In this document: piece after piece, positions 1-64,000 of the stretch | How the letters are laid out: each line of letters starts with the position of its first letter | How positions within the stretch are numbered: the first letter of the stretch is position 1 | Source of the DNA: Corynebacterium ciconiae DSM 44920 | Lineage (GTDB): Bacteria; Actinomycetota; Actinomycetes; Mycobacteriales; Mycobacteriaceae | Direction of reading: 5' to 3' | Assembly (NCBI RefSeq): GCF_030440575.1 | Contig: NZ_CP047189.1 | Span: 2,232,001 to 2,296,000 of the forward strand | Length of the DNA stretch: 64,000 nucleotides | Notes under the pieces: generated by a model | Databases searched by the model: none | What the model saw: the letters and a program-made list of their open reading frames with translations, nothing else | Told to the model about the DNA's origin: nothing | Program-made: the position numbers and the translations under genes

Positions 1-1
1 G

Positions 2-712
2 GCGCATCCTCTCGAGCGCGCCAGCCACTGGCTCACCTCGCGGATCTTAAGCGAAAGCCCCCACCAGGAGATCCCCACCGCGGAGTTTGTGCGGCGGCTG
101 ACAGATCCCGTCGTGGAGGTAGCGGGGACGCGCGGGGTGGCGGGCAGCGTGCTTGGGCAGGCGGCAGCACCCTGGGTGGTGCTTGTTCTGGGGGCTGCGC
201 TGCTACTCGGGTCGGTGTATCTGATTACCCGGCAATTGCATGTGCTCATGGCCCAGGCCACCCGCACGCTCATGGAGCGGGCCCTCGGCGATTCTCAGGC
301 CACTGGGGTGGCGGCCGGGGCGGCGCTGACGGCGCTTATTCATTCCTCGTCCACGGTGACGAGCTCGATCGTGCCTTTTGCCGCTGTGGGCTCGATCACC
401 ACCCGCGAGGCGCTGTCCCTGACCCTCGGGGCCAATATCGGCACCACGCTGACCACGCTCATGGCCACGCTCGCGGTGCAGGGGCCAGCGGGCACCACCG
501 GGCTGGAGGTGGCGCTGGTGCATGTGCTCTTTAATCTGCTCGGCGTGATTGTGGTGATGCTGATCCAGCCCGCCACCGATGGCATCATCCACCTGGCGGA
601 CTGGTTGGCCGGGGTGGCCCAGCCGCACCCGGGCTTAAGCAGCGCGGCGGTGCTGGCCTACTACCTAGTTCTGCCCGGCGCAGTGGTGGCGCTGTACGTG
701 CTCTTGGGTTAG
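2..712 (+). CDS. Na+/phosphate cotransporter family protein, C-terminal part
   Basis: The reading frame is open to the left edge, so only the last 236 residues are visible. They contain the second half of a Na/Pi-cotransporter (PF02690-type) fold: a hydrophobic helix, then a segment with LIHSSSTVTSS followed by GANIGTT. These are the Ser/Thr-rich and Gly-rich reentrant motifs typical of the repeat units of NptA/YjbB-like transporters. More membrane helices follow and the protein ends without a PhoU-like cytoplasmic tail. The expected role is sodium-coupled phosphate uptake or export across the cytoplasmic membrane. The stop codon overlaps the stop of the convergent ABC permease by two bases. 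The family call is firm; the ion and direction of transport are inferred. Confidence 0.85.
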   Translation, partial: AHPLERASHWLTSRILSESPHQEIPTAEFVRRLTDPVVEVAGTRGVAGSVLGQAAAPWVVLVLGAALLLGSVYLITRQLHVLMAQATRTLMERALGDSQATGVAAGAALTALIHSSSTVTSSIVPFAAVGSITTREALSLTLGANIGTTLTTLMATLAVQGPAGTTGLEVALVHVLFNLLGVIVVMLIQPATDGIIHLADWLAGVAQPHPGLSSAAVLAYYLVLPGAVVALYVLLG

Positions 713-1491
713 GCGTCGCGCTTGTTCATCACGATTGCGCCGGCCACAAAGAAGGCGAGTGCCCACGCGGCAAAGTAGAGCCCGCTGGTGGTGGCTCCCC
801 AGTCCGGTCCCTCGTTGACGGGCATGGTGGATTGGAAAGCGGCGAGGTGATTGAAGGGGCCGTAGCCGCTGATGTAGGGGCCGACCTTGGGGATGGTCAC
901 ACCGAGGATGGATTCCAGTCCGAAGCTCCACACGAGCACCACCAGCAGCGTGCCGGCAGTGTTGCGCAGCAGCCAGGCCATGCCCATGGCGAAGGTGACG
1001 CTGAGCATGATGGCGATCGGCTTGGCCCAGAGGGCGCGTTGGACGTGTTCGTCTCCCCAGATATCCATTGACGCGGCCGCGTCGCCGGCGATGAACTTGC
1101 CCAGGTACAACGCCACGAGGACGGTGACGAGGGAGATGATCGCAGCCAGCACGGCGTAGAGGAGCCACTTGGCCACCACGACCCGCCAGCGCTGGGGGAT
1201 GGCGGTGAAGGTGGAGGTGGATTGGTTGCGGCTGTATTCGGAGGTGACCATGAGCACCGCCTGGACCATGAAGATCACGGTGACCACGTCTACTGCGAAG
1301 AGCAGGCCTTGGGCGTCGAGGGCGACATCAGCATTGGCCTCCGCGATCTCGGGGTTGGCGGCCAGTTGGCGTGTGCCGAAGCCCACCATGCCGGCGAGGC
1401 CGATTCCGAAGAGGAAATACAGCAAGGAGGTGATGTAGAAGGAGCGGGTGGTGGTGAGTTTGATGAACTCCGCGCGAATGGCATTCCACAT
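709..1491 (-). CDS. ABC-2 type transporter permease
   Basis: A 260-residue integral membrane protein with about six hydrophobic segments: one near residues 20-40 and the rest spread between residue 60 and the C-terminus. The C-terminus is short and charged (MNKRDA). The architecture is that of ABC-2 permeases of the drug/bacitracin export type. Its ATG lies 3 bases after the stop of the ATP-binding gene, so the two form one operon and one transporter. The substrate cannot be read from the sequence. Its stop overlaps that of the Na/Pi gene on the other strand. Confidence 0.8.
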   Translation of the reverse strand: MWNAIRAEFIKLTTTRSFYITSLLYFLFGIGLAGMVGFGTRQLAANPEIAEANADVALDAQGLLFAVDVVTVIFMVQAVLMVTSEYSRNQSTSTFTAIPQRWRVVVAKWLLYAVLAAIISLVTVLVALYLGKFIAGDAAASMDIWGDEHVQRALWAKPIAIMLSVTFAMGMAWLLRNTAGTLLVVLVWSFGLESILGVTIPKVGPYISGYGPFNHLAAFQSTMPVNEGPDWGATTSGLYFAAWALAFFVAGAIVMNKRDA

Positions 1492-1494
1492 GGT

Positions 1495-2448
1495 TTAGAT
1501 CTCCCCTTCTGGGCGCTGCGGCGCAGCGGTGGTGGTGTGGGCGTGGTACTGCACGGCGTCGCCGGTGCTGCGCATGAAGGCATCCTCCAAGGAGCCGCGC
1601 TGCTCGGTGAGCTCGTGCACGGCCACGCCGATGGAATAGGCCAGCCCGCCCACCACATCGGTGGTGGCGTCGTGGACCAGCAATACCTCGCGGCCTTGGG
1701 GGTCGGCGGAGGCCTCGGCGCGGAGGTTTTCCTCCTGTAGCGCTGCGGCGAGCTCGCGGGGATGATCGGTACGCACGAGCACCGTGGATTGCGAGGAGTT
1801 GTTGATGAACTCCTCGGTGGGGCAATCAGAGACGAGGCGCCCGCGACCAATCACCAAAAGGTGATCGGCGGTTTGCGCCATCTCGGAGAGCAGATGGGAG
1901 CTGACGAGAATGGTGCGGCCCTCCGCCGCGAGGGAACGCAGGAAGGTGCGCACCCAGCGGATGCCCTCTGGGTCAAGACCGTTGACGGGCTCGTCGAGCA
2001 GCAGGTACTCGGGATCGCCCAGCAGCGCGCCGGCCAGGCCGAGGCGCTGCGCCATACCCAGGGAGAAACCGCCGGCCTTGCGGCCAGCGACATCGCTCAG
2101 GCCCACCAGCCGAAGCACCTCGTCCACACGGCTGGAGTCGATGCCATTGGAGGCGGCCATCCAGCGCAGGTGGTTGGCGGCACTGCGGTGCGGGTGCACC
2201 GCCTTCGCATCCAGCAGCGATCCGACGGTCCGCAGCGGATCATCGAGCTCCGCATAGGTGCGGCCATCGATCGTGGCTGTGCCCGAGCTGGGGCTATCCA
2301 GCCCCAGAATCATGCGCAAGGTGGTGGATTTACCGGCGCCGTTGGGCCCCAGAAATCCGGTGACGACGCCCGGCTTGACGCTGAAGGAGAGATTATCCAC
2401 CGCCAGCGTGGAGCCGTAGCGTTTGCTCAGCCCAGAAACTTCAATCAT
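1495..2448 (-). CDS. ABC transporter ATP-binding protein
   Basis: A 317-residue ATPase with Walker A GPNGAGKS near residue 35-42, an ABC signature written FSLGMAQR, and Walker B LLLDEPVNGLDPEG. The usual H-loop follows (SSHLLSEM). About 95 residues after the ATPase core form a C-terminal extension common in ABC-2 exporters of the BcrA/NatA type. It precedes the permease gene by 3 bases, so the products should form a two-component exporter. The start ATG is the first in frame and sits 27 bases from the NUDIX stop. Drug or peptide export is the family expectation; the substrate is unknown. Confidence 0.88.
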   Translation of the reverse strand: MIEVSGLSKRYGSTLAVDNLSFSVKPGVVTGFLGPNGAGKSTTLRMILGLDSPSSGTATIDGRTYAELDDPLRTVGSLLDAKAVHPHRSAANHLRWMAASNGIDSSRVDEVLRLVGLSDVAGRKAGGFSLGMAQRLGLAGALLGDPEYLLLDEPVNGLDPEGIRWVRTFLRSLAAEGRTILVSSHLLSEMAQTADHLLVIGRGRLVSDCPTEEFINNSSQSTVLVRTDHPRELAAALQEENLRAEASADPQGREVLLVHDATTDVVGGLAYSIGVAVHELTEQRGSLEDAFMRSTGDAVQYHAHTTTAAPQRPEGEI

Positions 2449-2475
2449 GTCCCACAGTCTTACACATCACCGCCA

Positions 2476-2982
2476 TCAGTGCTGCGGGCGCCCTGAGCTT
2501 ATCGACGCCACCTCGCCGGCGGCGATCACCGATCGCATGAGGGGCAACGACTCGGCGAAGGCCGTCATGAGCGGATAGGAAGAAAGCTCCGCCAGGGGCA
2601 CCCAGTGCAGCTCCACGGACTCCTCATTGCCCTGCGTGGCCAGCGGTTCAGGGCAGGTGGCCAGCACTTGGGTGTAGCTCCAGCCGGAGAGATAGGGCCC
2701 CGCAGTGACCACGGAATCCACCACATCGACGCGGGAGGTATCAATACTGGTTTCTTCCCGGGCCTCACGCAGGGCGGCCTCCACGGCGGTTTCGTGCGAG
2801 TCCCGCGCCCCGCCCGGCAGAGCCCAGGTGCCGCCCTCTGCCGTCCAGTGGGCGCGGTGCTGCAGCAGTACCCGCGGGTTGCTGCGGGGCGAGGCGATGA
2901 GAAAAAGCCCGGCCGCGCCAAACAGGCCCCAGCGCCGCGAGCCGTCTGGGGCGAAGCTCCAACCGTTTCCGTCTCCATCCAT
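2476..2982 (-). CDS. NUDIX hydrolase (MutT-like)
   Basis: A 168-residue protein carrying a Nudix box, from the G of GGARDSHE through REAREETSI. It has the G-x5-E-x7-REUxEE pattern, with Ser in place of the second Gly. Such enzymes hydrolyse nucleoside diphosphates linked to another moiety; the exact substrate is unknown. In Mycobacterium a mutT-type gene (mutT3) sits next to glnX-glnH-pknG in the same way, so this is probably its counterpart. It is divergent from glnX. The last residues (VASIS) are encoded by GGCGTCGATAAGC, a one-base variant of the repeated motif discussed in the findings. Confidence 0.85.
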   Translation of the reverse strand: MDGDGNGWSFAPDGSRRWGLFGAAGLFLIASPRSNPRVLLQHRAHWTAEGGTWALPGGARDSHETAVEAALREAREETSIDTSRVDVVDSVVTAGPYLSGWSYTQVLATCPEPLATQGNEESVELHWVPLAELSSYPLMTAFAESLPLMRSVIAAGEVASISSGRPQH

Positions 2983-3028
2983 GAGCCAAAGTGTAGTTCG
3001 GGTACTGGGTATGGCGAGATATCCTCGC

Positions 3029-3034
3029 TAGACT
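3029..3034 (+). promoter_or_regulatory. -10 box of glnX, probably leaderless
   Basis: TAGACT ends seven bases before the ATG at 3042. That spacing places the transcript start at or next to the start codon, a pattern common in corynebacteria. An alternative box TATCCT lies at 3020-3025. No clear ribosome-binding site precedes the ATG, which supports a leaderless start. Confidence 0.4.
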
Positions 3035-3041
3035 TGTGGAC

Positions 3042-4496
3042 ATGACTCTTTCCGGTACGGGCCAGAAAGCCGGCCCCACGGGTGACAGCGTGGCAGAAGC
3101 TGTCTCGGAGTTGAGGGCGGCGTCGACAAGCGAAGGCGATGCGTGGCTGGATCAACCGGAGCGCGCCGAGCGGCGTTTGAGCGACGTCACCCGCGAATTG
3201 GTGGATGTTCCCCTGCTGCAGCTGCGTCGATTTATTCGTTTCGTCGGCACCCCGCCGGGGCTGATGACCCTGATGTGCGTGGTGCTCAGCGTGGCGCTGC
3301 TGGCGGCGGGGCTGTCGATCGCGCGTTCCTCCCAAGACCAGGAACGAGATCTTAATCAGCTGCTCACCCACGTGGAACCGATGAGCTATTCGGCGCTGAA
3401 TCTCTACACTTCCCTTTCTATCGCCGATACCACCGCCACCACGGGGTTTGTGGAAAACCGGGCGGAATCGCCGCGCGTGCGCGAACGCTATAACACCGCA
3501 ATTTCGCAAGCAAGTATCGCCTCGGCGCAGACGATGGCGGCGGTGCGCGATAGCAACAGCGAGGAGATGCGGCTGCTGGCCTCCATCAACCAGCAGCTGC
3601 CGGTGTACACCGGCCTGATTGAGACCGCTCGGGCGAACTACAACATGGGCAACCCCGTCAGCACCGCCTACCTGGCGGAGGCCTCGAGCCTGATGCGCAG
3701 CGAGATCCTGCCCAATGCCTCTAGGTTGTACGAGCTCACCTCAGCCACCGTGGCCAAGCAGCAGCAGGACCTCACCCGCCCGCAGTGGGTGCCGCTCTCA
3801 GGGCTAGTAGCCGCGTTCGTGCTGCTGGTGCTGGCGCAGGCGTGGTTGTATAACCGCACTCGGCGCATCTTCAACCGTGGTTTCGCCACCGCCACCGTGC
3901 TCATGCTCGCCGCCCTCTTGTGGGTGGGCTCGGCCAACTGGGCCACCTGGCATGCCGGGCAGCAGGGCTTTAATAAGGCCGCCGGCCCCATGAGCGAGCT
4001 CACGAATGCGCGCATCGCCGCACAGCAAGCCCGCACCAAGGAGACTCTGGCGCTCGTGCGGCGCCAATCGGTGGCCGATAATGCCACCTTGTTCTATGCC
4101 AGCATGGACCGTATCGATAGCGCGATCGAGAGCTACCGATCCTCCCCGCTGCTGGATTCCGCGCAGGATCACATGGCCACCAACCGGGCCGAGCAGTCCG
4201 TGGAGCAGTGGCGGGTGTACCACGAGCGGCTGCGCAGCGCCCAGTCTTCCGGCGACTATGACACCGCCTTGGATGTGACTCTCGGTAATCACCCTCGCTC
4301 CGCTGCCACCGCCTTCGATGAGCTGGATGCCAATCTCTCCACGCTCATCAGCGATGCCCGCACCACCATGCGCGATTACATAGCCGATGGCCTGCGCGCG
4401 ACCCGATTGTTGGCCATCATGGTCAGTATCTGCTCGGTGCTGTCTGTAGTACTGGTGTGGATTGGTATTCGTCCCCGACTCTTGGAGTTCCTCTGA
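3042..4496 (+). CDS. glnX: GlnX-type membrane protein, transmembrane partner of the PknG pathway
   Basis: About 484 residues. A charged cytoplasmic N-terminus of about 65 residues is followed by a first membrane helix (near residues 70-92) and a roughly 160-residue extracytoplasmic helical region. A pair of helices around residues 250-300, a second external loop and a last helix at the C-terminus complete it. This is the layout of GlnX. In Mycobacterium and Corynebacterium GlnX is proposed to pass the aspartate/glutamate signal sensed by the lipoprotein GlnH to the kinase PknG. Its TGA overlaps the glnH ATG. I chose ATG 3042 over GTG 3036 because a TAGACT box sits seven bases upstream. Codons near 3119 contain one copy of CGTCGACAAGCG. 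Confidence 0.85.
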   Translation: MTLSGTGQKAGPTGDSVAEAVSELRAASTSEGDAWLDQPERAERRLSDVTRELVDVPLLQLRRFIRFVGTPPGLMTLMCVVLSVALLAAGLSIARSSQDQERDLNQLLTHVEPMSYSALNLYTSLSIADTTATTGFVENRAESPRVRERYNTAISQASIASAQTMAAVRDSNSEEMRLLASINQQLPVYTGLIETARANYNMGNPVSTAYLAEASSLMRSEILPNASRLYELTSATVAKQQQDLTRPQWVPLSGLVAAFVLLVLAQAWLYNRTRRIFNRGFATATVLMLAALLWVGSANWATWHAGQQGFNKAAGPMSELTNARIAAQQARTKETLALVRRQSVADNATLFYASMDRIDSAIESYRSSPLLDSAQDHMATNRAEQSVEQWRVYHERLRSAQSSGDYDTALDVTLGNHPRSAATAFDELDANLSTLISDARTTMRDYIADGLRATRLLAIMVSICSVLSVVLVWIGIRPRLLEFL

Positions 4497-5512
4497 TGCG
4501 CGCGCCCGCCCCCTGTCGACGCCTCGTGGCGCTAGGACTCATCCTCAGCGTCACGATCAGCGGCTGCTCCGAGGTAGAACCCGACAACGATCCCGCTCCC
4601 ACCTGGGTCAAAGAGCTGGCGCAGGAGCAGCCCTCCTTCCCCGCCGGCGCGCAGCGTGAGGAGGCGGGCAGCCACCCGCCGGTGGAGGTGGACGCGGCCA
4701 CCACCTTCGCCTCCATCCGGCCCGATCGGCGCAGCCCCGCAGAGCGCATTCCAGAGATCGTGAAGCGCGGCTACATCATTGTTGGGGTGGATCAATCCCA
4801 GAATCTGCTCTCCTATCGCGATCCCGCCACCGGCGAGCTCTCCGGCTTCGAAATCGATCTGGCCCGTAACATCGCCCGCGATATCTTTGACGATCCGCAT
4901 GCCATCGACTTCCGGTTTATTGACGCCTCAGACCGGGTCTCGGCGCTGGACAACGGCACCGTGGACATGGTGATCCGCACCATGACGATCACTCCAGAGC
5001 GCCAAGAGCAGGTGGCTTTCTCGGTGCCCTATTTCACCTCCCAAACCCGGGTGCTCGCCCACAAGGGCTCCGGCACCACCGGGGTGAACTCACTGCACGG
5101 GCGCACCGTGTGCGTGGCCGATCAGTCCACAGCGCTGCAGCACGCCCGCGCCTACGCCCCCAACGCCGATATATTGCGGGTACGTAACTGGGCGGACTGC
5201 CTCGTGGCCTTGCAGCAGGACCAAGTGGATGCCGTGGTGGGAGATGATTCGATTCTCGCCGGCATCGCCGCCCAGGATCCCACCACCGAGATCGTGGGCC
5301 GGCCCATCGGCGAGGAAAGCTATGGGGTGGGCATCGCCCAGCCCGACCGCCTGCACGACACCACCGGGCTGATCCAGCAAGTCAACTCCACCATCGAACG
5401 CATTATCCGCGATGGCACCTGGCGCTCGATCTACACTCGGACCCTCGGGCCCTACCAAACCTCGGTGTCTCCGCCCGAGCCCCACTACCTGGATGAGGAG
5501 GGAGAACGCTGA
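4496..5512 (+). CDS. glnH: GlnH, amino-acid-binding lipoprotein of the PknG sensing module
   Basis: A 338-residue periplasmic-binding-protein fold of family 3. The start is ATG 4496, overlapping the glnX stop (ATGA) with GGAG 9 bases upstream; a longer frame from 4457 would destroy the signal peptide. Residues 1-22 form a lipoprotein signal ending in the lipobox ISGC. The SBP domain shows GYIIVGVDQSQNLLSY, a segment typical of glutamine/glutamate-binding proteins, then the paired lobe motif GFEIDLARNIA. No transporter permease or ATPase is encoded nearby, which fits a sensor rather than an uptake protein. It should bind aspartate or glutamate outside the membrane and signal through GlnX to PknG. 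Confidence 0.9.
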   Translation: MRAPAPCRRLVALGLILSVTISGCSEVEPDNDPAPTWVKELAQEQPSFPAGAQREEAGSHPPVEVDAATTFASIRPDRRSPAERIPEIVKRGYIIVGVDQSQNLLSYRDPATGELSGFEIDLARNIARDIFDDPHAIDFRFIDASDRVSALDNGTVDMVIRTMTITPERQEQVAFSVPYFTSQTRVLAHKGSGTTGVNSLHGRTVCVADQSTALQHARAYAPNADILRVRNWADCLVALQQDQVDAVVGDDSILAGIAAQDPTTEIVGRPIGEESYGVGIAQPDRLHDTTGLIQQVNSTIERIIRDGTWRSIYTRTLGPYQTSVSPPEPHYLDEEGER

Positions 5513-7845
5513 TGAGCGAGGAGGAGCATCCCGTGATGGGCACCGAGGCGGTGCCCTTTGACCCCTTCGCCGATGAGGAGGATGAGGAGCAGGAACTCGA
5601 TTCCGATAGCTCCATCCAGGCGCTGCTCGCGGATCTGGGCGCACTGCGCGACGGGCCGAACCAGCCCACCGCACCCACCAAGGTGCAGGACGATCCTTCC
5701 GAGCGCAGCCGCCGCGAGGCGCTCTCAACCTTCCGCGAGCGCCGCACCCACACCCGCGTGGGCCGAGTGGTGGCCGAGGGCATGGTGCAGCTTCCCTTCG
5801 TGCCTTTGCACGATCCCGAGCGCGCCCTCATCGATCCGAGTGAGGACATCGCCGCAGGCACCGAGGCCCCGGCGCTCAGCCCGGGCGATGTGGTGGCCAA
5901 TCAGTACACGGTGCTCGGGGTGATCGCCCACGGCGGCATGGGCTGGGTGTATCTGGCCGAGGACAGCAATGTCTCCGGCCGCTGGGTGGTGCTCAAAGGC
6001 ATGATGGCCGATACCTCACACCCCTCCCAGGGCGTGGCCGAAGCCGAGCGCGAGTTCCTGGCAGACATCACCCACCCGGCGATTGTGAAGATCTTCAACT
6101 TCATCGATGACCCGCGGGTAGACGGCGGCTTCATCGTGATGGAGTTTGTGGGCGGCCCCTCGCTGCGGGACCGGGCGAAACGCTCAGGAGGGACCATCGA
6201 TATCGATGTGGCCATTGGCTACATTCTCGAGGTGCTGCCCGCCCTGTCCTATCTGCACTCCCGAGGTGTGGTGTACAACGACCTCAAGCCGGACAACATC
6301 ATCGTTACCGAGGACCAAGTCAAGCTCATTGACCTCGGTGCGGTTTCCGGCATCGGCGCCTTCGGCTACATTTACGGCACCAAGGGATTCCAGGCCCCCG
6401 AGGTAGCCACCCAGGGCCCCTCGGTGGCCTCGGATATCTACACCATTGGGCGCACGCTTGCCGCGCTCACTCTGCCGCTACCGATGAGCGATGGGGTGTA
6501 CGAGCCGGGTATCCCCTCCCCCACCGCGGAGCCGTTGCTGCGCCGCTACTTGAGCTTCTACCGGCTACTTCTGCGCTGCACCCACGAGGATCCGGCGCAG
6601 CGCTTCACGGACGTATCGCAACTGGAGATCCAGCTCTACGGTGTGCTGCGAGAGATCCTCGCCATTAGAGATGGCATCCAATACCCCTCGCATCATTCGG
6701 CCTTTTCGCCGCAGCGTACAACCTTCGGCACCAAGCATTTGGTGTTTCAGACCGATCAGTTGATCGACGGGGTGGATCGCACCGTGCGCATCACCCCAGA
6801 CGAGGTGATCTCCGCGTTGCCGGTGCCCTTGATCGACACCAACGATCCCGGGGCCTCCTTGCTTTCTGGTACCTCCTACTCCGAGCCCACCGAGACCCTG
6901 GAGACCCTGCACCAGGCCATGCAGTCCAGCGAGTATGAGCATTCCACCGAGATCCCGCTCGGCGTGGTGCGCGCACTGCTGGACCTCGGCTTTAGGGACG
7001 AGGCGAAATCCTGGCTGGAGTCCTTGGAAGACAGGCTCGGTGGGGACTGGCGCCACCAGTGGTTTTCTGGGGTCACCACCATGCTCACCGGCGACCTACT
7101 GGCCGCACAGCGCCACTTCAACCAAGTGCTGCACATTCTGCCCGGCGAGCCGGCCCCGAAGCTAGCACTCGCCGCGGTCAATGACATGCTGCTGCAGGAA
7201 AGCTCGCACGATCACACCGCGTTGCTCAGCGATACCGCATTCAAGGCGGCGCTTTTAGGCCCCGATGCGGCGGATGTTACCCCCGAACAGATCAGCTCCA
7301 TCAGCGATGATTGGAACTATGTAACCAGCGTGCCCGCGAAGCTTCGCTTCCACACCATCCAGCTCTATCAGCTGGTGTGGGCCACCAACCCCACCACCGT
7401 GAGCTCTGCTTTCGGCCTGGCCCGACAGCTCTACGCCGAGGGACAAGCGAACCTCGCGGTGGCGGCGCTCGATAAAGTGCCCCAGGCCTCTCGGCACCAG
7501 CGCATGGCGCAGCTGAGCACCATCATGATGCTCATCTCTGGCGAATCCAACGAGTCCGCTATCCGCCGCGCGGCCCGAAGGTTGGAGGAGATCCCCACCA
7601 ACGAGCCCCGCTACCTGCAGCTTCAGGCAGCAGTCACGGCCGCTGGGCTCTATTGGCTGCGCAGCAACGACCTCGCCGAGGCATGTTCACCCAATGAGCT
7701 TTTCGACGATCCCTTCACCCAAACCGGCCTGCGCTACGGCCTCGCCCGCTGCCTCCGCGGCCTGGCCCGCAGCGCCCACCACACGCTGCATCGCTACGAG
7801 CTCATCGACATGGCCAATAAAGTGCGCCCCACCACTTGGCTGTAG
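5512..7845 (+). CDS. pknG: Serine/threonine protein kinase PknG
   Basis: A 777-residue soluble kinase. Residues 1-125 are acidic and probably disordered. The kinase domain follows, with Gly-rich loop IAHGGMGWVY, an ATP-binding Lys in VVLKGM near 161, a catalytic loop VVYNDLKPDN (Asn for the His of HRD-type loops) and DLG in place of DFG. These are PknG hallmarks. From about residue 440 onward the chain is helical and matches the PknG TPR region. There are no CPxCG rubredoxin motifs in the N-terminus, unlike M. tuberculosis PknG. In corynebacteria PknG phosphorylates OdhI and so relieves inhibition of 2-oxoglutarate dehydrogenase. The start overlaps the glnH stop (ATGA), so all three genes are translationally coupled. 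Confidence 0.95.
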   Translation: MSEEEHPVMGTEAVPFDPFADEEDEEQELDSDSSIQALLADLGALRDGPNQPTAPTKVQDDPSERSRREALSTFRERRTHTRVGRVVAEGMVQLPFVPLHDPERALIDPSEDIAAGTEAPALSPGDVVANQYTVLGVIAHGGMGWVYLAEDSNVSGRWVVLKGMMADTSHPSQGVAEAEREFLADITHPAIVKIFNFIDDPRVDGGFIVMEFVGGPSLRDRAKRSGGTIDIDVAIGYILEVLPALSYLHSRGVVYNDLKPDNIIVTEDQVKLIDLGAVSGIGAFGYIYGTKGFQAPEVATQGPSVASDIYTIGRTLAALTLPLPMSDGVYEPGIPSPTAEPLLRRYLSFYRLLLRCTHEDPAQRFTDVSQLEIQLYGVLREILAIRDGIQYPSHHSAFSPQRTTFGTKHLVFQTDQLIDGVDRTVRITPDEVISALPVPLIDTNDPGASLLSGTSYSEPTETLETLHQAMQSSEYEHSTEIPLGVVRALLDLGFRDEAKSWLESLEDRLGGDWRHQWFSGVTTMLTGDLLAAQRHFNQVLHILPGEPAPKLALAAVNDMLLQESSHDHTALLSDTAFKAALLGPDAADVTPEQISSISDDWNYVTSVPAKLRFHTIQLYQLVWATNPTTVSSAFGLARQLYAEGQANLAVAALDKVPQASRHQRMAQLSTIMMLISGESNESAIRRAARRLEEIPTNEPRYLQLQAAVTAAGLYWLRSNDLAEACSPNELFDDPFTQTGLRYGLARCLRGLARSAHHTLHRYELIDMANKVRPTTWL

Positions 7846-8002
7846 ACACCCCAAGCCGGCCTCGTGATCAGCGCTTTTAGCCTGTTACTTTCCTAGGACT
7901 ACATGTAGACTGTGCCTTAGTTCACCTTTTGTGCACTCGCCGGAACTCCCGCTTTATGCGGGGCGCCACACTCATCGACGGTGTCTGGCGTTTTTCAGCT
8001 AC

Positions 8003-8036
8003 GCTTTCCCTCCTTTCAACAGGGGGATGGGAAAGC
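8003..8036 (+). repeat. Stem-loop in the leader of the small membrane-protein locus
   Basis: GCTTTCCC at 8003-8010 pairs perfectly with GGGAAAGC at 8029-8036. The 18-base loop can add a few inner G-C pairs. It lies about 50 bases before the strong Shine-Dalgarno of the small ORF at 8090 and is not followed by a T-run, so it looks like leader-RNA structure or a binding site rather than a terminator. Confidence 0.4.
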
Positions 8037-8089
8037 ATCAACGGTTCAGAGTTACGGCCACCTCAAGAACCATTAAGGAGAATGGTCAC

Positions 8090-8222
8090 ATGTCCTATAG
8101 CAACCAAAAAAAGGGGGGTAGCACTGCTCGCAGTGCGTGCCCTCTACAACATCATTCTTGCGCGAGGTGTTATCGATGCTACGTAAAGGCCCACTCATTT
8201 CAGGTTCCCTTTTCGCCCTAGC
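8090..8222 (+). CDS. Small ORF with strong RBS and an A7G6 tract; probably frameshifted
   Basis: ATG 8090 is preceded by a near-perfect AAGGAG at 8075-8080 with nine bases of spacing. As written the frame encodes 43 residues (MSYSNQKKGG...) with a Cys/His-rich middle that resembles nothing I know. The frame crosses a run of seven A and six G at 8106-8118. With one G fewer it would read a 31-residue peptide, MSYSNQKK joined to a hydrophobic segment GVALLAVRALYNIILARG. That version would stop at 8184-8186, overlapping the ATG of the next gene at 8176 in operon fashion. I think the short hydrophobic peptide is the ancestral product. The tract may be phase-variable, mutated or a sequencing error. 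Confidence 0.4.
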
Positions 8223-8583
8223 CTGCGCCTTGATTACTATTTCCGCAGCAATCACGGTGAAAGAAGAACTGGACACAGCCAGCAAGGTGGATAATGGCGG
8301 TCTGCCTTATTTCTTTTGTTTCCTTCTCGCCGGCTTGGGTGTCACTGCACTCATTGTGTACTCGATGTATCTCTCCATCACCGGGTGGTCTACCACGCGG
8401 TTTCTCCGAGCAATGTGCATGACAGTGAGATTTGCTGCATTGCTGGCGGTGGTCTGCTCCGTGTGGTTCATCGTGGTCACTGATCTCTTCGACATAGCAG
8501 GAGTACTAGGCATCATGCTTGCCCTATCCTGCATGTTCTGGGCCAATGGGCTATTCAAGCTACACACCACAGAACACGCCTAA
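8176..8583 (+). CDS. Small membrane protein of unknown function
   Basis: A 135-residue protein with four hydrophobic stretches: roughly residues 7-25, 40-62, 76-98 and 104-123. The start is ATG 8176, preceded by GAGG at a normal distance; a GTG at 8137 would add 13 residues. I recognise no family. Codon use is less GC-rich than in pknG or ackA. It follows the small RBS-bearing ORF at 8090 and probably shares its transcript. The gene converges with ackA, separated by a perfect 11-bp hairpin. Confidence 0.6.
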   Translation: MLRKGPLISGSLFALACALITISAAITVKEELDTASKVDNGGLPYFFCFLLAGLGVTALIVYSMYLSITGWSTTRFLRAMCMTVRFAALLAVVCSVWFIVVTDLFDIAGVLGIMLALSCMFWANGLFKLHTTEHA

Positions 8584-8592
8584 AGAAACTCA

Positions 8593-8622
8593 TGTGGCGG
8601 TACCGCGTTCAGTACCGCCACA
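8593..8622. terminator. Hairpin between convergent genes
   Basis: TGTGGCGGTAC at 8593-8603 and GTACCGCCACA at 8612-8622 form a perfect 11-bp stem with an 8-base loop. It lies between the convergent ends of the membrane-protein gene (8583) and ackA (8638). The T-rich tail is weak in both directions, so bidirectional termination is inferred from position and stem strength. Confidence 0.6.
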
Positions 8623-8637
8623 GTGCTGTTCTGGGTG

Positions 8638-9840
8638 CTAGCTGTTTTTGGCCAATTGATCTGCGTAGCGGGCAATTGCGAGTTCCTCGTTCGTGGGAAC
8701 CACAAAAACCTTCACCTGAGAATCATCGGCAGAGATCTCACGCGGGCCATCATTCGGCAGCTCATTGCGCTCGGGATCGATCTTGATGCCGAACCACTCG
8801 AGGTTCTCTAGCGCATCGGCACGGACAAACTTGTCGTTTTCTCCTACCCCAGCGGTAAACGTGATGGCATCCACGCGGCCCAGGGCCACCATGTAGGAGC
8901 CGATGTAGCGACGCAGCTGGTGAATGTAGATGTTGTAGGCCAGCCAGGCATCATCATCGCCCTCTTCGATGCGCTCGCGCAGGACGCGGAAATCATTCAC
9001 CCCGGCGATGCCCTTCACACCGGACTTGCGGTTAAGCAGCTCATCGATCTCATCGATGCTCATATTTGCCTGGCGGGCCAGGTGGAAGACGATACCGGGA
9101 TCGATGTCGCCAGAACGGGTACCCATCACCAGACCGGCCAGCGGAGTCAGCCCCATAGAGGTATCGATGGCCAGCCCACCGCGAATAGCGGCACAGGACG
9201 CACCATTGCCCAGGTGCAAGGTGATCTGATTTACCACATCAGCGGGCTTATCTAGCAGCGCGGGAACGTGCTGGGACACATACTCGTGGCTGGTTCCGTG
9301 GAAGCCATAGCGGCGCACCCCGTACTCGCCGGCCACCTCGTTGTTGATGGCGTAGAGCGCGGCAGCGGGCGGCAAGGAGTGGAAGAAACCGGTGTCGAAC
9401 ACGCCTACGTGCGGGATGTCCGGCAGGAGCGACTGCGCCACCTCAATGCCGTCGATATTGGCTGGGTTGTGCAGCGGCGCAAGGGGGATGAGATCGCGCA
9501 CCATGCTGATTACCTCATCCGTGAGGATCACCGGCTGCGAGAACACCAAACCGCCGTGCACCACGCGGTGCCCCACTGCGGAGATGTCCACATCCTCGAT
9601 GCCGCAGCCATGCTCGCGCATGAGGTCGAAGGCCAGTTTTAGCCCCACCGAGTGATCGGGAATCGGCGCCTCCACCACGTGCTTATCCCCTTGATGTTTC
9701 AGGGTCACACGGCCGGAGTCCTCCCCAATCTGCTCCACCAGCCCAGAGGCAAAGGGCTCGTCTTGGGCGTGGGAGGCAGGATCCACCAGCTGAAACTTGA
9801 TGGAGGAGGAGCCAGAGTTAAGAACAAGGGAGTAGCTCAT
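8638..9840 (-). CDS. ackA: Acetate kinase
   Basis: A 400-residue enzyme of normal length for AckA. It converts acetyl phosphate and ADP to acetate and ATP, reversibly. Visible signatures: the N-terminal [32 protein letters not shown], and the phosphate-binding [11 protein letters not shown] followed by [12 protein letters not shown] and GTRSGDIDP. The ATG is 2 bases from the pta stop, so pta-ackA is one operon as in C. glutamicum, where it serves both acetate activation and overflow. Transcription there responds to carbon source (RamA/RamB, GlxR); I could not place those sites confidently here. Confidence 0.97.
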
Positions 9841-9842
9841 TG

Positions 9843-11195
9843 TTAGCGGTTGCCTCCGGTCTGAATGGCGGTAATGGCCACGGTGTTCACGATATCGGGC
9901 ACGGTAGCGCCGCGGGAGAGGTCATTGACGGGCGCGTTCAGCCCCTGCAGCACCGGGCCTACGGCGAGCGCGCCCGCGGTGCGCTGGATGGCCTTGTAGC
10001 CGATATTGCCCGCCTCAAGGTCAGGGAAGATCAGCACATTCGCAGATCCAGCAACAGGCGAGTCCGGGGCCTTCTTGGCGGCGACGGAGTGGGTGACGGC
10101 GGCGTCGAACTGCAGCGGGCCGTCGATCCGCAGCTCCGGCTCGATTGCACGGGCAGCATCCACGGCGGCAATGGCGCGGTCCACATCCGGACCCGCCCCA
10201 GAGGAGCCGGTGGAATAGGACAGCACGGCCACCTTGGGATCCAAGCCGAACTGGCGGGCAGTGCGGGCGGAAATCGCGGCGATCTCGCCTAGCTGCTCAG
10301 CGGTGGGGTTGAGGTTAACGGCGCAGTCACCCACCGCCCAGATCCGGCCAGGAAGCACCATGAAGAACACGGAGGAAACCACGGATGCATCCGGGGTGGT
10401 TTTGATGATCTGCAGGGCAGGCCGGATCGTCTCGGCGGTGGTGTGCGCCGCACCGGAGACCATGCCGTCGGCGTCGCCGCAGTGCACCATCATGGTGGCG
10501 AAGTAGGAGACATCCTTCATCTGCTCGCGGGCCTGCTCGATCGTCACGCCCTTGTTGGCGCGCAGCCGCGCGAACTCAGCTGCATAGTCTTCAGCACGCA
10601 CGCTCGACAGCGGATCCACCAGCTCGGCGCGCGAGAGATCCAGCCCCTCCGCGGCGGCGCGGGCGGAGATATCCTCCGGATCGCCCAGAATGGTTAGCTC
10701 GCACACCCCAGCGGCCAACAGCTGCGAGGCGGCCTGCAACACGCGGTCATCCTCGCCTTCGGGCAGCACAATGCGGGCACCGATGGCCTTGGCCTGCTCC
10801 AGCAGGGAGTGCTCGAAGAGCTCGGGGCTCATCACCGGCTCGCGGGCTCCCAATTCCTCCTTATTAATAGAGGATTCCTCGCCGGGGGCGATAACGGCGG
10901 CGACAGGAGCGAAATGCGCGGCTGCCTTCTGGGTGGCCAGCTCGATGGTGGAATCTGGGGCGTCGGCAAGCAGGAGCAGCGGCACGCCGAGGCCGGCGGC
11001 GGCGCGAGCATCAAAGTCGATATCGCCGGTGCCCACGAGGAGAGCATCCTCGGGGTAGCTGGTGCCCAAAACGGTGGAGAGCTGCGGGGTGGCGTCGATA
11101 AGCGCTTGGGGCTTGGCGTTGAGATGCTGGGCGAGAGGAGTGGGATCATAGGTGGCGAGATTGACACCAAGAGCACTCAACAGTACGGCGGTCAT
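9843..11195 (-). CDS. pta: Phosphate acetyltransferase
   Basis: About 450 residues, converting acetyl-CoA and phosphate to acetyl phosphate and CoA. The start is ATG 11195 ([10 protein letters not shown]), with GGAAGGA upstream; a longer frame to 11264 has no family-like sequence. The N-terminal ~140 residues are a reduced P-loop/DRTGG-type regulatory region. The C-terminal PTA_PTB catalytic domain starts near [13 protein letters not shown] and includes [16 protein letters not shown] and a [10 protein letters not shown] motif. It lies upstream of ackA in one operon and is divergent from fprA. Confidence 0.95.
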
Positions 11196-11543
11196 TATCG
11201 AGCTTTTTCCTTCCGACACATCGCTGATAGTTGTGTGTGATTCACCGCATAAGTGTAGCGGCAACGTAGCGCATCTATCGATCCGCGCTGCAATCCTTAC
11301 TGGGACACAGAATACCGGCGCGCGCTGGACATATCAGCCGAGTGGATGCAGCTCCGCGCACTATCTTTGTGGCAAAACACACACCTCAGATGAGTGAGGC
11401 TACCCTGACAAGCCCGTGCGCAGGCCACTGGCAGTTTATGTTTGCCCAGCGTAAGGTAAATGCGGATTAGCGTCGCCACCGCCTCCATCCACCCGCGGTG
11501 GCGCCGCAGATAACTGCCCCAACCAGCACAAGTGAAGGATACG
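11196..11543. promoter_or_regulatory. Divergent intergenic region between pta and fprA
   Basis: This 348-base region must hold the promoters of pta-ackA (left) and fprA (right). It is more AT-rich than the flanking genes. A short symmetric GTGATTCAC lies at 11237-11245, too short to assign to GlxR. I saw no convincing gene, hairpin or repeat. Confidence 0.5.
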
Positions 11544-12911
11544 ATGTCTCGCCCGATTCGCGTCGCCGTAGTTGGCGCCGGCCCCGCCGGCATTTACGCC
11601 TCTGACCTGCTCATGAAGTCCGGTCACGAGGTTTCCATCGACCTGTTCGAGCGGATGCCCGCCCCCTTCGGCCTCATCCGCTACGGCGTGGCCCCGGACC
11701 ACCCGCGCATCAAGGGCATCGTGCAATCGCTGCACCGCGTTCTGGACAAGCCGGAGCTTCGCCTCCTCGGCAATATCGAGGTGGGCACCACTATCACCGT
11801 CGATGAGCTGCGCGAGTTCTATGACGCCATCATCTTCTCCACCGGCGCCACCGGCGACCGCGTGCTTAACGTGCCCGGTGCGGATCTGCCCGAGGCTTTC
11901 GGCGCCGGCGAATTCGTGGGCTTTTATGACGGCAACCCGGACTTCGAGCGCAACTGGAACCTCGAGGCCGAGCAGGTTGCGGTGATCGGCGTGGGCAACG
12001 TGGCCCTCGATATCGCCCGCATCTTGGCCAAGACCGGCGATGAGCTGCACGTGACCGAGATTCCGGACAATGTGTATGACAACCTCAAGGCCAACCAGGC
12101 CCGCGAGGTGCACATCTTCGGCCGCCGCGGGCCCGCCCAGGCCAAGTTCACCCCGCTGGAGCTGAAGGAGTTGGACCACTCCCCCACGATCGAGGTGGTG
12201 GTCAACCCCGAGGATATTGACTATGACGAGGCCTCCATCGAGGCCCGCCGCGCCTCCAAGTCGCAGGATTTGGTGTGTTCCACCCTGGAGCAGTACGCCA
12301 TCCGCGACCCGCAGGATGCACCGCACAAGCTCTACATCCACTTCTTCGAGTCCCCGGTGGAGATCCTCGGCGAGGATGGGCACGTGAGCGGGCTGAAGAC
12401 CGAGCGCATGCAGCTCGACGGCAATGGTGGGGTCACCGGCACCGGCGAGTACACCGTGTGGCCGGCCCAGGCCGTCTACCACGCCATTGGCTACCGCTCG
12501 GATGAGGTGAAGGATGTGCCCTTCGACGCCCAGCGCGCCGTGATCCCTAACGATGGCGGGCACGTGGTGGATGCCAGCACCGGCGAGCCGCTGCCGAAGC
12601 TCTACGCCACCGGCTGGATCAAGCGTGGACCGGTGGGCCTGATCGGCAATACCAAGTCCGATGCCAAGGAAACCACCGGCATGCTGCTGAAGGACTACGA
12701 GGACGGCAAGCTCGAAGCCCCGGCACGCCCCGAGGAAGATGCCATCATCGAGCTGCTCGAGGAGCGCAAGGTGCCCTACACCACCTGGGCGGGCTGGCAT
12801 AACTTGGATGCCGCTGAGCGCGCCGCCGGCGAGGCCGAGGGCCGCGAGCGGAAGAAGATTGTGGAGTGGGATGACATGGTGCGTCACGCCCACCCGGAGT
12901 ACGAGATCTAG
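11544..12911 (+). CDS. fprA: Ferredoxin/adrenodoxin-type NADP+ reductase
   Basis: A 455-residue flavoprotein of the FprA class. The first nucleotide-binding motif VVGAGPAGIYASDLL near residue 10 binds FAD. A second, VIGVGNVALDIARIL near residue 150, is the NADP site. GRRGPAQAKFT and the C-terminal ATGWIKRGPVGLIGNTKSDA are also characteristic. It transfers electrons between NADPH and ferredoxin or similar carriers in the cytoplasm. ATG 11544 follows AAGGA closely; a GTG at 11532 is possible. In C. glutamicum fprA also lies beside pta-ackA. Confidence 0.93.
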   Translation: MSRPIRVAVVGAGPAGIYASDLLMKSGHEVSIDLFERMPAPFGLIRYGVAPDHPRIKGIVQSLHRVLDKPELRLLGNIEVGTTITVDELREFYDAIIFSTGATGDRVLNVPGADLPEAFGAGEFVGFYDGNPDFERNWNLEAEQVAVIGVGNVALDIARILAKTGDELHVTEIPDNVYDNLKANQAREVHIFGRRGPAQAKFTPLELKELDHSPTIEVVVNPEDIDYDEASIEARRASKSQDLVCSTLEQYAIRDPQDAPHKLYIHFFESPVEILGEDGHVSGLKTERMQLDGNGGVTGTGEYTVWPAQAVYHAIGYRSDEVKDVPFDAQRAVIPNDGGHVVDASTGEPLPKLYATGWIKRGPVGLIGNTKSDAKETTGMLLKDYEDGKLEAPARPEEDAIIELLEERKVPYTTWAGWHNLDAAERAAGEAEGRERKKIVEWDDMVRHAHPEYEI

Positions 12912-13025
12912 CTCCGATCGCCCCCGCGGCGAGTACTGTGAGCTGGGCAATATCCCTGTGCCCGCAGGTGAAGGGAACTCTACAAGTGGCCGTGTCTCGG
13001 CTAAGGTGGTCTGCGTTGATTTACC

Positions 13026-13031
13026 TATAGT
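13026..13031 (+). promoter_or_regulatory. -10 box of glgP
   Basis: TATAGT ends 22 bases before the proposed glgP ATG, giving a short leader that contains GAAGG at 13038-13042 as ribosome-binding site. No good -35 hexamer is visible. Confidence 0.4.
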
Positions 13032-13053
13032 GCGAGAGAAGGTTGATGTAGAG

Positions 13054-15423
13054 ATGACGCAGACGTTCCATGACGCCGCCGGCGGGCACATCCGCTCGGT
13101 GTCTGGCCGCACCCCCACGGACTCCACCACCATGGAGTTTTGGCAGGGATTGTCCGCCACGGTGATGGACTCCCTAGCCGAGAAGTGGACGGCCACCACC
13201 GAGTTGTATAAGAAGGGCCGCCGGCAGCACTATCTGTCTGCCGAGTTCCTTATGGGCCGCGCCCTGCTGAACAATCTGCTGAACTTGGGCCTGTTTGACC
13301 AGGCCGCCGAGACCGCTCAGGCCTATGGCCTTAACCTCTCCGAGGTGCTGGAGCAGGAGCCGGATGCGGCTTTGGGCAATGGCGGCTTGGGCCGCCTGGC
13401 CGCCTGCTTCCTCGATTCCTGCGCCACCCAGGACCTGCCGGTGGTGGGCTATGGCATTCTCTACCGCTATGGCCTGTTTAAGCAGGAGTTTGATAACGGC
13501 TTCCAAACCGAGCATCCGGATTCTTGGATGGAGGAGCGCTACCCCTTCATCATCCGTCGGATCGATGAGCAGCGCATCATTAACTACAACGACATGCAGG
13601 TGCGTGCCGTGCCTTATGACATGCCGATCACCGGCTATGGCACGGACAATGTGGGCACCCTGCGGTTGTGGAAGGCCGAGCCGATGCAGGAGTTCGACTA
13701 CGATGCCTTCAACTCCCAGCGCTTCACCGACGCCATCGTGGGCCGCGAGGCCGTGATGGATATCTCGCGCGTGCTCTACCCCAATGACACCACCTTCGAG
13801 GGCAAGGTGCTGCGCGTGCGCCAGCAGTACTTCTTTGTCTCTGCCTCCCTGCAGGAGATCGTGGACAACCACCTGGCCCAGCATGGGGATCTCTCCAGCT
13901 TCGGCGAGTACAACTCGGTGCAGCTCAATGACACCCACCCGGTACTCGGCATCCCCGAGCTCATGCGCCTGCTCATGGACGAGCACGGCATGGGCTGGGA
14001 AGAGGCGTGGGATATCGTCTCCCACACCTTCGCCTATACCAACCACACGGTGCTGGCCGAGGCCCTGGAGACGTGGGAGTGCTCGATCTTTGATCGGCTC
14101 TTCCCCCGCATCATGGAGATTGTGCGGGAGATTGACCGCCGCTTCCGCATCGACATGTCCGAGCGTGGCGTGGCACAGGAGACCATCGACTACATGGCGC
14201 CGGTGTCCAATAACTCGGTGCACATGGCGTGGATCGCCTGCTACGCTGCCTACTCCATCAATGGCGTGGCAGCACTGCACACCGAGATCATCAAGCGTGA
14301 AACCTTGGGCGAGTGGCACGCCATCTGGCCAGAGAAGTTCAATAACAAGACCAATGGTGTCACCCCGCGCCGCTGGCTGAACCAGTGCAATCCGCGCCTG
14401 TCTGCGCTGCTCACCGAGGTCACCGGCTCGGATGAGTGGGTGCGCCACCTGGACGTGCTCGGCGAGTACCGCGATCAGGGCACCCCAGAGATCTACCAGC
14501 GTCTCAGCGAGATCAAGCACGCCAATAAGGTGGATTTTGCCGAGTGGATTCGCAGCCGCACCGGCATGGAGATCGATCCGGATGCCATCTTTGACGTGCA
14601 GATTAAGCGCCTGCACGAGTACAAGCGCCAGCTGCTCAATATCTTCTATGTGCTAGATCTCTACTTCCGCCTGAAGGATAACCCCGAGCTAGAGGTGCCG
14701 AAGCGGGTGTTCATCTTCGGTGCCAAGGCCGCCCCGGGCTATGTGCGCGCCAAGGCCATCATCAAGCTCATCAACGAGGTGGGCCGAGTGGTGAATAATG
14801 ACCCCGCGGTCAATGACACGATCAAGGTGGTCTTCGTGGAGAACTACAATGTCTCCCCCGCCGAGAAGATCATCCCCGCCGCCGATGTGTCCGAGCAGAT
14901 CTCTACCGCCGGTAAGGAGGCCTCTGGTACCTCCAACATGAAGTTCATGATGAACGGCGCGCTCACCTTGGGCACCCTCGATGGCGCCAATGTGGAGATC
15001 CTGGACTCGGTGGGCGATGAGAATGCCTACATTTTTGGCGCGAAGGAAGAAGAGCTTCCCGAGCTGCGCAAGAGCTACGATCCGCGGCACGAGTATGAGA
15101 CCGTGCCCGGCTTGAAGCAGGTACTCGATGCGCTTGTCGACGGCACTCTGGACGATTCCGGCTCCGGCTGGTTCCACGATCTCCACTGGTCCTTGTTGAA
15201 CTCCAACAACTGGGAGCCGGCGGATGTCTACTACCTGCTGGGCGATTTCGCCGACTACCGCGCCACCCGCGATCGCATGGCCGAGGACTACCGCGATCAG
15301 CAAGCATGGTCCGAGAAGGCATGGATCAACATCACCTCCTCGGGGCGTTTCTCCTCCGACCGCACCATCCGCGACTATGCAGACGAGGTGTGGAAGATCA
15401 GCCCGCAGCCGCTTGAGGCTTAA
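13054..15423 (+). CDS. glgP: Glycogen/maltodextrin phosphorylase
   Basis: A 789-residue enzyme, normal for family GT35, releasing glucose 1-phosphate from alpha-1,4-glucans with a PLP cofactor. The start is ATG 13054 (MTQTFHDAAGG); the open frame runs further upstream through fprA but without homologous sequence. Visible motifs: YLSAEFLMGR, EPDAALGNGGLGRLAACFLDS, NLNDTHP-like QLNDTHPVLGI, GVTPRRWL, IFGAKAAPGY, and the PLP-binding EASGTSNMKFMMNGALTLGT with its Lys. It stands alone with its own promoter and is followed by a 12-bp hairpin. Codons near 15131 contain CGTCGACAAGCG in reverse orientation. Confidence 0.95.
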   Translation: MTQTFHDAAGGHIRSVSGRTPTDSTTMEFWQGLSATVMDSLAEKWTATTELYKKGRRQHYLSAEFLMGRALLNNLLNLGLFDQAAETAQAYGLNLSEVLEQEPDAALGNGGLGRLAACFLDSCATQDLPVVGYGILYRYGLFKQEFDNGFQTEHPDSWMEERYPFIIRRIDEQRIINYNDMQVRAVPYDMPITGYGTDNVGTLRLWKAEPMQEFDYDAFNSQRFTDAIVGREAVMDISRVLYPNDTTFEGKVLRVRQQYFFVSASLQEIVDNHLAQHGDLSSFGEYNSVQLNDTHPVLGIPELMRLLMDEHGMGWEEAWDIVSHTFAYTNHTVLAEALETWECSIFDRLFPRIMEIVREIDRRFRIDMSERGVAQETIDYMAPVSNNSVHMAWIACYAAYSINGVAALHTEIIKRETLGEWHAIWPEKFNNKTNGVTPRRWLNQCNPRLSALLTEVTGSDEWVRHLDVLGEYRDQGTPEIYQRLSEIKHANKVDFAEWIRSRTGMEIDPDAIFDVQIKRLHEYKRQLLNIFYVLDLYFRLKDNPELEVPKRVFIFGAKAAPGYVRAKAIIKLINEVGRVVNNDPAVNDTIKVVFVENYNVSPAEKIIPAADVSEQISTAGKEASGTSNMKFMMNGALTLGTLDGANVEILDSVGDENAYIFGAKEEELPELRKSYDPRHEYETVPGLKQVLDALVDGTLDDSGSGWFHDLHWSLLNSNNWEPADVYYLLGDFADYRATRDRMAEDYRDQQAWSEKAWINITSSGRFSSDRTIRDYADEVWKISPQPLEA

Positions 15424-15443
15424 TCCACCTCCTTCCAGCCATC

Positions 15444-15478
15444 ACACCCCCGCCCTGAGCTTTCACGGGCGGGGGTGT
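15444..15478 (+). terminator. Terminator-like hairpin after glgP
   Basis: ACACCCCCGCCC at 15444-15455 pairs perfectly with GGGCGGGGGTGT at 15467-15478 (12 bp, 11-base loop), starting 20 bases after the glgP stop. A T-run is absent, so it may stop transcription less sharply or stabilise the 3' end. Confidence 0.6.
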
Positions 15479-15527
15479 CGTGCATGTGGGGGTGGGCCCA
15501 CACATGATTATTCATTCCATTGAACTT

Positions 15528-15552
15528 CTAGAGTCAGTGTGCCAAACTCTAG
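15528..15552. promoter_or_regulatory. Inverted repeat, possible metalloregulator operator
   Basis: CTAGAGT at 15528-15534 and ACTCTAG at 15546-15552 form a 7-bp inverted repeat with an 11-base centre, about 95 bases before the metal importer start. An AT-rich TGATTATTCATT lies just upstream at 15505-15516. Metal importers in this genus are controlled by MntR, Zur or DtxR. The site fits such control by position only; it does not match a consensus I can quote with certainty. Confidence 0.3.
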
Positions 15553-15647
15553 GATGTCGATGCCCGCCTGCTTCCCCCTTTTTTCTTCTTCCCGGGCGGC
15601 ATCGACGCACTGACCACTTGTTTCGTGCTTTGAAGAAATGGAATGCC

Positions 15648-16736
15648 ATGAACCTCTTCTCTTCGCGCCTGGCGGCCACGGCGGCCGTCGCGGCGCTGCT
15701 CGGCGGCGGTGTGGCCGCCTGCGGCTCCGAATCCGCCTCCTCCGATGATGAGATCAAGGTGGTGGCCTCCACTACCCAGATCTGTGATTATGTGAAGCAG
15801 CTCGATATCGCGCAGGTGGATCTCACCTGCCTGCTCGCACCGAATGCCACGGCCCACGAGCTGGAGATGACGCACGAGCAGATCTCTCAAACCTCCGAGG
15901 CGGATCTACTCATGGTCAATGGCGTGGATCTGGAGCACTTCCTTGATGCGGCCATCGATTCGAGTGGCTTCTCCGGCACCATGCTGGTCACCAGCGGGGT
16001 GCTCACCGCCGCCGATGTGGAGAACACCCCGGCCGGCACCACCCAGGCCCCGGAGAAGTCCGATAGCGGCAGCTACACCATCGATCGCGGTATCGCGCGG
16101 GTCGATGTGGCCCCGTGGCCCTTTGCCCCCGAGCCGGGTGAGGAGGCGGAGTTCGCCTATGACCCACACGTGTGGACCTCGCCTGCACACGCCCAGATTC
16201 AGGTAGAAAATATCGGCTATGCCCTTGAGCAAGAGGCCGACAAGCGAGACAACGCGGCGCTGAAGAAAGAGATCCAGCAGAAGGTTCAGGCCTATACCGA
16301 CAAGCTGCAGCAGCTGGATCAGTGGGCACATGAATCCATCGACAGCGTGAAGCATCCGGTGCTCTTTACCAGCCACGATGCCTTCGGCTACTTCTCTAAG
16401 GAGTTCAATGTGGACTTCATCGGCGCCGCACTGAGTGACTTCTCTGATCAGCAGGACGCCACCGCTAGCCACATTGCGGCCGCGGCGGAGACGGTGAAAG
16501 ACTCCGGCGCCACCGCACTCTTTGCCGAGAACTCCAATAATTCCAAGTCCATCGAGGCCATCGCGAAGGCCGCCGGGGTGAAGGCCGTGATCGGCGATGA
16601 TGCCCTCTACGGCGATTCCTTGGGCCCCGCCGGCAGCCCCGGTGAGACCTATATCGGCTCCATCACCCACAATGTCACCACCGTGGTCAACGCCTGGGAT
16701 GGCCACGTGGCCGAGCTACCGGAGCAGCTGCAATGA
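15648..16736 (+). CDS. Metal (Mn/Zn-type) ABC transporter substrate-binding lipoprotein
   Basis: A 362-residue cluster A-I (TroA/ZnuA-like) binding protein. Residues 1-29 form a lipoprotein signal peptide ending in GVAAC. Family motifs are in order: PNATAHELEMTHEQI (first His ligand), MVNGVDLEHFL, DPHVWTSPAHAQ (second His), LFTSHDAFGYF, LFAENSNNSKS (Glu position) and the C-terminal LYGDSLGPAGSPGETY with the Asp ligand. The His-rich loop of dedicated ZnuA proteins is missing, which leans towards Mn or Fe but does not prove it. It is the first gene of a four-gene importer. Its stop overlaps the ATPase start (ATGA). Confidence 0.88.
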   Translation: MNLFSSRLAATAAVAALLGGGVAACGSESASSDDEIKVVASTTQICDYVKQLDIAQVDLTCLLAPNATAHELEMTHEQISQTSEADLLMVNGVDLEHFLDAAIDSSGFSGTMLVTSGVLTAADVENTPAGTTQAPEKSDSGSYTIDRGIARVDVAPWPFAPEPGEEAEFAYDPHVWTSPAHAQIQVENIGYALEQEADKRDNAALKKEIQQKVQAYTDKLQQLDQWAHESIDSVKHPVLFTSHDAFGYFSKEFNVDFIGAALSDFSDQQDATASHIAAAAETVKDSGATALFAENSNNSKSIEAIAKAAGVKAVIGDDALYGDSLGPAGSPGETYIGSITHNVTTVVNAWDGHVAELPEQLQ

Positions 16737-17389
16737 TTGTGTCGCTTCGCGACGCCGCCTTCAGCTACGGCCAGGCCCCCATCCTCAGCGCTATCTCCGC
16801 CCAGGTGAACGCCGGAGAGGGCATGGCGCTGATCGGCCCCAATGGTTGCGGCAAAACCACGCTGCTGCGCGGCATCGTGGGCACCGCCCAGCTGTGCGGC
16901 GGCACGATGGAGGTTCACGCCTCGCGCATCTCCTATGTGCCGCAGGTGGCCGATATTGATCGCACCTTCCCCGTCACTGCCTTCGACGTGGTGGCCATGG
17001 GGGTGCTCTCCCAGCTGCGCTTCTTCCAACCTTTGGGCGCGCACGCTAAGCGCGTGCACGCCGCGCTGGAGAAAGTGGGGTTGGGCGAGCGCGCCGGCAC
17101 CCATTTCGGCAGCCTCTCCGGCGGGCAGCAACAGCGCGTCTTGCTGGCACGGGCCATCGTGGCCCAGCCCGATCTGGTGTTGCTGGACGAGCCCTTCAAT
17201 GGTCTCGATACGGCCAACCGCGACATCCTGCTCGTGCTGCTTAATGAGCTTAAAGCCCAGGGCACCGCGCTCATCGCCTCCACGCACGATTATGAGCTGG
17301 CCGAAGGGGCCTGCGATACCGTGCTGGCGCTAGTGGATCCCCCGCAGTTCGGGCCGGTTAATGAGGTGGTGCCGGCCTATGTGGACTGA
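16733..17389 (+). CDS. Metal ABC transporter ATP-binding protein
   Basis: A 218-residue ATPase, on the short side for the family. Walker A is GPNGCGKT, the signature LSGGQQQR, Walker B LVLLDEPFNGLD, and the H-loop STHDYELAE. It starts at ATG 16733, overlapping the binding-protein stop, and its end overlaps the first permease. It powers import of the metal delivered by the upstream lipoprotein. Confidence 0.9.
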   Translation: MIVSLRDAAFSYGQAPILSAISAQVNAGEGMALIGPNGCGKTTLLRGIVGTAQLCGGTMEVHASRISYVPQVADIDRTFPVTAFDVVAMGVLSQLRFFQPLGAHAKRVHAALEKVGLGERAGTHFGSLSGGQQQRVLLARAIVAQPDLVLLDEPFNGLDTANRDILLVLLNELKAQGTALIASTHDYELAEGACDTVLALVDPPQFGPVNEVVPAYVD

Positions 17390-18218
17390 GCTGGCGCACC
17401 AGGTGGGCATGGCGCCATTCATGTTCCGCCCCCTCGTGCTGCTGCTCGCGCTCGGGGTGGTCAGCGGAATCTTAGGGGTGATTGTGAACCTGCGCGGCCT
17501 CGAGTTCAACGCCGAGGCGAGTGTGCACGCCATCTTCCCCGGGGTGGTGGCTGGGGCGGTCTTCGGTGGTATCGACATGATCGTGCCCGCCGCCTCTGCC
17601 GTGGCCGTGGTGGTGGCCATTGTGCTCACGCTGATCTCTCGGGCCCGCATCGGCGAGGCCGGGGTGGCTATTGTGCTCACCGGTTTCTTTTCCCTAGGGG
17701 TAATCATCTCCCTGCACAAGGGGGATCGCTCCGGCCAGCTAGAGGCCCTGATGTTCGGCCGGCTGCTCGAGCTGACCGATCAGCGCCTGACTATGGCCCT
17801 CGGGGTGTTCGCTATCGCCCTGGTGTTGCTGCTTCTTACCTGGTCCTCCCAGGTGTTCGCCGCTTTTGATCGCGATGGCGCCCAGGCCGCCGGGGTGAAC
17901 CTGTGGGTGGTGGATCTCAGCATCAACGCAGCGATCGCGGCGGTGGTGGTGGCTTCTGCTGCCGCCATCGGTGTGCTGCTGGTGATCGGCTTCATGGTGG
18001 TGCCCGGCGCGGCGGCCAGGCTGGTGGTGCACCGGGTGCGGCACATGGTGCCGCTGGCGATCGGGATCTCGGTGATCAGTGGGCTCATTGGTTTGACCCT
18101 GGTGCCGCTCGGGCCGGTATCGCCGCAGGCGGTGGTGGCGCTGTCTGTGGTGGCTATGTATTTTGTGTTTCTCCTGCTGCGGCTGCTGCGGGATCGCCGG
18201 CGGACGGAGGTGGTCTAG
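17379..18218 (+). CDS. Metal ABC transporter permease 1
   Basis: A 279-residue ABC-3 family membrane protein with about eight hydrophobic segments. The typical motif region around LEFNAEASVHAIFPGVVAGA is present, as is the VLLVIGFMVVPGAAARL segment. I prefer ATG 17379, which overlaps the ATPase end by 11 bases, over ATG 17361. A second, different permease follows. Heterodimeric permeases are typical of MntABCD/SitABCD-like systems; C. diphtheriae has a four-gene mnt operon of this type. Confidence 0.88.
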   Translation: MWTELAHQVGMAPFMFRPLVLLLALGVVSGILGVIVNLRGLEFNAEASVHAIFPGVVAGAVFGGIDMIVPAASAVAVVVAIVLTLISRARIGEAGVAIVLTGFFSLGVIISLHKGDRSGQLEALMFGRLLELTDQRLTMALGVFAIALVLLLLTWSSQVFAAFDRDGAQAAGVNLWVVDLSINAAIAAVVVASAAAIGVLLVIGFMVVPGAAARLVVHRVRHMVPLAIGISVISGLIGLTLVPLGPVSPQAVVALSVVAMYFVFLLLRLLRDRRRTEVV

Positions 18219-18221
18219 CTC

Positions 18222-19040
18222 ATGCTTTCCATTCTCACCCTGCCCATTATTGAGTTGATCGTGGTGGGCGCCCTCGCTGGGCTGGTGGGCTGTGTGGCCT
18301 TGTTGAATCGGCAGATCTTCTTTGCCGAGGCCATCACCCATGCCACCTTTCCCGGCGCGGTGCTGGGCGTGATCATTGGCGCGGCCTTCGGGCTGAATCA
18401 AGCGCAGCTATCTCTGGCGCTATTCGCCGGGGCGCTGCTGATGTGTTGGCCCATCGGGGCGCTGTTTTCGCTCTCCCGGGTGGGCACCTCCCAGTCGGCG
18501 GCGGGGTTGGTGCTGACCACGGGTTTCGCTTTGGGCTACTTCTTGAACAAGCTGTGTGCCCCGCTGCCGATCAAGGTGGAGAGCTTCCTCGTGGGCAGTG
18601 TGCTCACCGTGACCGCAGTGGACGTGCTGCTGGCGGTGGTGCTGCTGGCCATCGTGCTCGTGGTGCTCGCCGGCGGCTGGCGGCGGTTGGTGTTTTATGC
18701 CTTTGATCCGGCAGGTTTTGCGGTGGCGCACAAACGCCACCTCGCCCAAGGGCTCATCAGTGGGCTCATTGTGCTTAGCTTGGTGGCGCTGATCCCCGCG
18801 GTGGGCACCATCTTGTCCATCGCCCTGCTGGCCGCGCCGGCGGCCACCGCGGCGGTGTTTGCCACCCGCCCGAGCACTCTGTTTCTCACTGCCCCGCTAC
18901 TGGGCGTGGCAATTGGGCTGGGCGGGCTGGCGGTAGCGGTGGCGTGCCACCTCTCCGCTGGGGGATGTATTGGCCTCGTGGCGGCAATGGTGTTTGCCGC
19001 CGCGAAGCTCGCCTCGCTCGCCGGGCTAGGCCGGGGTTAG
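18222..19040 (+). CDS. Metal ABC transporter permease 2
   Basis: A 272-residue ABC-3 permease, again with about eight membrane segments. The conserved FFAEAITHATFPGAVLG and a LIPAVGTILSIALLAAPAATA segment are visible. GGAGG at 18206-18210 serves the ATG at 18222. It completes the ATPase, two-permease and lipoprotein importer. The last 4 bases overlap the stop of the YbdD-like gene on the other strand. Confidence 0.88.
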   Translation: MLSILTLPIIELIVVGALAGLVGCVALLNRQIFFAEAITHATFPGAVLGVIIGAAFGLNQAQLSLALFAGALLMCWPIGALFSLSRVGTSQSAAGLVLTTGFALGYFLNKLCAPLPIKVESFLVGSVLTVTAVDVLLAVVLLAIVLVVLAGGWRRLVFYAFDPAGFAVAHKRHLAQGLISGLIVLSLVALIPAVGTILSIALLAAPAATAAVFATRPSTLFLTAPLLGVAIGLGGLAVAVACHLSAGGCIGLVAAMVFAAAKLASLAGLGRG

Positions 19041-19228
19041 CAGCAGCGCGACTGGGGGTTAGCCGCCGCTTGGGCGTGCCGGTTTTTCCAATACTCCCGC
19101 TCGGAGGGGATGGGCTGATCGGGGTGGTGGATGCGCAGGTGCTCCACGTAGTGGGCGTAGTCATGGTCTCCCATGAGCTCGCCGATGTACCAGCCCACCG
19201 CTTTGATAGCGCGTAGCGCGGCCTTCAC
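19037..19228 (-). CDS. YbdD/YjiX-family small protein, CstA partner
   Basis: A 63-residue protein with MGDHDYAHYVEHLRIHHPDQP and SEREYWKNR, the core of the YbdD/YjiX (DUF466) family, and a CC C-terminus. Members nearly always follow cstA or btsT genes and are thought to assist these transporters. The start is a GTG overlapping the cstA stop by one base (TAGTG), so translation is coupled. It converges with and overlaps the metal permease gene by 4 bases. Confidence 0.85.
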   Translation of the reverse strand: MKAALRAIKAVGWYIGELMGDHDYAHYVEHLRIHHPDQPIPSEREYWKNRHAQAAANPQSRCC

Positions 19229-21522
19229 TAGTGGCCGCCTACGTGCGCATGGGAGCGGGCGGTGGAATGGAAGCGGCGCTCATCATCTTCCGCTACCTCA
19301 GCCCACTGCTTCTCGATCTCCTGGTCCACATCGGTGGCCACCATGCCGCTGGGGGCGAAGTAGCGGGAGGCCACCTCGGGCTCCTCGCTGGTGGGCACGG
19401 CCTCACCGCGGGCGGCACCGGCCTTGAGGGCGCGGACGATGGCCACGATCCCGGCGGCCACCACGATGAGGGTGACCACGGCGAAGACGATGGAGAGGGT
19501 GCCTTGTACGGCGGTGTTGCGCACCACGGCGGCGATGTCCTCTGGGCTGTGGGCGTTCTGGAAGCTCTCCAGGCCACGGTCTTGGGCATCCTTGAACGCG
19601 GAGTGCAGCGCCCAGTAGCCGATCTTCGGATCATCGCTGAAGATCTTCTGCCAGGAGGCCGTCATAGTGACGATGAGATCCCACGTGAGGGGCACACCGG
19701 GGATCCACGCCCACTTCACGTATCCGCGCTTAACTACCACCACGGTGACGAGGGTGAGGGCGAGGGCCGCGAGCAACTGGTTGGCGATACCGAAGAGCGG
19801 GAAGAGCATGTTGATGCCGCCGAGCGGATCGGTCACGCCCATCACCAGGATCGAGCCCCAGCCGAGGCACACCACGGCAGAGGTGATGACATTGCCGGTG
19901 GTCCAGCCGGCATCGCGGAACTTGGCCATGCCCGGCACGTTGCCCATGGCGTCGGCAAGCATGAAGCGGGCCACGCGGGTGCCGGCGTCGATGGTGGTGA
20001 GGATGAACAGCGCCTCAAACATGATGGCGAAGTGATACCAGAAGGACTGCAGGGCGTCGCCGCCGAACACCTGGGAGAGAATATCGGACATGCCGAAAGC
20101 CAGGGTGGGAGCGCCACCTGTGCGGGAGACGATCGAGGCCTCCCCCACGGCCGCGGCGGCGGCGTCGAAGTGCTCGGCGCTCACATCGGGCGAGCTCAGG
20201 CCCAAGCTGTTGACGTACTGGGCTGCGGTGTCGGCTGCACCCCCGGTGAGTGCCGAGGAGGCGTTCATAGCAAAGTACAGGTGCTGATCAATGATCACCG
20301 CAGCGCACATGGCCATCACGGCCACGAAGGATTCCATGATCATGCCGCCATAGCCGATCATGCGCATCTGGGATTCCTTCTCCACCAGCTTCGGAGTGGT
20401 GCCCGAGGAGACGAGGGCGTGGAAGCCGGAGAGGGCACCGCAGGCGATGGTGATGAACAGGAAGGGGAAGAGCTGGCCGGCGAAGGCGGGGCCGGTGCCG
20501 TCGAGGGCGAAGTGGGTGACGGCGGGCATCTCGATGGACGGGCGCACAATGAGGATGCCGATGGCGAGCAGCCCGATCACGCCGATCTTCATGAAGGTGG
20601 AGAGATAGTCGCGCGGGGCCAGCAGCAGCCACACCGGCAGCACCGAGGCCACAAAGCCGTAGCCGATCAACGCCCAGGCGAGGGTGACCTTGTCCCAGAG
20701 GAAGACATCGTGCCAGAAGGGATCGGCATTTACCCAGCCGCCGGCCACGATGGCCAGTACCAGCAGCCCGATGCCGATGAGCGAGACCTCACTCACCCGG
20801 CCCGGGCGGATGTAGCGCAGGTACACGCCCATGAATAGCGCAATCGGGATGGTCATGGTAATGGAGAACACGCCCCATGGGGATTCTGCCAGCGCGTTGA
20901 TGATCACCACGCCGAGCACGGCGATGAGGATCGTCATAATCACGAGGATGCCGATGATGCCAAAGATGCCACCCACCCGGCCGGTCTCATCATTGAGCAT
21001 CTGGCCCAAGGAGCGTCCCTTGCGGCGGGTGGAGATGGCCAGCACCAAGTAGTCCTGGACGGCGCCGGCGAACACCGCGCCGAAGACGATCCAGATCGTG
21101 CCGGGCAGATAGCCCATTTGGGCGGCCAGGATGGGCCCCACCAGCGGGCCGGCACCAGCAATGGCGGCGAAGTGGTGGCCGAAGAGCACGCGACGGTCGG
21201 TGGGCATGAAGTTTTTGCCGTCGTTATACAGCTCAGCTGGGGTGGCGCGATCGTCTTTAGGTCGCACCACCTTGTATTCGATGAGCCGGCCGTAGAAGCG
21301 GTAGCCCACGATGTAGGTGCCCACGGCGGCGAGCACCAGCCAAGTGGCGTTCACGCTTTCGCCGCGGCGCAGCGCAATCGCAGCCCAGCCGAAGGCAGCC
21401 ACGAGGGCGATAATGGCGAAGATGATGCGTTGCGGCACCGGCATTCTGCGGCGGTCAACATAACCCACCGGCGGTAGATCATGGTGTGGCTGAAGAAGCT
21501 CCACCCCATTCGGAATCGGCAC
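19228..21522 (-). CDS. cstA: Carbon starvation protein A (peptide/pyruvate transporter family)
   Basis: A 764-residue membrane protein with 16 or more hydrophobic segments. CstA signatures include RRVLFGHHFAAIAGAGPLVGP, the SAFHALVSSGTTPK-like GFHALVSSGTTPKLVEKES, and the C-terminal GGINMLFPLFGIANQLLAA. The start is GTG 21522 with AAGGAATCCC before it. CstA homologues import peptides or pyruvate. In C. glutamicum cstA responds to carbon source through RamA and GlxR. The C-terminal ~60 residues are hydrophilic with several His (HSTARSHAHVGGH). The YbdD partner follows directly. Confidence 0.93.
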   Translation of the reverse strand: MPIPNGVELLQPHHDLPPVGYVDRRRMPVPQRIIFAIIALVAAFGWAAIALRRGESVNATWLVLAAVGTYIVGYRFYGRLIEYKVVRPKDDRATPAELYNDGKNFMPTDRRVLFGHHFAAIAGAGPLVGPILAAQMGYLPGTIWIVFGAVFAGAVQDYLVLAISTRRKGRSLGQMLNDETGRVGGIFGIIGILVIMTILIAVLGVVIINALAESPWGVFSITMTIPIALFMGVYLRYIRPGRVSEVSLIGIGLLVLAIVAGGWVNADPFWHDVFLWDKVTLAWALIGYGFVASVLPVWLLLAPRDYLSTFMKIGVIGLLAIGILIVRPSIEMPAVTHFALDGTGPAFAGQLFPFLFITIACGALSGFHALVSSGTTPKLVEKESQMRMIGYGGMIMESFVAVMAMCAAVIIDQHLYFAMNASSALTGGAADTAAQYVNSLGLSSPDVSAEHFDAAAAAVGEASIVSRTGGAPTLAFGMSDILSQVFGGDALQSFWYHFAIMFEALFILTTIDAGTRVARFMLADAMGNVPGMAKFRDAGWTTGNVITSAVVCLGWGSILVMGVTDPLGGINMLFPLFGIANQLLAALALTLVTVVVVKRGYVKWAWIPGVPLTWDLIVTMTASWQKIFSDDPKIGYWALHSAFKDAQDRGLESFQNAHSPEDIAAVVRNTAVQGTLSIVFAVVTLIVVAAGIVAIVRALKAGAARGEAVPTSEEPEVASRYFAPSGMVATDVDQEIEKQWAEVAEDDERRFHSTARSHAHVGGH

Positions 21523-21817
21523 GGGATTCCTTCCCTTCTATGTGTGAATAGCAGTTGAGACCAGACGCCACGGCATTGCCACACGGGCGCGGCAAGGTAC
21601 GCCGGCGAGCCCAGACGATATCCGGCAATCGCATGCATAAGGGGTGGAATGCATGGGGGGTGCTTTCACGGCACGCCCCTGGTGTGGGGCGCCGAGAAGA
21701 GATGCGGGCGTGCGTCGAAGGAAAAGAGAAAAACTCGATGGTCGAGGTGAGCATACAACTTTTTCTTAGGTTTCCTTCAACTTACCTACCGCAGGTGGGG
21801 GTGAGATCAGACGCAAG
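21523..21817. promoter_or_regulatory. cstA upstream region
   Basis: This stretch must contain the cstA promoter, read leftwards. It has two copies of the palindrome ATGCAT at 21633-21638 and 21649-21654 flanking a GGGGT, and further G-runs at 21655-21660 and 21676-21690. RamA of C. glutamicum binds GGGGT/ACCCC-like pairs, so these are candidate sites only. No gene is visible. Confidence 0.3.
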
Positions 21818-21852
21818 ACGCCCCACACCGATCAGTATGCGGTGTGGGGCGT
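21818..21852 (-). terminator. Hairpin after gpt
   Basis: ACGCCCCACACCG at 21818-21830 and CGGTGTGGGGCGT at 21840-21852 form a perfect 13-bp stem with a 9-base loop, 30 bases downstream of the gpt stop. No strong T-run follows on the minus strand. Confidence 0.6.
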
Positions 21853-21882
21853 GTAAAAATTCTGCTGTCAGTGGCGGCTAGA

Positions 21883-22383
21883 TTATTGAGCCTCGACCGG
21901 AGGCTCGGCCGACCACGGGAACACGATCCATTCGGCGGTGCGCTTCCACACATAGGTCGGGTCCACCTCACTGGAGGGCTTGGCGTAAAGAACGGCGGAG
22001 CGCACATCGGCGCCGTGGGTGGCCAGAAGCTTCAACACGAGCGCCAAAGTGCGCCCAGAATCGGCCACATCGTCCACCACGAGCAGCTTCTTATCGCTAA
22101 TAGCCTCAATATCCAGCAGCGGCTCGAGCAGCACCGGATCCGGCAGGGTTTCGTGCACGTCGGTATAGAATTCCACATTGATGGCGTCGGAAAGCTTCAC
22201 GCCCATGGAGTAGGACAGCGCCCCCGCCGGCACGAGGCCACCGCGGGCCACGGCCACAATTATGTCTGGGGTGAAACCGTCATTAGCGATCGTCTGGGCG
22301 AGTTCGCGGGAAGCGCGACCAAATCCGTCCCAAGTGAGGATTTCCTTTTCGGGTAGATCCGCTGAGTCTGCGTGATAAGCCAT
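21883..22383 (-). CDS. gpt: Phosphoribosyltransferase, xanthine/guanine type
   Basis: A 166-residue type I phosphoribosyltransferase with the PRPP motif LLVVDDVADSGRTL and an upstream VAVARGGLVPAGALSY loop. It ends with a short C-terminal hood. Such enzymes convert xanthine, guanine or hypoxanthine and PRPP to the nucleotide for purine salvage. It is divergent from purT, fitting a purine context. Base specificity is inferred; some relatives of this length are annotated only as phosphoribosyltransferase. Confidence 0.75.
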   Translation of the reverse strand: MAYHADSADLPEKEILTWDGFGRASRELAQTIANDGFTPDIIVAVARGGLVPAGALSYSMGVKLSDAINVEFYTDVHETLPDPVLLEPLLDIEAISDKKLLVVDDVADSGRTLALVLKLLATHGADVRSAVLYAKPSSEVDPTYVWKRTAEWIVFPWSAEPPVEAQ

Positions 22384-22460
22384 GTTTAAACTCTACCCCG
22401 ACCGCCGCATTCTGCCTACGTGGCTTAGCGACGCTTTCCTCTCGATACTGAGATGCCCAT

Positions 22461-22466
22461 TAGAAT
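22461..22466 (+). promoter_or_regulatory. -10 box of purT
   Basis: TAGAAT lies about 45 bases before the proposed GTG start in the gpt-purT divergent gap. The leader then contains GAAAGAAGG at 22497-22505 as ribosome-binding site. No PurR-like palindrome was recognised. Confidence 0.4.
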
Positions 22467-22511
22467 AGTGAGCACCAACCCTTAATGACCCGAGTGGAAA
22501 GAAGGCACTGC

Positions 22512-23774
22512 GTGTATTCCCAGGACTGGATCGGTACCGCGCTCTCCGAGACGGCCACGAAAGTGATGCTGCTCGGCGCCGGCGAGCTGTGCAAAGAGGT
22601 GGCTATCGCCTTCCAGCGCCTCGGGGTGGAGGTGCACGCCGTGGACCGCTACCCTAACGCCCCCGCACACCAGGTGGCTCACGCCACCTATGTGCTGGAT
22701 GTGCGCGACGGCGAGGCGCTCTATGATCTGGTCACCCAGGTGCGCCCCGACTATGTAGTTCCCGAAACCGAGCACGTGGACTCCGCCACCCTCGAGCGCA
22801 TTGAGGCCGAGGGGATCTCTACCGTGGTGCCCTCTACGCACGCCACCACCATGACGAACTCCCGTGAGGCCATAAAGAACCTCGCCGCCTTCGAACTCGG
22901 GGTGCCCACCTGCCGCTTCGCTTTCGCCTCCGGTTTGGAGGAGCTGCGCCAAGCGGTGCTCAATGTGGGCTTGCCCTGCGTGGTCAAACCGAATCAGGGC
23001 ACCGCCGCCCGCGGCCAAACCTTGGTGCGGGAGATGGCCGATGTGGAGCAGGCTTGGGATAACGCCCTCGAGGCCATCGACGGCGGCCCGGCGCATGTGA
23101 TCGCCGAGGAGTTTGTGGACTTTGACTATGAAGTCACCATTCTCACAGTCCGTTCGAAGGATCCCCACTCCGATTCGGAGGCCACGTGGTTCTGCGAACC
23201 CATCGGCCACACCCGCTTGGGCGAGCTGGCGGATTCCCGCAGCGCCGCCGATAGTGAGGACGCTGCCGGCGACTTCCTAGAGAGCTGGCAGCCGGCGCCC
23301 ATGAGTGATTCCACCCGCGATATTGCCCGCTCCATTGCGGCGCGGGTAACCAATGCGCTATCTGGGCGCGGGGTGTTTGGCGTGGAGCTCTTTGTTAAAG
23401 GCGAGGATGTGTATTTCTCCGAGGTGGCTCCCCGCCCGCACGATACCGGCATGGTGACTATGGCCACCCAGCGCTTCTCTGAGTTCGAGCTGCATGCTCG
23501 GGCGGTGATGGGCTTCCCCGTGGATGTCACCCTCACCTCCCCAGGTGCGGCGGCGGTGATCAACGGCGCCACCGAGGGCCACGCGCTGCGCTACACCGGT
23601 ATATACGAGGCGATGAGCGTGCCCGAGGTGGACCTACGTTTGTTCGGCAAGGCCGATAGCTACCCGGGACGCCGCCTTGGGGTGGCACTCGCCACGGCAG
23701 AAACGATCGATGAGGCCAGGGAGCATGCCCGCCACGCGGCGGCATCGGTCACTCCCGTGGCCGGGGACGAATAA
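22512..23774 (+). CDS. purT: Formate-dependent phosphoribosylglycinamide formyltransferase (GART 2)
   Basis: A 420-residue ATP-grasp enzyme that formylates GAR with formate and ATP in purine synthesis. Motifs: VMLLGAGELCKEVAIAFQRLG, the substrate-binding VVPETEHVDSATLERIE, VVKPNQGTAARGQTLV, and the metal/ATP region VFGVELFVKGEDVYFSEVAPRPHDTGMVT. I chose GTG 22512, six bases after AGAAGG, over ATG 22485, which lies before that Shine-Dalgarno. It is divergent from gpt. Confidence 0.93.
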   Translation: MYSQDWIGTALSETATKVMLLGAGELCKEVAIAFQRLGVEVHAVDRYPNAPAHQVAHATYVLDVRDGEALYDLVTQVRPDYVVPETEHVDSATLERIEAEGISTVVPSTHATTMTNSREAIKNLAAFELGVPTCRFAFASGLEELRQAVLNVGLPCVVKPNQGTAARGQTLVREMADVEQAWDNALEAIDGGPAHVIAEEFVDFDYEVTILTVRSKDPHSDSEATWFCEPIGHTRLGELADSRSAADSEDAAGDFLESWQPAPMSDSTRDIARSIAARVTNALSGRGVFGVELFVKGEDVYFSEVAPRPHDTGMVTMATQRFSEFELHARAVMGFPVDVTLTSPGAAAVINGATEGHALRYTGIYEAMSVPEVDLRLFGKADSYPGRRLGVALATAETIDEAREHARHAAASVTPVAGDE

Positions 23775-23786
23775 AAGGGCGAAGAA

Positions 23787-24287
23787 CTAGCGGCGCACCA
23801 TGGGGATGTGGGGTGTGCCGGCATCGTCGAACTCCTCGCCGCAGCGGGTGAAGCCGAAACGCTCGTAGTAGCTTTCGAGCCCGCTTTGGGCGGCGAGCAC
23901 CACCGGCTGGCCGCTGAACTGGCCTGCGGCCATCTTCAGGGCTTGATCAATGATGTCTGGGGCCAGCCCGGTGCCGCGGGCGTCCTGCTCGAGGGCGAGG
24001 CGGCCGAACTGCACCACGGCCGTATCTGCTTCAAGCTCCTCGGCACTGGCGCCGGTGGCTGCGGCGAACTCACCAAAGGTGGTGGGCACCATGCGGGCAC
24101 AACCCACGAGACGGCTGCCGTTGCGGGCCATGATGTGCATGGTGCTGGCCTGAAGATCAACATCATCGATCTCGTGATACGGGCAGTGCTGCTCGGCTAC
24201 AAACACATCAACGCGCAGTTTGTAGAGCTGGTGCACCTCCTTAGCGGAGAGGTGACCGAGGTGGGATACGGAAAAGTAAGTTGTCAT
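23787..24287 (-). CDS. GNAT family N-acetyltransferase (ElaA-like)
   Basis: A 166-residue protein starting at ATG 24287 (MTTYFSVSHL). The core shows YKLRVDVFVAEQHCPYHEIDDVD, typical of the ElaA group, then RLVGCARMVP and the acetyl-CoA segment VQFGRLALEQDARGTGLAPDII, and FYERFGF-like SYYERFGF. It should acetylate a small amine or a protein; the substrate is unknown. The ribosome-binding site is weak. A perfect palindrome lies about 50-60 bases upstream at 24335-24350. It converges with purT. Confidence 0.8.
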   Translation of the reverse strand: MTTYFSVSHLGHLSAKEVHQLYKLRVDVFVAEQHCPYHEIDDVDLQASTMHIMARNGSRLVGCARMVPTTFGEFAAATGASAEELEADTAVVQFGRLALEQDARGTGLAPDIIDQALKMAAGQFSGQPVVLAAQSGLESYYERFGFTRCGEEFDDAGTPHIPMVRR

Positions 24288-24334
24288 GGCGGGCCACTCT
24301 AAACCACATGGGGCCACATAACCAAAACGTTGCG

Positions 24335-24350
24335 TGTGGGAACTCCCACA
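24335..24350. promoter_or_regulatory. Inverted repeat upstream of the GNAT gene
   Basis: TGTGGGA (24335-24341) and TCCCACA (24344-24350) are separated by only two bases. A loop of two bases is too tight for an RNA hairpin, so the element reads better as a dyad operator for the GNAT promoter on the minus strand. Confidence 0.35.
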
Positions 24351-24354
24351 TACA

Positions 24355-24399
24355 TCACACGGCCGCCTCCCCATGTTCTCTGAGGAGGCGGCCGTGTGA
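24355..24399 (-). terminator. Strong hairpin at the end of the pilus operon
   Basis: TCACACGGCCGCCTCC at 24355-24370 and GGAGGCGGCCGTGTGA at 24384-24399 make a perfect 16-bp stem with a 13-base loop, 27 bases after the stop of the last pilin gene. It is the likely terminator of the pilus operon. A poly-T tail is not evident. Confidence 0.7.
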
Positions 24400-24425
24400 A
24401 TGAAAGAGGTAGACGGTGCGCGGTG

Positions 24426-25772
24426 CTACTCGGAGCGGCCGCGGCGGGAGCTCATCCAGATACCGAGGGCCACGAGCAGGCCACCGGCGATCACAAGCCC
24501 GATCACGCTGGCACCGGTGCTAGCGAGCGGCCCGGAACTACCGGAGCTGCTGCCCGATCCGCCGCCAGGGGCCGATCCTGGTTCTGTGCCAGGCTCTTCA
24601 CTTGGCCCACTGCCGCCGTCATCACCGGGGGCATTGGGGCTATCCGAAGGGCCGGGCTGATCGCCCAGCTCGGGCATATCAGGATTCGGAACCGGGATGG
24701 GAATGTCTGTGGGGTGGGGTGTGCAATCGCCGACTCGGGTGCTCACCTGGTTGGTGCGCACACCGGGGGTGGTGTCGGCAAAGAACTGGGGATAGCCCTG
24801 CACCAGCACGTATCCGCGGTTAGTGAGCTTCTGCCCCGTAGCCTCTGCCGGGCCCTTCACGGTGAAAGTCCACGAGACGGTGGTCTCTGGGTTGCCGCGA
24901 CGCAGCTCCGCGAGGGTTGTCAGTGCCGTGTCGTGCAGGCTCATCTGTGCCACACCATTGGTGACCACCACTGTGTAGTCCTCGGCGGCGAGGGCAACAT
25001 CCTTGAGCTCTTTACCGGGGCGCTGGATGCTCACCTTCGAGCTCCCTTCAACGAAGCTCACCTCGGCGGGCAGCGGATCGGCGATCTCGAAGCGGCTGAT
25101 CGCACCGTTGACATCGGGGGCCGGGGTGGTGGCGGAGATGCCATAGTTAAAGGTGTCCCCTGCCTTGATGCACCGGGTAGAGACATCCTTATTAGCCATG
25201 ATCCGCTGATCCTTGGCATTTACCTCCACCGTGTAGTTCCACTCGTTGTGGTTCTCACGGTCAGTGCTGGGGATGGTGACGATGAACGGGTTGACCAAGG
25301 AGAGGGAGTTCTTCTGGGCGGCGCTGGGTTCTTCTTCCACGAAGTAGGCACCCAGTGGGAGGTCGCTGAAGCGCGCCACTCCCTTCTCGTCGGTGCTCGC
25401 GGTGCGCGCCTCGCCGAGGTAAGCCTCCCTGCTGCCACCGGTGAAGTAATCACCGAGCCCGGTTTTTTCTAACTCCTGCCAGCCTTCGTTGGTGGTGAGA
25501 TCCACGTTAGTGATCTGTCGGATCTTAAACGTCAAGCCTGGAATCGGCTCCCGGCTGAGGTCCGCATCGGGATTGCTGGGATCACCAAATTGAGTGAGGG
25601 GGTCTCCGAGGGATTTATGGATGATGAGTTCGCCGCGGGCTGAGGGATCAATGAGGGATGCCTGCGGCTTATCGACGGCGAGCACCGCCGGGGCCCACGC
25701 GATGACCAGCAGCAGCGCCCCGATGATCCAGCCGCTAAGAACCCGCATGCGGTGGTGAGACTGGGTGAGCAT
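24426..25772 (-). CDS. Cell-wall-anchored minor/basal pilin with LASTG sorting signal
   Basis: About 448 residues. The start ATG 25772 has AAGGAG upstream; the frame extends further but not meaningfully. Residues 1-33 are a signal peptide ending AVLA. A pilin N-domain follows with GELIIHKSLGDP, whose Lys suits an isopeptide bond. Next come an E-box-like YFVEEEP and a degenerate pilin motif WNYTVEVNAK, then a D2-type beta domain. A Ser/Gly/Pro-rich stalk of about 60 residues precedes the sorting signal: LASTG, a hydrophobic helix and RRGR. The linker and the atypical motif suggest the basal (SpaB/E/G-like) rather than the shaft pilin. It follows the sortase gene by 5 bases. Confidence 0.75.
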   Translation of the reverse strand: MLTQSHHRMRVLSGWIIGALLLVIAWAPAVLAVDKPQASLIDPSARGELIIHKSLGDPLTQFGDPSNPDADLSREPIPGLTFKIRQITNVDLTTNEGWQELEKTGLGDYFTGGSREAYLGEARTASTDEKGVARFSDLPLGAYFVEEEPSAAQKNSLSLVNPFIVTIPSTDRENHNEWNYTVEVNAKDQRIMANKDVSTRCIKAGDTFNYGISATTPAPDVNGAISRFEIADPLPAEVSFVEGSSKVSIQRPGKELKDVALAAEDYTVVVTNGVAQMSLHDTALTTLAELRRGNPETTVSWTFTVKGPAEATGQKLTNRGYVLVQGYPQFFADTTPGVRTNQVSTRVGDCTPHPTDIPIPVPNPDMPELGDQPGPSDSPNAPGDDGGSGPSEEPGTEPGSAPGGGSGSSSGSSGPLASTGASVIGLVIAGGLLVALGIWMSSRRGRSE

Positions 25773-25777
25773 AGTGT

Positions 25778-26674
25778 TTACTCTCCTTGTTCGGATGCGC
25801 GCCGGCGCTGTTTCATAAACCACACGAAGGTAGCGATGAGCACGGCGGCGACGATGACTGCTACGAGCGTCATCCACCACTGCCACGGCGTGTAGGACTG
25901 TTCCAAGATCTGATCTGCTTCCTCATCATCCAGCGGCACGCGGTGCCCAGTGACGAGCAGCCGATGAGAGTTCACGCCGTAGGGCGTGCAGGTAATCAAA
26001 GTGAGCTTGTCTGCCCCGGCCTCGGGCTTGAGCAGATCGGTTTCGTTCGGAAGCACCACGTTGATATCGGTGACTTCGTACTTCATTTTCTGCCCAGCGA
26101 CGCTGAGGTAGATGCCGTCTCCCTTTTCCACATCGGTGAGGTTGTCCCACAAGGTGGCGTGGGACAGACCGGTGTGGCCGGTGAGTACGGCGTGGGTGGA
26201 TTCGCCACCGACCGGCAGGGAGCTGCCGTAGAGGTGCCCGATGCCGCGGTTCAGAGTCTCCTCATCAGTCCCGTGGTACACGGGGAGATCGGATTTGATC
26301 TTCGGGATCACGATGCGCCCCATCACGTCCGCCAAGTCCAGCTGGGAGAGGTACTCCTGGTATTCCAGATTGGACTTGTCTACACGTGCCAACCAAGGGT
26401 CCAGCACGGGCCCTCCCGCGTGGTTCTCGTTCCATTCGTGCGCGCGACGGATGGCCTCATCGCGTTCTTCCTGAGTGGTGTTATCCACGATGGTTTGGGA
26501 ATAGGCCTGTGCCGCACTGCTCTGCTTGGAGTTGGCTAAGTAGGTAGCCACTACGGGGTAGCTCAGGATTGCGATCCCGAGCAGGATGATGATGAGGGGA
26601 ACGAGGCGACGCCGCACCAGACCCGCATTCACTTGCTTCGGCGTGGGTGCGTCCGAGTTCACGATGGTGGTCAC
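25778..26674 (-). CDS. Class C (pilin-polymerising) sortase
   Basis: A 298-residue membrane sortase. A cytoplasmic N-terminus and helix (residues 25-47) are followed by the lid motif LDPW, typical of class C enzymes. The catalytic His is in VLTGHTGL, the Cys in TLITCTPYG and the Arg in SHRLLVTGHR. A second C-terminal membrane helix and KQRRR tail are also class C features. It should join the LPLTG pilin subunits through the pilin-motif Lys. It is the only sortase visible in the cluster, so final wall attachment probably uses a housekeeping sortase elsewhere. Confidence 0.92.
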   Translation of the reverse strand: MTTIVNSDAPTPKQVNAGLVRRRLVPLIIILLGIAILSYPVVATYLANSKQSSAAQAYSQTIVDNTTQEERDEAIRRAHEWNENHAGGPVLDPWLARVDKSNLEYQEYLSQLDLADVMGRIVIPKIKSDLPVYHGTDEETLNRGIGHLYGSSLPVGGESTHAVLTGHTGLSHATLWDNLTDVEKGDGIYLSVAGQKMKYEVTDINVVLPNETDLLKPEAGADKLTLITCTPYGVNSHRLLVTGHRVPLDDEEADQILEQSYTPWQWWMTLVAVIVAAVLIATFVWFMKQRRRASEQGE

Positions 26675-26797
26675 GGCGCCTCCTTTGTTTCTCTGGCTGT
26701 GGGCATTGAGCTATTCAATTGAGATTCAGGGTGTTTGAGTGGGGCCTATTTAGTCTCTGGCCCCAGAAGAGATGTCAGCCTATACGGCTAGCTTCGA

Positions 26798-28279
26798 TTA
26801 GGAAGCAGCGTTCTGGCGACGGTTGGAATAGTAGGCGTAAGCGCCACCGCCAACGATCAACACGCCACCCAGCACGAGCAGCATGGTCACACCGCGACCA
26901 CCAGTGAGGGGCAAGTCGAAGCCGGTGTTGGCCTCAACGTTCTCGATTTTTACGGTGGTGAGATCAATAGTGTCGTTTCCATCCTTTTTCACCTGGAAAT
27001 AGACAGGCTTCGGGAGCAGCTCGTAGCCCTCGCCGGCCTTGGTCTCAACCAAGCAGTAGCCACTCGGGGTGGTTTCCCCCACTGCGCCATTTACATAGTC
27101 ATTGACGTGGAGACCGGCGATAGTGAACCCATCAGCGGCTGAGACATTGATGTCAGAGATAACCGAGTCCCCCTGGAGGTCATTTTCAGAGTTGCAGCGG
27201 TAGAGATCAAAAGTAGCTTCAACCCTTTCACCTGAGGTGTTGGTCTTATTGATTTTAACGTTGCCGAAGAAGGTCTCAGGGCGGTCTTCCTCCGGAATCT
27301 CAACCTCGGTACCCGGCCCATCGGGGGAAGACGAGGTTGAGATCTTGGCATTATTCTTGATCGGGTCGGTCTCAGACTGCCCATTGGCCCTTACAGTGAA
27401 GTCAATGGTGGCCTTCACCTGACGAGCAGCACCTTCTTTGGCGACGAGTTTCTCGATACCGGATTCAGTCAGGCTAATTGCAACCTCACCCGACCGGTTT
27501 TCAACCGTGTAATCTTCGGTGGCAGTTAGCGGCGTGTCATCTCCCAAGGTGACGCTCTTAACCTCGGGGGTTTCTAGGCGAGCATCTGGGTAGAGGTCAG
27601 TCAAGACAACGGAAGATAGCGAAGACGCCGACGGGACCTTGCCGGAAACCGTGTACGTAATCTTGTCGCCAGCCTTAACCGCATTCTCGTCAGTTACGCT
27701 CTTGGTGACAACATCTTCCTGCTTCTTGTTCTTCGGGTAGACGTGCACCTCGGGGAGGAACCCGTCTCGCCCATCCGGATCTGTCAAGGGAACAGCAACG
27801 AAGAAGGGCTCGGACTGAGTAGCCTCGTAACCGGTAGGAGCGGCCGTCTCGGTAACGCGGTACAGTCCTATCTCGGAGAGCTCAAAGTCAGCCTGTCCGC
27901 CACTGGACGTCACCTTGGTTTCAATCTCACGAAAACTAGGAGCCTGTTCAGTTCCCTTCGCGATGCGCTCAGCCTTCTTTTGCCCCTCGTTTGTGGTTAG
28001 GTCCACACCCTCAACTTTCTCGACTTTAAAGGTGGCACCGTCAAGGGGAGCACCAAGAGAGCCAGTTTCAGAAATTTCGGTGCCGTTTCCTCGCTGGCTA
28101 GGCGAGCTATTCTCAAATTTATGGACGTGAAGCTTGAGGCCTTCGTCTTTAGCGGCCTGCATGGTGTCGCACACGCCACCTGCACAGGGTGCGTCCTGTG
28201 CAGCGGCGATGCCGGCGGAGCCAAATACAATCGCGCCGGAGGCAGCGACAGCGAAAGCGCTGCGTGCAAACTTATTCAT
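26798..28279 (-). CDS. Major shaft pilin (SpaA/SpaD/SpaH type)
   Basis: A 493-residue protein starting at ATG 28279, with AAGGA seven bases upstream. Signal peptide to about residue 28 (AAAQD), then CAGGVC, which may form a disulfide. The N-domain begins LKLHVHKFE, with an isopeptide Lys. E-box YRVTETAAPTGY and pilin motif FLPEVHVYPK, whose Lys is the polymerisation site, are both canonical. A middle D2-type domain and a third Cna-B-like domain (VKINKTNTSGERVEATFDLY through YCLVETKAGEGYELL) follow, then LPLTG, a helix and NRRQN. This is the shaft subunit polymerised by the adjacent sortase. Confidence 0.92.
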   Translation of the reverse strand: MNKFARSAFAVAASGAIVFGSAGIAAAQDAPCAGGVCDTMQAAKDEGLKLHVHKFENSSPSQRGNGTEISETGSLGAPLDGATFKVEKVEGVDLTTNEGQKKAERIAKGTEQAPSFREIETKVTSSGGQADFELSEIGLYRVTETAAPTGYEATQSEPFFVAVPLTDPDGRDGFLPEVHVYPKNKKQEDVVTKSVTDENAVKAGDKITYTVSGKVPSASSLSSVVLTDLYPDARLETPEVKSVTLGDDTPLTATEDYTVENRSGEVAISLTESGIEKLVAKEGAARQVKATIDFTVRANGQSETDPIKNNAKISTSSSPDGPGTEVEIPEEDRPETFFGNVKINKTNTSGERVEATFDLYRCNSENDLQGDSVISDINVSAADGFTIAGLHVNDYVNGAVGETTPSGYCLVETKAGEGYELLPKPVYFQVKKDGNDTIDLTTVKIENVEANTGFDLPLTGGRGVTMLLVLGGVLIVGGGAYAYYSNRRQNAAS

Positions 28280-28536
28280 GTGAATCCTTAAAACTAGAGG
28301 GAGTTCGAGGCGCATTGTGTTTAGCGCCTCGGCTTGAGGGGGTGGTAGCCCCGCCGATGAGGTAGGCGGCGGATGCATCCAGCTCCTCCACACGGGTTCG
28401 TCGGTGAACTCGGGGATGTGAGCCGGGCGGTGCTCACATCATTCGCTATTGCACCGAGGTCGATCGATCTGCATAATCACTCCTTTAGAAAAACTTGTCG
28501 CATCGTCTGAGCATGGACTATGTAGTTGTGCTGTGC
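28280..28536 (-). promoter_or_regulatory. Gap between tip and shaft pilin genes
   Basis: These 257 bases separate the tip pilin stop from the shaft pilin start. They carry the AAGGA ribosome-binding site of the shaft pilin and are AT-rich at 28470-28500. They probably hold a separate promoter that would allow more shaft than tip protein. I could not fix the hexamers or any strong hairpin. Confidence 0.3.
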
Positions 28537-31208
28537 TTACGCTTTTGCGCGTCGGAGTGCTAAGCCACCTGCTAGCGCTAGGGATGCGCCCGCTAGCAAT
28601 AGGGGCCACACGCCCTTGCCACCTGTGAGGGGTAAATCTCCATTAAGGATGGGCAAGGTAAACATCCACGCGTCATCGGTTGCACTGACTGGACCGATAG
28701 CGTTTTGGTTCACCTTTTGATCTTCGGGGACGTTGAAGCTAGCCATAATTGTGGCCCTGTTGGCGTGGTAGTCACCGGGGGCCGCAGCCAAGCGATCGGA
28801 TCGCCACGTGCAGGAAAGCGAACCTCGTGGAGCTAGTGCTTGAGCAGGCACCACGCGTACCGTGTCACCTTGCTGAACCACCCGAGCGTTCCTATCGCAC
28901 GAGAGGCCAGTGGGGCGAATCTTCCCATTTGGTCGAGACGTATTCGGATCTAGCTGGGCGTCGGCGATGGTGAATGCTGTAAGCGGAGTCGAACCATCGT
29001 TGCGAATTGTGTACCTAACGGTCGTCTGTCCAGCACCTGTAGTGCTTGACGCGCTCTCCCTAGTGTCGGCGTCCTCACCGTTCAGGAACTTATTTACCGA
29101 GACAGCAGGCCTCGACATACTTACACACGCGTCAGCTCGCTTATTACCCGACAGCTCTACACGATTTTTCAAACCACCCGAGGGGCAGGTCAGATTCTCG
29201 GGAATATTGCCTACGTTATTGACTCTGTAGACCACATTGACTTTGACAGACCTAGTCTGCTTCGCTGGAATCGGCCGCATATTTGCTTCAGGTAGAACCC
29301 ACGCTGGCCCGCTTTTGCTGAGCTGACCGGGGCGCTGAATCAGAGAATTACGTACTTCGTTTGGGTTCTGCACCTCAACTCGGAGAATACTCAGGCCTTT
29401 GGGAGCCGATGGAATTTCCTTAATTTGGGCTGGGGTGCCCTCGACTGTTCCGGTATTGCGCACGTCAACTTGGTATGCCGCTTTGAACTCTTGGCCGTTA
29501 CCGGTGATTACGCGAGGCTGGGGAACCGCAGACTTCGACACATTGAACTCGGGAGTGCCAGCGGTGTTCTGCACCGTGCAGTCCACAATGTCCTTATCTC
29601 TCAATCCGGTGATGGTGAACTTCTTGTTATTCACCTCAGACTTGACCACTCGTCCGCTACCACTGCCGTAGGAGATTGGAGCGCTAGACCCCGCGTTCCT
29701 CACTTGACAAATGGCCGTAGCTTTCTGTCCGCCGGGAGCGTCTTGCGGTCGCAGCCTATAAGGCGAATTACCTCCAAGGACCTCTTCAATAGCGATGCTT
29801 GTGGTTCCGTTTTTAGTAACAGGGAAATTGAAGGTCGTTGCACCGTCGCCGCCCGTAGACTGCTGTACACGCTGCTGTTCGCGACCGTTGACCAGCGCCC
29901 GATCGGCGCGGAAGGTGAAGCCTCCCGTATCTGCACGGGTATCCACTCGGCCGTTTGCATCCACGATCTCCTTATGAATCGTGATGGTACCGACGCAACC
30001 GGAAGTCAATTTATCCAGCTCGTCCGCGAGCTGACCATAGTTGGACCCAACGACGGTGTCAGTCAGCCGCCCTAGGTAGGCGGCGGGACTATCAAACTGC
30101 CACTGTGTATATAGTGGTAGCCACCTTCCGTTGCTGTGTAGCCCTTCCCTGCTTCCTACGCTGCCGCGAATGCTTCGTGGTTTTTGGAATTTGTTATTGA
30201 AAATGACTACTTCCGAACCCGAGATCCTCGAGAATCCGGCAGGCACAGCTTGAGCATCGGGGAAAAGCTGATTTAATGTGCGCAGACCACCTACAGGTGC
30301 TGAGTTGAAGACTCGTGCCGTTTGCACATCCTCGTTAACACGCACTCCAAGAACCCGCGTGCCACTACTCCTCATTGCATCCGAGATGTTTATTGCTTCG
30401 AAAACGGGTGCACTGTAAGTGCCTGCCAAGTATCCCGACCGCGGTGGATCGTTGTACATGTAACCGTCGCCGATGAGAATTACGACGTCATAACCTTGGT
30501 TTTGCACACTGGCAAGGCCACGCTGGTAGTCAGACCGCTGTGTGTCTCCTTGCGGCCACTCTCCATCGAGCCGGTCAATGTAGCTATCGAAAGCTTGCTT
30601 CCCCGCAGGATCGAGCAATCGCGCAGAAAAGCCTCCATTCGGCTTCGCTGGCGCATTACTAGCAAAGGTTTGAACCCCTACGGTAGAACCAGTGCCTGCG
30701 AGATTAGCCCCTACTCGTCTCAATGCGTCCTTGTAGGCAGGCTTCTGCTGAGCTGTCGAACCCGATACATCGATCAGGATCCCTACCTTTTGGCCGCAGA
30801 GCCGCTGGTTGAGATCCCCAGCCGCCCGTGGCTTGCGGTTTAACTGACGAACCTCCGGCTGCTCGACGGGTTCAGCATCCTCTGGTTCCCCAGATTCGTC
30901 GGATTCCTCCGATTCCTCAGGCTCTTGTGTCTCGGTTGAGGTCGTCGATGTAGATGAGTTTGAGGTCTCGGATTGCACGCTTGAGGGCGTGACGGTGGAA
31001 GTGGCACTAGCCGTTAGGCCAGTCCCCCGCGGTTATCCTCGTTATCCTGCGATGAATCGCTATCGTTGACTGAAGTGTTTGCTTCATCGTCCTGTGCCCA
31101 AGCAGTGTTACCAGCACCGTACAGAACGACCGCAGCAACGAGCGCTAGTATCGCACACACCGCTAGGACACTGGTCAGCAGCCGCTTGGTGGCGTTAGGA
31201 GGATTCAA
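28537..31208 (-). pseudogene. vWA tip pilin/adhesin (SpaC-like), split by a frameshift at a G5 run
   Basis: Two frames make one gene. The first, from TTG 31208 with GAGG upstream, gives a 64-residue product with a clear signal peptide (MNPPNATKRLLTSVLAVC..., AWAQ) and then stops at 31014. The second continues from the same Ser/Asp-rich linker to 28537 with no signal peptide of its own. One extra G in the run of five (C5 at 31024-31028 on the plus strand) fuses them in frame across NRGG-TGLTASATS. The long part has a vWA domain with MIDAS DVSGST near its residue 72-77, two or three beta-sandwich repeats, and LPLTG plus helix and LRRAKA. This is the order expected for a pilus tip adhesin. As written it should not be secreted; it may be mutated, phase-off or a sequencing error. 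Confidence 0.75.
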
Positions 31209-31577
31209 GACAGGACCTCGACAAAGTTAGGAAATTAAGATAAGAGGATGCTGAAGATTCACTCATCTCTCAGATCGGCGCCGAAAACGCTTGTGCGCAG
31301 CGATGACAGCTAGCCACTGCATCCAATTTTTAAGGTACAGCACCTCACGCACCTCCACAAGAGCTCAGTAACTCACACAGCTATTAGGCCATCCGGCGCC
31401 ACCACTTATTCGGTTCTTAACTATTGAATCGCTAACGGCCACTAGTTTGTTTCACCAATCTGAAACCTTTTTTAGCTGCCGCAGCTAACCCACCGATAAG
31501 CAGGCTAATCTGCATCAACATCCTGTTCACGATCAAACACCTCACCACACTTCCTTATGTGGTGCACTCACGACGAA
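31209..31577. promoter_or_regulatory. AT-rich region upstream of the pilus operon
   Basis: About 370 bases without a credible gene, clearly more AT-rich than the housekeeping genes around. On the minus strand TATCTT (31242-31237) could be the -10 box of the pilus operon, leaving a leader of about 20 bases with GAGG before the TTG start. I saw no long repeat or att-like sequence, although this is one edge of the probably acquired pilus block. Confidence 0.35.
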
Positions 31578-31619
31578 GCCCCCGTGGAAGTAAAGCTCGA
31601 GCCTCACTACTACGGGGGC
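31578..31619 (-). terminator. Hairpin downstream of purA
   Basis: GCCCCCGT at 31578-31585 pairs with ACGGGGGC at 31612-31619, 18 bases beyond the purA stop. The loop is 26 bases long and the T-run poor, so the call rests on stem strength and position. Confidence 0.45.
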
Positions 31620-31636
31620 GCACCAAGGGGTGTCGA

Positions 31637-32929
31637 CTACTTAGATTCCATCACGTCATGAATGGTGATGGTTTGGTCGCGGCCAGGGCCGACGCCGATG
31701 TAGGAGATGCGGCAGCCGGAGAGCTCCTCAAGGCGGCGCACATAGTCCTGCGCCTTTTCGGGCAGCTCCTCAAAGCTGCGGCAGCCGGTGATGTCTTCGT
31801 CCCACGCGGGCATGGTCTCGTAAATCGGGGTGGCGTGGTGGAAGTCGGACTGGGTCATCGGCATCTCGTCAAAACGGGTGCCATCCACGTCATAGGCCAC
31901 ACAGATCGGGATCTCCCCGATGCCGGTGAGCACGTCGAGCTTGGTGAGGAAGAGGTCCGTGAAGCCGTTGACGCGGGATGCGTAGCGGGCCACCACGGAG
32001 TCGTACCAGCCGCAGCGGCGCTTACGGCCGGTGTTCACACCGACCTCACCGCCGGTGGTTTGGAGGAACTCGCCCCACTTGTCAAAGAGTTCCGTGGGGA
32101 AGGGGCCGGCACCCACGCGGGTGGTGTAGGCCTTAACGATGCCCAGCGAGGAGGTGATCTTGGTGGGGCCGATACCGGAGCCCACACAGGCGCCGCCTGC
32201 GGAGGGGTTCGAGGAGGTGACGAAGGGATAGGTGCCGTGATCCACATCGAGCATGGTGGCCTGGCCACCCTCCATGAGCACGTGCTTGCCCTCGTCCAAG
32301 GCGCGGTTGAGCTCCAGCTCGGACTCGATCACCATCGGCTTGAGGCGCTCGGCATAGGAGAGGAAGTACTGCACCACCTCTTCCGGGTCCACGGCCTTGC
32401 GGTTGTACATCTTCACCAGGATCTGGTTTTTCTGATCCAAAGCGGATTCCACCTTTTGGCGCAGGATGGACTCATCGAAAATGTCCTGGATGCGCACACC
32501 GACGCGCGAAACCTTGTCCGCATAGGTGGGGCCGATGCCGCGGCCGGTGGTGCCGATCGCACGCTTACCCAAGAAGCGCTCGCCCACGCGGTCGATAATC
32601 TGGTGGTAGGGAGCAACCACGTGTGCATTGGCGGAGATCCGCAGCCGGGAGGCCTTGGCACCGCGCGCTTCGAGGCCATCGATCTCATCGAAGAGCGCCT
32701 CGAGGTTGATAACCACACCATTGCCCAGCACGGGGGTGGCGTTCTCCGAGAGCACACCGGCGGGCAGCAGCTTCAGCTCGTACTTCTCGCCGCCCACCAC
32801 CACGGTGTGGCCGGCGTTGTTGCCGCCGTTGGGCTTGACCACGTAGTCCACTCGGCCGCCGAGAATATCGGTGGCTTTGCCCTTGCCTTCATCGCCCCAC
32901 TGGGCGCCGACGATGACCACAACCGCCAT
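31637..32929 (-). CDS. purA: Adenylosuccinate synthetase
   Basis: A 430-residue enzyme, exactly the usual length. It condenses IMP with aspartate using GTP on the way to AMP. The N-terminal [15 protein letters not shown] holds the catalytic Asp and GTP loop. [41 protein letters not shown] and the C-terminal GTKR-like [10 protein letters not shown] are also typical. AGGGAAG precedes the ATG. In C. glutamicum purA lies in the same neighbourhood between purT and the fructose-bisphosphate aldolase gene, so the pilus genes look inserted between purT and purA. Confidence 0.97.
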
Positions 32930-32995
32930 GGCGTGTCACTTCCCTTGATATCTATTAGAGGTATGGAGAGTAGGTAGCCCGAGTGCGAGCCGGAA

Positions 32996-34387
32996 TCAGT
33001 CTACAACACCGGCCCTGTAGCGTTGTGTGGTGTCTTTATAGGCGGCCAGCGCTCGGGCGCGGGATTCTTTCACGTCCACATGCGGCTCCGGATACATCGG
33101 CGTGCCCCATTCCGGCACCCAGCGCTGAATGTAGCGATGCTTTGGATCGAACTTCTTTTCTTGGGTGAGTGGGTTGAAGATACGGAAGTAGGGGGCGGCG
33201 TCATCACCACAGCCGGCTACCCACTGCCAATTGAAAGGGTTGGAGGCGTAGTCGGCGTCGACAAGCGTGTCCCAGAACCATTCTTCGCCGTGGCGCCAGT
33301 GAATACCCAGGTTTTTGGTGAGCCACGAGCCCACCACCATGCGTACGCGGTTGTGCATGGTGCCGGTGGCCCAGAGCTCGCGCATTCCGGCATCCACGAG
33401 GGGCACGCCGGTGTGGCCGCGCCGCCACTGCTGTAATTGCTCGGCGTAATCCTCCTCCGGCGGGGTGAGTCCGTACTCTCCGGCGGCGGAATTCCACGCC
33501 CACGGGAAGTGATCGAATTGGGCGCGCACATTGGTGGTGGCGAGGTCTGGGCGGGCCCACAGGCGGCTCCATGCGAACTCGCGCCACAACAGCTCGGAAC
33601 GGAAGGTGGAATCAGAGATGTCCTGCCAGGCGGCGACGGGGCTGATCTCGCCGAAGCGCAGGTGGGGAGACAGCCGCGAGGTTGCGGGCACCGCCGGGTA
33701 GTCGCGCTTATCCGCGTAATCGCCATATTCCGCGCAGCGCTGTTCGAAGCGGTCGAGTGCCTTCCACGCTCCGGCCTCGCCGGGCTGCCAGTGCTCGCGA
33801 AAGCCTGCGGCCCAATCGATCTCGCTGACTAGTCCGAGAGCACGGATGTCCTCATCCAGCTCCCAGTCAGGCTCCAGCTCGGGTGGGCGCTGCAGATCGC
33901 CTGGGCCTACATCCTCGCCCAGCAACTCACCGGCCTTGCGGGCATAGGGGGAATACACCTTGTAGGACGAGCCCTCGTTTGTCTGCACCTCCCACGGCTC
34001 GGAGAGCAAAAACCCGGGGAAGCTGCGCACCTCATAGTCGGCGGCAAGCGTGGATTTGATGGCTGCGTCGCGCTGCGCCAACTCCGGCACATAGCGGCGC
34101 TGCCACACCACAGCTTGGGCGCCACACTCCGCCGCGAACTGCGGGATCAGCTGCTCCGGATCGCCGGTGACGAGCTGCAGGCTGATGCCGAGCTCGGCGA
34201 GGCGGCGGCGATGAGCCTGCAAGGAATACGCCAGCCACCAGCGGCTCGCCGCACCTATGGGGCGCAGGCCCGACGGCGGGGATTCCCACACGTACACCGC
34301 ACGGATGTCCTCATCGTGCTCACGCGCCCACTCGAGCGGGGCGTGATCAATCGTGCGCAAGTCATCGCGGTACCACACCAAAATCAT
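32996..34387 (-). CDS. phrB: Deoxyribodipyrimidine photolyase
   Basis: A 463-residue class I CPD photolyase/cryptochrome-family protein. The N-terminal alpha/beta domain starts LVWYRDDLRTIDHAPL, the antenna-binding half. The FAD domain contains RLSPHLRFGEISP, WREFAW, the TGxPLVDAGMREL-type TGVPLVDAGMRELWATG, HNRVRMVVGSWLTKNLGIHW and a terminal NPFNWQWVAGCGDDAAPYFRIFNP. It repairs UV-induced pyrimidine dimers with blue light. It is divergent from the unknown gene at 34412. Codons near 33256 carry CGTCGACAAGCG. Confidence 0.93.
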   Translation of the reverse strand: MILVWYRDDLRTIDHAPLEWAREHDEDIRAVYVWESPPSGLRPIGAASRWWLAYSLQAHRRRLAELGISLQLVTGDPEQLIPQFAAECGAQAVVWQRRYVPELAQRDAAIKSTLAADYEVRSFPGFLLSEPWEVQTNEGSSYKVYSPYARKAGELLGEDVGPGDLQRPPELEPDWELDEDIRALGLVSEIDWAAGFREHWQPGEAGAWKALDRFEQRCAEYGDYADKRDYPAVPATSRLSPHLRFGEISPVAAWQDISDSTFRSELLWREFAWSRLWARPDLATTNVRAQFDHFPWAWNSAAGEYGLTPPEEDYAEQLQQWRRGHTGVPLVDAGMRELWATGTMHNRVRMVVGSWLTKNLGIHWRHGEEWFWDTLVDADYASNPFNWQWVAGCGDDAAPYFRIFNPLTQEKKFDPKHRYIQRWVPEWGTPMYPEPHVDVKESRARALAAYKDTTQRYRAGVVD

Positions 34388-34411
34388 AATGATCCAGCTT
34401 AGCCAGATACT

Positions 34412-35257
34412 ATGGCCGATATGCCGACCCTAGTGCTGAACTGTGGCGATCACCCCTGCCCCCTTGACGCCGGTGAACTGGTAGAACTGCCCGCCCTGCC
34501 CCGGCGTGGCGACCTGCTGTTTCTCAGAGAGCGCGCCGCACAGCTCCTGCCGAAGGATGACACCCCAACCCTGGCGGAGATCCAAGCCCGCCCCGATGTG
34601 GAACATCTCGGCAGCCCCTCCCCCGCTCCGCAGCGCCCGGCTGAACCGTGGCGGATCATTGTGGTGGGCAGCGATGCTGCCCTTTCGGCGGTGCTGGCCC
34701 GGCTGATGAAAAGTGATGCGCTCTGGGCAGAGATCGGGTTTGTGCCCACCGATGCCGACTCGGTGGCCGCCCGTAACTATGGAATCCCCACCTCGCCCGA
34801 GTCCGCCTGGCGGCTCGCCCGCTACGGCTCGCCCAGGCCAAGCTGCCTGATTCGTGATGATAAAGGCAGCGTGGTGGCTGGGCATGCCACCATCAGCGAC
34901 CCCGAAAACAAGCAGCTGGTGGGCGAGATCATCGTGGACGATGCGCAATTGCACCACAATGAGGACCGCCGCACCGCCAGCCGTGGGCTTTTTGGGGCCA
35001 AGCTTGTGCCCATGGTGGAGGCGCCAGGCATCGCCGCCGTGCGGCTGACCACTGCCCTAGCTGCCCCGCGGCGGCGCTGGTTTGGTCGCAATACCGTGGC
35101 CGGCGATACCGATGCCTCCTCCGTGTTGCTCGGCCGGGCGGTTCAGGCTGGCGGGCCGCAGCTGCAGGTGAGTATCGATTCTGTGCCTCGGCCTAACCCG
35201 GTAGAGGCGGTGACGTTCTACCGGCATCTGCGGGATCTACAGATCATCCGGCTCTAG
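34412..35257 (+). CDS. Conserved protein of unknown function
   Basis: A 281-residue soluble protein. I do not recognise a family with confidence. Residues 75-190 look alpha/beta (WRIIVVGSDAALSAVLARLM, GDDxG-like IRDDKGSVVAGH). They vaguely recall the N-terminal lobe of diacylglycerol-kinase-like proteins, but the GGDGT motif is absent. The C-terminal third has positively charged residues and a final YRHLRDLQIIRL helix. It is divergent from phrB and converges on the FUSC gene. I recall similar genes near purA/fba in other corynebacteria. Confidence 0.7.
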   Translation: MADMPTLVLNCGDHPCPLDAGELVELPALPRRGDLLFLRERAAQLLPKDDTPTLAEIQARPDVEHLGSPSPAPQRPAEPWRIIVVGSDAALSAVLARLMKSDALWAEIGFVPTDADSVAARNYGIPTSPESAWRLARYGSPRPSCLIRDDKGSVVAGHATISDPENKQLVGEIIVDDAQLHHNEDRRTASRGLFGAKLVPMVEAPGIAAVRLTTALAAPRRRWFGRNTVAGDTDASSVLLGRAVQAGGPQLQVSIDSVPRPNPVEAVTFYRHLRDLQIIRL

Positions 35258-35280
35258 GGGCTCCACGTGCGCCAGAGGGG

Positions 35281-36495
35281 CTAGAGTTCCTCCTCATCCC
35301 ATAGCTCCGGGGGCACGTGCGGGGTATCCGAGGTGGGCTTGAGCACCGCCTGGGCGGAATCGCGGGAGAGCCCGCACACCTGCAGCAGATCCACCACGAG
35401 GGAACGACACTGGCCCAGCATCATGTGGGCAGAAAGCACCCGGCCCTCGGCCACCTCGAGGCCCATGCGGGCACCGAGCAGGCGCAGCCGCCGCACCACA
35501 TACGGGATCTGTTGGGAGCGCACATTCTTTTCTCCGCGATCAAAAAGCGAAGAGAGCAGCAGTGTGATATCCGAGAGCTCATCAATGAGTGCCAGGTGCT
35601 CCTCGCTTACGCTATCGCCATCCTCAATCAGCACTTGGGCTCGACGGGCCAACACCCGGGTAGTGCGCACGGCATTATCCACCTGCTCCAGAGTGGTGAG
35701 CAAGGTGTTGACGCGGCGGGAGGCATCGCCCCACAGGAAGGGCGAGACCTCCACCGAGGCTTTGCCCTCCTTCGCGGCGGCAATCATGGAGTTGATATTG
35801 CCCTGGGTGCCGCGCACCTCCTCGAGCGCCTCGGCGATGGCCTGGGCATCGTTGTTGCGCAAGGCGGCTGCCACATCGGCCAGCACATCGGAGGCGATGC
35901 CCAGCACCTTCGCGATCTCGCGGCGGCCCGCCTTGAGCGGGGAGGCCGGGATGAGCGCCATCATCAAAATGGCCACCAGCCCGCCGATCACCGCATCAAT
36001 CATGCGGTCAAAGCCACCGGCATCGCCCGGCGGCAGCAGCGTGGCCACCAACACCGCACCGATCGCGGCCTGGTTGGATACCAGCGGGGACTTATCCATA
36101 AACCGGGCGATCGCCTGGGTGATCACCACCGCCGCCACAATCTGCAGCGGGCCGGAGCCGACCTGCATGATGATGACATCACCAATACCCACACCGAGCA
36201 CCACGCCCACCATGAGCTCCACGGCGCGGCGCATGCGCCCCACCCCGGAAATGCCGGTGACGATCACCGCGGCCATGGGGGCGAAGAAAGGCACATTGTG
36301 GTGGGTGATGTGCAGCGCGATGAAATAGGCCAAACCGGCGCCGAGGGCCGATTGGACAATCGTCAGCCACGAATCATTGAGGCGATTCTTGCCGTGGGAC
36401 ACGGCGCGTTTGATGCGCCCGGAGACGCTGCTGGGCACGCGCAAACGGCGCAGCACCCGGCCGGTGGTTGAGGGAGTACGGGCTGGCTGGGACAT
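35281..36495 (-). CDS. FUSC-family membrane protein (aromatic-acid exporter-like)
   Basis: A 404-residue protein. A basic N-terminus of about 40 residues is followed by six or so hydrophobic segments between residues 45 and 190. The motif FFAPMAAVIVTG near residue 70 and a GVVLGVGIGDV repeat are typical of FUSC/ArAE-type proteins. The C-terminal half is cytoplasmic and helical. Related proteins export aromatic acids or act in envelope homeostasis; the substrate here is unknown. It starts at ATG 36495 and is the first gene of its own unit. Confidence 0.8.
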   Translation of the reverse strand: MSQPARTPSTTGRVLRRLRVPSSVSGRIKRAVSHGKNRLNDSWLTIVQSALGAGLAYFIALHITHHNVPFFAPMAAVIVTGISGVGRMRRAVELMVGVVLGVGIGDVIIMQVGSGPLQIVAAVVITQAIARFMDKSPLVSNQAAIGAVLVATLLPPGDAGGFDRMIDAVIGGLVAILMMALIPASPLKAGRREIAKVLGIASDVLADVAAALRNNDAQAIAEALEEVRGTQGNINSMIAAAKEGKASVEVSPFLWGDASRRVNTLLTTLEQVDNAVRTTRVLARRAQVLIEDGDSVSEEHLALIDELSDITLLLSSLFDRGEKNVRSQQIPYVVRRLRLLGARMGLEVAEGRVLSAHMMLGQCRSLVVDLLQVCGLSRDSAQAVLKPTSDTPHVPPELWDEEEL

Positions 36496-36593
36496 GGCTC
36501 ACCATTGTAGGCTTCTTCAGCCGCACGCTGCACCAACGCCCTCTCGGCCGTGGTGGCGGGGAGAGGGCGTCGACAAGCGGCAGCGGGCACGAA

Positions 36594-37523
36594 CTAGAGC
36601 AGGCCGGCACGCTCCACGATGGCGCGAATCGCCTCGCGGGAAGGCGTATCCGTAATCTGCGGCAGCGGCGGCGACATGAGATTAGAGGAGAACACCCCCA
36701 TCAGCTCCAGTGCGGTCTTAAACGCGCCCACTCCCGCGGCCGGGCCTACCTTGCCCACCGGCTGGAACACGATCTCGAACAAGTCGGCCAGCCGGTTCTG
36801 CTGCTCGATCACCGTGGCAAAATCACCCGCCTCAAAGGCCTGCCACATGCACACATAGCCGGCCGGGTCCACATTGCCCAAGCCCGGCACGCACCCATCG
36901 GCGCCCGCGGCGAAGGCCCCATCCACCACCGCCTCGTGGCCGGTGAGCAGCACCAAAGGATGGCCCGCGGCCTCGTTGAAGTGCACGAGACGACGGAAGG
37001 AGACATCATCGCCGGAGGAATCCTTCACCCCTGCGAGAACGCCCTCCTCGCCCAACTGCACCAACAACTCCGGCGATAGCTTCGAGTGCACGCACACCGG
37101 GATGTCATAGGCGATCACCGGCAGCTCCGTGGCTTGGGCCACCAGCCGGAAATGCTGGGCGATCTCCTCTGGGCCGGTGATGGCGTAGAAGGGGGCGGTG
37201 GCCACCACGCCGTCCACGCCGCAGGCCTCCGCCTGGCGCACATGCTCGATCACGCGCTTGGTTTGGGTATCGATGCAGCCGGCATAGACCGGCACCCGGC
37301 CAGCCACGTGCTCGACAGTGGTGCGCAGCAGGTGGGTGCGCTCGGCATCGGTGAGAAAAGCCACCTCGCCGGAGGAGCCGAGGGCGAAAATGGCGTCCAC
37401 GCCGGCGTCGATGAGACGATCGATCAGTCGCCTCAGCGCCGGGATATCCATCTCCCCATCGGCGCTCAGCGGGGTCAACAACGGCGGAATGATGCCGCGC
37501 GAGATGCGCGAAGAAGCAGTCAT
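36594..37523 (-). CDS. nanA: Probable N-acetylneuraminate lyase (DapA/NanA family)
   Basis: A 309-residue class I Schiff-base lyase starting at ATG 37523, with AAAGG six bases upstream; a TTG at 37547 is less likely. Family motifs: PPLLTPLSADGEMD, FALGSSGEVAFLT (the GxxGE phosphate/carboxylate loop), the Tyr in IAYDIPV, and the Schiff-base Lys in LAGVKDSSGD. Sequence alone cannot separate the lyase from dihydrodipicolinate synthase. It is the last gene after the sialic-acid-type ABC importer and faces nanR-nanK-nanE-nagA, which argues for cleavage of N-acetylneuraminate to ManNAc and pyruvate. Confidence 0.65.
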   Translation of the reverse strand: MTASSRISRGIIPPLLTPLSADGEMDIPALRRLIDRLIDAGVDAIFALGSSGEVAFLTDAERTHLLRTTVEHVAGRVPVYAGCIDTQTKRVIEHVRQAEACGVDGVVATAPFYAITGPEEIAQHFRLVAQATELPVIAYDIPVCVHSKLSPELLVQLGEEGVLAGVKDSSGDDVSFRRLVHFNEAAGHPLVLLTGHEAVVDGAFAAGADGCVPGLGNVDPAGYVCMWQAFEAGDFATVIEQQNRLADLFEIVFQPVGKVGPAAGVGAFKTALELMGVFSSNLMSPPLPQITDTPSREAIRAIVERAGLL

Positions 37524-37552
37524 GATTGCCTTTCTACAAGCTGTCAACGTGT

Positions 37553-38362
37553 TTACAGCAGCGAGGGGGTTGCGGCGAGCAGGGTGCGGGTGTAGTCCTG
37601 CTGCGGGTGGGCGAAGAGATCATCCGTGGGCTGCTCCTCGATGAGCTCGCCCTTGTACATCACGCACATCCGATCCGAGACATAACGGACCGTATTAATA
37701 TCGTGCGAGATAAACACCAGGCCAAGGCCCAGTTCCGTGCGAAGATCAGTGAGCAGATTGAGTACCTGGGCGCGCACCGAGACGTCCAAGGCAGAGGTGG
37801 GCTCGTCGGCGATAATGAGATCCGGCTCCAAAGCGAGCGCCCGGGCGATAGCCACGCGCTGGCGCTGGCCACCAGAAATCTGGCGCGGCAGCACCTCCAA
37901 GGCGGATTGGGGCAGCCCCACCAAATCGAGCAGCTTCTTCACCCGCTTCAGGCGGGCCGCCTCGGAATCGATCTTGTGCACACGCAAAGGATCAAGCAGT
38001 TGATCGCGCACACTCATGCGCGGGTTCAACGCCGTGGCAGGATCCTGAAACACTACCGAGACCGATCGGCCCAGCTCCTTGCGCATCCGGGAAGAATTCT
38101 TCAGCGGCTGGCCCTTAAACAGCACGTCCCCGGAGGTGGGCTGCTGCAGACCGACCATCACTCGCGCCAAGGTGGACTTGCCGCAACCGGACTCGCCCAC
38201 AATGCCCACGACCTCGCCGCGGCGGATCGATAGGTTCACATCCTTATTGGCGTGCACCTTATCGGGGCGAAAGAGCTTGCCCGTGCGGGTCTTATGAATC
38301 ACATTGACCTGCTTGAGCTGGATCAACGGCGGCGTGGCCGCAGCTGTGTCTGTGTTAGCCAT
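37553..38362 (-). CDS. siaI: Peptide-type ABC importer ATPase, probably SiaI
   Basis: A 269-residue DppF-like ATPase: Walker A GESGCGKST, signature ISGGQRQRVAIARAL, Walker B LIIADEPTSALD, and H-loop FISHDINTVRYVSD. The C-terminal tail HPQQDYTRTLLAA is typical of oligopeptide importer ATPases. It starts 7 bases after the fused permease-ATPase gene. With that gene's ATPase domain it makes the two-ATPase motor. In C. glutamicum the siaEFGI operon of this layout imports sialic acid; assignment here is by layout and neighbours. Confidence 0.7.
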   Translation of the reverse strand: MANTDTAAATPPLIQLKQVNVIHKTRTGKLFRPDKVHANKDVNLSIRRGEVVGIVGESGCGKSTLARVMVGLQQPTSGDVLFKGQPLKNSSRMRKELGRSVSVVFQDPATALNPRMSVRDQLLDPLRVHKIDSEAARLKRVKKLLDLVGLPQSALEVLPRQISGGQRQRVAIARALALEPDLIIADEPTSALDVSVRAQVLNLLTDLRTELGLGLVFISHDINTVRYVSDRMCVMYKGELIEEQPTDDLFAHPQQDYTRTLLAATPSLL

Positions 38363-38369
38363 AGTGATT

Positions 38370-40355
38370 CTAGGCTCCCTTCAAGCTGTTCAGCAGCTGG
38401 TCCGTGGCGGCGTAGGAGTGGCTCGGCGAGCCATCCACGGGGCGCAGCAAGGGCTTTTCATTCAGGCCGATCTCCGGATAGGAGGAACGCGGGGCAAAAC
38501 GATCGCCCTGCACAAACTCGCGCGGGCTGGGCACCGTTCCCGGCACTTGGTAGAGCCGATCCGCCCCCGACTCGATCGACAGCACCGAGCCCAGCAAACC
38601 ACGGGTGTACTCGTGCCGAGGATCGGCGAGCAGCTCGCGGGTATTGGCCTGCTCCACCACCTGGCCGGCGTACATCACCGTGATCTTATGGGCCAGCTTG
38701 GCCACCAAGGCCAGATCGTGGCTGACGAAGATCATGGAGAATCCGAGCTTGTCCCGCAGATCATTCAGCAAATCCACCACCTGGTGCTGCACGGTGACAT
38801 CCAGGGCCGTGGTCGGCTCATCGGCGATGAGCAGACGCGGATTACGGGTGAGCGCCATAGCGATGAGCACGCGCTGGCGCTGGCCGCCGGACAGCTCGTG
38901 CGGATAGGACTTGAGGGTGCGCACAGGATCCAAGCCCACCAGCTCCAGCAGCTCCTCCGCCGAGCGGGTGCCGCCCCGCCGAATCAGCTGGTGCAGCTGG
39001 GACTTAATCAGCATCGAAGGATTAAGGGAGCTGAGCGCATCCTGGTAGATCATGGCCATGTCGTGCCCGCGCAGCGCATTGTGCTCCTCGGGCGAGAGCT
39101 TAAGCAGGTTGGTGCCATCGAAGAGGATCTCGCCGCTGATGCGGGCCGTGGGTGGCAGCAGGCCCATGATCGCCATAGAGGCGATGGACTTGCCGCAGCC
39201 GGACTCGCCCACCAGACCCATGGTTTGGCCTGGGGAGACGGTGAAGCTGATGTTGTCCACAATGTTCACATCGCCATGGGCGGCAGGGAACGCGATGGAC
39301 AGATCCTTCACCTCCAGCAGCGGCTGCTTATCCAAGGTGTAGTCCAGGCGGCGGTTCTCCTTGGTTTCCGCCTCGCGGAGCGTAGCCAAGGAGCTCTGCA
39401 GAGAGGCGCGGGCCTCCGCGGCGGAGACTACACCAAGGGTGTCGCGGCTTTCCACCGTCTCGCCTTCGTCCTCGGCGGCCGCGGTGGGCTTGATCCGCGG
39501 CGAGGCCATGGCATCGGTGAGCCCCTCGGAGAGGATATTGAGCGCCAGCACGGTGAGCAGAATCATCAACCCTGGGAAGAAAGTGGGCCACCAAGCGCCA
39601 TTGAGCAGCACCTGCTTGCCATCAGCCAAAATATTGCCCCAGGAGGGCTCCGGCGGGTTCACCCCGGCATTGATGAAGGACAGCGAGGCCTCGAAGACGA
39701 TGGCATCAGCCACCAGCACCGTGGCGAACACGGCGATTGGGGCGATGGTGTTGCGGGCCACGTGCTTGAACAGGATATGCGGCACCCCGGAGCCCATGAC
39801 TTTCGCGGCGGACACATAGTCCTCGCCGAACTCGGCCAGCACATTGGCGCGCACCACGCGGGAGAGCTGCGGAACGTAGAGGAAACCGATGGCGAAGACG
39901 AGCACGGGAATGGAGTTGCCGAACACAGCCACAAACACCGCGGCCAGCGCGATACCGGGGAAGGACATGATGATGTCCAGGATGCGCATGAGCACCTCGG
40001 AGACCACCTTGCCGGCGGTGGCGGCGATGGAGCCGAGCACCGCGGCCACGGCCAGGGCTGCGGCGGTGGCGCAGAGGCCGATGATCAGCGAGGACTGGGC
40101 GCCGTAGGCCACGCGGGAGAAGATATCGCGGCCGATGGCATCGGTGCCGAACCAGTGCTCGCCGCTCGGCGGCTCGATGGGCGCGCCCGTGGTGGCCAGC
40201 CGATCGTAGGGGGCGATCACGGGGGCGAAGATGGCCATGAGCGCCACCAGCAGCAAAAACACCAGCGCGATCTTGGAGATCACAGGCAGGGCTGCGAGGC
40301 CTTGGAAGCGTGCCCCGGCGGTGGATTCGAGTTGAGCAGTCAGTTTTTTACGCAT
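38370..40355 (-). CDS. siaG: Fused permease-ATPase of a peptide-type ABC importer, probably SiaG
   Basis: A 661-residue fusion. Residues 1-300 form a DppC-like permease with five or six helices; the EAA-type loop AKVMGSGVPHILFKHVARN is visible. A linker of about 50 charged residues leads to a DppD-like ATPase with Walker A GESGCGKS, signature LSGGQRQRVLIAMAL, Walker B LLIADEPTTALD and the tail DPRHEYTRGLLGS. Permease and ATPase are usually separate genes. C. glutamicum SiaG is a fusion of the same kind as I recall it. The ATG overlaps the stop of the other permease by one base (ATG/TAA). Confidence 0.75.
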   Translation of the reverse strand: MRKKLTAQLESTAGARFQGLAALPVISKIALVFLLLVALMAIFAPVIAPYDRLATTGAPIEPPSGEHWFGTDAIGRDIFSRVAYGAQSSLIIGLCATAAALAVAAVLGSIAATAGKVVSEVLMRILDIIMSFPGIALAAVFVAVFGNSIPVLVFAIGFLYVPQLSRVVRANVLAEFGEDYVSAAKVMGSGVPHILFKHVARNTIAPIAVFATVLVADAIVFEASLSFINAGVNPPEPSWGNILADGKQVLLNGAWWPTFFPGLMILLTVLALNILSEGLTDAMASPRIKPTAAAEDEGETVESRDTLGVVSAAEARASLQSSLATLREAETKENRRLDYTLDKQPLLEVKDLSIAFPAAHGDVNIVDNISFTVSPGQTMGLVGESGCGKSIASMAIMGLLPPTARISGEILFDGTNLLKLSPEEHNALRGHDMAMIYQDALSSLNPSMLIKSQLHQLIRRGGTRSAEELLELVGLDPVRTLKSYPHELSGGQRQRVLIAMALTRNPRLLIADEPTTALDVTVQHQVVDLLNDLRDKLGFSMIFVSHDLALVAKLAHKITVMYAGQVVEQANTRELLADPRHEYTRGLLGSVLSIESGADRLYQVPGTVPSPREFVQGDRFAPRSSYPEIGLNEKPLLRPVDGSPSHSYAATDQLLNSLKGA

Positions 40356-41320
40356 TAGATGCTCCTGATGCGCGGATTAACGAGAACGTAGAGCATGTCC
40401 ACGATGATGTTGATGATGATGAAGGCGATGGCCACGGTGAGGGTCACGCCTTGCACGAGGAACACATCATTGCGGGTCACGCCGTCGAGGATGAGCTGGC
40501 CCATAGCCTGGATATTGAAGATGATCTCGATGATCACCGCGCCACCCATGAGATAGCCCACGCGCAGACCCAGCACGGTGATGGGGGTGATCAGCGCGTT
40601 GCGCAGCACGTTGCGGGAGATCACCTCGTGCTTCGGGATACCGGAGCCGATGGCGGTGCGCACATAGTCCTTGTCCAGCTCCTCCACCATGGCGGTGCGC
40701 ACCACGCGGGTGAGCGAGCCGGCCACCGGCAAGGCCAGGGCCACAGCCGGCAGGAACATGTTATTTACATAGGTGGCAGGATCCTCGCTGAAGGGCACCC
40801 AAGAGGTAATGAGCGCGGGGAAGATACCGGCGCCGCCGGGGATGGTGCCCAGCCACTGGATGAGCAGAATCGCCAGCCAGAAAGACGGGGTGGCCAAGGC
40901 GGCGATGGAGAACACACGGATCAGCTGATCCGGCCAGCGGTCGCGGTAGAGCGCGGCCAGCACGCCGAATACGAGGGAGAGGACGGCGGCGATGATCAGC
41001 CCCAAGAAGGTCAGCTGCAGGGTGATGGGAAAGGCCTTGGCAATCACATCCACCACGGGAGTATTGCCGGTGGTGGTGCCCAAATCGCCCTGCAGCATAT
41101 TCACCACAAAGTGGCCGTAGCGCACCAGCAGTGGATCATTGAGTCCGTGGGCGTCGCGGTAGTTCTCCAGCGCCTCTGCCGAGGCGGCCTCGCCCAGCGC
41201 GAGGCGGGCGGGGTCGGCGGGGCTAAAGGACATGATGAAGAACACCAAAAACGTCACGCCGAGGACCATGATGGGCAGCGCCACCAGGCGCCGGCCTATC
41301 AATCGGAGCAGGTTAGACAT
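40355..41320 (-). CDS. siaF: Peptide-type ABC importer permease, probably SiaF
   Basis: A 321-residue DppB-like permease with six helices. The N-terminal helix GRRLVALPIMVLGVTFLVFF is typical, as are DPARLALGEAASAEALENYR and the coupling loop RTAIGSGIPKHEVISRNVLRNA. It pairs with the permease half of the downstream fusion protein. The substrate-binding gene lies 192 bases upstream on the same strand, in the usual order. Confidence 0.75.
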   Translation of the reverse strand: MSNLLRLIGRRLVALPIMVLGVTFLVFFIMSFSPADPARLALGEAASAEALENYRDAHGLNDPLLVRYGHFVVNMLQGDLGTTTGNTPVVDVIAKAFPITLQLTFLGLIIAAVLSLVFGVLAALYRDRWPDQLIRVFSIAALATPSFWLAILLIQWLGTIPGGAGIFPALITSWVPFSEDPATYVNNMFLPAVALALPVAGSLTRVVRTAMVEELDKDYVRTAIGSGIPKHEVISRNVLRNALITPITVLGLRVGYLMGGAVIIEIIFNIQAMGQLILDGVTRNDVFLVQGVTLTVAIAFIIINIIVDMLYVLVNPRIRSI

Positions 41321-41512
41321 AGATTCTTCTCATTTCGTGCATGCACACGGCCGCCGTCGAACAGGCGAGAAACAGCGCGGGGTCTCCCACGGCGGCCAAT
41401 AAGGTGATGCGGCGGTGATGATTGCAGCCGCGGCGGATGCCTGCCCGGCCCGGCGCGGCGCTGGTGGGTGACGCGCCGGATGCGCGGCTCGGGCGGGGCG
41501 AGGCGGCGGGGG

Positions 41513-43135
41513 TTACTTGGTGGTGCCCACGTCCACGAAGCTCAGGCCGGTCAGCGAGATCGGCTGGAAGTCCACCAGGGTGGTGGCGTCGTAGGCGGTG
41601 GGGGCCTTGCGGTGGAAGAGCGGGTAGAGCGGGACGTTGTCCGAGAGAACGTCGAAAAGCTCGTTCCAGGTGTTTTGCTGTTCGGTGGAGTCGGTGGCGC
41701 GCAGGCCCTTATCCAAAAGCTGCTGCACCTGGTCATAGGACTCGCTGCCCTTCCAGTGCATGCGGGAATCGGTCCAGGTGTCGCCGGCGTACCACCAGCG
41801 CATGAGCAGGTCGGGGTCATTGCCGAAGACGCTGGGGTCGCCGGGGGCGATCACCACATCGTAGGCACCGGGCTTGCCGTCGATGGTGTTGTAGACATCG
41901 GAAGACTTCTTTTCGATGAACTCCACCTCGATGCCCAGCCCAGAGAGGGACTGCTCGATCAGCGGGGTGCACTTTTTCACCCAGTCGTGGTCCGTGCACA
42001 GCATGCGCAGCTTGCTCAGGCCGGTCTCCTTGAACAGGCTCTTGGCCTTGTCCGGCTCATAGGTGTAGACGGTGGAGGCCTCGTGATAGTTCGGGTGCTC
42101 CTTCTGCAGGAAGGAGGTGGCCGGGGTGGCCTGGTCCAGCATCGCGGTGGAGATGATCTTGTCCATGTCGATGCCGTAGAGGAAGGCCTGGCGGTTTTTC
42201 ACCTCGGCGAAGGGGTTGTCCTTGGAGTTGTTGAACATGGCAAAGAGCAACCCGAAGCCTTGTACCGAGTCCACGGTGGACATGGCCTTGAGCTGATCCA
42301 CCGAGAGATAGGGCACCGAGTCGATGGCCTGGACCTCGCCGGACTGCATGGCGTTCGTGCGGGTGGAGGCATCGGGGATGATCTGCCAGGTCATGGTGGC
42401 GGCGCGGGCCGGCTTGGGGCCGGTGTAGTCCTCGAAGCGCTCGAATTGCACCTTCTTGGAGGTGCCGCCGTTGTCGGTCATGCGGTAGGCGCCGGTGCCG
42501 GTGGGGTTGGCATCGAATCCATCGGGATCGGATTCCACGATCTTCTTAGGCACAATCTTGACCACCGAGAGGCGATCGGCGAACACGCCGGTCTCGTGCT
42601 TGGTGGTGATGGTGACGGTGTTGTCATCCTTCTTTTCCACCTTCTCTATGAAGGGGATGAACGAGGCGTAGAGGGACTTATTGGCCTCATCCATCACCCG
42701 CTCATAGGAGAAGACAACATCCTCGGCGGTCACCGGGGTGCCATCGTGGAAGACGGCGCCGTCGCGCAGCTGGATCTCGGAGGTGGTGCCGTCGAGGGTG
42801 GGCATCTCCTTGGCAAGCGCCGCATAGGATTCGCCGGTAACGGGGTCCATCTCCGTGAGGCCTTCGAGGGTGTGCCAGTTGGCGGCCAAGGTGAGCGCGG
42901 AGGTGGTGGTCATGGGGTCATAGCCATTGGTGCCCAGCTCATAGGAGATGGCGGCGTTGATGGCGCCGTCGGCTTTGGCGTCTTCTGCCGTGGCGGCATC
43001 CTGCTGGATTCCGCCGCCGCCATTACCCGATCCGCAGGCGGCCAAGGTGGCGCTCAACCCTGCGGCGGCGCCGAGGGCGCCGGTAATGCGGAAAAAGTCG
43101 CGGCGGCTGAAGGGGCGGTGCATTGAGTCAGTCAT
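41513..43135 (-). CDS. siaE: ABC importer substrate-binding lipoprotein, probably SiaE
   Basis: A 540-residue DppA/OppA (SBP_bac_5) protein. The N-terminus carries a twin-arginine motif SRRDFFR and a lipobox LAAC near residue 34, so it is probably exported folded by Tat and lipidated. The body shows LTLAANWHTLEGLTEMDP and LRDGAVFHDGTPVTAEDVVFSYER, diagnostic for the family. AAGGA lies about ten bases before ATG 43135. By position it feeds the SiaFGI-like importer. The C. glutamicum SiaE of this family binds sialic acid rather than peptides; the ligand is inferred here. Confidence 0.72.
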   Translation of the reverse strand: MTDSMHRPFSRRDFFRITGALGAAAGLSATLAACGSGNGGGGIQQDAATAEDAKADGAINAAISYELGTNGYDPMTTTSALTLAANWHTLEGLTEMDPVTGESYAALAKEMPTLDGTTSEIQLRDGAVFHDGTPVTAEDVVFSYERVMDEANKSLYASFIPFIEKVEKKDDNTVTITTKHETGVFADRLSVVKIVPKKIVESDPDGFDANPTGTGAYRMTDNGGTSKKVQFERFEDYTGPKPARAATMTWQIIPDASTRTNAMQSGEVQAIDSVPYLSVDQLKAMSTVDSVQGFGLLFAMFNNSKDNPFAEVKNRQAFLYGIDMDKIISTAMLDQATPATSFLQKEHPNYHEASTVYTYEPDKAKSLFKETGLSKLRMLCTDHDWVKKCTPLIEQSLSGLGIEVEFIEKKSSDVYNTIDGKPGAYDVVIAPGDPSVFGNDPDLLMRWWYAGDTWTDSRMHWKGSESYDQVQQLLDKGLRATDSTEQQNTWNELFDVLSDNVPLYPLFHRKAPTAYDATTLVDFQPISLTGLSFVDVGTTK

Positions 43136-43607
43136 GGTGGCTGCTTCCTTATGTTCCTACAAGGTCCCAGCGACTCCACGCCGCGCATGCTGCGGCGTAG
43201 GCGGGGACGGGCCTGATGCGGGTATGAAATTGTTCTCAGGTCAGGCGGCGCACCAGCCGGCAGAAGCTACGGGGGCGTACCCTAGCTAGTGATGCTCGGT
43301 CTCATGACACTCGGTGGCTGCGCTGTGATCGGCCTCGGTGCGCACATATAAAGAGGCCTAGCTCACTGCCTATCCCAATAGTACGTCAGACATCTGATGA
43401 GGTAAAGGGATTCTGTTAAACTTGCACCTAAAGACAACTGTATAAGGCCACTTCCCCACCGTGACGCCCTTATGGCATTCATCACCCACTCCCACTGAGG
43501 TGCCCACCGCGGTGGCAGCACACCAGGGACGCGACGTCGAACACGCATCACTGCCACCTGTTTTTCCTAGTGGCCTTCTCCCACCACCCAAGAAAGCTGG
43601 AAGTGTC
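43136..43607. promoter_or_regulatory. Divergent control region of the sialic acid cluster
   Basis: A 472-base non-coding region between siaE (left) and the GntR regulator (right) that must hold both promoters. TATAAG at 43441-43446 is a plausible -10 box for the right-hand genes. A perfect 12-bp palindrome CCACCGCGGTGG lies at 43504-43515, between that box and the regulator start, and is a candidate operator. AT-rich sequence at 43340-43440 may carry the siaE promoter. No gene is visible. Confidence 0.45.
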
Positions 43608-44330
43608 ATGCCCGTCCGCAAGAACTCCCACGGCATTAGCCCCACTGCCACCGCGATCGAGGACTACATCCGGGCGAACAAGCTCGCCCCCGGAGACGTG
43701 CTACCCTCCGAAGCCGCCCTATGTGAGCTGCTCAATGTGTCTCGCTCCTCCGTGCGCGAAGCGATGCGCACCCTCTCCACCCTGGACGTGGTGGAGGTGC
43801 GCCACGGCTATGGCACCTATGTGGGGCAGATGTCCTTGGCGCCGCTGGTCAACGGCATGGTGCTGCGCATGAGCCTCAACGAGAAGGTGGCGCTCGAGCA
43901 GCTCAAGCACGTGGTGGATACCCGCATCGCCTTCGATCTCGCCGCCGCCGAGGACCTCATGGCCCACTATCGCGCCACCTCCACCGCCACCCTGCGCGAG
44001 CACGTGGCTAACATGCGCGCCGCTTGGGACAAGGGGCAGTCCTTTGCCGAGCACGATCGCGCCTTTCACCAGGAGCTCATCGACCAGCAAACCAACCCGC
44101 TACTCCGCGAGCTCACCATGGCCATGTGGGAAATCCACACCCGCGCCATCCCCATCATCGGCGTGACCACCCCGAAGGATATGGAAGACACCATCGATGC
44201 CCACGAGCTGATGATCGACGCCCTCGAGGCCGGCGATGTGAACGCCTACAAGGAGGTGGTCGAGCAACACTACCGGCCTTTACGCCGCGTGATCTCCGAG
44301 CAGCTCGCAGCCGAGGAGAATCAGCGGTGA
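43608..44330 (+). CDS. nanR: GntR/FadR-family regulator, probably NanR
   Basis: A 240-residue transcription factor starting at ATG 43608 (MPVRKNSHGI). The N-terminal winged helix-turn-helix shows ATAIEDYIRANKLAPGDVLPSE and VSRSSVREAMRTL, then RHGYGTYVG. The C-terminal helical FCD domain has the metal/ligand His and Asp positions (DTRIAFDLAAA, HDRAFHQELI, HELMIDALEAGD, EQHY). It starts the operon nanR-nanK-nanE-nagA and is divergent from the importer. It probably represses both until a pathway intermediate binds, as NanR does in C. glutamicum. Confidence 0.75.
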   Translation: MPVRKNSHGISPTATAIEDYIRANKLAPGDVLPSEAALCELLNVSRSSVREAMRTLSTLDVVEVRHGYGTYVGQMSLAPLVNGMVLRMSLNEKVALEQLKHVVDTRIAFDLAAAEDLMAHYRATSTATLREHVANMRAAWDKGQSFAEHDRAFHQELIDQQTNPLLRELTMAMWEIHTRAIPIIGVTTPKDMEDTIDAHELMIDALEAGDVNAYKEVVEQHYRPLRRVISEQLAAEENQR

Positions 44331-45220
44331 GCAGCCATGTCATCGGCATCGATCTCGGCGGCACCAAAATCGCCGCTGGGCTTATTGCCACCGACCGCCC
44401 CACCGAGGTAATTCAACAGGTACGCACCGCCACCCCCGCCGCCAGCCAGATCATCCCCACGATCGCCGAGCTCATCGCGCCGCTTATCGACACCTCCCCG
44501 CAGCCCATTCACGCGCTCGGCATCGGCGCCCCCGGGGTGATCGACCCCGCCCGCGGCACGGTGGTCTCCGCCGGGCCCACCATGCCCGGCTGGGCGGGCA
44601 CTCCCCTGCGCGAGCAGTTGCACGCCGCCACCGGGCTGGAGGTGCACGTAGCCAATGATGTTCGCGCCCTCGGCCTCGGTGAATCCCGCTATGGCGCCGG
44701 CGCCCGCTATGGACGCACCCTCTTTCTCAGCCTCGGCACCGGGGTGGGCGGGGCGCTGGTGATCGACGGCCAGCTAGCCTCCTCGCCTCACTTCACCGCA
44801 GGCGAGCTACGCCGGGTGATTGGCCGCGGCTTCGATGGCACCGCCACCCCGATCGAGGAGTTCGCCTCCGGCACCGGCCTCGCCGCCACCTATCACCGCG
44901 CGGCCGGCCACAGCGGGCCAGCTACGCGCAGCTGGCGCGAGATCATGGCCGACTATGAGCAGGACGATCTCGCACAGCGCGTGCTCAAACGCTGCATGCT
45001 CAACCTAGGCGAGGCCATCGCCGGGCTCGCCAGCGCCATCGATATTGACGCCATCGTCCTCGGCGGCGGAGTGGGATCCCTCGGCGATGTGGTGCTCTGC
45101 CCCTTCAAACGGGCCTTTCGCACCTATGCCCTGCAGCCGCTCGACACCATCGATATCCTGCCCGCCCAGCTGGGCCAGGCAGCGCCCATCATTGGTGCCG
45201 CCGCCCTCGTGCCCGCCTAA
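44327..45220 (+). CDS. nanK: ROK-family sugar kinase, probable N-acetylmannosamine kinase
   Basis: A 297-residue kinase. GTG 44327 overlaps the nanR stop (GTGA) and has GAGGAG upstream; the open frame extends back inside nanR without meaning. ATP motif GIDLGGTKIAAG at the N-terminus, substrate/catalytic region ANDVRALGLGESRYGAG, and SLGTGVGGALVIDG are typical ROK features. The cysteine zinc motif CxCGxxGCxE of many ROK proteins is missing, as it is from E. coli NanK. With nanE next door the likely reaction is phosphorylation of ManNAc. Confidence 0.8.
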   Translation: MSSHVIGIDLGGTKIAAGLIATDRPTEVIQQVRTATPAASQIIPTIAELIAPLIDTSPQPIHALGIGAPGVIDPARGTVVSAGPTMPGWAGTPLREQLHAATGLEVHVANDVRALGLGESRYGAGARYGRTLFLSLGTGVGGALVIDGQLASSPHFTAGELRRVIGRGFDGTATPIEEFASGTGLAATYHRAAGHSGPATRSWREIMADYEQDDLAQRVLKRCMLNLGEAIAGLASAIDIDAIVLGGGVGSLGDVVLCPFKRAFRTYALQPLDTIDILPAQLGQAAPIIGAAALVPA

Positions 45221-45279
45221 ACGCAGCACACCCCTTACGCCACCGGAATCGTCTTCTGCCAAAGGAGAGTTAGCCTTAC

Positions 45280-45990
45280 ATGTCTGTATCCCTCACCGAG
45301 TTCGCCGCCCAGGTGCGCGGCAGCCTCATCGTCTCCGCCCAAGCACCCGATGGCCATCCGCTGCGCGATACCCACACCATCGCCCGGCTCGCCGCGGCGG
45401 CCGAGCACGGCGGCTCCACCGCGATCCGCTGCGGCGGCTACGGCGGGCTAACCGATATCCGCGCTGTGGTAGCCGCCGTATCCGTGCCCGTGATCGGGTT
45501 GACCAAAGAAGGAGACACCGGGGTCTACATCACCCCCACGGTCGCATCCGCGGTGGCCGTGGCCGAAGCCGGCGCACAGGTGGTAGCCATCGACGCCACC
45601 CAGCGCCCCCGCCCCGATGGCTCCAGCTTTGCCGAGCAGGTCCGCGCCGTGCACGACGCCGGCGCACTCGCCATGGCAGACATCGCCACCACCTCCGAGG
45701 CCGTCGCCGCCGTCGAAGCCGGCGCCGATATCGTCTCCACCACCTTGGCCGGCTACACCGAACACCGCGCCGCCACCACCGGCCCAGACCTCGACCTCGT
45801 GCGCGAGGTGCGCGCTGCCATCGGCGATGAGGTCTTCCTCATCGGCGAGGGCCGCTACCACAGCCCCGAGGCCGTGCGTGCCGGGCTGGACGCCGGTGCC
45901 GATGCCATTATCGTGGGCACCGCCATCACTGATACCGCATGGGTAACTGCCCGCTTCGTCGAGGCCGCTAAGGAGAGCGCACATGACTGA
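45280..45990 (+). CDS. nanE: N-acetylmannosamine-6-phosphate 2-epimerase
   Basis: A 236-residue TIM barrel of the NanE family. Signatures: GSLIVSAQAPDGHPLRD, HGGSTAIRCGGYGG, PVIGLTKEG, ITPT, VVAIDATQRPRP, MADIATTSEA and GEGRYHSPE. It converts ManNAc-6-P to GlcNAc-6-P, the step before NagA. AGGAGAG precedes the ATG and the last 8 bases overlap nagA. Confidence 0.93.
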   Translation: MSVSLTEFAAQVRGSLIVSAQAPDGHPLRDTHTIARLAAAAEHGGSTAIRCGGYGGLTDIRAVVAAVSVPVIGLTKEGDTGVYITPTVASAVAVAEAGAQVVAIDATQRPRPDGSSFAEQVRAVHDAGALAMADIATTSEAVAAVEAGADIVSTTLAGYTEHRAATTGPDLDLVREVRAAIGDEVFLIGEGRYHSPEAVRAGLDAGADAIIVGTAITDTAWVTARFVEAAKESAHD

Positions 45991-47125
45991 CTACATCGCC
46001 ACCCTCGCCCAACCGGGCACACCCGCCTACCCCGCCCGCGTGCATATTGACGGCTCCGGCACCGCAAAGATCGAACGACTAGAAGAGCCGGTAGACACCG
46101 GACTGGTGATTACCCCAGGCTTGGCGGATCTGCATAATCATGGCGGCGCCGGCTATTCCTTTCCCACCTCCTCGCTCGAGCAATGCCGCGAGGCCGCGCT
46201 GCACCATCGCCGCTTCGGCAGCACCACCCTGCTGGCCTCCACCGTCTCCCAAACCCGAGAGGTGCTGCTGCCCCAGCTGGAGATCCTGGCCCGCCTGACG
46301 GAAGAGGGCAGCCTCGATGGCATCCATGCCGAGGGGCCCTTTGTCAATACCTGCCGCTGTGGCGCCCAGGATCCGGCCGCTATCGTTGCCGGCGATCCAC
46401 AGTTCTTCCAAGAGATGATCGACGCCGCCGCAGGGCAGCTGCGCTCGATCACCTTCGCCCCCGAGACCGCCCATGCCCACGAGCTGGTGGATCTGTGCGT
46501 AAAACACAACATCATCGTCTCGCTCGGCCACACCGATGCCAGCTTCGAGCAGACCGCCGAGATCCTGCACTACGCCACCAGCCACGGCGCGCAGGTCACC
46601 GCCACCCACCTCTTTAATGCCATGCCCCCGCTGCACCACCGCAGCCCCGGCCCCATCGCGGCGCTTATCGACGCCGCCTCCCAGCACCACAACGTGCACC
46701 TCGAGCTCATCGCCGATGGTGTGCACCTGAACAACCACACGGTGCAGATGGTGCTCAATACGGTGGGCTATCCCGCAGCCACCCTCGTCTCCGATGCGAT
46801 GGGCGCGGCAGGCAAGGCCGATGGGGATTATGTGCTTGGCGCCCTCGCCGTGACCGTCCGGGACGGCGTGGCGCGGCTGCGCACCGAGGACGGCAGCGAA
46901 GGCTCCATCGCCGGCGGCACCTCCCGTGTCAGCGACCAGGTACGCCTCCAGAGCGCGGCCGGGCTACCGCTAGCGAGCGTGCTGCAGGCCGCCACCTCTG
47001 GCCATGCGCTGCTGGGTGTGGGCCATCGGGCCGGGGTGAGCGAGGGCCCAGCCAACCTAGTGGTGTGGGATGAGCACATGCACGTGCGTGAGGTCTACCG
47101 GGAGGGTGAGCACCTCACCCGCTAG
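45983..47125 (+). CDS. nagA: N-acetylglucosamine-6-phosphate deacetylase
   Basis: A 380-residue amidohydrolase that deacetylates GlcNAc-6-P to GlcN-6-P. Metal-binding GLADLHNHGGAG, HAEGPFVN with its Glu, SLGHTDASFEQ, THLFNAMPPLHHR, ELIADGVHL and a catalytic Asp in LVSDAMGAAG are all visible. The start at ATG 45983 overlaps nanE and has AAGGAGAG upstream. The next enzyme of the route, NagB deaminase, is not in this window. The gene is followed by an intrinsic terminator. Confidence 0.95.
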   Translation: MTDYIATLAQPGTPAYPARVHIDGSGTAKIERLEEPVDTGLVITPGLADLHNHGGAGYSFPTSSLEQCREAALHHRRFGSTTLLASTVSQTREVLLPQLEILARLTEEGSLDGIHAEGPFVNTCRCGAQDPAAIVAGDPQFFQEMIDAAAGQLRSITFAPETAHAHELVDLCVKHNIIVSLGHTDASFEQTAEILHYATSHGAQVTATHLFNAMPPLHHRSPGPIAALIDAASQHHNVHLELIADGVHLNNHTVQMVLNTVGYPAATLVSDAMGAAGKADGDYVLGALAVTVRDGVARLRTEDGSEGSIAGGTSRVSDQVRLQSAAGLPLASVLQAATSGHALLGVGHRAGVSEGPANLVVWDEHMHVREVYREGEHLTR

Positions 47126-47148
47126 CCACGCCCCTTGAGCCGTCCGTA

Positions 47149-47185
47149 GGGCGCCTCGGAGCATCATGCTCCGGGGCGCCCTTTT
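47149..47185 (+). terminator. Intrinsic terminator of the nan-nag operon
   Basis: GGGCGCCTCGGAGC at 47149-47162 pairs with GCTCCGGGGCGCCC at 47168-47181 (14 bp with one G-T wobble, 5-base loop), followed by TTTT at 47182-47185. It starts 24 bases after the nagA stop. Confidence 0.9.
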
Positions 47186-47450
47186 CTCCGCAGTCAAGTC
47201 TGGGCGCGTTGTTCATGTGCCAAATCTCACAGCACGGCCGCTGAATTTTTATTTTCCCTTCACCCCAGCGTTTTATCCGCCAGCAGATGCTGAGACTTGC
47301 TGATATATCCGCAGGCACAGGCGCTTTTCTAGACGCTATGCTCGAGCTAGGCGCCGAGCCGGCGAGGTCGTTTTATGCCCCCACATGAGGGTGAAACGAG
47401 GTGGCGTCGACAAGCGAAATGACAGCACATTCCTCACAGGTGGGATGTTT
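47186..47450. other. Intergenic stretch before the serine protease gene
   Basis: No gene is credible here. An AT-rich patch lies at 47240-47320. A copy of CGTCGACAAGCG lies at 47405-47416, one of only two copies outside genes. Confidence 0.5.
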
Positions 47451-47456
47451 TATAAT
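47451..47456 (+). promoter_or_regulatory. Consensus -10 box of the protease gene
   Basis: A perfect TATAAT about 90 bases before the start codon, preceded by a poor -35. The transcript would begin near 47463 and have a leader of about 85 bases ending in GAGAGG just before the ATG. The intergenic copy of CGTCGACAAGCG lies 35 bases upstream of the box. Confidence 0.55.
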
Positions 47457-47546
47457 CAGTTCGCAGCGCTTTTCATCTGTTGTAGATTCGTGATCTACCT
47501 GCTTAGGATTTCGTCACCCCTATCCCACTTCGTGAGAGGATGACAC

Positions 47547-48692
47547 ATGTCCCTAACTCGAGCCCTACGCTCGATCGCGGTCGCTGCCGCAGCAGTGACA
47601 CTTCCCCTTGTCAGCGCCCCCGCGGCGGTCGCAGAACCCGCCCCCGCCCTCGTCGACCAAGGTGACGTACTACTCACCGACGCCGGCGGCGGACAGGTGA
47701 GCTCCTGCACCATCGGCTACGTCGACGAGGCCAATGGCCGTGCCTGGACCGACGCCCACTGCGGTGGCAACGGCACCGAGGTCTACGACGCCTTCTACAC
47801 CCCCATCGGCCGTCTGCACCACATCTACCCCGACGTCTTCGCCGCTGTGCAAAACAGCGACGACTCCCGCTGGGGCCCGGTGAGCCGCATGTCCGATGTG
47901 GCGTTCATCGAGTTCTATGACAGCAAGTTCATCGGCCAGAACTACTTCTCTGGCGACCCCATCGCCGAGCCGCAGGTGGGCGATAACCTGTGCACCTACG
48001 GCAACCGCACCCAGCGCATCGCCTGCTCCCCGATCCTGTACCTGAACGGCCCCGTGGCCATCACCGCAGACGTGGGAAGTGACCACGGCGACTCCGGCGG
48101 ACCGGCCTGGATCGAGGGCAAGGGCTACTTCGGCCAGCTGCTCGGTGCCGACTGGATCTGGCGCTCCGACCAGGGCAAGATCACGACCACCGTGTTCCGC
48201 CAGATCGGCAACAACGATCTCGCCAACCCGCTGGATCTGCACCAGCCGGTCGAGGGCTACGAGCCTGATTTCGACCTGGTGCGCAGCCAGAACGTGACCA
48301 CCACCGCTGACGCTGACCGTATCCTGAACGAGAAGCGCCAGCGCGACGCCGAGGAGCAGGAGCGCGTTGAGCGCCACCGCCGCGGCGAGCCGCTCGAGGA
48401 AGACCTCCGCCGCGCCCGCGACACCAAGAGCGAGCTGGAAGGCCGCAAGAAGGATGTCGAGGACAAGCTGGAGAACACCACTCCGGAGGATCAGATCGAC
48501 TCCGAGGACAAGCTCACCGAGCGTGCCGAGCTTGAGCGCGAGCTGGAGGAGATCAACTCCACCCTCGAGATCGTGAACGAGCAGACCGAGATCTACGAGC
48601 GCATGAGCACCGACAAGGGCGACTACGAGCGCTCTGAGCGTTCCGAGCGCAGCGAGCGCAAGAGCATCATCTCTTGGCTCACCGGCCGCTAA
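47547..48692 (+). CDS. Secreted trypsin-like serine protease with coiled-coil C-terminus
   Basis: A 381-residue exported protein. Signal peptide of about 29 residues ending AAVAE. The chymotrypsin-fold domain (residues 35-235) has the triad His in TDAHCGG, Asp in MSDVAFIEF and Ser in DHGDSGGPAW. Four Cys could form two disulfides. From about residue 250 to 365 the chain is almost all charged heptad-like sequence (Glu/Arg/Lys/Leu), predicted coiled coil, ending with a SERSERSER repeat and IISWLTGR. There is no sorting signal. The protease family is common in corynebacteria; the long coiled-coil tail is unusual. The substrate is unknown. Confidence 0.85.
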   Translation: MSLTRALRSIAVAAAAVTLPLVSAPAAVAEPAPALVDQGDVLLTDAGGGQVSSCTIGYVDEANGRAWTDAHCGGNGTEVYDAFYTPIGRLHHIYPDVFAAVQNSDDSRWGPVSRMSDVAFIEFYDSKFIGQNYFSGDPIAEPQVGDNLCTYGNRTQRIACSPILYLNGPVAITADVGSDHGDSGGPAWIEGKGYFGQLLGADWIWRSDQGKITTTVFRQIGNNDLANPLDLHQPVEGYEPDFDLVRSQNVTTTADADRILNEKRQRDAEEQERVERHRRGEPLEEDLRRARDTKSELEGRKKDVEDKLENTTPEDQIDSEDKLTERAELERELEEINSTLEIVNEQTEIYERMSTDKGDYERSERSERSERKSIISWLTGR

Positions 48693-48743
48693 ATCTTTGA
48701 GCAGCCCTTAAGCCCCTACGGGCTTAACGCACCACACGCTCGT

Positions 48744-48786
48744 CACCGCCCCCAGCAAGGCCCACATGGCCAGGCTGGGGGCGGTG
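48744..48786 (+). terminator. Terminator after the protease gene
   Basis: CACCGCCCCCAGC at 48744-48756 and GCTGGGGGCGGTG at 48774-48786 form a perfect 13-bp stem with an inner GGCC pair in the loop, followed by TTTG. A smaller 8-bp hairpin (TTAAGCCC/GGGCTTAA, 48708-48727) precedes it. Confidence 0.8.
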
Positions 48787-48915
48787 TTTGTGCATGATGC
48801 CTAGCTGGGCAAGCTGGCCCGCGGAGGGGGCGGCTCCGCGGCGGCTAGCTAGTGCCTAGGAAGGCCTGCCAGAGGCTGTACTCCTGCGCACGCCCTAGAG
48901 ACTGCGCGCATGCAA

Positions 48916-48957
48916 ACACCCTCCCCTGCCCGCGCTGCTGCGCGGTGGGGAGGGTGT
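48916..48957 (-). terminator. Terminator of fba
   Basis: ACACCCTCCCC at 48916-48926 pairs with GGGGAGGGTGT at 48947-48957, 10 bases after the fba stop. The loop adds a CCGCG/CGCGG inner stem. On the minus strand TTTG follows. Confidence 0.75.
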
Positions 48958-48966
48958 GAAGGGGTG

Positions 48967-50001
48967 TTACTTGGACACGGAGGTGCCAGCGGAGTGGAGG
49001 TCCTGGCAGGCCTCGACGATGCGCTCGGACATGGCGGCCTCAGCCTTCTTCATGTAGGAGCGGGGATCGTAGACCTTCTTGTTTCCGACCTCGCCGTCGA
49101 TCTTGAACACGCCATCGTAGTTAGCGAACATGTGGCGAGCGACCGGGTTGGTGAACGCGTACTGGGTGTCGGTGTCCACGTTCATCTTGATCACGCCGTA
49201 GCGCAGGGACTCCTCGATCTTCTCCTTCTCGGAGCCGGAGCCACCGTGGAAGACGAAGTCGAAGGGGTTGGAGCCAGCGTCCAGGCCGAGCTTCTTCTCA
49301 GCCACCTTCTGGCCCATATCCAGCACCTCGGGGCGAAGCTTGACGTTGCCCGGCTTGTACACGCCGTGGACGTTACCGAAGGTAGCGGCCAGCAGATAGC
49401 GGCCGTTCTCACCGGTGCCGAGGGCATCGATGGTCTTGGCGAAGTCCTCTTCGGAGGTGTAGAGGTTAGCGCCGGCCTTGGCCTCCACGCCGTCTTCCTC
49501 ACCGCCGACAACACCGATCTCGACCTCGAGGATGATGTTGGCCTTGCGGGCCTTGGCCAGCAGTTCCTGGGCGATCTCGAGGTTCTCGTCGATCGGCACA
49601 GCGGAACCATCCCACATGTGAGACTGGAACAGCGGCAGCTCGCCACGGTCCACGCGCTCCTGGGAGATAGCGATCAGCGGACGCACATACTCGTCCAGAA
49701 CTTCCTTCTGGCAGTGGTCGGTGTGCAGAGCCACGTTGATGCCGTAGTTCTTGGCTGCCTCGTGCGCGAAAGCGGCCAGTGCGCACGCGCCAGCAACCTT
49801 GTTCTTCACGTTGAGGCCGGAACCGAACTCAGCGCCACCAGTGGAGAACTGGATGATGCCGTCGGACTCAGCGTCTGCGAAGCCCTTCAACGCGGCGTTG
49901 ATGGTCTCGGAAGAGGTGCAGTTGATGGCCGGGTAGGCGAAACCGCCCTCCTTGGCCTTGGTCAGCATCTCGTTGTAGACCTCGGGAGTTGCAATTGGCA
50001 T
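48967..50001 (-). CDS. fba: Class II fructose-1,6-bisphosphate aldolase
   Basis: A 344-residue zinc aldolase cleaving fructose 1,6-bisphosphate in glycolysis. ATG 50001 (MPIATPEVYNEML) has GGAGGG nine bases upstream. Active-site features: NVALHTDHCQKEVLDEYVRP (Asp and zinc His), EVEIGVVGGEEDG (Glu), AATFGNVHGVYKPGN (zinc His), DFVFHGGSGSEKE (zinc His) and VIKMNVDTDTQYAF. A single-gene unit with its own terminator. Confidence 0.97.
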   Translation of the reverse strand: MPIATPEVYNEMLTKAKEGGFAYPAINCTSSETINAALKGFADAESDGIIQFSTGGAEFGSGLNVKNKVAGACALAAFAHEAAKNYGINVALHTDHCQKEVLDEYVRPLIAISQERVDRGELPLFQSHMWDGSAVPIDENLEIAQELLAKARKANIILEVEIGVVGGEEDGVEAKAGANLYTSEEDFAKTIDALGTGENGRYLLAATFGNVHGVYKPGNVKLRPEVLDMGQKVAEKKLGLDAGSNPFDFVFHGGSGSEKEKIEESLRYGVIKMNVDTDTQYAFTNPVARHMFANYDGVFKIDGEVGNKKVYDPRSYMKKAEAAMSERIVEACQDLHSAGTSVSK

Positions 50002-50311
50002 GAAGAAAATCCCTCCATAGAGTGTGGTTGGTGACGCATCCTCTCGAGGCGACCGCCGCAGCTCAACCACGGTGGCAGCGAGGCTGCCTACTGGTCGATC
50101 CGAAATGTGCGCTTTGACCCTTATTATGCCAGCTTTAGTGCGCCATCGCAGTACCTATTTCGCCCCAAAACACGTGAAAAACCACACATTCGGACATGAG
50201 CGGGAGCTAAAATCGGGCCCGCATGTGTGTAAACAAAAATCGCGGGCCTGCGCTGCGACCCCCATCGCACACCCACCCGAAAAATGAGCAGACAAGCTCG
50301 CATCCATTTCC

Positions 50312-50317
50312 TAGTAT
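50312..50317 (+). promoter_or_regulatory. -10 box, probably leaderless promoter
   Basis: TAGTAT ends eight bases before ATG 50326, putting the transcript start at the start codon. This supports ATG 50326 over ATG 50284 for the following gene, because the box lies inside the longer frame. Confidence 0.45.
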
Positions 50318-50325
50318 CTAGGGAC

Positions 50326-51762
50326 ATGACTAACTCGGGCCTCACCTTGGATCAGCTGCGCGCAGAGATCGACCGCGCGAACCCACCCACCCCCGTGGAA
50401 CGCGCCTCCGTACTCCTCGCCGCCACCGATCCCATCGCACCCGACTGGGAGGAGGCCGACTATGCACAGCTCCACACGCTGCTGGCGGATCTCTACGCCG
50501 AGGTCCTCAGCCTCGATCTGCATAGCATCGAAATGAACCGCGCCCCATCCCAAGGGGCGTTGTTGCGTCAGCTCAACCACCGCCAGCTCGCCGTGGCCAT
50601 GGTCCTCGGCCGCTCCTCCGCGCTGCTCTCCACCCAAGCGTGGTCAGCCTGCACCGACTTCTTCGAGCAGTCCCCCACCTTCACCCAGCGCAAGGCCCTA
50701 CTTGAAAGGGAGAAGTCCGAGGCACTGCGTATTCTCGAGGTGTTTTACACCCACTACACTGCCGCTGAGCAGAACGCTGCCGAGCAGCAGCGGGACGTCG
50801 ACAAGCGCCAAGCCGAAGAGCGCGCGGCCGAAGCACACCAGCAGCGGGAGCTTAACTGCCTGAACAGCATGGCCGACTACTTTGGCGACCAGGCCTACGA
50901 GTCGGGCAGCCGCATGGCGGAGTTCCCGCATGACCTCGACACCTATTTCGCGCCGCTGGCTACCGCCGATGCGCAGCAGATCACCCAGTGCGCCACGTTG
51001 TTGAACGAGCACATCTGGGCCGAAGCTCGAGGCAATGAGATGATCCCCCCAGCGGAGGTGCCCGAGTATGCCGCTCGGTTGGATCGTTTCGTGTTGGCCA
51101 ACAGCGCCGGTAGGCCTGATTTCTCCGCGAAGCTCGAGGCGCTGCGCCCGTGGCTGGATCTGATCCCGCTGCTGCCTGCACCGATGGTGTCACAGTGCCC
51201 CGCGCTCACCCGCTATGTGGCACTGGGCGAATACGTGGATGCGCAGGCCCGCAATCCCGATGATATTCCCAGCGTCCTGCCGCTTTTTGAGACGTATGCG
51301 GACGCCACGCTTCACTTCAATGATTACAAGCGGACAGGGGTGGTCTTGGTACAGATGTGCCAGCTGGCTAAGGCACTCGGTAGCGAGTACCACCGTCAGA
51401 TGCTGGATAAGGCCCTGCCGATCCTGCACGATGCCTGCTTTACGGAGCACGTCTCGGCGGTGGCGACGCAATACATCTATCTGGTGCGCGAATCAGTCGA
51501 CCAGTACCACAACGCAGGCAATCCCCAGGCGGCGTTGCAGGAAGCGGACAACCGCAGCGGCATGTTCGATATCGATCAGCTGCCCCCAGCCGCGGCGACC
51601 CAGCTGGCCTACGTATACGAGCACCATGCGGCGCTGCTGCACCAGCTCTACGGCCCGCGCGCCTCGGCGCCGCAATTTAAAAAGACCTTGCGGGCTTTCC
51701 GCAGGCTGGGCATGGATGCAGATGCCCACCGCGTGAAGCAACGCTTCACCGCTGGGTCCTAA
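50326..51762 (+). CDS. Unknown helical repeat protein
   Basis: A 478-residue soluble protein with no signal peptide or membrane helix. It is almost entirely helical. Residues 140-185 are a charged Gln/Glu/Ala-rich coiled-coil segment (EQNAAEQQRDVDKRQAEERAAE), flanked by TPR-like helical pairs up to the C-terminus. I recognise no catalytic motif or family. It lies between fba and the S66 peptidase gene and has its own promoter. Codons near 50797 contain CGTCGACAAGCG in a frame reading DVDKR. Confidence 0.65.
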   Translation: MTNSGLTLDQLRAEIDRANPPTPVERASVLLAATDPIAPDWEEADYAQLHTLLADLYAEVLSLDLHSIEMNRAPSQGALLRQLNHRQLAVAMVLGRSSALLSTQAWSACTDFFEQSPTFTQRKALLEREKSEALRILEVFYTHYTAAEQNAAEQQRDVDKRQAEERAAEAHQQRELNCLNSMADYFGDQAYESGSRMAEFPHDLDTYFAPLATADAQQITQCATLLNEHIWAEARGNEMIPPAEVPEYAARLDRFVLANSAGRPDFSAKLEALRPWLDLIPLLPAPMVSQCPALTRYVALGEYVDAQARNPDDIPSVLPLFETYADATLHFNDYKRTGVVLVQMCQLAKALGSEYHRQMLDKALPILHDACFTEHVSAVATQYIYLVRESVDQYHNAGNPQAALQEADNRSGMFDIDQLPPAAATQLAYVYEHHAALLHQLYGPRASAPQFKKTLRAFRRLGMDADAHRVKQRFTAGS

Positions 51763-51795
51763 TACATCCGCGCGCCCCAGCGAGCCTTACACCGC

Positions 51796-51801
51796 TATAG
51801 T
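51796..51801 (+). promoter_or_regulatory. -10 box of the S66 peptidase gene
   Basis: TATAGT ends eight bases before ATG 51810, again the spacing of a leaderless transcript. The GGGCGGGC between box and ATG is not a good Shine-Dalgarno. Confidence 0.5.
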
Positions 51802-51809
51802 GGGCGGGC

Positions 51810-52832
51810 ATGAAACTTGCGATCATCTCCCCGTCCTTTGCCGCCGCTGGGGCATTTCCCGAGGTGTACGCGCAAGCGCTCACCCGTCTGCGAAAGCTCG
51901 GTATCGAACCCGTGGAGTATCCCACCACCCGCAAGGTGGGGGCCTCCGCGCAGGAGCGGGCTCGCGATGTCACCGCGGCCTTCGCCGACCCGAGCATCGC
52001 TGGAGTGCTGGCTGTGATCGGCGGTAATGATCAAGTGACGGTGATCCCGCATCTTGACGACGAGGTGATTCGCAGCAACCCCAAACCTTTCCTCGGCTAC
52101 TCGGACAACACGAACCTGCACAATCACCTGTGGCAGCTGGGAGTGCAGAGCTTCTACGGCGGCTCCAACCACGTCCATCTAGGATCCGGGCCGCGCATCG
52201 ATCCCGAGCATCACGCGTCTTTTCTGGCCGCGCTACGCGATGGCGGCCAGCTAGAGATCACCCCCGTGGAAACCTCGGAGGACTTCGGGGTGGACTGGAC
52301 CCAGCCCGCCGCCCTCGATAGTTATGGTCACCGTCGCCCGGCGCGCCCGTGGCAGTGGCGGGGTGCGCGCCGCAGCGTCACCGGCCCCACCTGGGGCGGG
52401 TGCTTCGAGGTGATCGACCAGCTCGCCATGTCCGGTCGCATGCCCTCCTTGGAGGCACTCAACGACCACCTCATTCTCCTCGAGGCAGCCGAATCGCTCA
52501 CCCCGCCGGATCAGATCATGCGGCGTGTTCGGGCTCTCGGCGAATGGGGGCTTTTCGACGCCGCCTCGGGTGTCATCATCGCCTCCCCTCCGGTGAGCAC
52601 GCATGACATAGTCCCCTCGCCCGAGCAGCAAGACGCTGATTGGCAGGCCCAGTGCGATGTGGTGTTTGGCCAGCTCGAGCGCTATAACCCCGAGCTGCCG
52701 GCTGTGTTTGGGGTGCCCTTTGGCCACACCCGGCCGCAGTGGGTGCTGCCCTATGGCGGGCAGATCACCCTCGATGGGGCGCAGCGCCGGATTGTGGCCG
52801 ACTACGAGCTGAACTATCCGCGTCGGCGGTAG
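51810..52832 (+). CDS. S66-family peptidase (LD-carboxypeptidase/MccF-like)
   Basis: A 340-residue protein. The nucleophile Ser is in FLGYSDNT, the catalytic Glu in LILLEAAE and the His in PFGHTRPQ: the Ser-Glu-His triad of LD-carboxypeptidases and the microcin C immunity protein MccF. VIGGNDQVTVIPHLD is the conserved GG-loop. No signal peptide is present, which fits recycling of cell-wall tetrapeptides in the cytoplasm or detoxification of peptide-nucleotide antibiotics. The 3' end overlaps the convergent membrane-protein gene by 19 bases. Confidence 0.85.
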   Translation: MKLAIISPSFAAAGAFPEVYAQALTRLRKLGIEPVEYPTTRKVGASAQERARDVTAAFADPSIAGVLAVIGGNDQVTVIPHLDDEVIRSNPKPFLGYSDNTNLHNHLWQLGVQSFYGGSNHVHLGSGPRIDPEHHASFLAALRDGGQLEITPVETSEDFGVDWTQPAALDSYGHRRPARPWQWRGARRSVTGPTWGGCFEVIDQLAMSGRMPSLEALNDHLILLEAAESLTPPDQIMRRVRALGEWGLFDAASGVIIASPPVSTHDIVPSPEQQDADWQAQCDVVFGQLERYNPELPAVFGVPFGHTRPQWVLPYGGQITLDGAQRRIVADYELNYPRRR

Positions 52833-53293
52833 CCAAACCACGCCTGGTTGAAGGGCAGCCACAGAATAACGGCCGCCGCGACCGCGAGGAGGGTGGCGAT
52901 CCACAGCGAGCCCACCACGATGAGGAAGATCGTGACCACGGACACCGCCGTCAGCAACCACCGGCCCCACACCTGGGCTTTGAGCACACCCACCACCCCG
53001 GTGACGATAACAACGATGGACACCACCTGCGCGATCACCAGCAGGTCGCGGGCATTAGAGCGCATCAGCTCCTCAACGAGGCTGTACAGCAGCCAGCCCA
53101 CCAGCGCCGCGTAGAGCGCAGCCGCACCCCACACGGTCCACGGGGCGGACAACACCGACGTGGCGGAGAAGCTCGGCGAGTACTTCTCGGTGCGATCGTG
53201 CACCACGCCCGTGGTGTAGGAGCTCGCCGACTGGGGCGTGGCGGGTGGGGTCTGCTTGGAAGAAATTTCCCACTGGGGCTCATTCGGAGTCAT
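52814..53293 (-). CDS. Four-helix membrane protein ending the GTPase operon
   Basis: A 159-residue protein. About 48 hydrophilic residues (Pro/Ser/Thr-rich) are followed by four hydrophobic segments, about residues 50-72, 84-104, 109-128 and 130-148, and a basic end YRRRG. Its ATG overlaps the GTPase stop (ATGA), so it is translated with the operon. I know no family. Position and size make it a candidate membrane-acting or anchoring component of the system, but that is inference. Confidence 0.65.
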   Translation of the reverse strand: MTPNEPQWEISSKQTPPATPQSASSYTTGVVHDRTEKYSPSFSATSVLSAPWTVWGAAALYAALVGWLLYSLVEELMRSNARDLLVIAQVVSIVVIVTGVVGVLKAQVWGRWLLTAVSVVTIFLIVVGSLWIATLLAVAAAVILWLPFNQAWFGYRRRG

Positions 53294-54327
53294 CGGCGTT
53301 CACTCTCTTTCAACGCGCCGCGTTCGCGCAAGATCCACAGCAGCGGATCGAGACAACGGTAGGGGGCAATTCCTTTACGGCTGAGGCGCTCACCCACTGG
53401 GGCATCGCCCAGCGAGGAGACCGCGAAGTAGGAGTGCCGATCATGGGCATAGGCGGCCTCGACCTTGTTCAGCAATCGGCCCGCCTTCATGTAGCTCAAC
53501 AGGGATTTCACCTCAAGATCCAACACCTTCTGGGCGTCGAGGTTGTAATCCCAGCCATTATCGCGGCGGAAGGCCGCGCCAGAATTGCCCATGATGGCTT
53601 TCCATTCCCCTTCGGGCATGCGCTCCAGGATCTGCAGCGAGTCGAACTTTGAAATCGTCAAAGCTAGGGGCGGGCGGGCATCGCCGAGGATGCGCATCAA
53701 ATTAGAGAACACATCCTCCGGGTTGCCGCCGAGCCCATCCTGGCGCGGCACCAACCCCTGCACATAGACCTGCACTGAGGGAACCAGCAGCGGGTCGAAG
53801 AGCATGATCACTAGGTCGGCGTAGCAGAAGAAGCTCAGTGCCTCCCGATCCACGGCGGGGTTTTCTAAGTCCTCGCCGGCGACGTCGCGAAGCACCACAT
53901 AATGCGGGCGCTCCGTGCCGTCACCATCGCGCCAACGACCGAGGGAGAAAATGAAGGGATCACGCTGATAGGCATCCTCCTGGGCGCTGGTGGGGGTGGG
54001 CGCCATCTGCTTCATCTCCACATACAGCGGCTGTTCATAGTGCTTGGCGTAGCGCTGCTTGGTGGATTCTGTCACCGGCTCCACCACCATGCCCGGGAAC
54101 TTTTCGGCGGCGAGCATCTCCAGCTGCTTCACCACCACAGCCAGGTAGAGGCTCTTGCCCGTGGCGCGGGCGCCAGCCATCACCACACAGTGCACCACGG
54201 CCTCGCCCCAGTCGGCGGGCAGCTGTTCCCCAGAGCGGGTGGTGGTGGGGGCGGTATCGAGATAGCGGAACGTATCGGGGCAGCGCGGGCCCGCATACAC
54301 CGACGGGTAGTAATCGGGGGTCACCAC
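53290..54327 (-). CDS. P-loop GTPase of a multi-gene system (DO-GTPase2-like)
   Basis: A 345-residue soluble protein. The P-loop GARATGKS at residues 52-59 is preceded by a hydrophobic strand (VVHCVVMA). The G3-like DVAGE is at 148-152 after strand HYVVLRD. TISKFD at 224-229 stands where GTPases have NKxD, with Ser for Asn. The last 80 residues are helical and include FAVSSLGD, a G5-like SSL. The pattern fits the TRAFAC-like double-GTPase families that travel with GAP1 proteins in actinobacteria. It has a GTG start overlapping the vWA gene by 7 bases. Nucleotide preference and role are inferred. Confidence 0.7.
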   Translation of the reverse strand: MVTPDYYPSVYAGPRCPDTFRYLDTAPTTTRSGEQLPADWGEAVVHCVVMAGARATGKSLYLAVVVKQLEMLAAEKFPGMVVEPVTESTKQRYAKHYEQPLYVEMKQMAPTPTSAQEDAYQRDPFIFSLGRWRDGDGTERPHYVVLRDVAGEDLENPAVDREALSFFCYADLVIMLFDPLLVPSVQVYVQGLVPRQDGLGGNPEDVFSNLMRILGDARPPLALTISKFDSLQILERMPEGEWKAIMGNSGAAFRRDNGWDYNLDAQKVLDLEVKSLLSYMKAGRLLNKVEAAYAHDRHSYFAVSSLGDAPVGERLSRKGIAPYRCLDPLLWILRERGALKESERR

Positions 54328-55307
54328 AGTTGTCCTCCCTCATTGATGGGGCTCATTCTCATCCGGTTCTCGCCGCCTAGAGGATCAGACGCGGCGGGCT
54401 CGTTCAGCTCATCGGCACACAGCCAGTGCACCAGCACCTCGGCCTCATCGTGCAGATCGGCGCGATCGCCAGCACTCAGTGCCTGGTGGAGAGCATCGTC
54501 GATCACCAGCACATTTAAGGGGTAGCGCTCGCCGTAGGCGTTGCGATACATATCGGCTTCCTCGCGGGCGTGCGGTCCGAGCACGATCACGAGGGTGCGT
54601 CGACCAGGCACATGCAGCGCAGGGCGGAGGTGGGTGCTGAGCACTGCCACGCAGTCCTCGGATGCGAGCGAGGAAAGATCCGCGCCCACGGTGGTGCGCG
54701 CCTGCTCAGTGGGAGTGCTGTGATCATCCACGGTGATGGAGAAGTACTCCGACACCCCCTTGAGGATCTCGTGCACTGGGGAGAGATCCACCTCGTGCAG
54801 CGCCGAGGCCACCGAGGCCGAATCGTCCATCCACACGCTTGCCCGGCGCACCGCGGCTGCCGGGGCCCCAATGGTGGTGAGCGCGGAGTAGACGGTGGTG
54901 GTGGAACGCGAGGATGTGGTGGAAATGCCGGAATCCACCGCACTGATCTGCACCGACTCTCCACTTGGGGAGAGGGTGAGCACGGTCTTCTCATTCAGCC
55001 CATCGAGCCGAATCTCCTCGGTCTGCACCGTCACCGGTTTCGCCGTGGCGGGCTGCAGCACCCGCATGATCACCGAGTGATCCGGCGGGAACTCCGCCCC
55101 CTGGGCCGGTACGAGCACCACGGTGACATCTCCCTGCAGCTCCGTGATGACGGTATCGGAGGAACTGTACTGGTTATGGGTGAGTTGGCCACGCACCTCG
55201 AGGCGCATATCTGTTTTCTCGCCGCGCACCCGGGTGGCGTTGATCTTGATGAAATCCCCAAGGGGCAGCTCGTAGCTGTGGCCGCCGCTGAGAGTAACGG
55301 TATTCAT
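54321..55307 (-). CDS. vWA-like protein with MIDAS motif
   Basis: A 328-residue soluble protein. Residues 1-145 are beta-rich, possibly a FHA/C2-like sandwich. From about residue 155 a Rossmann-like part begins with strand RASVWM and DDSAS at 161-165, a D-x-S-x-S MIDAS motif as in von Willebrand A domains. Later strands CVAVLSTH, RTLVIVLGP and LNVLVIDD fit the fold. It probably binds a divalent ion and mediates protein contacts with the GTPase or GAP1-like proteins. AAAGGA precedes its ATG; the next gene overlaps its stop. Confidence 0.6.
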   Translation of the reverse strand: MNTVTLSGGHSYELPLGDFIKINATRVRGEKTDMRLEVRGQLTHNQYSSSDTVITELQGDVTVVLVPAQGAEFPPDHSVIMRVLQPATAKPVTVQTEEIRLDGLNEKTVLTLSPSGESVQISAVDSGISTTSSRSTTTVYSALTTIGAPAAAVRRASVWMDDSASVASALHEVDLSPVHEILKGVSEYFSITVDDHSTPTEQARTTVGADLSSLASEDCVAVLSTHLRPALHVPGRRTLVIVLGPHAREEADMYRNAYGERYPLNVLVIDDALHQALSAGDRADLHDEAEVLVHWLCADELNEPAASDPLGGENRMRMSPINEGGQLW

Positions 55308-55340
55308 GTCCTTTAACTACCTTTCTCTGATCTCGCTGCC

Positions 55341-57092
55341 CTATCCGCGCAGCAGCCTGTGGAGTTGGGGGCCGACACAGCGAACGATCTCGCGATTCTC
55401 TGCCTCGCCCTTAAGCTTGTCTACTGCCTCTTCAATGCTGCGGAAAGGCGGCCGTAGCGGGTCACGGTAGAGCATTTTCTCAACCGGCTCGCGGTGCACG
55501 AGGAGATCATCTACTTCCTTGGCAAGGAAGGTGTGCAGGCGGTCGAGCTCGTGGCGATCAAGATCCAACAGCTGCCCTGGGCTGTCGCAGGCGTGCACAT
55601 CATTGATCAGCGCCACCAAGGCGATGCGGGCCCGCAGGCGGAGAATATCGTCAGTGACGGGCTCCACCGCTGCCAGGCGGTTCATCCGAATCGCAATCCG
55701 AGTGTTAGCCGCGGCCTCAGCCGGGTGTTCCACGTTGAACCACTGCGTCATCAGCTCCACAAAGGCGACCAGCGGCATCCGAGCATGACGAAGATCATCC
55801 TCGGTGACCACGAAGGCGCTGGTGTGCGCCTCACCCGGCCGCAGCTGCCCGGGAGTAGCTGGACGGGATGTCGTCTGCGCGGCAGGCTCCTGGCTCAGAG
55901 CTGCCAGAAATTCCTCATCACTTTCGGGATCGTCCTCGTAATCGCCCCTCGGGCTCGCAGTCGTTGGCGCCGACCACTCGTTCTCATGTGGCAGCGGTGG
56001 CTCCGAAAGCGGCGGGGCCGCAGTGAAGGGCGAGCGATATTCCTGGGTCTGATCAGCAGGCGTGCTCTCGGTACGCGGCGGGCGCATCCCGCGCTCGGCC
56101 GCCGGTGCTTCGGCAAAGCGTGTCTCGGGTATGGCCATGCGTTGCGCCCCGCGCTGCTCGGCGATGCTTTCGCCGCCGGCCGCGCTCCCAGCCGCGCCAC
56201 TAGTCTCGTCTCTGGTCTCTGGCCTGCTGTCACTTAAAGCCCGCAGCTCCTCAGGCAGCGGGGCGGTCACATCCAGTACCACCGCGGGTGCGGGCGCGTT
56301 ATCGCGCGCAGCCTGAACATGATCGGCACGCACTGCCACCAGCTGGGCGGCGGAGCCGAGAATATCGCTCAGCCGCTCGGGGTTGTGGAAGGTGGAAAAC
56401 CCGATGCGCTCACCCAGTGCGCGATAGATTGCCGCCACCCAGAGTGGGGCTTCCTCCAGCGGGCAGGCCACAACCACCGGGGTGGTGTCCCGCAGCACAG
56501 CCACGGCGGCATCCACATACTCCCGGCGTGGCCCACCACTGGTGCTGGGAGCAAGATTCTCCCAGGGCACAGGAAGCGATCCTTCGGGTTCCTCGGCAAT
56601 AAAGCGCTGCAGCACGCTCTCGTCTACCGGCCCAGGCTCGGTGAGCTCGGCGGGAAGCGAGGCTGCGTCCACCTCGCGTTTGCCGAAGGGAACCGGGATC
56701 TGCGGGGAGTACATCATCCGGATCGGATCCGTTTGCTCGCCCGAGTCATGAACCTGCACAAAGGTAAACACGTTGCCGGGCCTGCCGGAAGAGTCCTGCC
56801 CAGCATGGCAGGAAGCATAAAAGGCCCATACTTCCGCGCCAGTGTCATCGATCACGGGCAGCCAGGCGAAACGCCGATTCAGATGCGCGATTTCTGCACT
56901 GCTCGGGTAGTTGCGGTAGCGGATGCCGTCGACAAGCGCTGAAGGGATGGTGGGGCGCAGCTTCTGAATGAGTTGTTGGGTGATGCGGCCAGTGGTGGCG
57001 CCCACACCCCAACCACCCGCGCGGGTGGCGCTGCGGCCGAAGGAGGCGAAGCTGAAGGTTCCGAGCACCTGCTGTGACAAGGGTGCAGACAT
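55341..57092 (-). CDS. GAP1-N-like GTPase-associated protein
   Basis: A 583-residue protein. Residues 1-115 (FSFASFGRSATRAGGWG, GIRYRNYPS, FYASCHAGQDSSGRPGNVFTFVQV) resemble the N-terminal domain of the GTPase-associated protein 1 group as I remember it. Residues 115-270 form a middle alpha/beta region (PVVVACPLEEAPLWVAAIYRALGERIGFST). Residues 275-400 are Pro/Glu/Ser-rich and probably disordered, and the end is helical. Its ATG overlaps the preceding stop by one base. The family link is from recall and needs a profile search. Confidence 0.6.
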   Translation of the reverse strand: MSAPLSQQVLGTFSFASFGRSATRAGGWGVGATTGRITQQLIQKLRPTIPSALVDGIRYRNYPSSAEIAHLNRRFAWLPVIDDTGAEVWAFYASCHAGQDSSGRPGNVFTFVQVHDSGEQTDPIRMMYSPQIPVPFGKREVDAASLPAELTEPGPVDESVLQRFIAEEPEGSLPVPWENLAPSTSGGPRREYVDAAVAVLRDTTPVVVACPLEEAPLWVAAIYRALGERIGFSTFHNPERLSDILGSAAQLVAVRADHVQAARDNAPAPAVVLDVTAPLPEELRALSDSRPETRDETSGAAGSAAGGESIAEQRGAQRMAIPETRFAEAPAAERGMRPPRTESTPADQTQEYRSPFTAAPPLSEPPLPHENEWSAPTTASPRGDYEDDPESDEEFLAALSQEPAAQTTSRPATPGQLRPGEAHTSAFVVTEDDLRHARMPLVAFVELMTQWFNVEHPAEAAANTRIAIRMNRLAAVEPVTDDILRLRARIALVALINDVHACDSPGQLLDLDRHELDRLHTFLAKEVDDLLVHREPVEKMLYRDPLRPPFRSIEEAVDKLKGEAENREIVRCVGPQLHRLLRG

Positions 57093-59125
57093 TAGTTCAG
57101 CCCTCCTAGGTTCACTTCGAGGGTACCGGCATCATCATCCACCACCACTCGCTGCGGGCTGCCCAGTTGGTGCCGGTGCTCATCGGCGAGGAAGACGCGC
57201 ACATAGCCGCTCTGGCCCGGGGACAACAATGCGGACCAGAACGTCTCGTCCGAGGTAGCCGCGGCCGCATTCGCGTGCGCGGCCAGCAGCTCAGGCACTA
57301 TTTTCGGCGTCGGCTCATCGCTGCCAGAATTCGTAGTCAGTGAGGTGAGCAGCGGCTCCCCGTCTTGGGCGTGCAGGGGCAAGCGCGAACGGTTGTACAC
57401 CAGCACGAAGCTGGGTGGGCGCTCATCCTCAAAGCCCTCGCGCCACAGCCACACCCCCAGCTCGAGACCAGGGCGATCGGCTCGCTGGCGAGTGCGGATC
57501 CTGTAACGGTAGATCCACAGCCCGTCGTAATTCAGGGTGGTTTTCTCCCCCGTCACGGGCGTGCCGCCGAAGTAGAAACGCGGCTCTAGCTCCACAATAT
57601 CGCCTAGGTTGCTCAGCTCTAGACGCACCCCACCTTGGCGGCGATAGTCCTCCTCCACCAGGTAGCGATCGATGCGGCTGCGCGAGGTGCGCACGTGCAC
57701 CACCGACGCCCCCTTGGGCCAGTCGAAGGTAACCAGCTGGCTGGAGACCCGCTCGTGCAAGGTCGCCTCGGCGATGGACTCCACCCGGTTGACCACCTGG
57801 TAGCTGCCCACTTGGAAAGAATCGCCCACCACATGCACCGGCACGCAAAACACCTGGGACCACTCGCCCGGCCACTGCACCACAGCGTGGTGATCCTCGC
57901 CGGGATTGTACTGGTCGATTTCATCGAAATTGTAGGTGTGCACCCACTTGGTGGAGCCCAAGGCATCATCGTCCAGAATGTGCCGCTCTTCCACCACTTC
58001 GAGCGCCAGATCCGCCTGGGGCGCTTTCTCGGTGAGATACACGCGCACCTCGCCCATCGACGGCACAGCCCACATCAGGCTGATCTGGTCGCCCTTGCTA
58101 CTGGGCAGGCGCACCGCTTCTTTCATCTCAACCTGTTGAATATTCGCCGAGATCTGCACTTGCGCAATCTCAGAGCCCTCGCCCACTCGCCGGCTCCCTC
58201 GGAACTCGAAGGTGGGAAAGAGCTGGAACTCGTAGGTTTTACCGCGCTTGGCTACGGTGTGGGTGAAGTTCCTCAACCCCACCCCCGAGGGCACGCGGTG
58301 ACGGGGATCGTACAGCGGCACATCGGAGGTGGATACGCGGGCATACACCTCAACCTGATCTACGCCATGAGGCAGCATCCACGAGCCGGTGACCGTGCCG
58401 TTTTTATCCTCTACCAGGCCGATATTGCGCGGCGGAAGCCCCACCGCCTCCTCGCCCACCAGCACCGGCTGCACGGCGAGGGTACCGGGGGCGGAATCAG
58501 CTGCATAGGCCCACACCGCATAGTGACGCATTCCCACAGAAGCTGGAATCACCTCGCGGAACGCACGGCCGCGGGTGTGCACCAAAATCGTGCCATCCTC
58601 GGGGCTGAGCGCGCCTTCGCCCACATGCCCCACGAGGCGATAGAGAACATACGGCGAGGAGGTCGGCAGCTCGTCCCAATACACGAGCACCTGGGTGCCC
58701 TCCTCGGTGATAGCCTCCACCTCCACCTTGAGCATTCCGCAGGGGCTGTCCACTTGGTGCGCGAAAGGCGCAAACCGGCGGCCCCGCAGCTTCTCATCCA
58801 TAAACTCCGCTGGGTTGACCTGTGGTTTCTCCACCACTGGCCCCTCATCGAAGTTCCAATCATCTACGTCATCTGAGCTTGTCGACGCCACCTCCCCGTC
58901 CCGCTCGCGCACATCCTCAGCGCTGTAGACGTTCTGCTCTGCAGTCGCTGCGGGCTGCTCGGTGGTGTACTTCTTGCCGTTGAGCATTGCGGTGACGGCA
59001 TCGATGTGCTGCGGAGCGGAATCGCCAAGAATGGCGGCCACCTGCTCACGACTCGGCGCAACTAGCTTGCTGAGCTGGGCGATGGTATCCGCACTGAAGC
59101 CCGTTGCCCATCTATTGATCGCCAT
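57092..59125 (-). CDS. Protein with FN3-like beta-sandwich repeats
   Basis: A 677-residue protein without signal peptide or membrane helix. Residues 1-50 are helical (TIAQLSKLVAPSREQVAAIL), and 55-100 acidic. From about 125 on there are four or more units of roughly 90 residues, each with a VxVxWxxP-like strand and a Tyr-rich strand such as HYAVWAYAAD or YEFQLFPTFEF. These look like fibronectin type III folds. Intracellular FN3 arrays suggest a scaffold. It lies 45 bases after the 949-residue gene with its own Shine-Dalgarno and overlaps the next ATG. VASTS near residue 80 is encoded by the repeated motif. Confidence 0.6.
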   Translation of the reverse strand: MAINRWATGFSADTIAQLSKLVAPSREQVAAILGDSAPQHIDAVTAMLNGKKYTTEQPAATAEQNVYSAEDVRERDGEVASTSSDDVDDWNFDEGPVVEKPQVNPAEFMDEKLRGRRFAPFAHQVDSPCGMLKVEVEAITEEGTQVLVYWDELPTSSPYVLYRLVGHVGEGALSPEDGTILVHTRGRAFREVIPASVGMRHYAVWAYAADSAPGTLAVQPVLVGEEAVGLPPRNIGLVEDKNGTVTGSWMLPHGVDQVEVYARVSTSDVPLYDPRHRVPSGVGLRNFTHTVAKRGKTYEFQLFPTFEFRGSRRVGEGSEIAQVQISANIQQVEMKEAVRLPSSKGDQISLMWAVPSMGEVRVYLTEKAPQADLALEVVEERHILDDDALGSTKWVHTYNFDEIDQYNPGEDHHAVVQWPGEWSQVFCVPVHVVGDSFQVGSYQVVNRVESIAEATLHERVSSQLVTFDWPKGASVVHVRTSRSRIDRYLVEEDYRRQGGVRLELSNLGDIVELEPRFYFGGTPVTGEKTTLNYDGLWIYRYRIRTRQRADRPGLELGVWLWREGFEDERPPSFVLVYNRSRLPLHAQDGEPLLTSLTTNSGSDEPTPKIVPELLAAHANAAAATSDETFWSALLSPGQSGYVRVFLADEHRHQLGSPQRVVVDDDAGTLEVNLGGLN

Positions 59126-59170
59126 GGGGTCTCTCTTTCCTAAACAACAATCTCGCGGCGGGTGCGAGGC

Positions 59171-62020
59171 CTACAGCAGGGTGGAGGGGCCGGGGAATCC
59201 ATCGGAGTGCTGGCTGTCACGTGCGCTATCGGGGCCGGGGAAGGTGTCTTTCTGCGAGGAGAACGCAGTCCAGACGAAGTCGGCCTCACCTGGGAACTCG
59301 GCGTCGCTGGGGTTGAAATCCTCCACCGGGGCAGTGCTTTCGGCAAGCGGCACCAGCACAGACAGCTTCGCCACCGAGCCGAATTGCTGCTTGATCACGC
59401 TGCGCGTGAGGGTGCCGCGGCGAGAATCCGAGTAGTGGGTTCCGCTTTTGTCCTGATCGATGCTGGTTGCACCCTTTGTGGCGCCCAGAGCGCTGAGGGC
59501 TTCTGCGGGAAACTCCACATCGGCGCGATCCGGCTCCACCAGTCCTGCGAAGAACTCACTGCGATCCACCGTGTGCTCCCGGCCTTGCTCGAAGAAAGAG
59601 GCCTGCGGCAGGTAGCTATGAACATATTCGGCCGTGTTCTCCTGGCCGAGCGCATCAATCCAGCGCTGCTGCTCCTGCTCGGAGAGCTCTGGGATGGTCT
59701 CCGCGGCACACTGGGCGAGCCGGTCCAGCGCCGAGCCCGAGCCCAAGCCATTGAGGCCGTAGAGATCCGACACCCGCTGCTCGCGGCCACCAGTGTTGGA
59801 AGCCACCTGGCGGGCCAGCTCGCCCACCGTGCGCTCGAAGGCACTGCCCGCCCAGCCCTCGCGGCACAGCGACTGCCGCAAGGTGTGAGTAAGTTCGCGG
59901 CGCTTCTCCGGATCGGCCACCGCCCGACCCAAGCGTGCCGAGCGCGGCATGCCCGAGGTGGGGATCTCCTTCTTCACCCGCGAGTCGCGGGGCGCGCCAA
60001 AGGGATAGGCAAGCACTCGACCCAGCACCAAGGACCACGCCAAGAACTGCTGGTAGGCATCCGTGATTCGAGAAACATCACCGAGAGCAGCGTAGTAATT
60101 ACGCATATGGATCTCTAGGTTCTGCTCCTGCAGCTGCCGCTGGCGCAATAAGTCATACACCCCGCGTCGGGCCTTGGCGAAGACGGACATTTGCACCGCA
60201 ACAATGATCGCGGTGCTCACCACGGCCAACAGCACCGTCCACTGCCAGTTCAGGCCCTGCCAGCTCTCGAAAGGCACCCGCCAGTCCGGCTTGTAGTAAC
60301 GGATGCAGCAGTAGATGAGCACCAGCATGATGACCGCCCATACTCCGCTCAGCATGCGTAGTTTCGAGGTCAGGCGGCGATTGATGGCCGCCGTGTCCTG
60401 GCTGCCAAGCTGGCTCAACGCCTGCTCGCAGCCCTTCACCGCCTCCCATGCAGACCCCACGCGTTGTTGGGCCTGGGAGAGGTAGTCCAGCAGGCCGGAG
60501 CCCACCTCGGAGGCGAAGCTGGTGCCGTTGCGGTCGCGCCACTGCTGGAAATCCTCACGCAGATCAAGCACCTCCGGATCCGAGGTGCGGGCCACAGCCT
60601 TGGTGAGCTTCCGATCAAAACTATGCACCCGCACCGCATCATAGGAGTGCAGGAACTTCTCGGAGTCCTCCCGCTTCATGAACTCATCCAGAATCGGCAG
60701 ACCGGCATCGAAACCGCGGTCGCTATCCGGCACCACCTCAGCGGAGGTTCCCACCACCGCGGGGTTGGAATTATCGACCAGGTTGGGCAGCCGATCATGG
60801 AGACGATCCGAGCCGTCAATCAACGTGAGGGAGGCATCGCAATAATCCGCCCACAGGCTGGACAAGTTCGTCTGCCTGCCCACCTCAATACCGGCCTTGG
60901 AGGAGGTCTTCATCAGCTGGGCCGAGCTGGAGCGCAACTTTTCAATGCTGGCCTCGCCGCCAGTTCTGCGGCCGCTCTGCCCCATCACCACGCGGATTGT
61001 GCTCTCTTCGCCATAGAGGCCCTTTTGCAGCATGTCACGCATACGATCCGCCACGCCCTGCTGTAGCGAGGAGCTCCAGATGGAGCGCGACCCCACTGTG
61101 GCGCGGAAGAACTCACGGAGAAACGCCTTCACCGCGGCTGCGCCGCTTTGCTCTACCTGCTCGGCGCTCTTCGGCGGCTCCTCCTGGGTGAGCAGCTCGG
61201 ACTGGTGCGCCTGCAGTAGCTCATAGGCGTAGCGGCGCACCATCTCCTCGCTGTGCTGCTGGGGAACGGTTTGTCGGCCATCCCGCATGTGCGTCACCGG
61301 GATGTCTTCGCTCACTGCGATGACCGCATCGCGGAGTTCCTCCTCCGCGTCGCTGGCATCCAGATCACGGAAGAAACAGCGGGCCAGCACGAAGGAATCA
61401 GCAAGGCCTTGGATGATCTCGCTGCCATCCTCCTTCAGCACCCCCACCACCGGGGCGGCGGAGAACCGGCCACACAGGCCAAGCACGCTGGGGGCATAGG
61501 CTCGAGCCACCTCGAGGGGGCCATCCTCGCGCTGAATACGGCGGGAGGAGGTAAGAGGAGAATCGGAATCAAACGCGGTGAGCGCCACCGTGGCCCAGCC
61601 TTCGCGATGTGCGGGCTCGGTGGTGGGCAGCGGCAGCTGTGGCATCAACATGCGCACCCGCCGCACCGAGTTGTGGGAGGCCTCGGACTGGATCAAGCGC
61701 ATCCATTGATCCACAGCCTCGTAGTCCGTCTCCTCGTGCGGATCCACTAAATGCACCACAAGGATCAGGCCCCGCATCTCCCGCAGCGCATCCGACAGCC
61801 GCACGAAACTTTCGCAGGAGCGCGCCTGCTCTACGGGTTCTTCCATCTTCCGCAGCATCGAGCCAGTATCGCCACGGCCGGGCTCTTGGGCGCCGGCGTC
61901 AATCCAAAAGGTGCGCGAGATGTGCCCCAAGGCGGTGAGGTCTGCGCACACTCCCCGCAGCTCGCCGACGAGGCGTCCAGCGCCAATGAATACAACGTCT
62001 ATGTCCTTGGTGTAACTCAC
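59171..62020 (-). CDS. Large two-helix membrane protein of the GTPase operon
   Basis: A 949-residue protein starting with GTG 62020, overlapping the previous stop (GTGA). The N-terminal 180 residues look like a Rossmann-type alpha/beta domain (VVFIGAGRLVGELRGVCADL, LILVVHLVDPHEETDYEAVD). A long helical region follows. Two membrane segments lie near 558-578 and 592-612, so the 550-residue N-terminus and 335-residue C-terminus should both face the cytoplasm. The C-terminus is helical then acidic. I know no characterised relative. It is the probable membrane anchor of the system. Confidence 0.6.
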   Translation of the reverse strand: MSYTKDIDVVFIGAGRLVGELRGVCADLTALGHISRTFWIDAGAQEPGRGDTGSMLRKMEEPVEQARSCESFVRLSDALREMRGLILVVHLVDPHEETDYEAVDQWMRLIQSEASHNSVRRVRMLMPQLPLPTTEPAHREGWATVALTAFDSDSPLTSSRRIQREDGPLEVARAYAPSVLGLCGRFSAAPVVGVLKEDGSEIIQGLADSFVLARCFFRDLDASDAEEELRDAVIAVSEDIPVTHMRDGRQTVPQQHSEEMVRRYAYELLQAHQSELLTQEEPPKSAEQVEQSGAAAVKAFLREFFRATVGSRSIWSSSLQQGVADRMRDMLQKGLYGEESTIRVVMGQSGRRTGGEASIEKLRSSSAQLMKTSSKAGIEVGRQTNLSSLWADYCDASLTLIDGSDRLHDRLPNLVDNSNPAVVGTSAEVVPDSDRGFDAGLPILDEFMKREDSEKFLHSYDAVRVHSFDRKLTKAVARTSDPEVLDLREDFQQWRDRNGTSFASEVGSGLLDYLSQAQQRVGSAWEAVKGCEQALSQLGSQDTAAINRRLTSKLRMLSGVWAVIMLVLIYCCIRYYKPDWRVPFESWQGLNWQWTVLLAVVSTAIIVAVQMSVFAKARRGVYDLLRQRQLQEQNLEIHMRNYYAALGDVSRITDAYQQFLAWSLVLGRVLAYPFGAPRDSRVKKEIPTSGMPRSARLGRAVADPEKRRELTHTLRQSLCREGWAGSAFERTVGELARQVASNTGGREQRVSDLYGLNGLGSGSALDRLAQCAAETIPELSEQEQQRWIDALGQENTAEYVHSYLPQASFFEQGREHTVDRSEFFAGLVEPDRADVEFPAEALSALGATKGATSIDQDKSGTHYSDSRRGTLTRSVIKQQFGSVAKLSVLVPLAESTAPVEDFNPSDAEFPGEADFVWTAFSSQKDTFPGPDSARDSQHSDGFPGPSTLL

Positions 62021-63999
62021 AACAAACCACCACCGAATCCGGAGAACTCATCATCATTGTCATCGTGGGCAGAGCTGAAGCCTGTAGGCATCGAGCTGGT
62101 GGTTTCCGGCTGGGCCGCCACCCGCTTCGCCTCCTCGAGCAAGCCATGCAAAAGATTCGCCATCTCCACCACATCGGCGGCGAAGTCGCGATAGAAGGGC
62201 ACCTTGGACGCCCGCTCCCTGCTGGTCGGGTGCGCCCAAGACTTATCCACCGAGGAGCTACCGGGAAAGCCCAGATCATCCATTGGGGCCAGCATCTCTG
62301 CGGTGTGCAGCGCGCGCTCCAGGTGCTCCTCCACCATGGCGGCACGCTCGGAGATGCTCTCGCCACGGATGGCGTTGCGCTCCGCTGGCCAGACGCCGGT
62401 GCGGAAGAAGTTAGCCAAAGTCGTGACAGCCGGGTGTCGCAGCCCGCCATCAACGTTGCTGGCCTTCTCGGGGGAGTCGTCGAAAAGCGCGCGCAAAGCC
62501 CAATAGGGATGCAGGGAAGCTCCGGGGGCGCCGCTGCGATCCCGTTCGTGGCTATTGGCATACGCCAGCAGGATCGATTCCAGCACCGCCGGCATCCAAT
62601 CCAACTCATTACGCATCTCGGCTGGACCGGTCAGCATCGGCTGCGGGAAGTGATACCAGCTCTCCTGGGCCTGGCCGGCGCTGTGATGGCCGGGCAAGCG
62701 CCCATAGACGTGAGCTGCGGCCTGCATAGTCCCCCGGTCGGTAACGAAGACTCGGCCGGTAGCCATGCCCAAGAGCCAGCCACCCACCAGCGCCTTGCGC
62801 TCCTCATTACTCAAAGGCAATGCCGCCTCAAGAGTGTGCGTGCGGCGCAAATTCCAGAAATCGGAGCGATTCTGGCTGGCCTTCCACTCCTTCGCAATCT
62901 GCGGCAGCAGGGAGCTGAACACAATCGGCGAATAATTCGGGTAGGAGCCGAAAATATCGATGCGCTGAATATTGGTGCTGTCGCGCAGAGCATTATCGAA
63001 CTTGGTGCGCGACTGCCCCTCGATCTTGCTCGAGCTCAACGTGCTCTCTAACTCGGCGGCCACGCGCTGATCCTTGAAAGGAATCTCCGAGAAGGAATAG
63101 CGATAGGTCACGCCCTGGCCGTGCACCGCCTGCACCATGGTGGCATCCACCGCCGCCAAGGGGCGGGACAGGGACAGGGCCTTGGAGAACTCGCTGCGGA
63201 GTCGTGCGATGCGCTGCTCGTACTCGGCGTCACTCAGCATCTCATCTTGGGTCATGTAGCTGCGCAGATCTGCGGAGATGAAGCGCTCAAAACTCTCTCC
63301 GGGGCGCATCACCCAGATGCGGGCGCGCTGCAAAAGATCGCGGGGACGAATCCGCGCCGCGAACACAGCATTCGACGTTTCGCGGCTCTCCCCGGAATTA
63401 TCGGGGTTGGTGCGCAAATGCTTGCTGGCCCAGCCTGCACGGTTACCGCTAGAGATCTCGCCGGCGGCGCGGGCCAAGGTGTTGCGCGGTGCCTTGATGG
63501 CGTCGGTGGTTTCCCACTCGCCCTTAATGATGGAGCGGGTGATACGGGAGGTGGCCTCGTCGAGATCAGAGACGTTCGCGTCCTCGCCAGAAACAGCCTC
63601 CAACAGCTGTGCCTCGAAATCCTCCGGGAAGTTATCTACCTCGGTGATCACGATCTCGTTCACCGAGCCACGGAAACGATCACTGACCTTCTCATCATGC
63701 GGCCGCGGCCACGCTGCCGGTTCTTCCGTGGCCACATCCGCCAAATCGAGGGTTGATTCCTTGGCCGCATCGGCGGCGCGCACATCCTTGTGGGCGCGAT
63801 CCAACTCATCGCGCAGGCGGCGTAGTACCCCAAAGCGGAAGTCCTCCAACACCGGACTGAGAGTACGGGCCAGCTCCACCAGCATGGCGGTGCGCAGCTG
63901 CGGGCTGTAGCAGCTCAGCAGCTGCTCCACTACGGCATCGGCATTATGAATACGCTTCTTGCCGGTCACCGGGTGCAGCGCCTGGTCTGCATCCGAAGG
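62017..63999 (-). CDS. C-terminal part of a large protein, possibly tubulin-like
   Basis: The frame is open to the right edge: a GTG at 63969 exists, but ten codons upstream are also open and read naturally (PSDADQALHP). About 660 residues are visible. They are mostly helical with many charged residues; AMLVELARTLSPVLEDFRF and WVMRPGESFERFISADLRSYM stand out. The final ~20 residues are acidic and Gly-rich. Large tubulin-like proteins of actinobacteria have a C-terminal region of this kind and neighbours like these. The diagnostic GTP-binding N-terminus is outside the window, so the call is from context only. Confidence 0.5.
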   Translation of the reverse strand, partial: PSDADQALHPVTGKKRIHNADAVVEQLLSCYSPQLRTAMLVELARTLSPVLEDFRFGVLRRLRDELDRAHKDVRAADAAKESTLDLADVATEEPAAWPRPHDEKVSDRFRGSVNEIVITEVDNFPEDFEAQLLEAVSGEDANVSDLDEATSRITRSIIKGEWETTDAIKAPRNTLARAAGEISSGNRAGWASKHLRTNPDNSGESRETSNAVFAARIRPRDLLQRARIWVMRPGESFERFISADLRSYMTQDEMLSDAEYEQRIARLRSEFSKALSLSRPLAAVDATMVQAVHGQGVTYRYSFSEIPFKDQRVAAELESTLSSSKIEGQSRTKFDNALRDSTNIQRIDIFGSYPNYSPIVFSSLLPQIAKEWKASQNRSDFWNLRRTHTLEAALPLSNEERKALVGGWLLGMATGRVFVTDRGTMQAAAHVYGRLPGHHSAGQAQESWYHFPQPMLTGPAEMRNELDWMPAVLESILLAYANSHERDRSGAPGASLHPYWALRALFDDSPEKASNVDGGLRHPAVTTLANFFRTGVWPAERNAIRGESISERAAMVEEHLERALHTAEMLAPMDDLGFPGSSSVDKSWAHPTSRERASKVPFYRDFAADVVEMANLLHGLLEEAKRVAAQPETTSSMPTGFSSAHDDNDDEFSGFGGGLL

Positions 64000-64000
64000 A

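Follow-up and report, generated by a model that had tools for sequence, protein, structure and literature searches.

The window, a 64,000-nucleotide stretch of the genome of Corynebacterium ciconiae DSM 44920 (a member of a single-celled genus), ends in a run of closely spaced genes on the minus strand. The preliminary description had taken these for a seven-gene operon, and in the list of open reading frames and translations of the window all seven lie where it placed them, with the junctions that it gave. When the sequence past base 64000 is added, the seventh (62017-63969) proves to be the C-terminal part of a 1220-residue gene, C, extending to window-equivalent position 65679, and two further genes lie upstream. 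The operon thus has nine genes rather than seven and is truncated by the window end:

Gene A, window-equivalent 68462-69061, upstream of B: 199 residues, three hydrophobic segments
Gene B, window-equivalent 65735-68416, beyond the window and upstream of C: 893 residues, von Willebrand factor A (vWA) protein, probable signal segment, single transmembrane segment
Gene C, C-terminal part in the window at 62017..64000, minus strand: 1220 residues, tubulin-like (Tubulin_2)
Gene D, 59171..62020, minus strand: 949 residues, two-helix membrane segment
Gene E, 57092..59125, minus strand: 677 residues, FN3-like, occupying the FNIII position
Gene F, 55341..57092, minus strand: 583 residues, GAP1 protein (GAP1-N2 and weak GAP1-M)
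Gene G, 54321..55307, minus strand: 328 residues, a seemingly all-beta N-terminal part followed by a vWA-like part
Gene H, 53290..54327, minus strand: 345 residues, DO-GTPase2-like GTPase
Gene I, 52814..53293, minus strand: 159 residues, membrane protein with hydrophobic segments

Neighboring genes overlap by 4 bases at 62017-62020, 7 bases at 54321-54327 and 4 bases at 53290-53293, and share a single base at 57092; elsewhere 33 bases (55308-55340) and 45 bases (59126-59170) lie between them, and beyond the window 55 bases separate C from B and 45 bases B from A. This spacing suggests that the genes are co-transcribed. One weak promoter-like site lies upstream of A, on the opposite strand, and there was no Rfam match. 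A scan of the genome contigs returned one locus. The G+C content of the operon equals that of its surroundings (0.633 versus 0.627) and so gives no sign of a very recent foreign origin.

Proteins of the operon

Full-length C matched the Pfam family Tubulin_2 over residues 5-379 (E 2.6e-41), bearing out the tubulin-like protein that had been suggested as a possibility, and its predicted GTP-binding loops are GCGGSG (residue 8) and AGGSGA (residue 184). B matched the Pfam vWA family (E 2.6e-6) and has hydrophobic segments at residues 14-32 and 626-644; such segments are present in four proteins of the operon, A, B, D and I. The large two-helix membrane protein of the preliminary description is D, with two strong segments at 555-573 and 596-614. 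Elsewhere, proteins that carry a trypsin domain have an N-terminal part of the D family: a homologue search with D alone gave one relative besides D itself, and searching with a D profile brought in two such trypsin-bearing proteins. In two other actinobacteria, B, C and D occur as a vWA-tubulin-D set without the GTPase/GAP1/FN3 module; in the class sample two candidates for D were scored per genome, and weak D genes may be missed there.

The motifs GARATGKS, DVAGE and SKFD, read earlier as those of a P-loop GTPase, sit in the 345-residue protein H. Across 39 aligned orthologues the key positions of these motifs do not vary; DVAGE, which supplies the Walker B glutamate that goes with the TRAFAC-type motifs of a DO-GTPase, is invariant in them. 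The window copy of H matched neither DO-GTPase model, but 34 of the 39 orthologues matched DO-GTPase2 (PF19993) with E values no higher than 0.1 (the best being 2.8e-11), and through them H is predicted to be DO-GTPase2-like. The window copy has no N-terminal CxxC pair; an orthologue in genome G520 has a weak double-zinc-ribbon match. The GAP1-N-like assignment of F likewise stands, with a Pfam match to GAP1-N2 above the cut-off (E 2e-15) and one to GAP1-M below its own (E 0.0014).

A MIDAS protein had been recognized in the set. The direct Pfam match to vWA lies in the upstream gene B; in the vWA-like part of G the MIDAS aspartate D161 is invariant across the aligned orthologues, 5 of 33 of which gave weak vWA_2 matches. 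E occupies the FNIII position, and its description as FN3-like is weakly borne out: fn3 matched 2 of 38 orthologues (best 0.0098), a profile search of PDB sequences with E gave no fn3 match, and HRDC matched none of the 38 at E up to 0.1. A four-helix protein had been claimed for I, where a simple scan finds two strong hydrophobic segments and not clearly four. I lies outside the strict core because it is recognized in only 32 of 74 scanned loci.

AlphaFold models of D (mean pLDDT 37.3; shallow alignment of 4 sequences) and G (38.2; 2 sequences) were too poor for use, and in D only the pair of long helices around the membrane segment reached pLDDT 70-80. A homologue search with G alone gave one relative apart from G itself. 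Profile searches of PDB sequences with four alignments (A1-A4) gave no trustworthy match, and no NCBIfam match passed a cut-off.

Distribution and exchange of the A-H block

Of 242 Corynebacterium genomes, GAP1-N2, Tubulin_2 and H each mark the same 73. A-H lie in one order in 68 of these carriers, and contig ends interrupt the remaining five; in fully covered loci of other genomes the block is complete, on one strand and in the same order in 67 of 67. The genes do stay together in other genomes, and an accidental grouping of unrelated genes was dropped as an explanation. Genomes G420 and G520, from two other genera, also have a complete A-H block on one strand and in this order. The non-carrier G029 retains a 48-residue relic of H with two stops.

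The history of the block departs from that of its hosts. Across 41 genomes, distances for the operon components correlate with each other at 0.86-0.97 and with host markers at 0.59-0.68. Mean identities are 0.23-0.50 for A-H versus 0.52-0.88 for six markers. The marker tree covered 60 genomes, 41 of them carriers and 19 not, with at most six genes of the fda-clpB region for each; the genomes were hand-picked among those whose fda position was listed, and G013 was left out for having too few markers. In some genomes the fda-clpB region lies next to the operon, and recombination there could affect the markers as well. Operon tree and marker tree reject each other in AU tests based on 1000 resamplings, too few according to the IQ-TREE warning. 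Genomes G130 and G199 illustrate the departure, with GH76 90% and PyrE 94% identical and tubulin 37%. A component history that is shared and departs from the host markers argues for exchange or replacement of the block as a unit.

Could differential loss mimic such transfer? At least two ancient operon lineages would then have been inherited vertically and sorted by loss. There are indeed two deep operon lineages (separated by a branch of about 0.94), losses do happen, as the relic in G029 attests, and in one lineage the carriers near a groEL-type gene have a site in common. Yet all 73 carriers hold a single Tubulin_2 gene and none holds two; between G056 and G075 identity is higher for tubulin (71%) than for GH76 (68%), though operon proteins change faster on average; and an rpoC-adjacent site is occupied by one lineage in G018, G171, G182 and G183 and by the other in G172 and G206. 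We therefore consider it unlikely that the apparent transfer is mostly differential loss. The sequence comparisons indicate instead that Corynebacterium species carry, lose and exchange the A-H block as one unit. A characterized housekeeping operon was dropped as an explanation, the block being mobile and present in only 73 of 242 genomes.

Relation to known systems and possible function

Kaur et al. (2020; PMC7159879) predicted GAP1-N2/DO-GTPase systems that include an actinobacterial tubulin theme, tubulin-type systems making up about 52% of GAP1-N2 neighborhoods. Judged by its encoded domains, our operon is a member of this predicted kind. The earlier suggestion of a predicted NTP-dependent conflict system was thus right in kind, the make-up being that of the tubulin theme. 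Shared with the theme are GAP1-N2, a DO-GTPase, a single tubulin that is extended by a long C-terminal part, a membrane vWA protein, a second protein in the FNIII position and a single gene neighborhood, which is mobile here too according to trees, distances and sites. In the theme the C-terminal domain of the tubulin is helical, and the vWA protein carries FNIII and a beta-rich domain; in B the membrane vWA part was matched. Whereas the theme has HRDC on one FNIII protein, E orthologues have no HRDC match and weak FN3, and H lacks the N-terminal CxxC pair of GTPases whose zinc ribbons are usual but not required. Variable effectors are stressed for GAP1-N2 systems, but here the eight-gene set is fixed (D, G and A are always present): A-H are constant in all 67 fully covered Corynebacterium loci and only I varies in recognizability. 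Kaur et al. also tie these systems to multicellular bacteria, unlike the genus studied here. The FN3 and four-helix members had been thought possibly undescribed; FNIII, like vWA and tubulin, already figures in that paper, while its tubulin-theme passages mention neither D nor the small membrane proteins A and I, which makes D a partner outside the components listed there. The HSP70 theme of the same source shares GAP1-N2, DO-GTPase2 and fn3 proteins, and we see it at a second locus of G056 (L076), with an adjoining HSP70 gene and without A-D.

Makarova and Koonin described the Tubulin_2 (FtsZl1) family and its vWA and GTPase partners in 2010 (PMC2875224); in that paper a reviewer cites C. glutamicum cgR_2627 as a vWA protein of this sort, and GTP-dependent filament formation is left open. 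Our operon resembles FtsZl1 operons in its Tubulin_2 protein with a long C-terminal part, its vWA protein with an export segment and its GTPase. That source has FtsZl1 vertically inherited in actinobacteria, whereas in Corynebacterium we find exchange or replacement. The open-access literature searched yielded no experiment on a tubulin-type GAP1-N2 system. A MoxR-vWA system was considered and dropped, no AAA+ family being matched in A-I at the thresholds used.

We propose that the operon encodes a horizontally exchanged, membrane-associated GTPase-GAP1-tubulin system, one multi-protein machine used against invaders, and give this reading about an even chance of being right. B and D would tether an assembly of tubulin-like C to the membrane, H and F together would form a GTP switch that licenses or resets this assembly, and E and G would act as adaptor or sensor arms. 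An invader or, less likely, a breach of the envelope would then cause the assembly to seal off or break the membrane locally. Because the block is patchy, all-or-none, replaced between species, decayed to a relic in one genome and faster-changing than the markers, a conflict system fits better than housekeeping. The conflict reading is weakened by the PADLOC-DB scan, in which no family matched any of the seven window proteins (D to I and the part of C inside the window), by the fixed gene set with no killing or cutting enzyme recognized in A-I, by a G+C content that shows no very recent foreign origin, and by the link of GAP1-N2 systems to multicellular bacteria (PMC7159879) in view of a single-celled host. 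A sensor role for E is weakened in turn, since E is not the fastest-changing operon protein, as a single sensor might be, and its FN3 matches are weak. Rather doubtful in our view is a narrower version in which the B-C-D trio, as a membrane-anchored tubulin-like assembly, would carry out the response of a mobile immune machine, D alternating with trypsin-bearing forms and the DO-GTPase, GAP1, FN3 and second vWA proteins constituting a separable licensing module.

A fixed gene set and the lack of a PADLOC match would suit a non-defensive machine for membrane remodeling or envelope maintenance, dispensable in many species, in which tubulin-like, vWA and GTPase proteins shape or repair the envelope. 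This is the reading given in PMC2875224, and the four proteins with hydrophobic segments agree with it. Against such a machine, which we regard as possible but tentative, stand three observations: only 73 of 242 species genomes carry the block, closely related species have replaced it horizontally, and the operon proteins are poorly conserved. The likely export segment and predicted extracellular vWA part of B, together with transport or signaling roles proposed by a reviewer in PMC2875224, could also point to an apparatus for contact, secretion or surface display, with vWA outside and a tubulin-like scaffold inside, serving cell-cell or host contact. No secretion ATPase or channel was recognized in A-I, and we find such an apparatus quite improbable.

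New here are the common distribution in 73 of 242 genomes, the fixed A-H order, the exchange of the block as a unit, D as a partner and the separability of vWA-tubulin-D. The fixed eight-gene set, this separable core and the kinship of D with trypsin-bearing proteins are a guide to the parts worth testing first, and since a C. glutamicum control genome gave matches for GAP1-N2, Tubulin_2 and DO-GTPase2, function can be tested in a tractable laboratory species. If the version with B-C-D as the acting part of an immune machine is true, the operon would represent bacterial immunity through GTP-switched cytoskeletal assembly in a single-celled genus.

Composition of the operon

The seven packed minus-strand ORFs of the preliminary description are real: they occupy 52814-63969 of the window (2232001-2296000 of a single-contig genome of 2.58 Mb, whose closest relatives with a name belong to Corynebacterium). 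Four of their junctions overlap, by 4, 1, 7 and 4 bases, and the other two leave 33 and 45 bases between genes. They are not the full set. In the sequence right of the window, the seventh ORF proved to be the C-terminal portion of a gene of 1220 aa, and upstream of it are genes of 893 and 199 aa (gaps of 55 and 45 bases), giving nine genes, here lettered in order of transcription:

Gene A, minus strand, 199 aa, first
Gene B, minus strand, 893 aa, second
Gene C, minus strand, 1220 aa, third
Gene D, minus strand, 949 aa, fourth
Gene E, minus strand, 677 aa, fifth
Gene F, minus strand, 583 aa, sixth
Gene G, minus strand, 328 aa, seventh
Gene H, minus strand, 345 aa, eighth
Gene I, minus strand, 159 aa, ninth and last

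The tubulin-like member that had been thought possible is C (Tubulin_2, E-value 2.6e-41), and the GAP1-N-like protein is F, which matches GAP1-N2 (2e-15) and additionally GAP1-M, under that model's cut-off. B has a vWA domain (2.6e-6). The P-loop GTPase motifs GARATGKS, DVAGE and SKFD, as previously read, are all in H. The window copy of H did not match the DO-GTPase2 model; 34 of the 39 members of the H alignment did (E-values up to 0.1, best 2.8e-11), and H of the non-Corynebacterium genome G520 gave matches under cut-off to DO-GTPase2 (2e-4) and to a double zinc ribbon (8.8e-4). G has the invariant aspartate of the predicted MIDAS, with weak vWA_2 matches in five of 33 alignment members. 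The FN3-like array ascribed to E was recovered only weakly (fn3 in two of 38 alignment members, best E-value 0.0098). Strong hydrophobic segments are present in A, B, D and I, and H has one borderline segment. The G gene of a close relative, G110 (Corynebacterium sp. 74A), reads as two overlapping ORFs of ~79 and ~249 aa (locus L041, 3521-4503; also L004, 9004-9986); in other relatives it is whole.

Conservation, chromosomal sites and movement

Of 242 Corynebacterium genomes, 73 have GAP1-N2 and an identical set of 73 has Tubulin_2; the H profile gave nearly full-length matches in the same 73. A 74th genome, G029, has no operon and matched over 48 residues only, at the end of the GTPase model (G029:C1:2343690-2343836); this fragment contains two internal stops and is likely a relic, a decayed copy. 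Loci were fetched for the 72 carriers besides the window's genome. The genes stay together: A-H are complete, all encoded on a single strand and in the same order, in 67 of the 74 loci scanned, or in 68 of the 73 carriers once the window's genome is counted. Five of the seven incomplete loci are cut by contig ends, L004 is a cut repeat of the G110 locus, and L076 is a different locus. Gene I was recognised in 32 of the 74. At L076 (8077-16197), GAP1-N2 occurs for a second time in genome G056, together with HSP70, DO-GTPase2 and an fn3 protein; this is the HSP70 theme of PMC7159879, in a genome that also carries the tubulin theme.

Among 56 fda regions fetched, 55 contain fda, GH76, spoU and pyrE (L132 has fda only), and fda and GH76 are less than 1 kb apart in 47 of these 55. 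The two genes usually adjoin each other in regions without the operon at this site. The operon lies between them in the window's genome, G110, G117, G197 and G050; in G108, where the GH76 side alone was observed, it lies beside GH76. Elsewhere it neighbours a Cpn60 gene (seven loci) or rpoC (six loci), and in five loci a tRNA synthetase gene is nearby, other genes intervening. The rpoC site is occupied by one of two deep operon lineages in G018, G171, G182 and G183 and by the other in G172 and G206. The rpoC-adjacent loci (L053, L058, L043, L042, L078 and L064) belong to either lineage and to different species. In the window, the interval between fda and the operon (50284-52832, plus strand) encodes an S66 peptidase and a 492-aa protein without Pfam match; because the latter has relatives in the G110 locus, at the same site, and weakly in the G050 locus, it may have arrived together with the operon.

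Across 41 genomes, distances correlate at 0.86-0.97 between components and at 0.59-0.68 between components and three averaged markers. The tree of the operon and that of markers from the fda-clpB region are mutually incompatible in AU tests (p 1.6e-4 and 6.3e-5), and the non-carriers G041 and G037 are nested among carriers. G130 and G199 share 90% identity in GH76, 94% in PyrE and just 37% in the tubulin; for G056 and G075 the values are 68% in GH76 and 71% in the tubulin. The sites, correlations, tree conflict, identity contrasts and nested non-carriers indicate that the block is exchanged, replaced and lost as one unit; sorting of ancient operon copies is a less probable explanation. Base composition does not point to a recent arrival, since the operon (G+C 0.633) equals its surroundings in the window (0.627).

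Mean pairwise identities, which are influenced by transfer, are 0.50 for H, 0.43 for C, 0.37 for B, 0.35 for A, 0.31 for E, 0.28 for D, 0.27 for F and 0.23 for G, and 0.52-0.88 for six markers. In the close pair G000/G110, the A-I proteins are 0.65-0.91 identical and five markers 0.88-0.98. E is not the fastest-changing operon protein, which counts against it as sole sensor.

A separable vWA-tubulin-D core

In a class-wide sample of 345 genomes, Tubulin_2 was found in 23 and D in five, all five with Tubulin_2. Eight loci were fetched outside Corynebacterium. G420 and G520 have A-H in order; G505 and G318 have B, C and D, the last as two ORFs (L146, 8139-11754; L147, 5793-9405) with the break at about model position 415-475; the remaining four have gene sets that are more distant or different. 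The G505 and G318 genomes gave no match to GAP1-N2, DO-GTPase2, the H profile or the E profile; the vWA-tubulin-D core is therefore able to occur independently of the switch module. Two metagenomic proteins, 1153 and 1108 aa long, match the D profile as well (model 6-427 and 478-717, including the two-TM region), both of which run on into Trypsin_2 (1.5e-29 and 3.5e-14).

Proposed function and known relatives

Composition, linkage, joint movement and a separable core are established at the sequence level. In the mechanism we propose, B and D would be membrane anchors for a tubulin-like assembly of C, H with F would form a switch acting on that assembly, and E and G would be connectors or sensors. 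As trigger we favour an invader, tentatively; the main rival is envelope damage. Against the conflict reading, the gene set is fixed, PADLOC defence-system models gave no matches to the seven window proteins, and the host genus is single-celled. Bacterial immunity through a GTP-switched, tubulin-like assembly is a tentative and rather unlikely reading.

PMC7159879 describes DO-GTPase and GAP1 systems, among them an actinobacterial GAP1-N2 theme in which a single tubulin, helical in its C-terminal domain, is accompanied by an HRDC-FNIII protein and by a vWA-FNIII protein of the membrane. PMC2875224 names the tubulin family FtsZl1, notes vWA and GTPase partners and proposes that it remodels membranes; C. 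glutamicum cgR_2627 is mentioned by one of that paper's reviewers. A search of published open-access papers found no experiments on these operon genes. Judged from its genes and their distribution, the operon is real, conserved and mobile, and belongs to a kind known by prediction.
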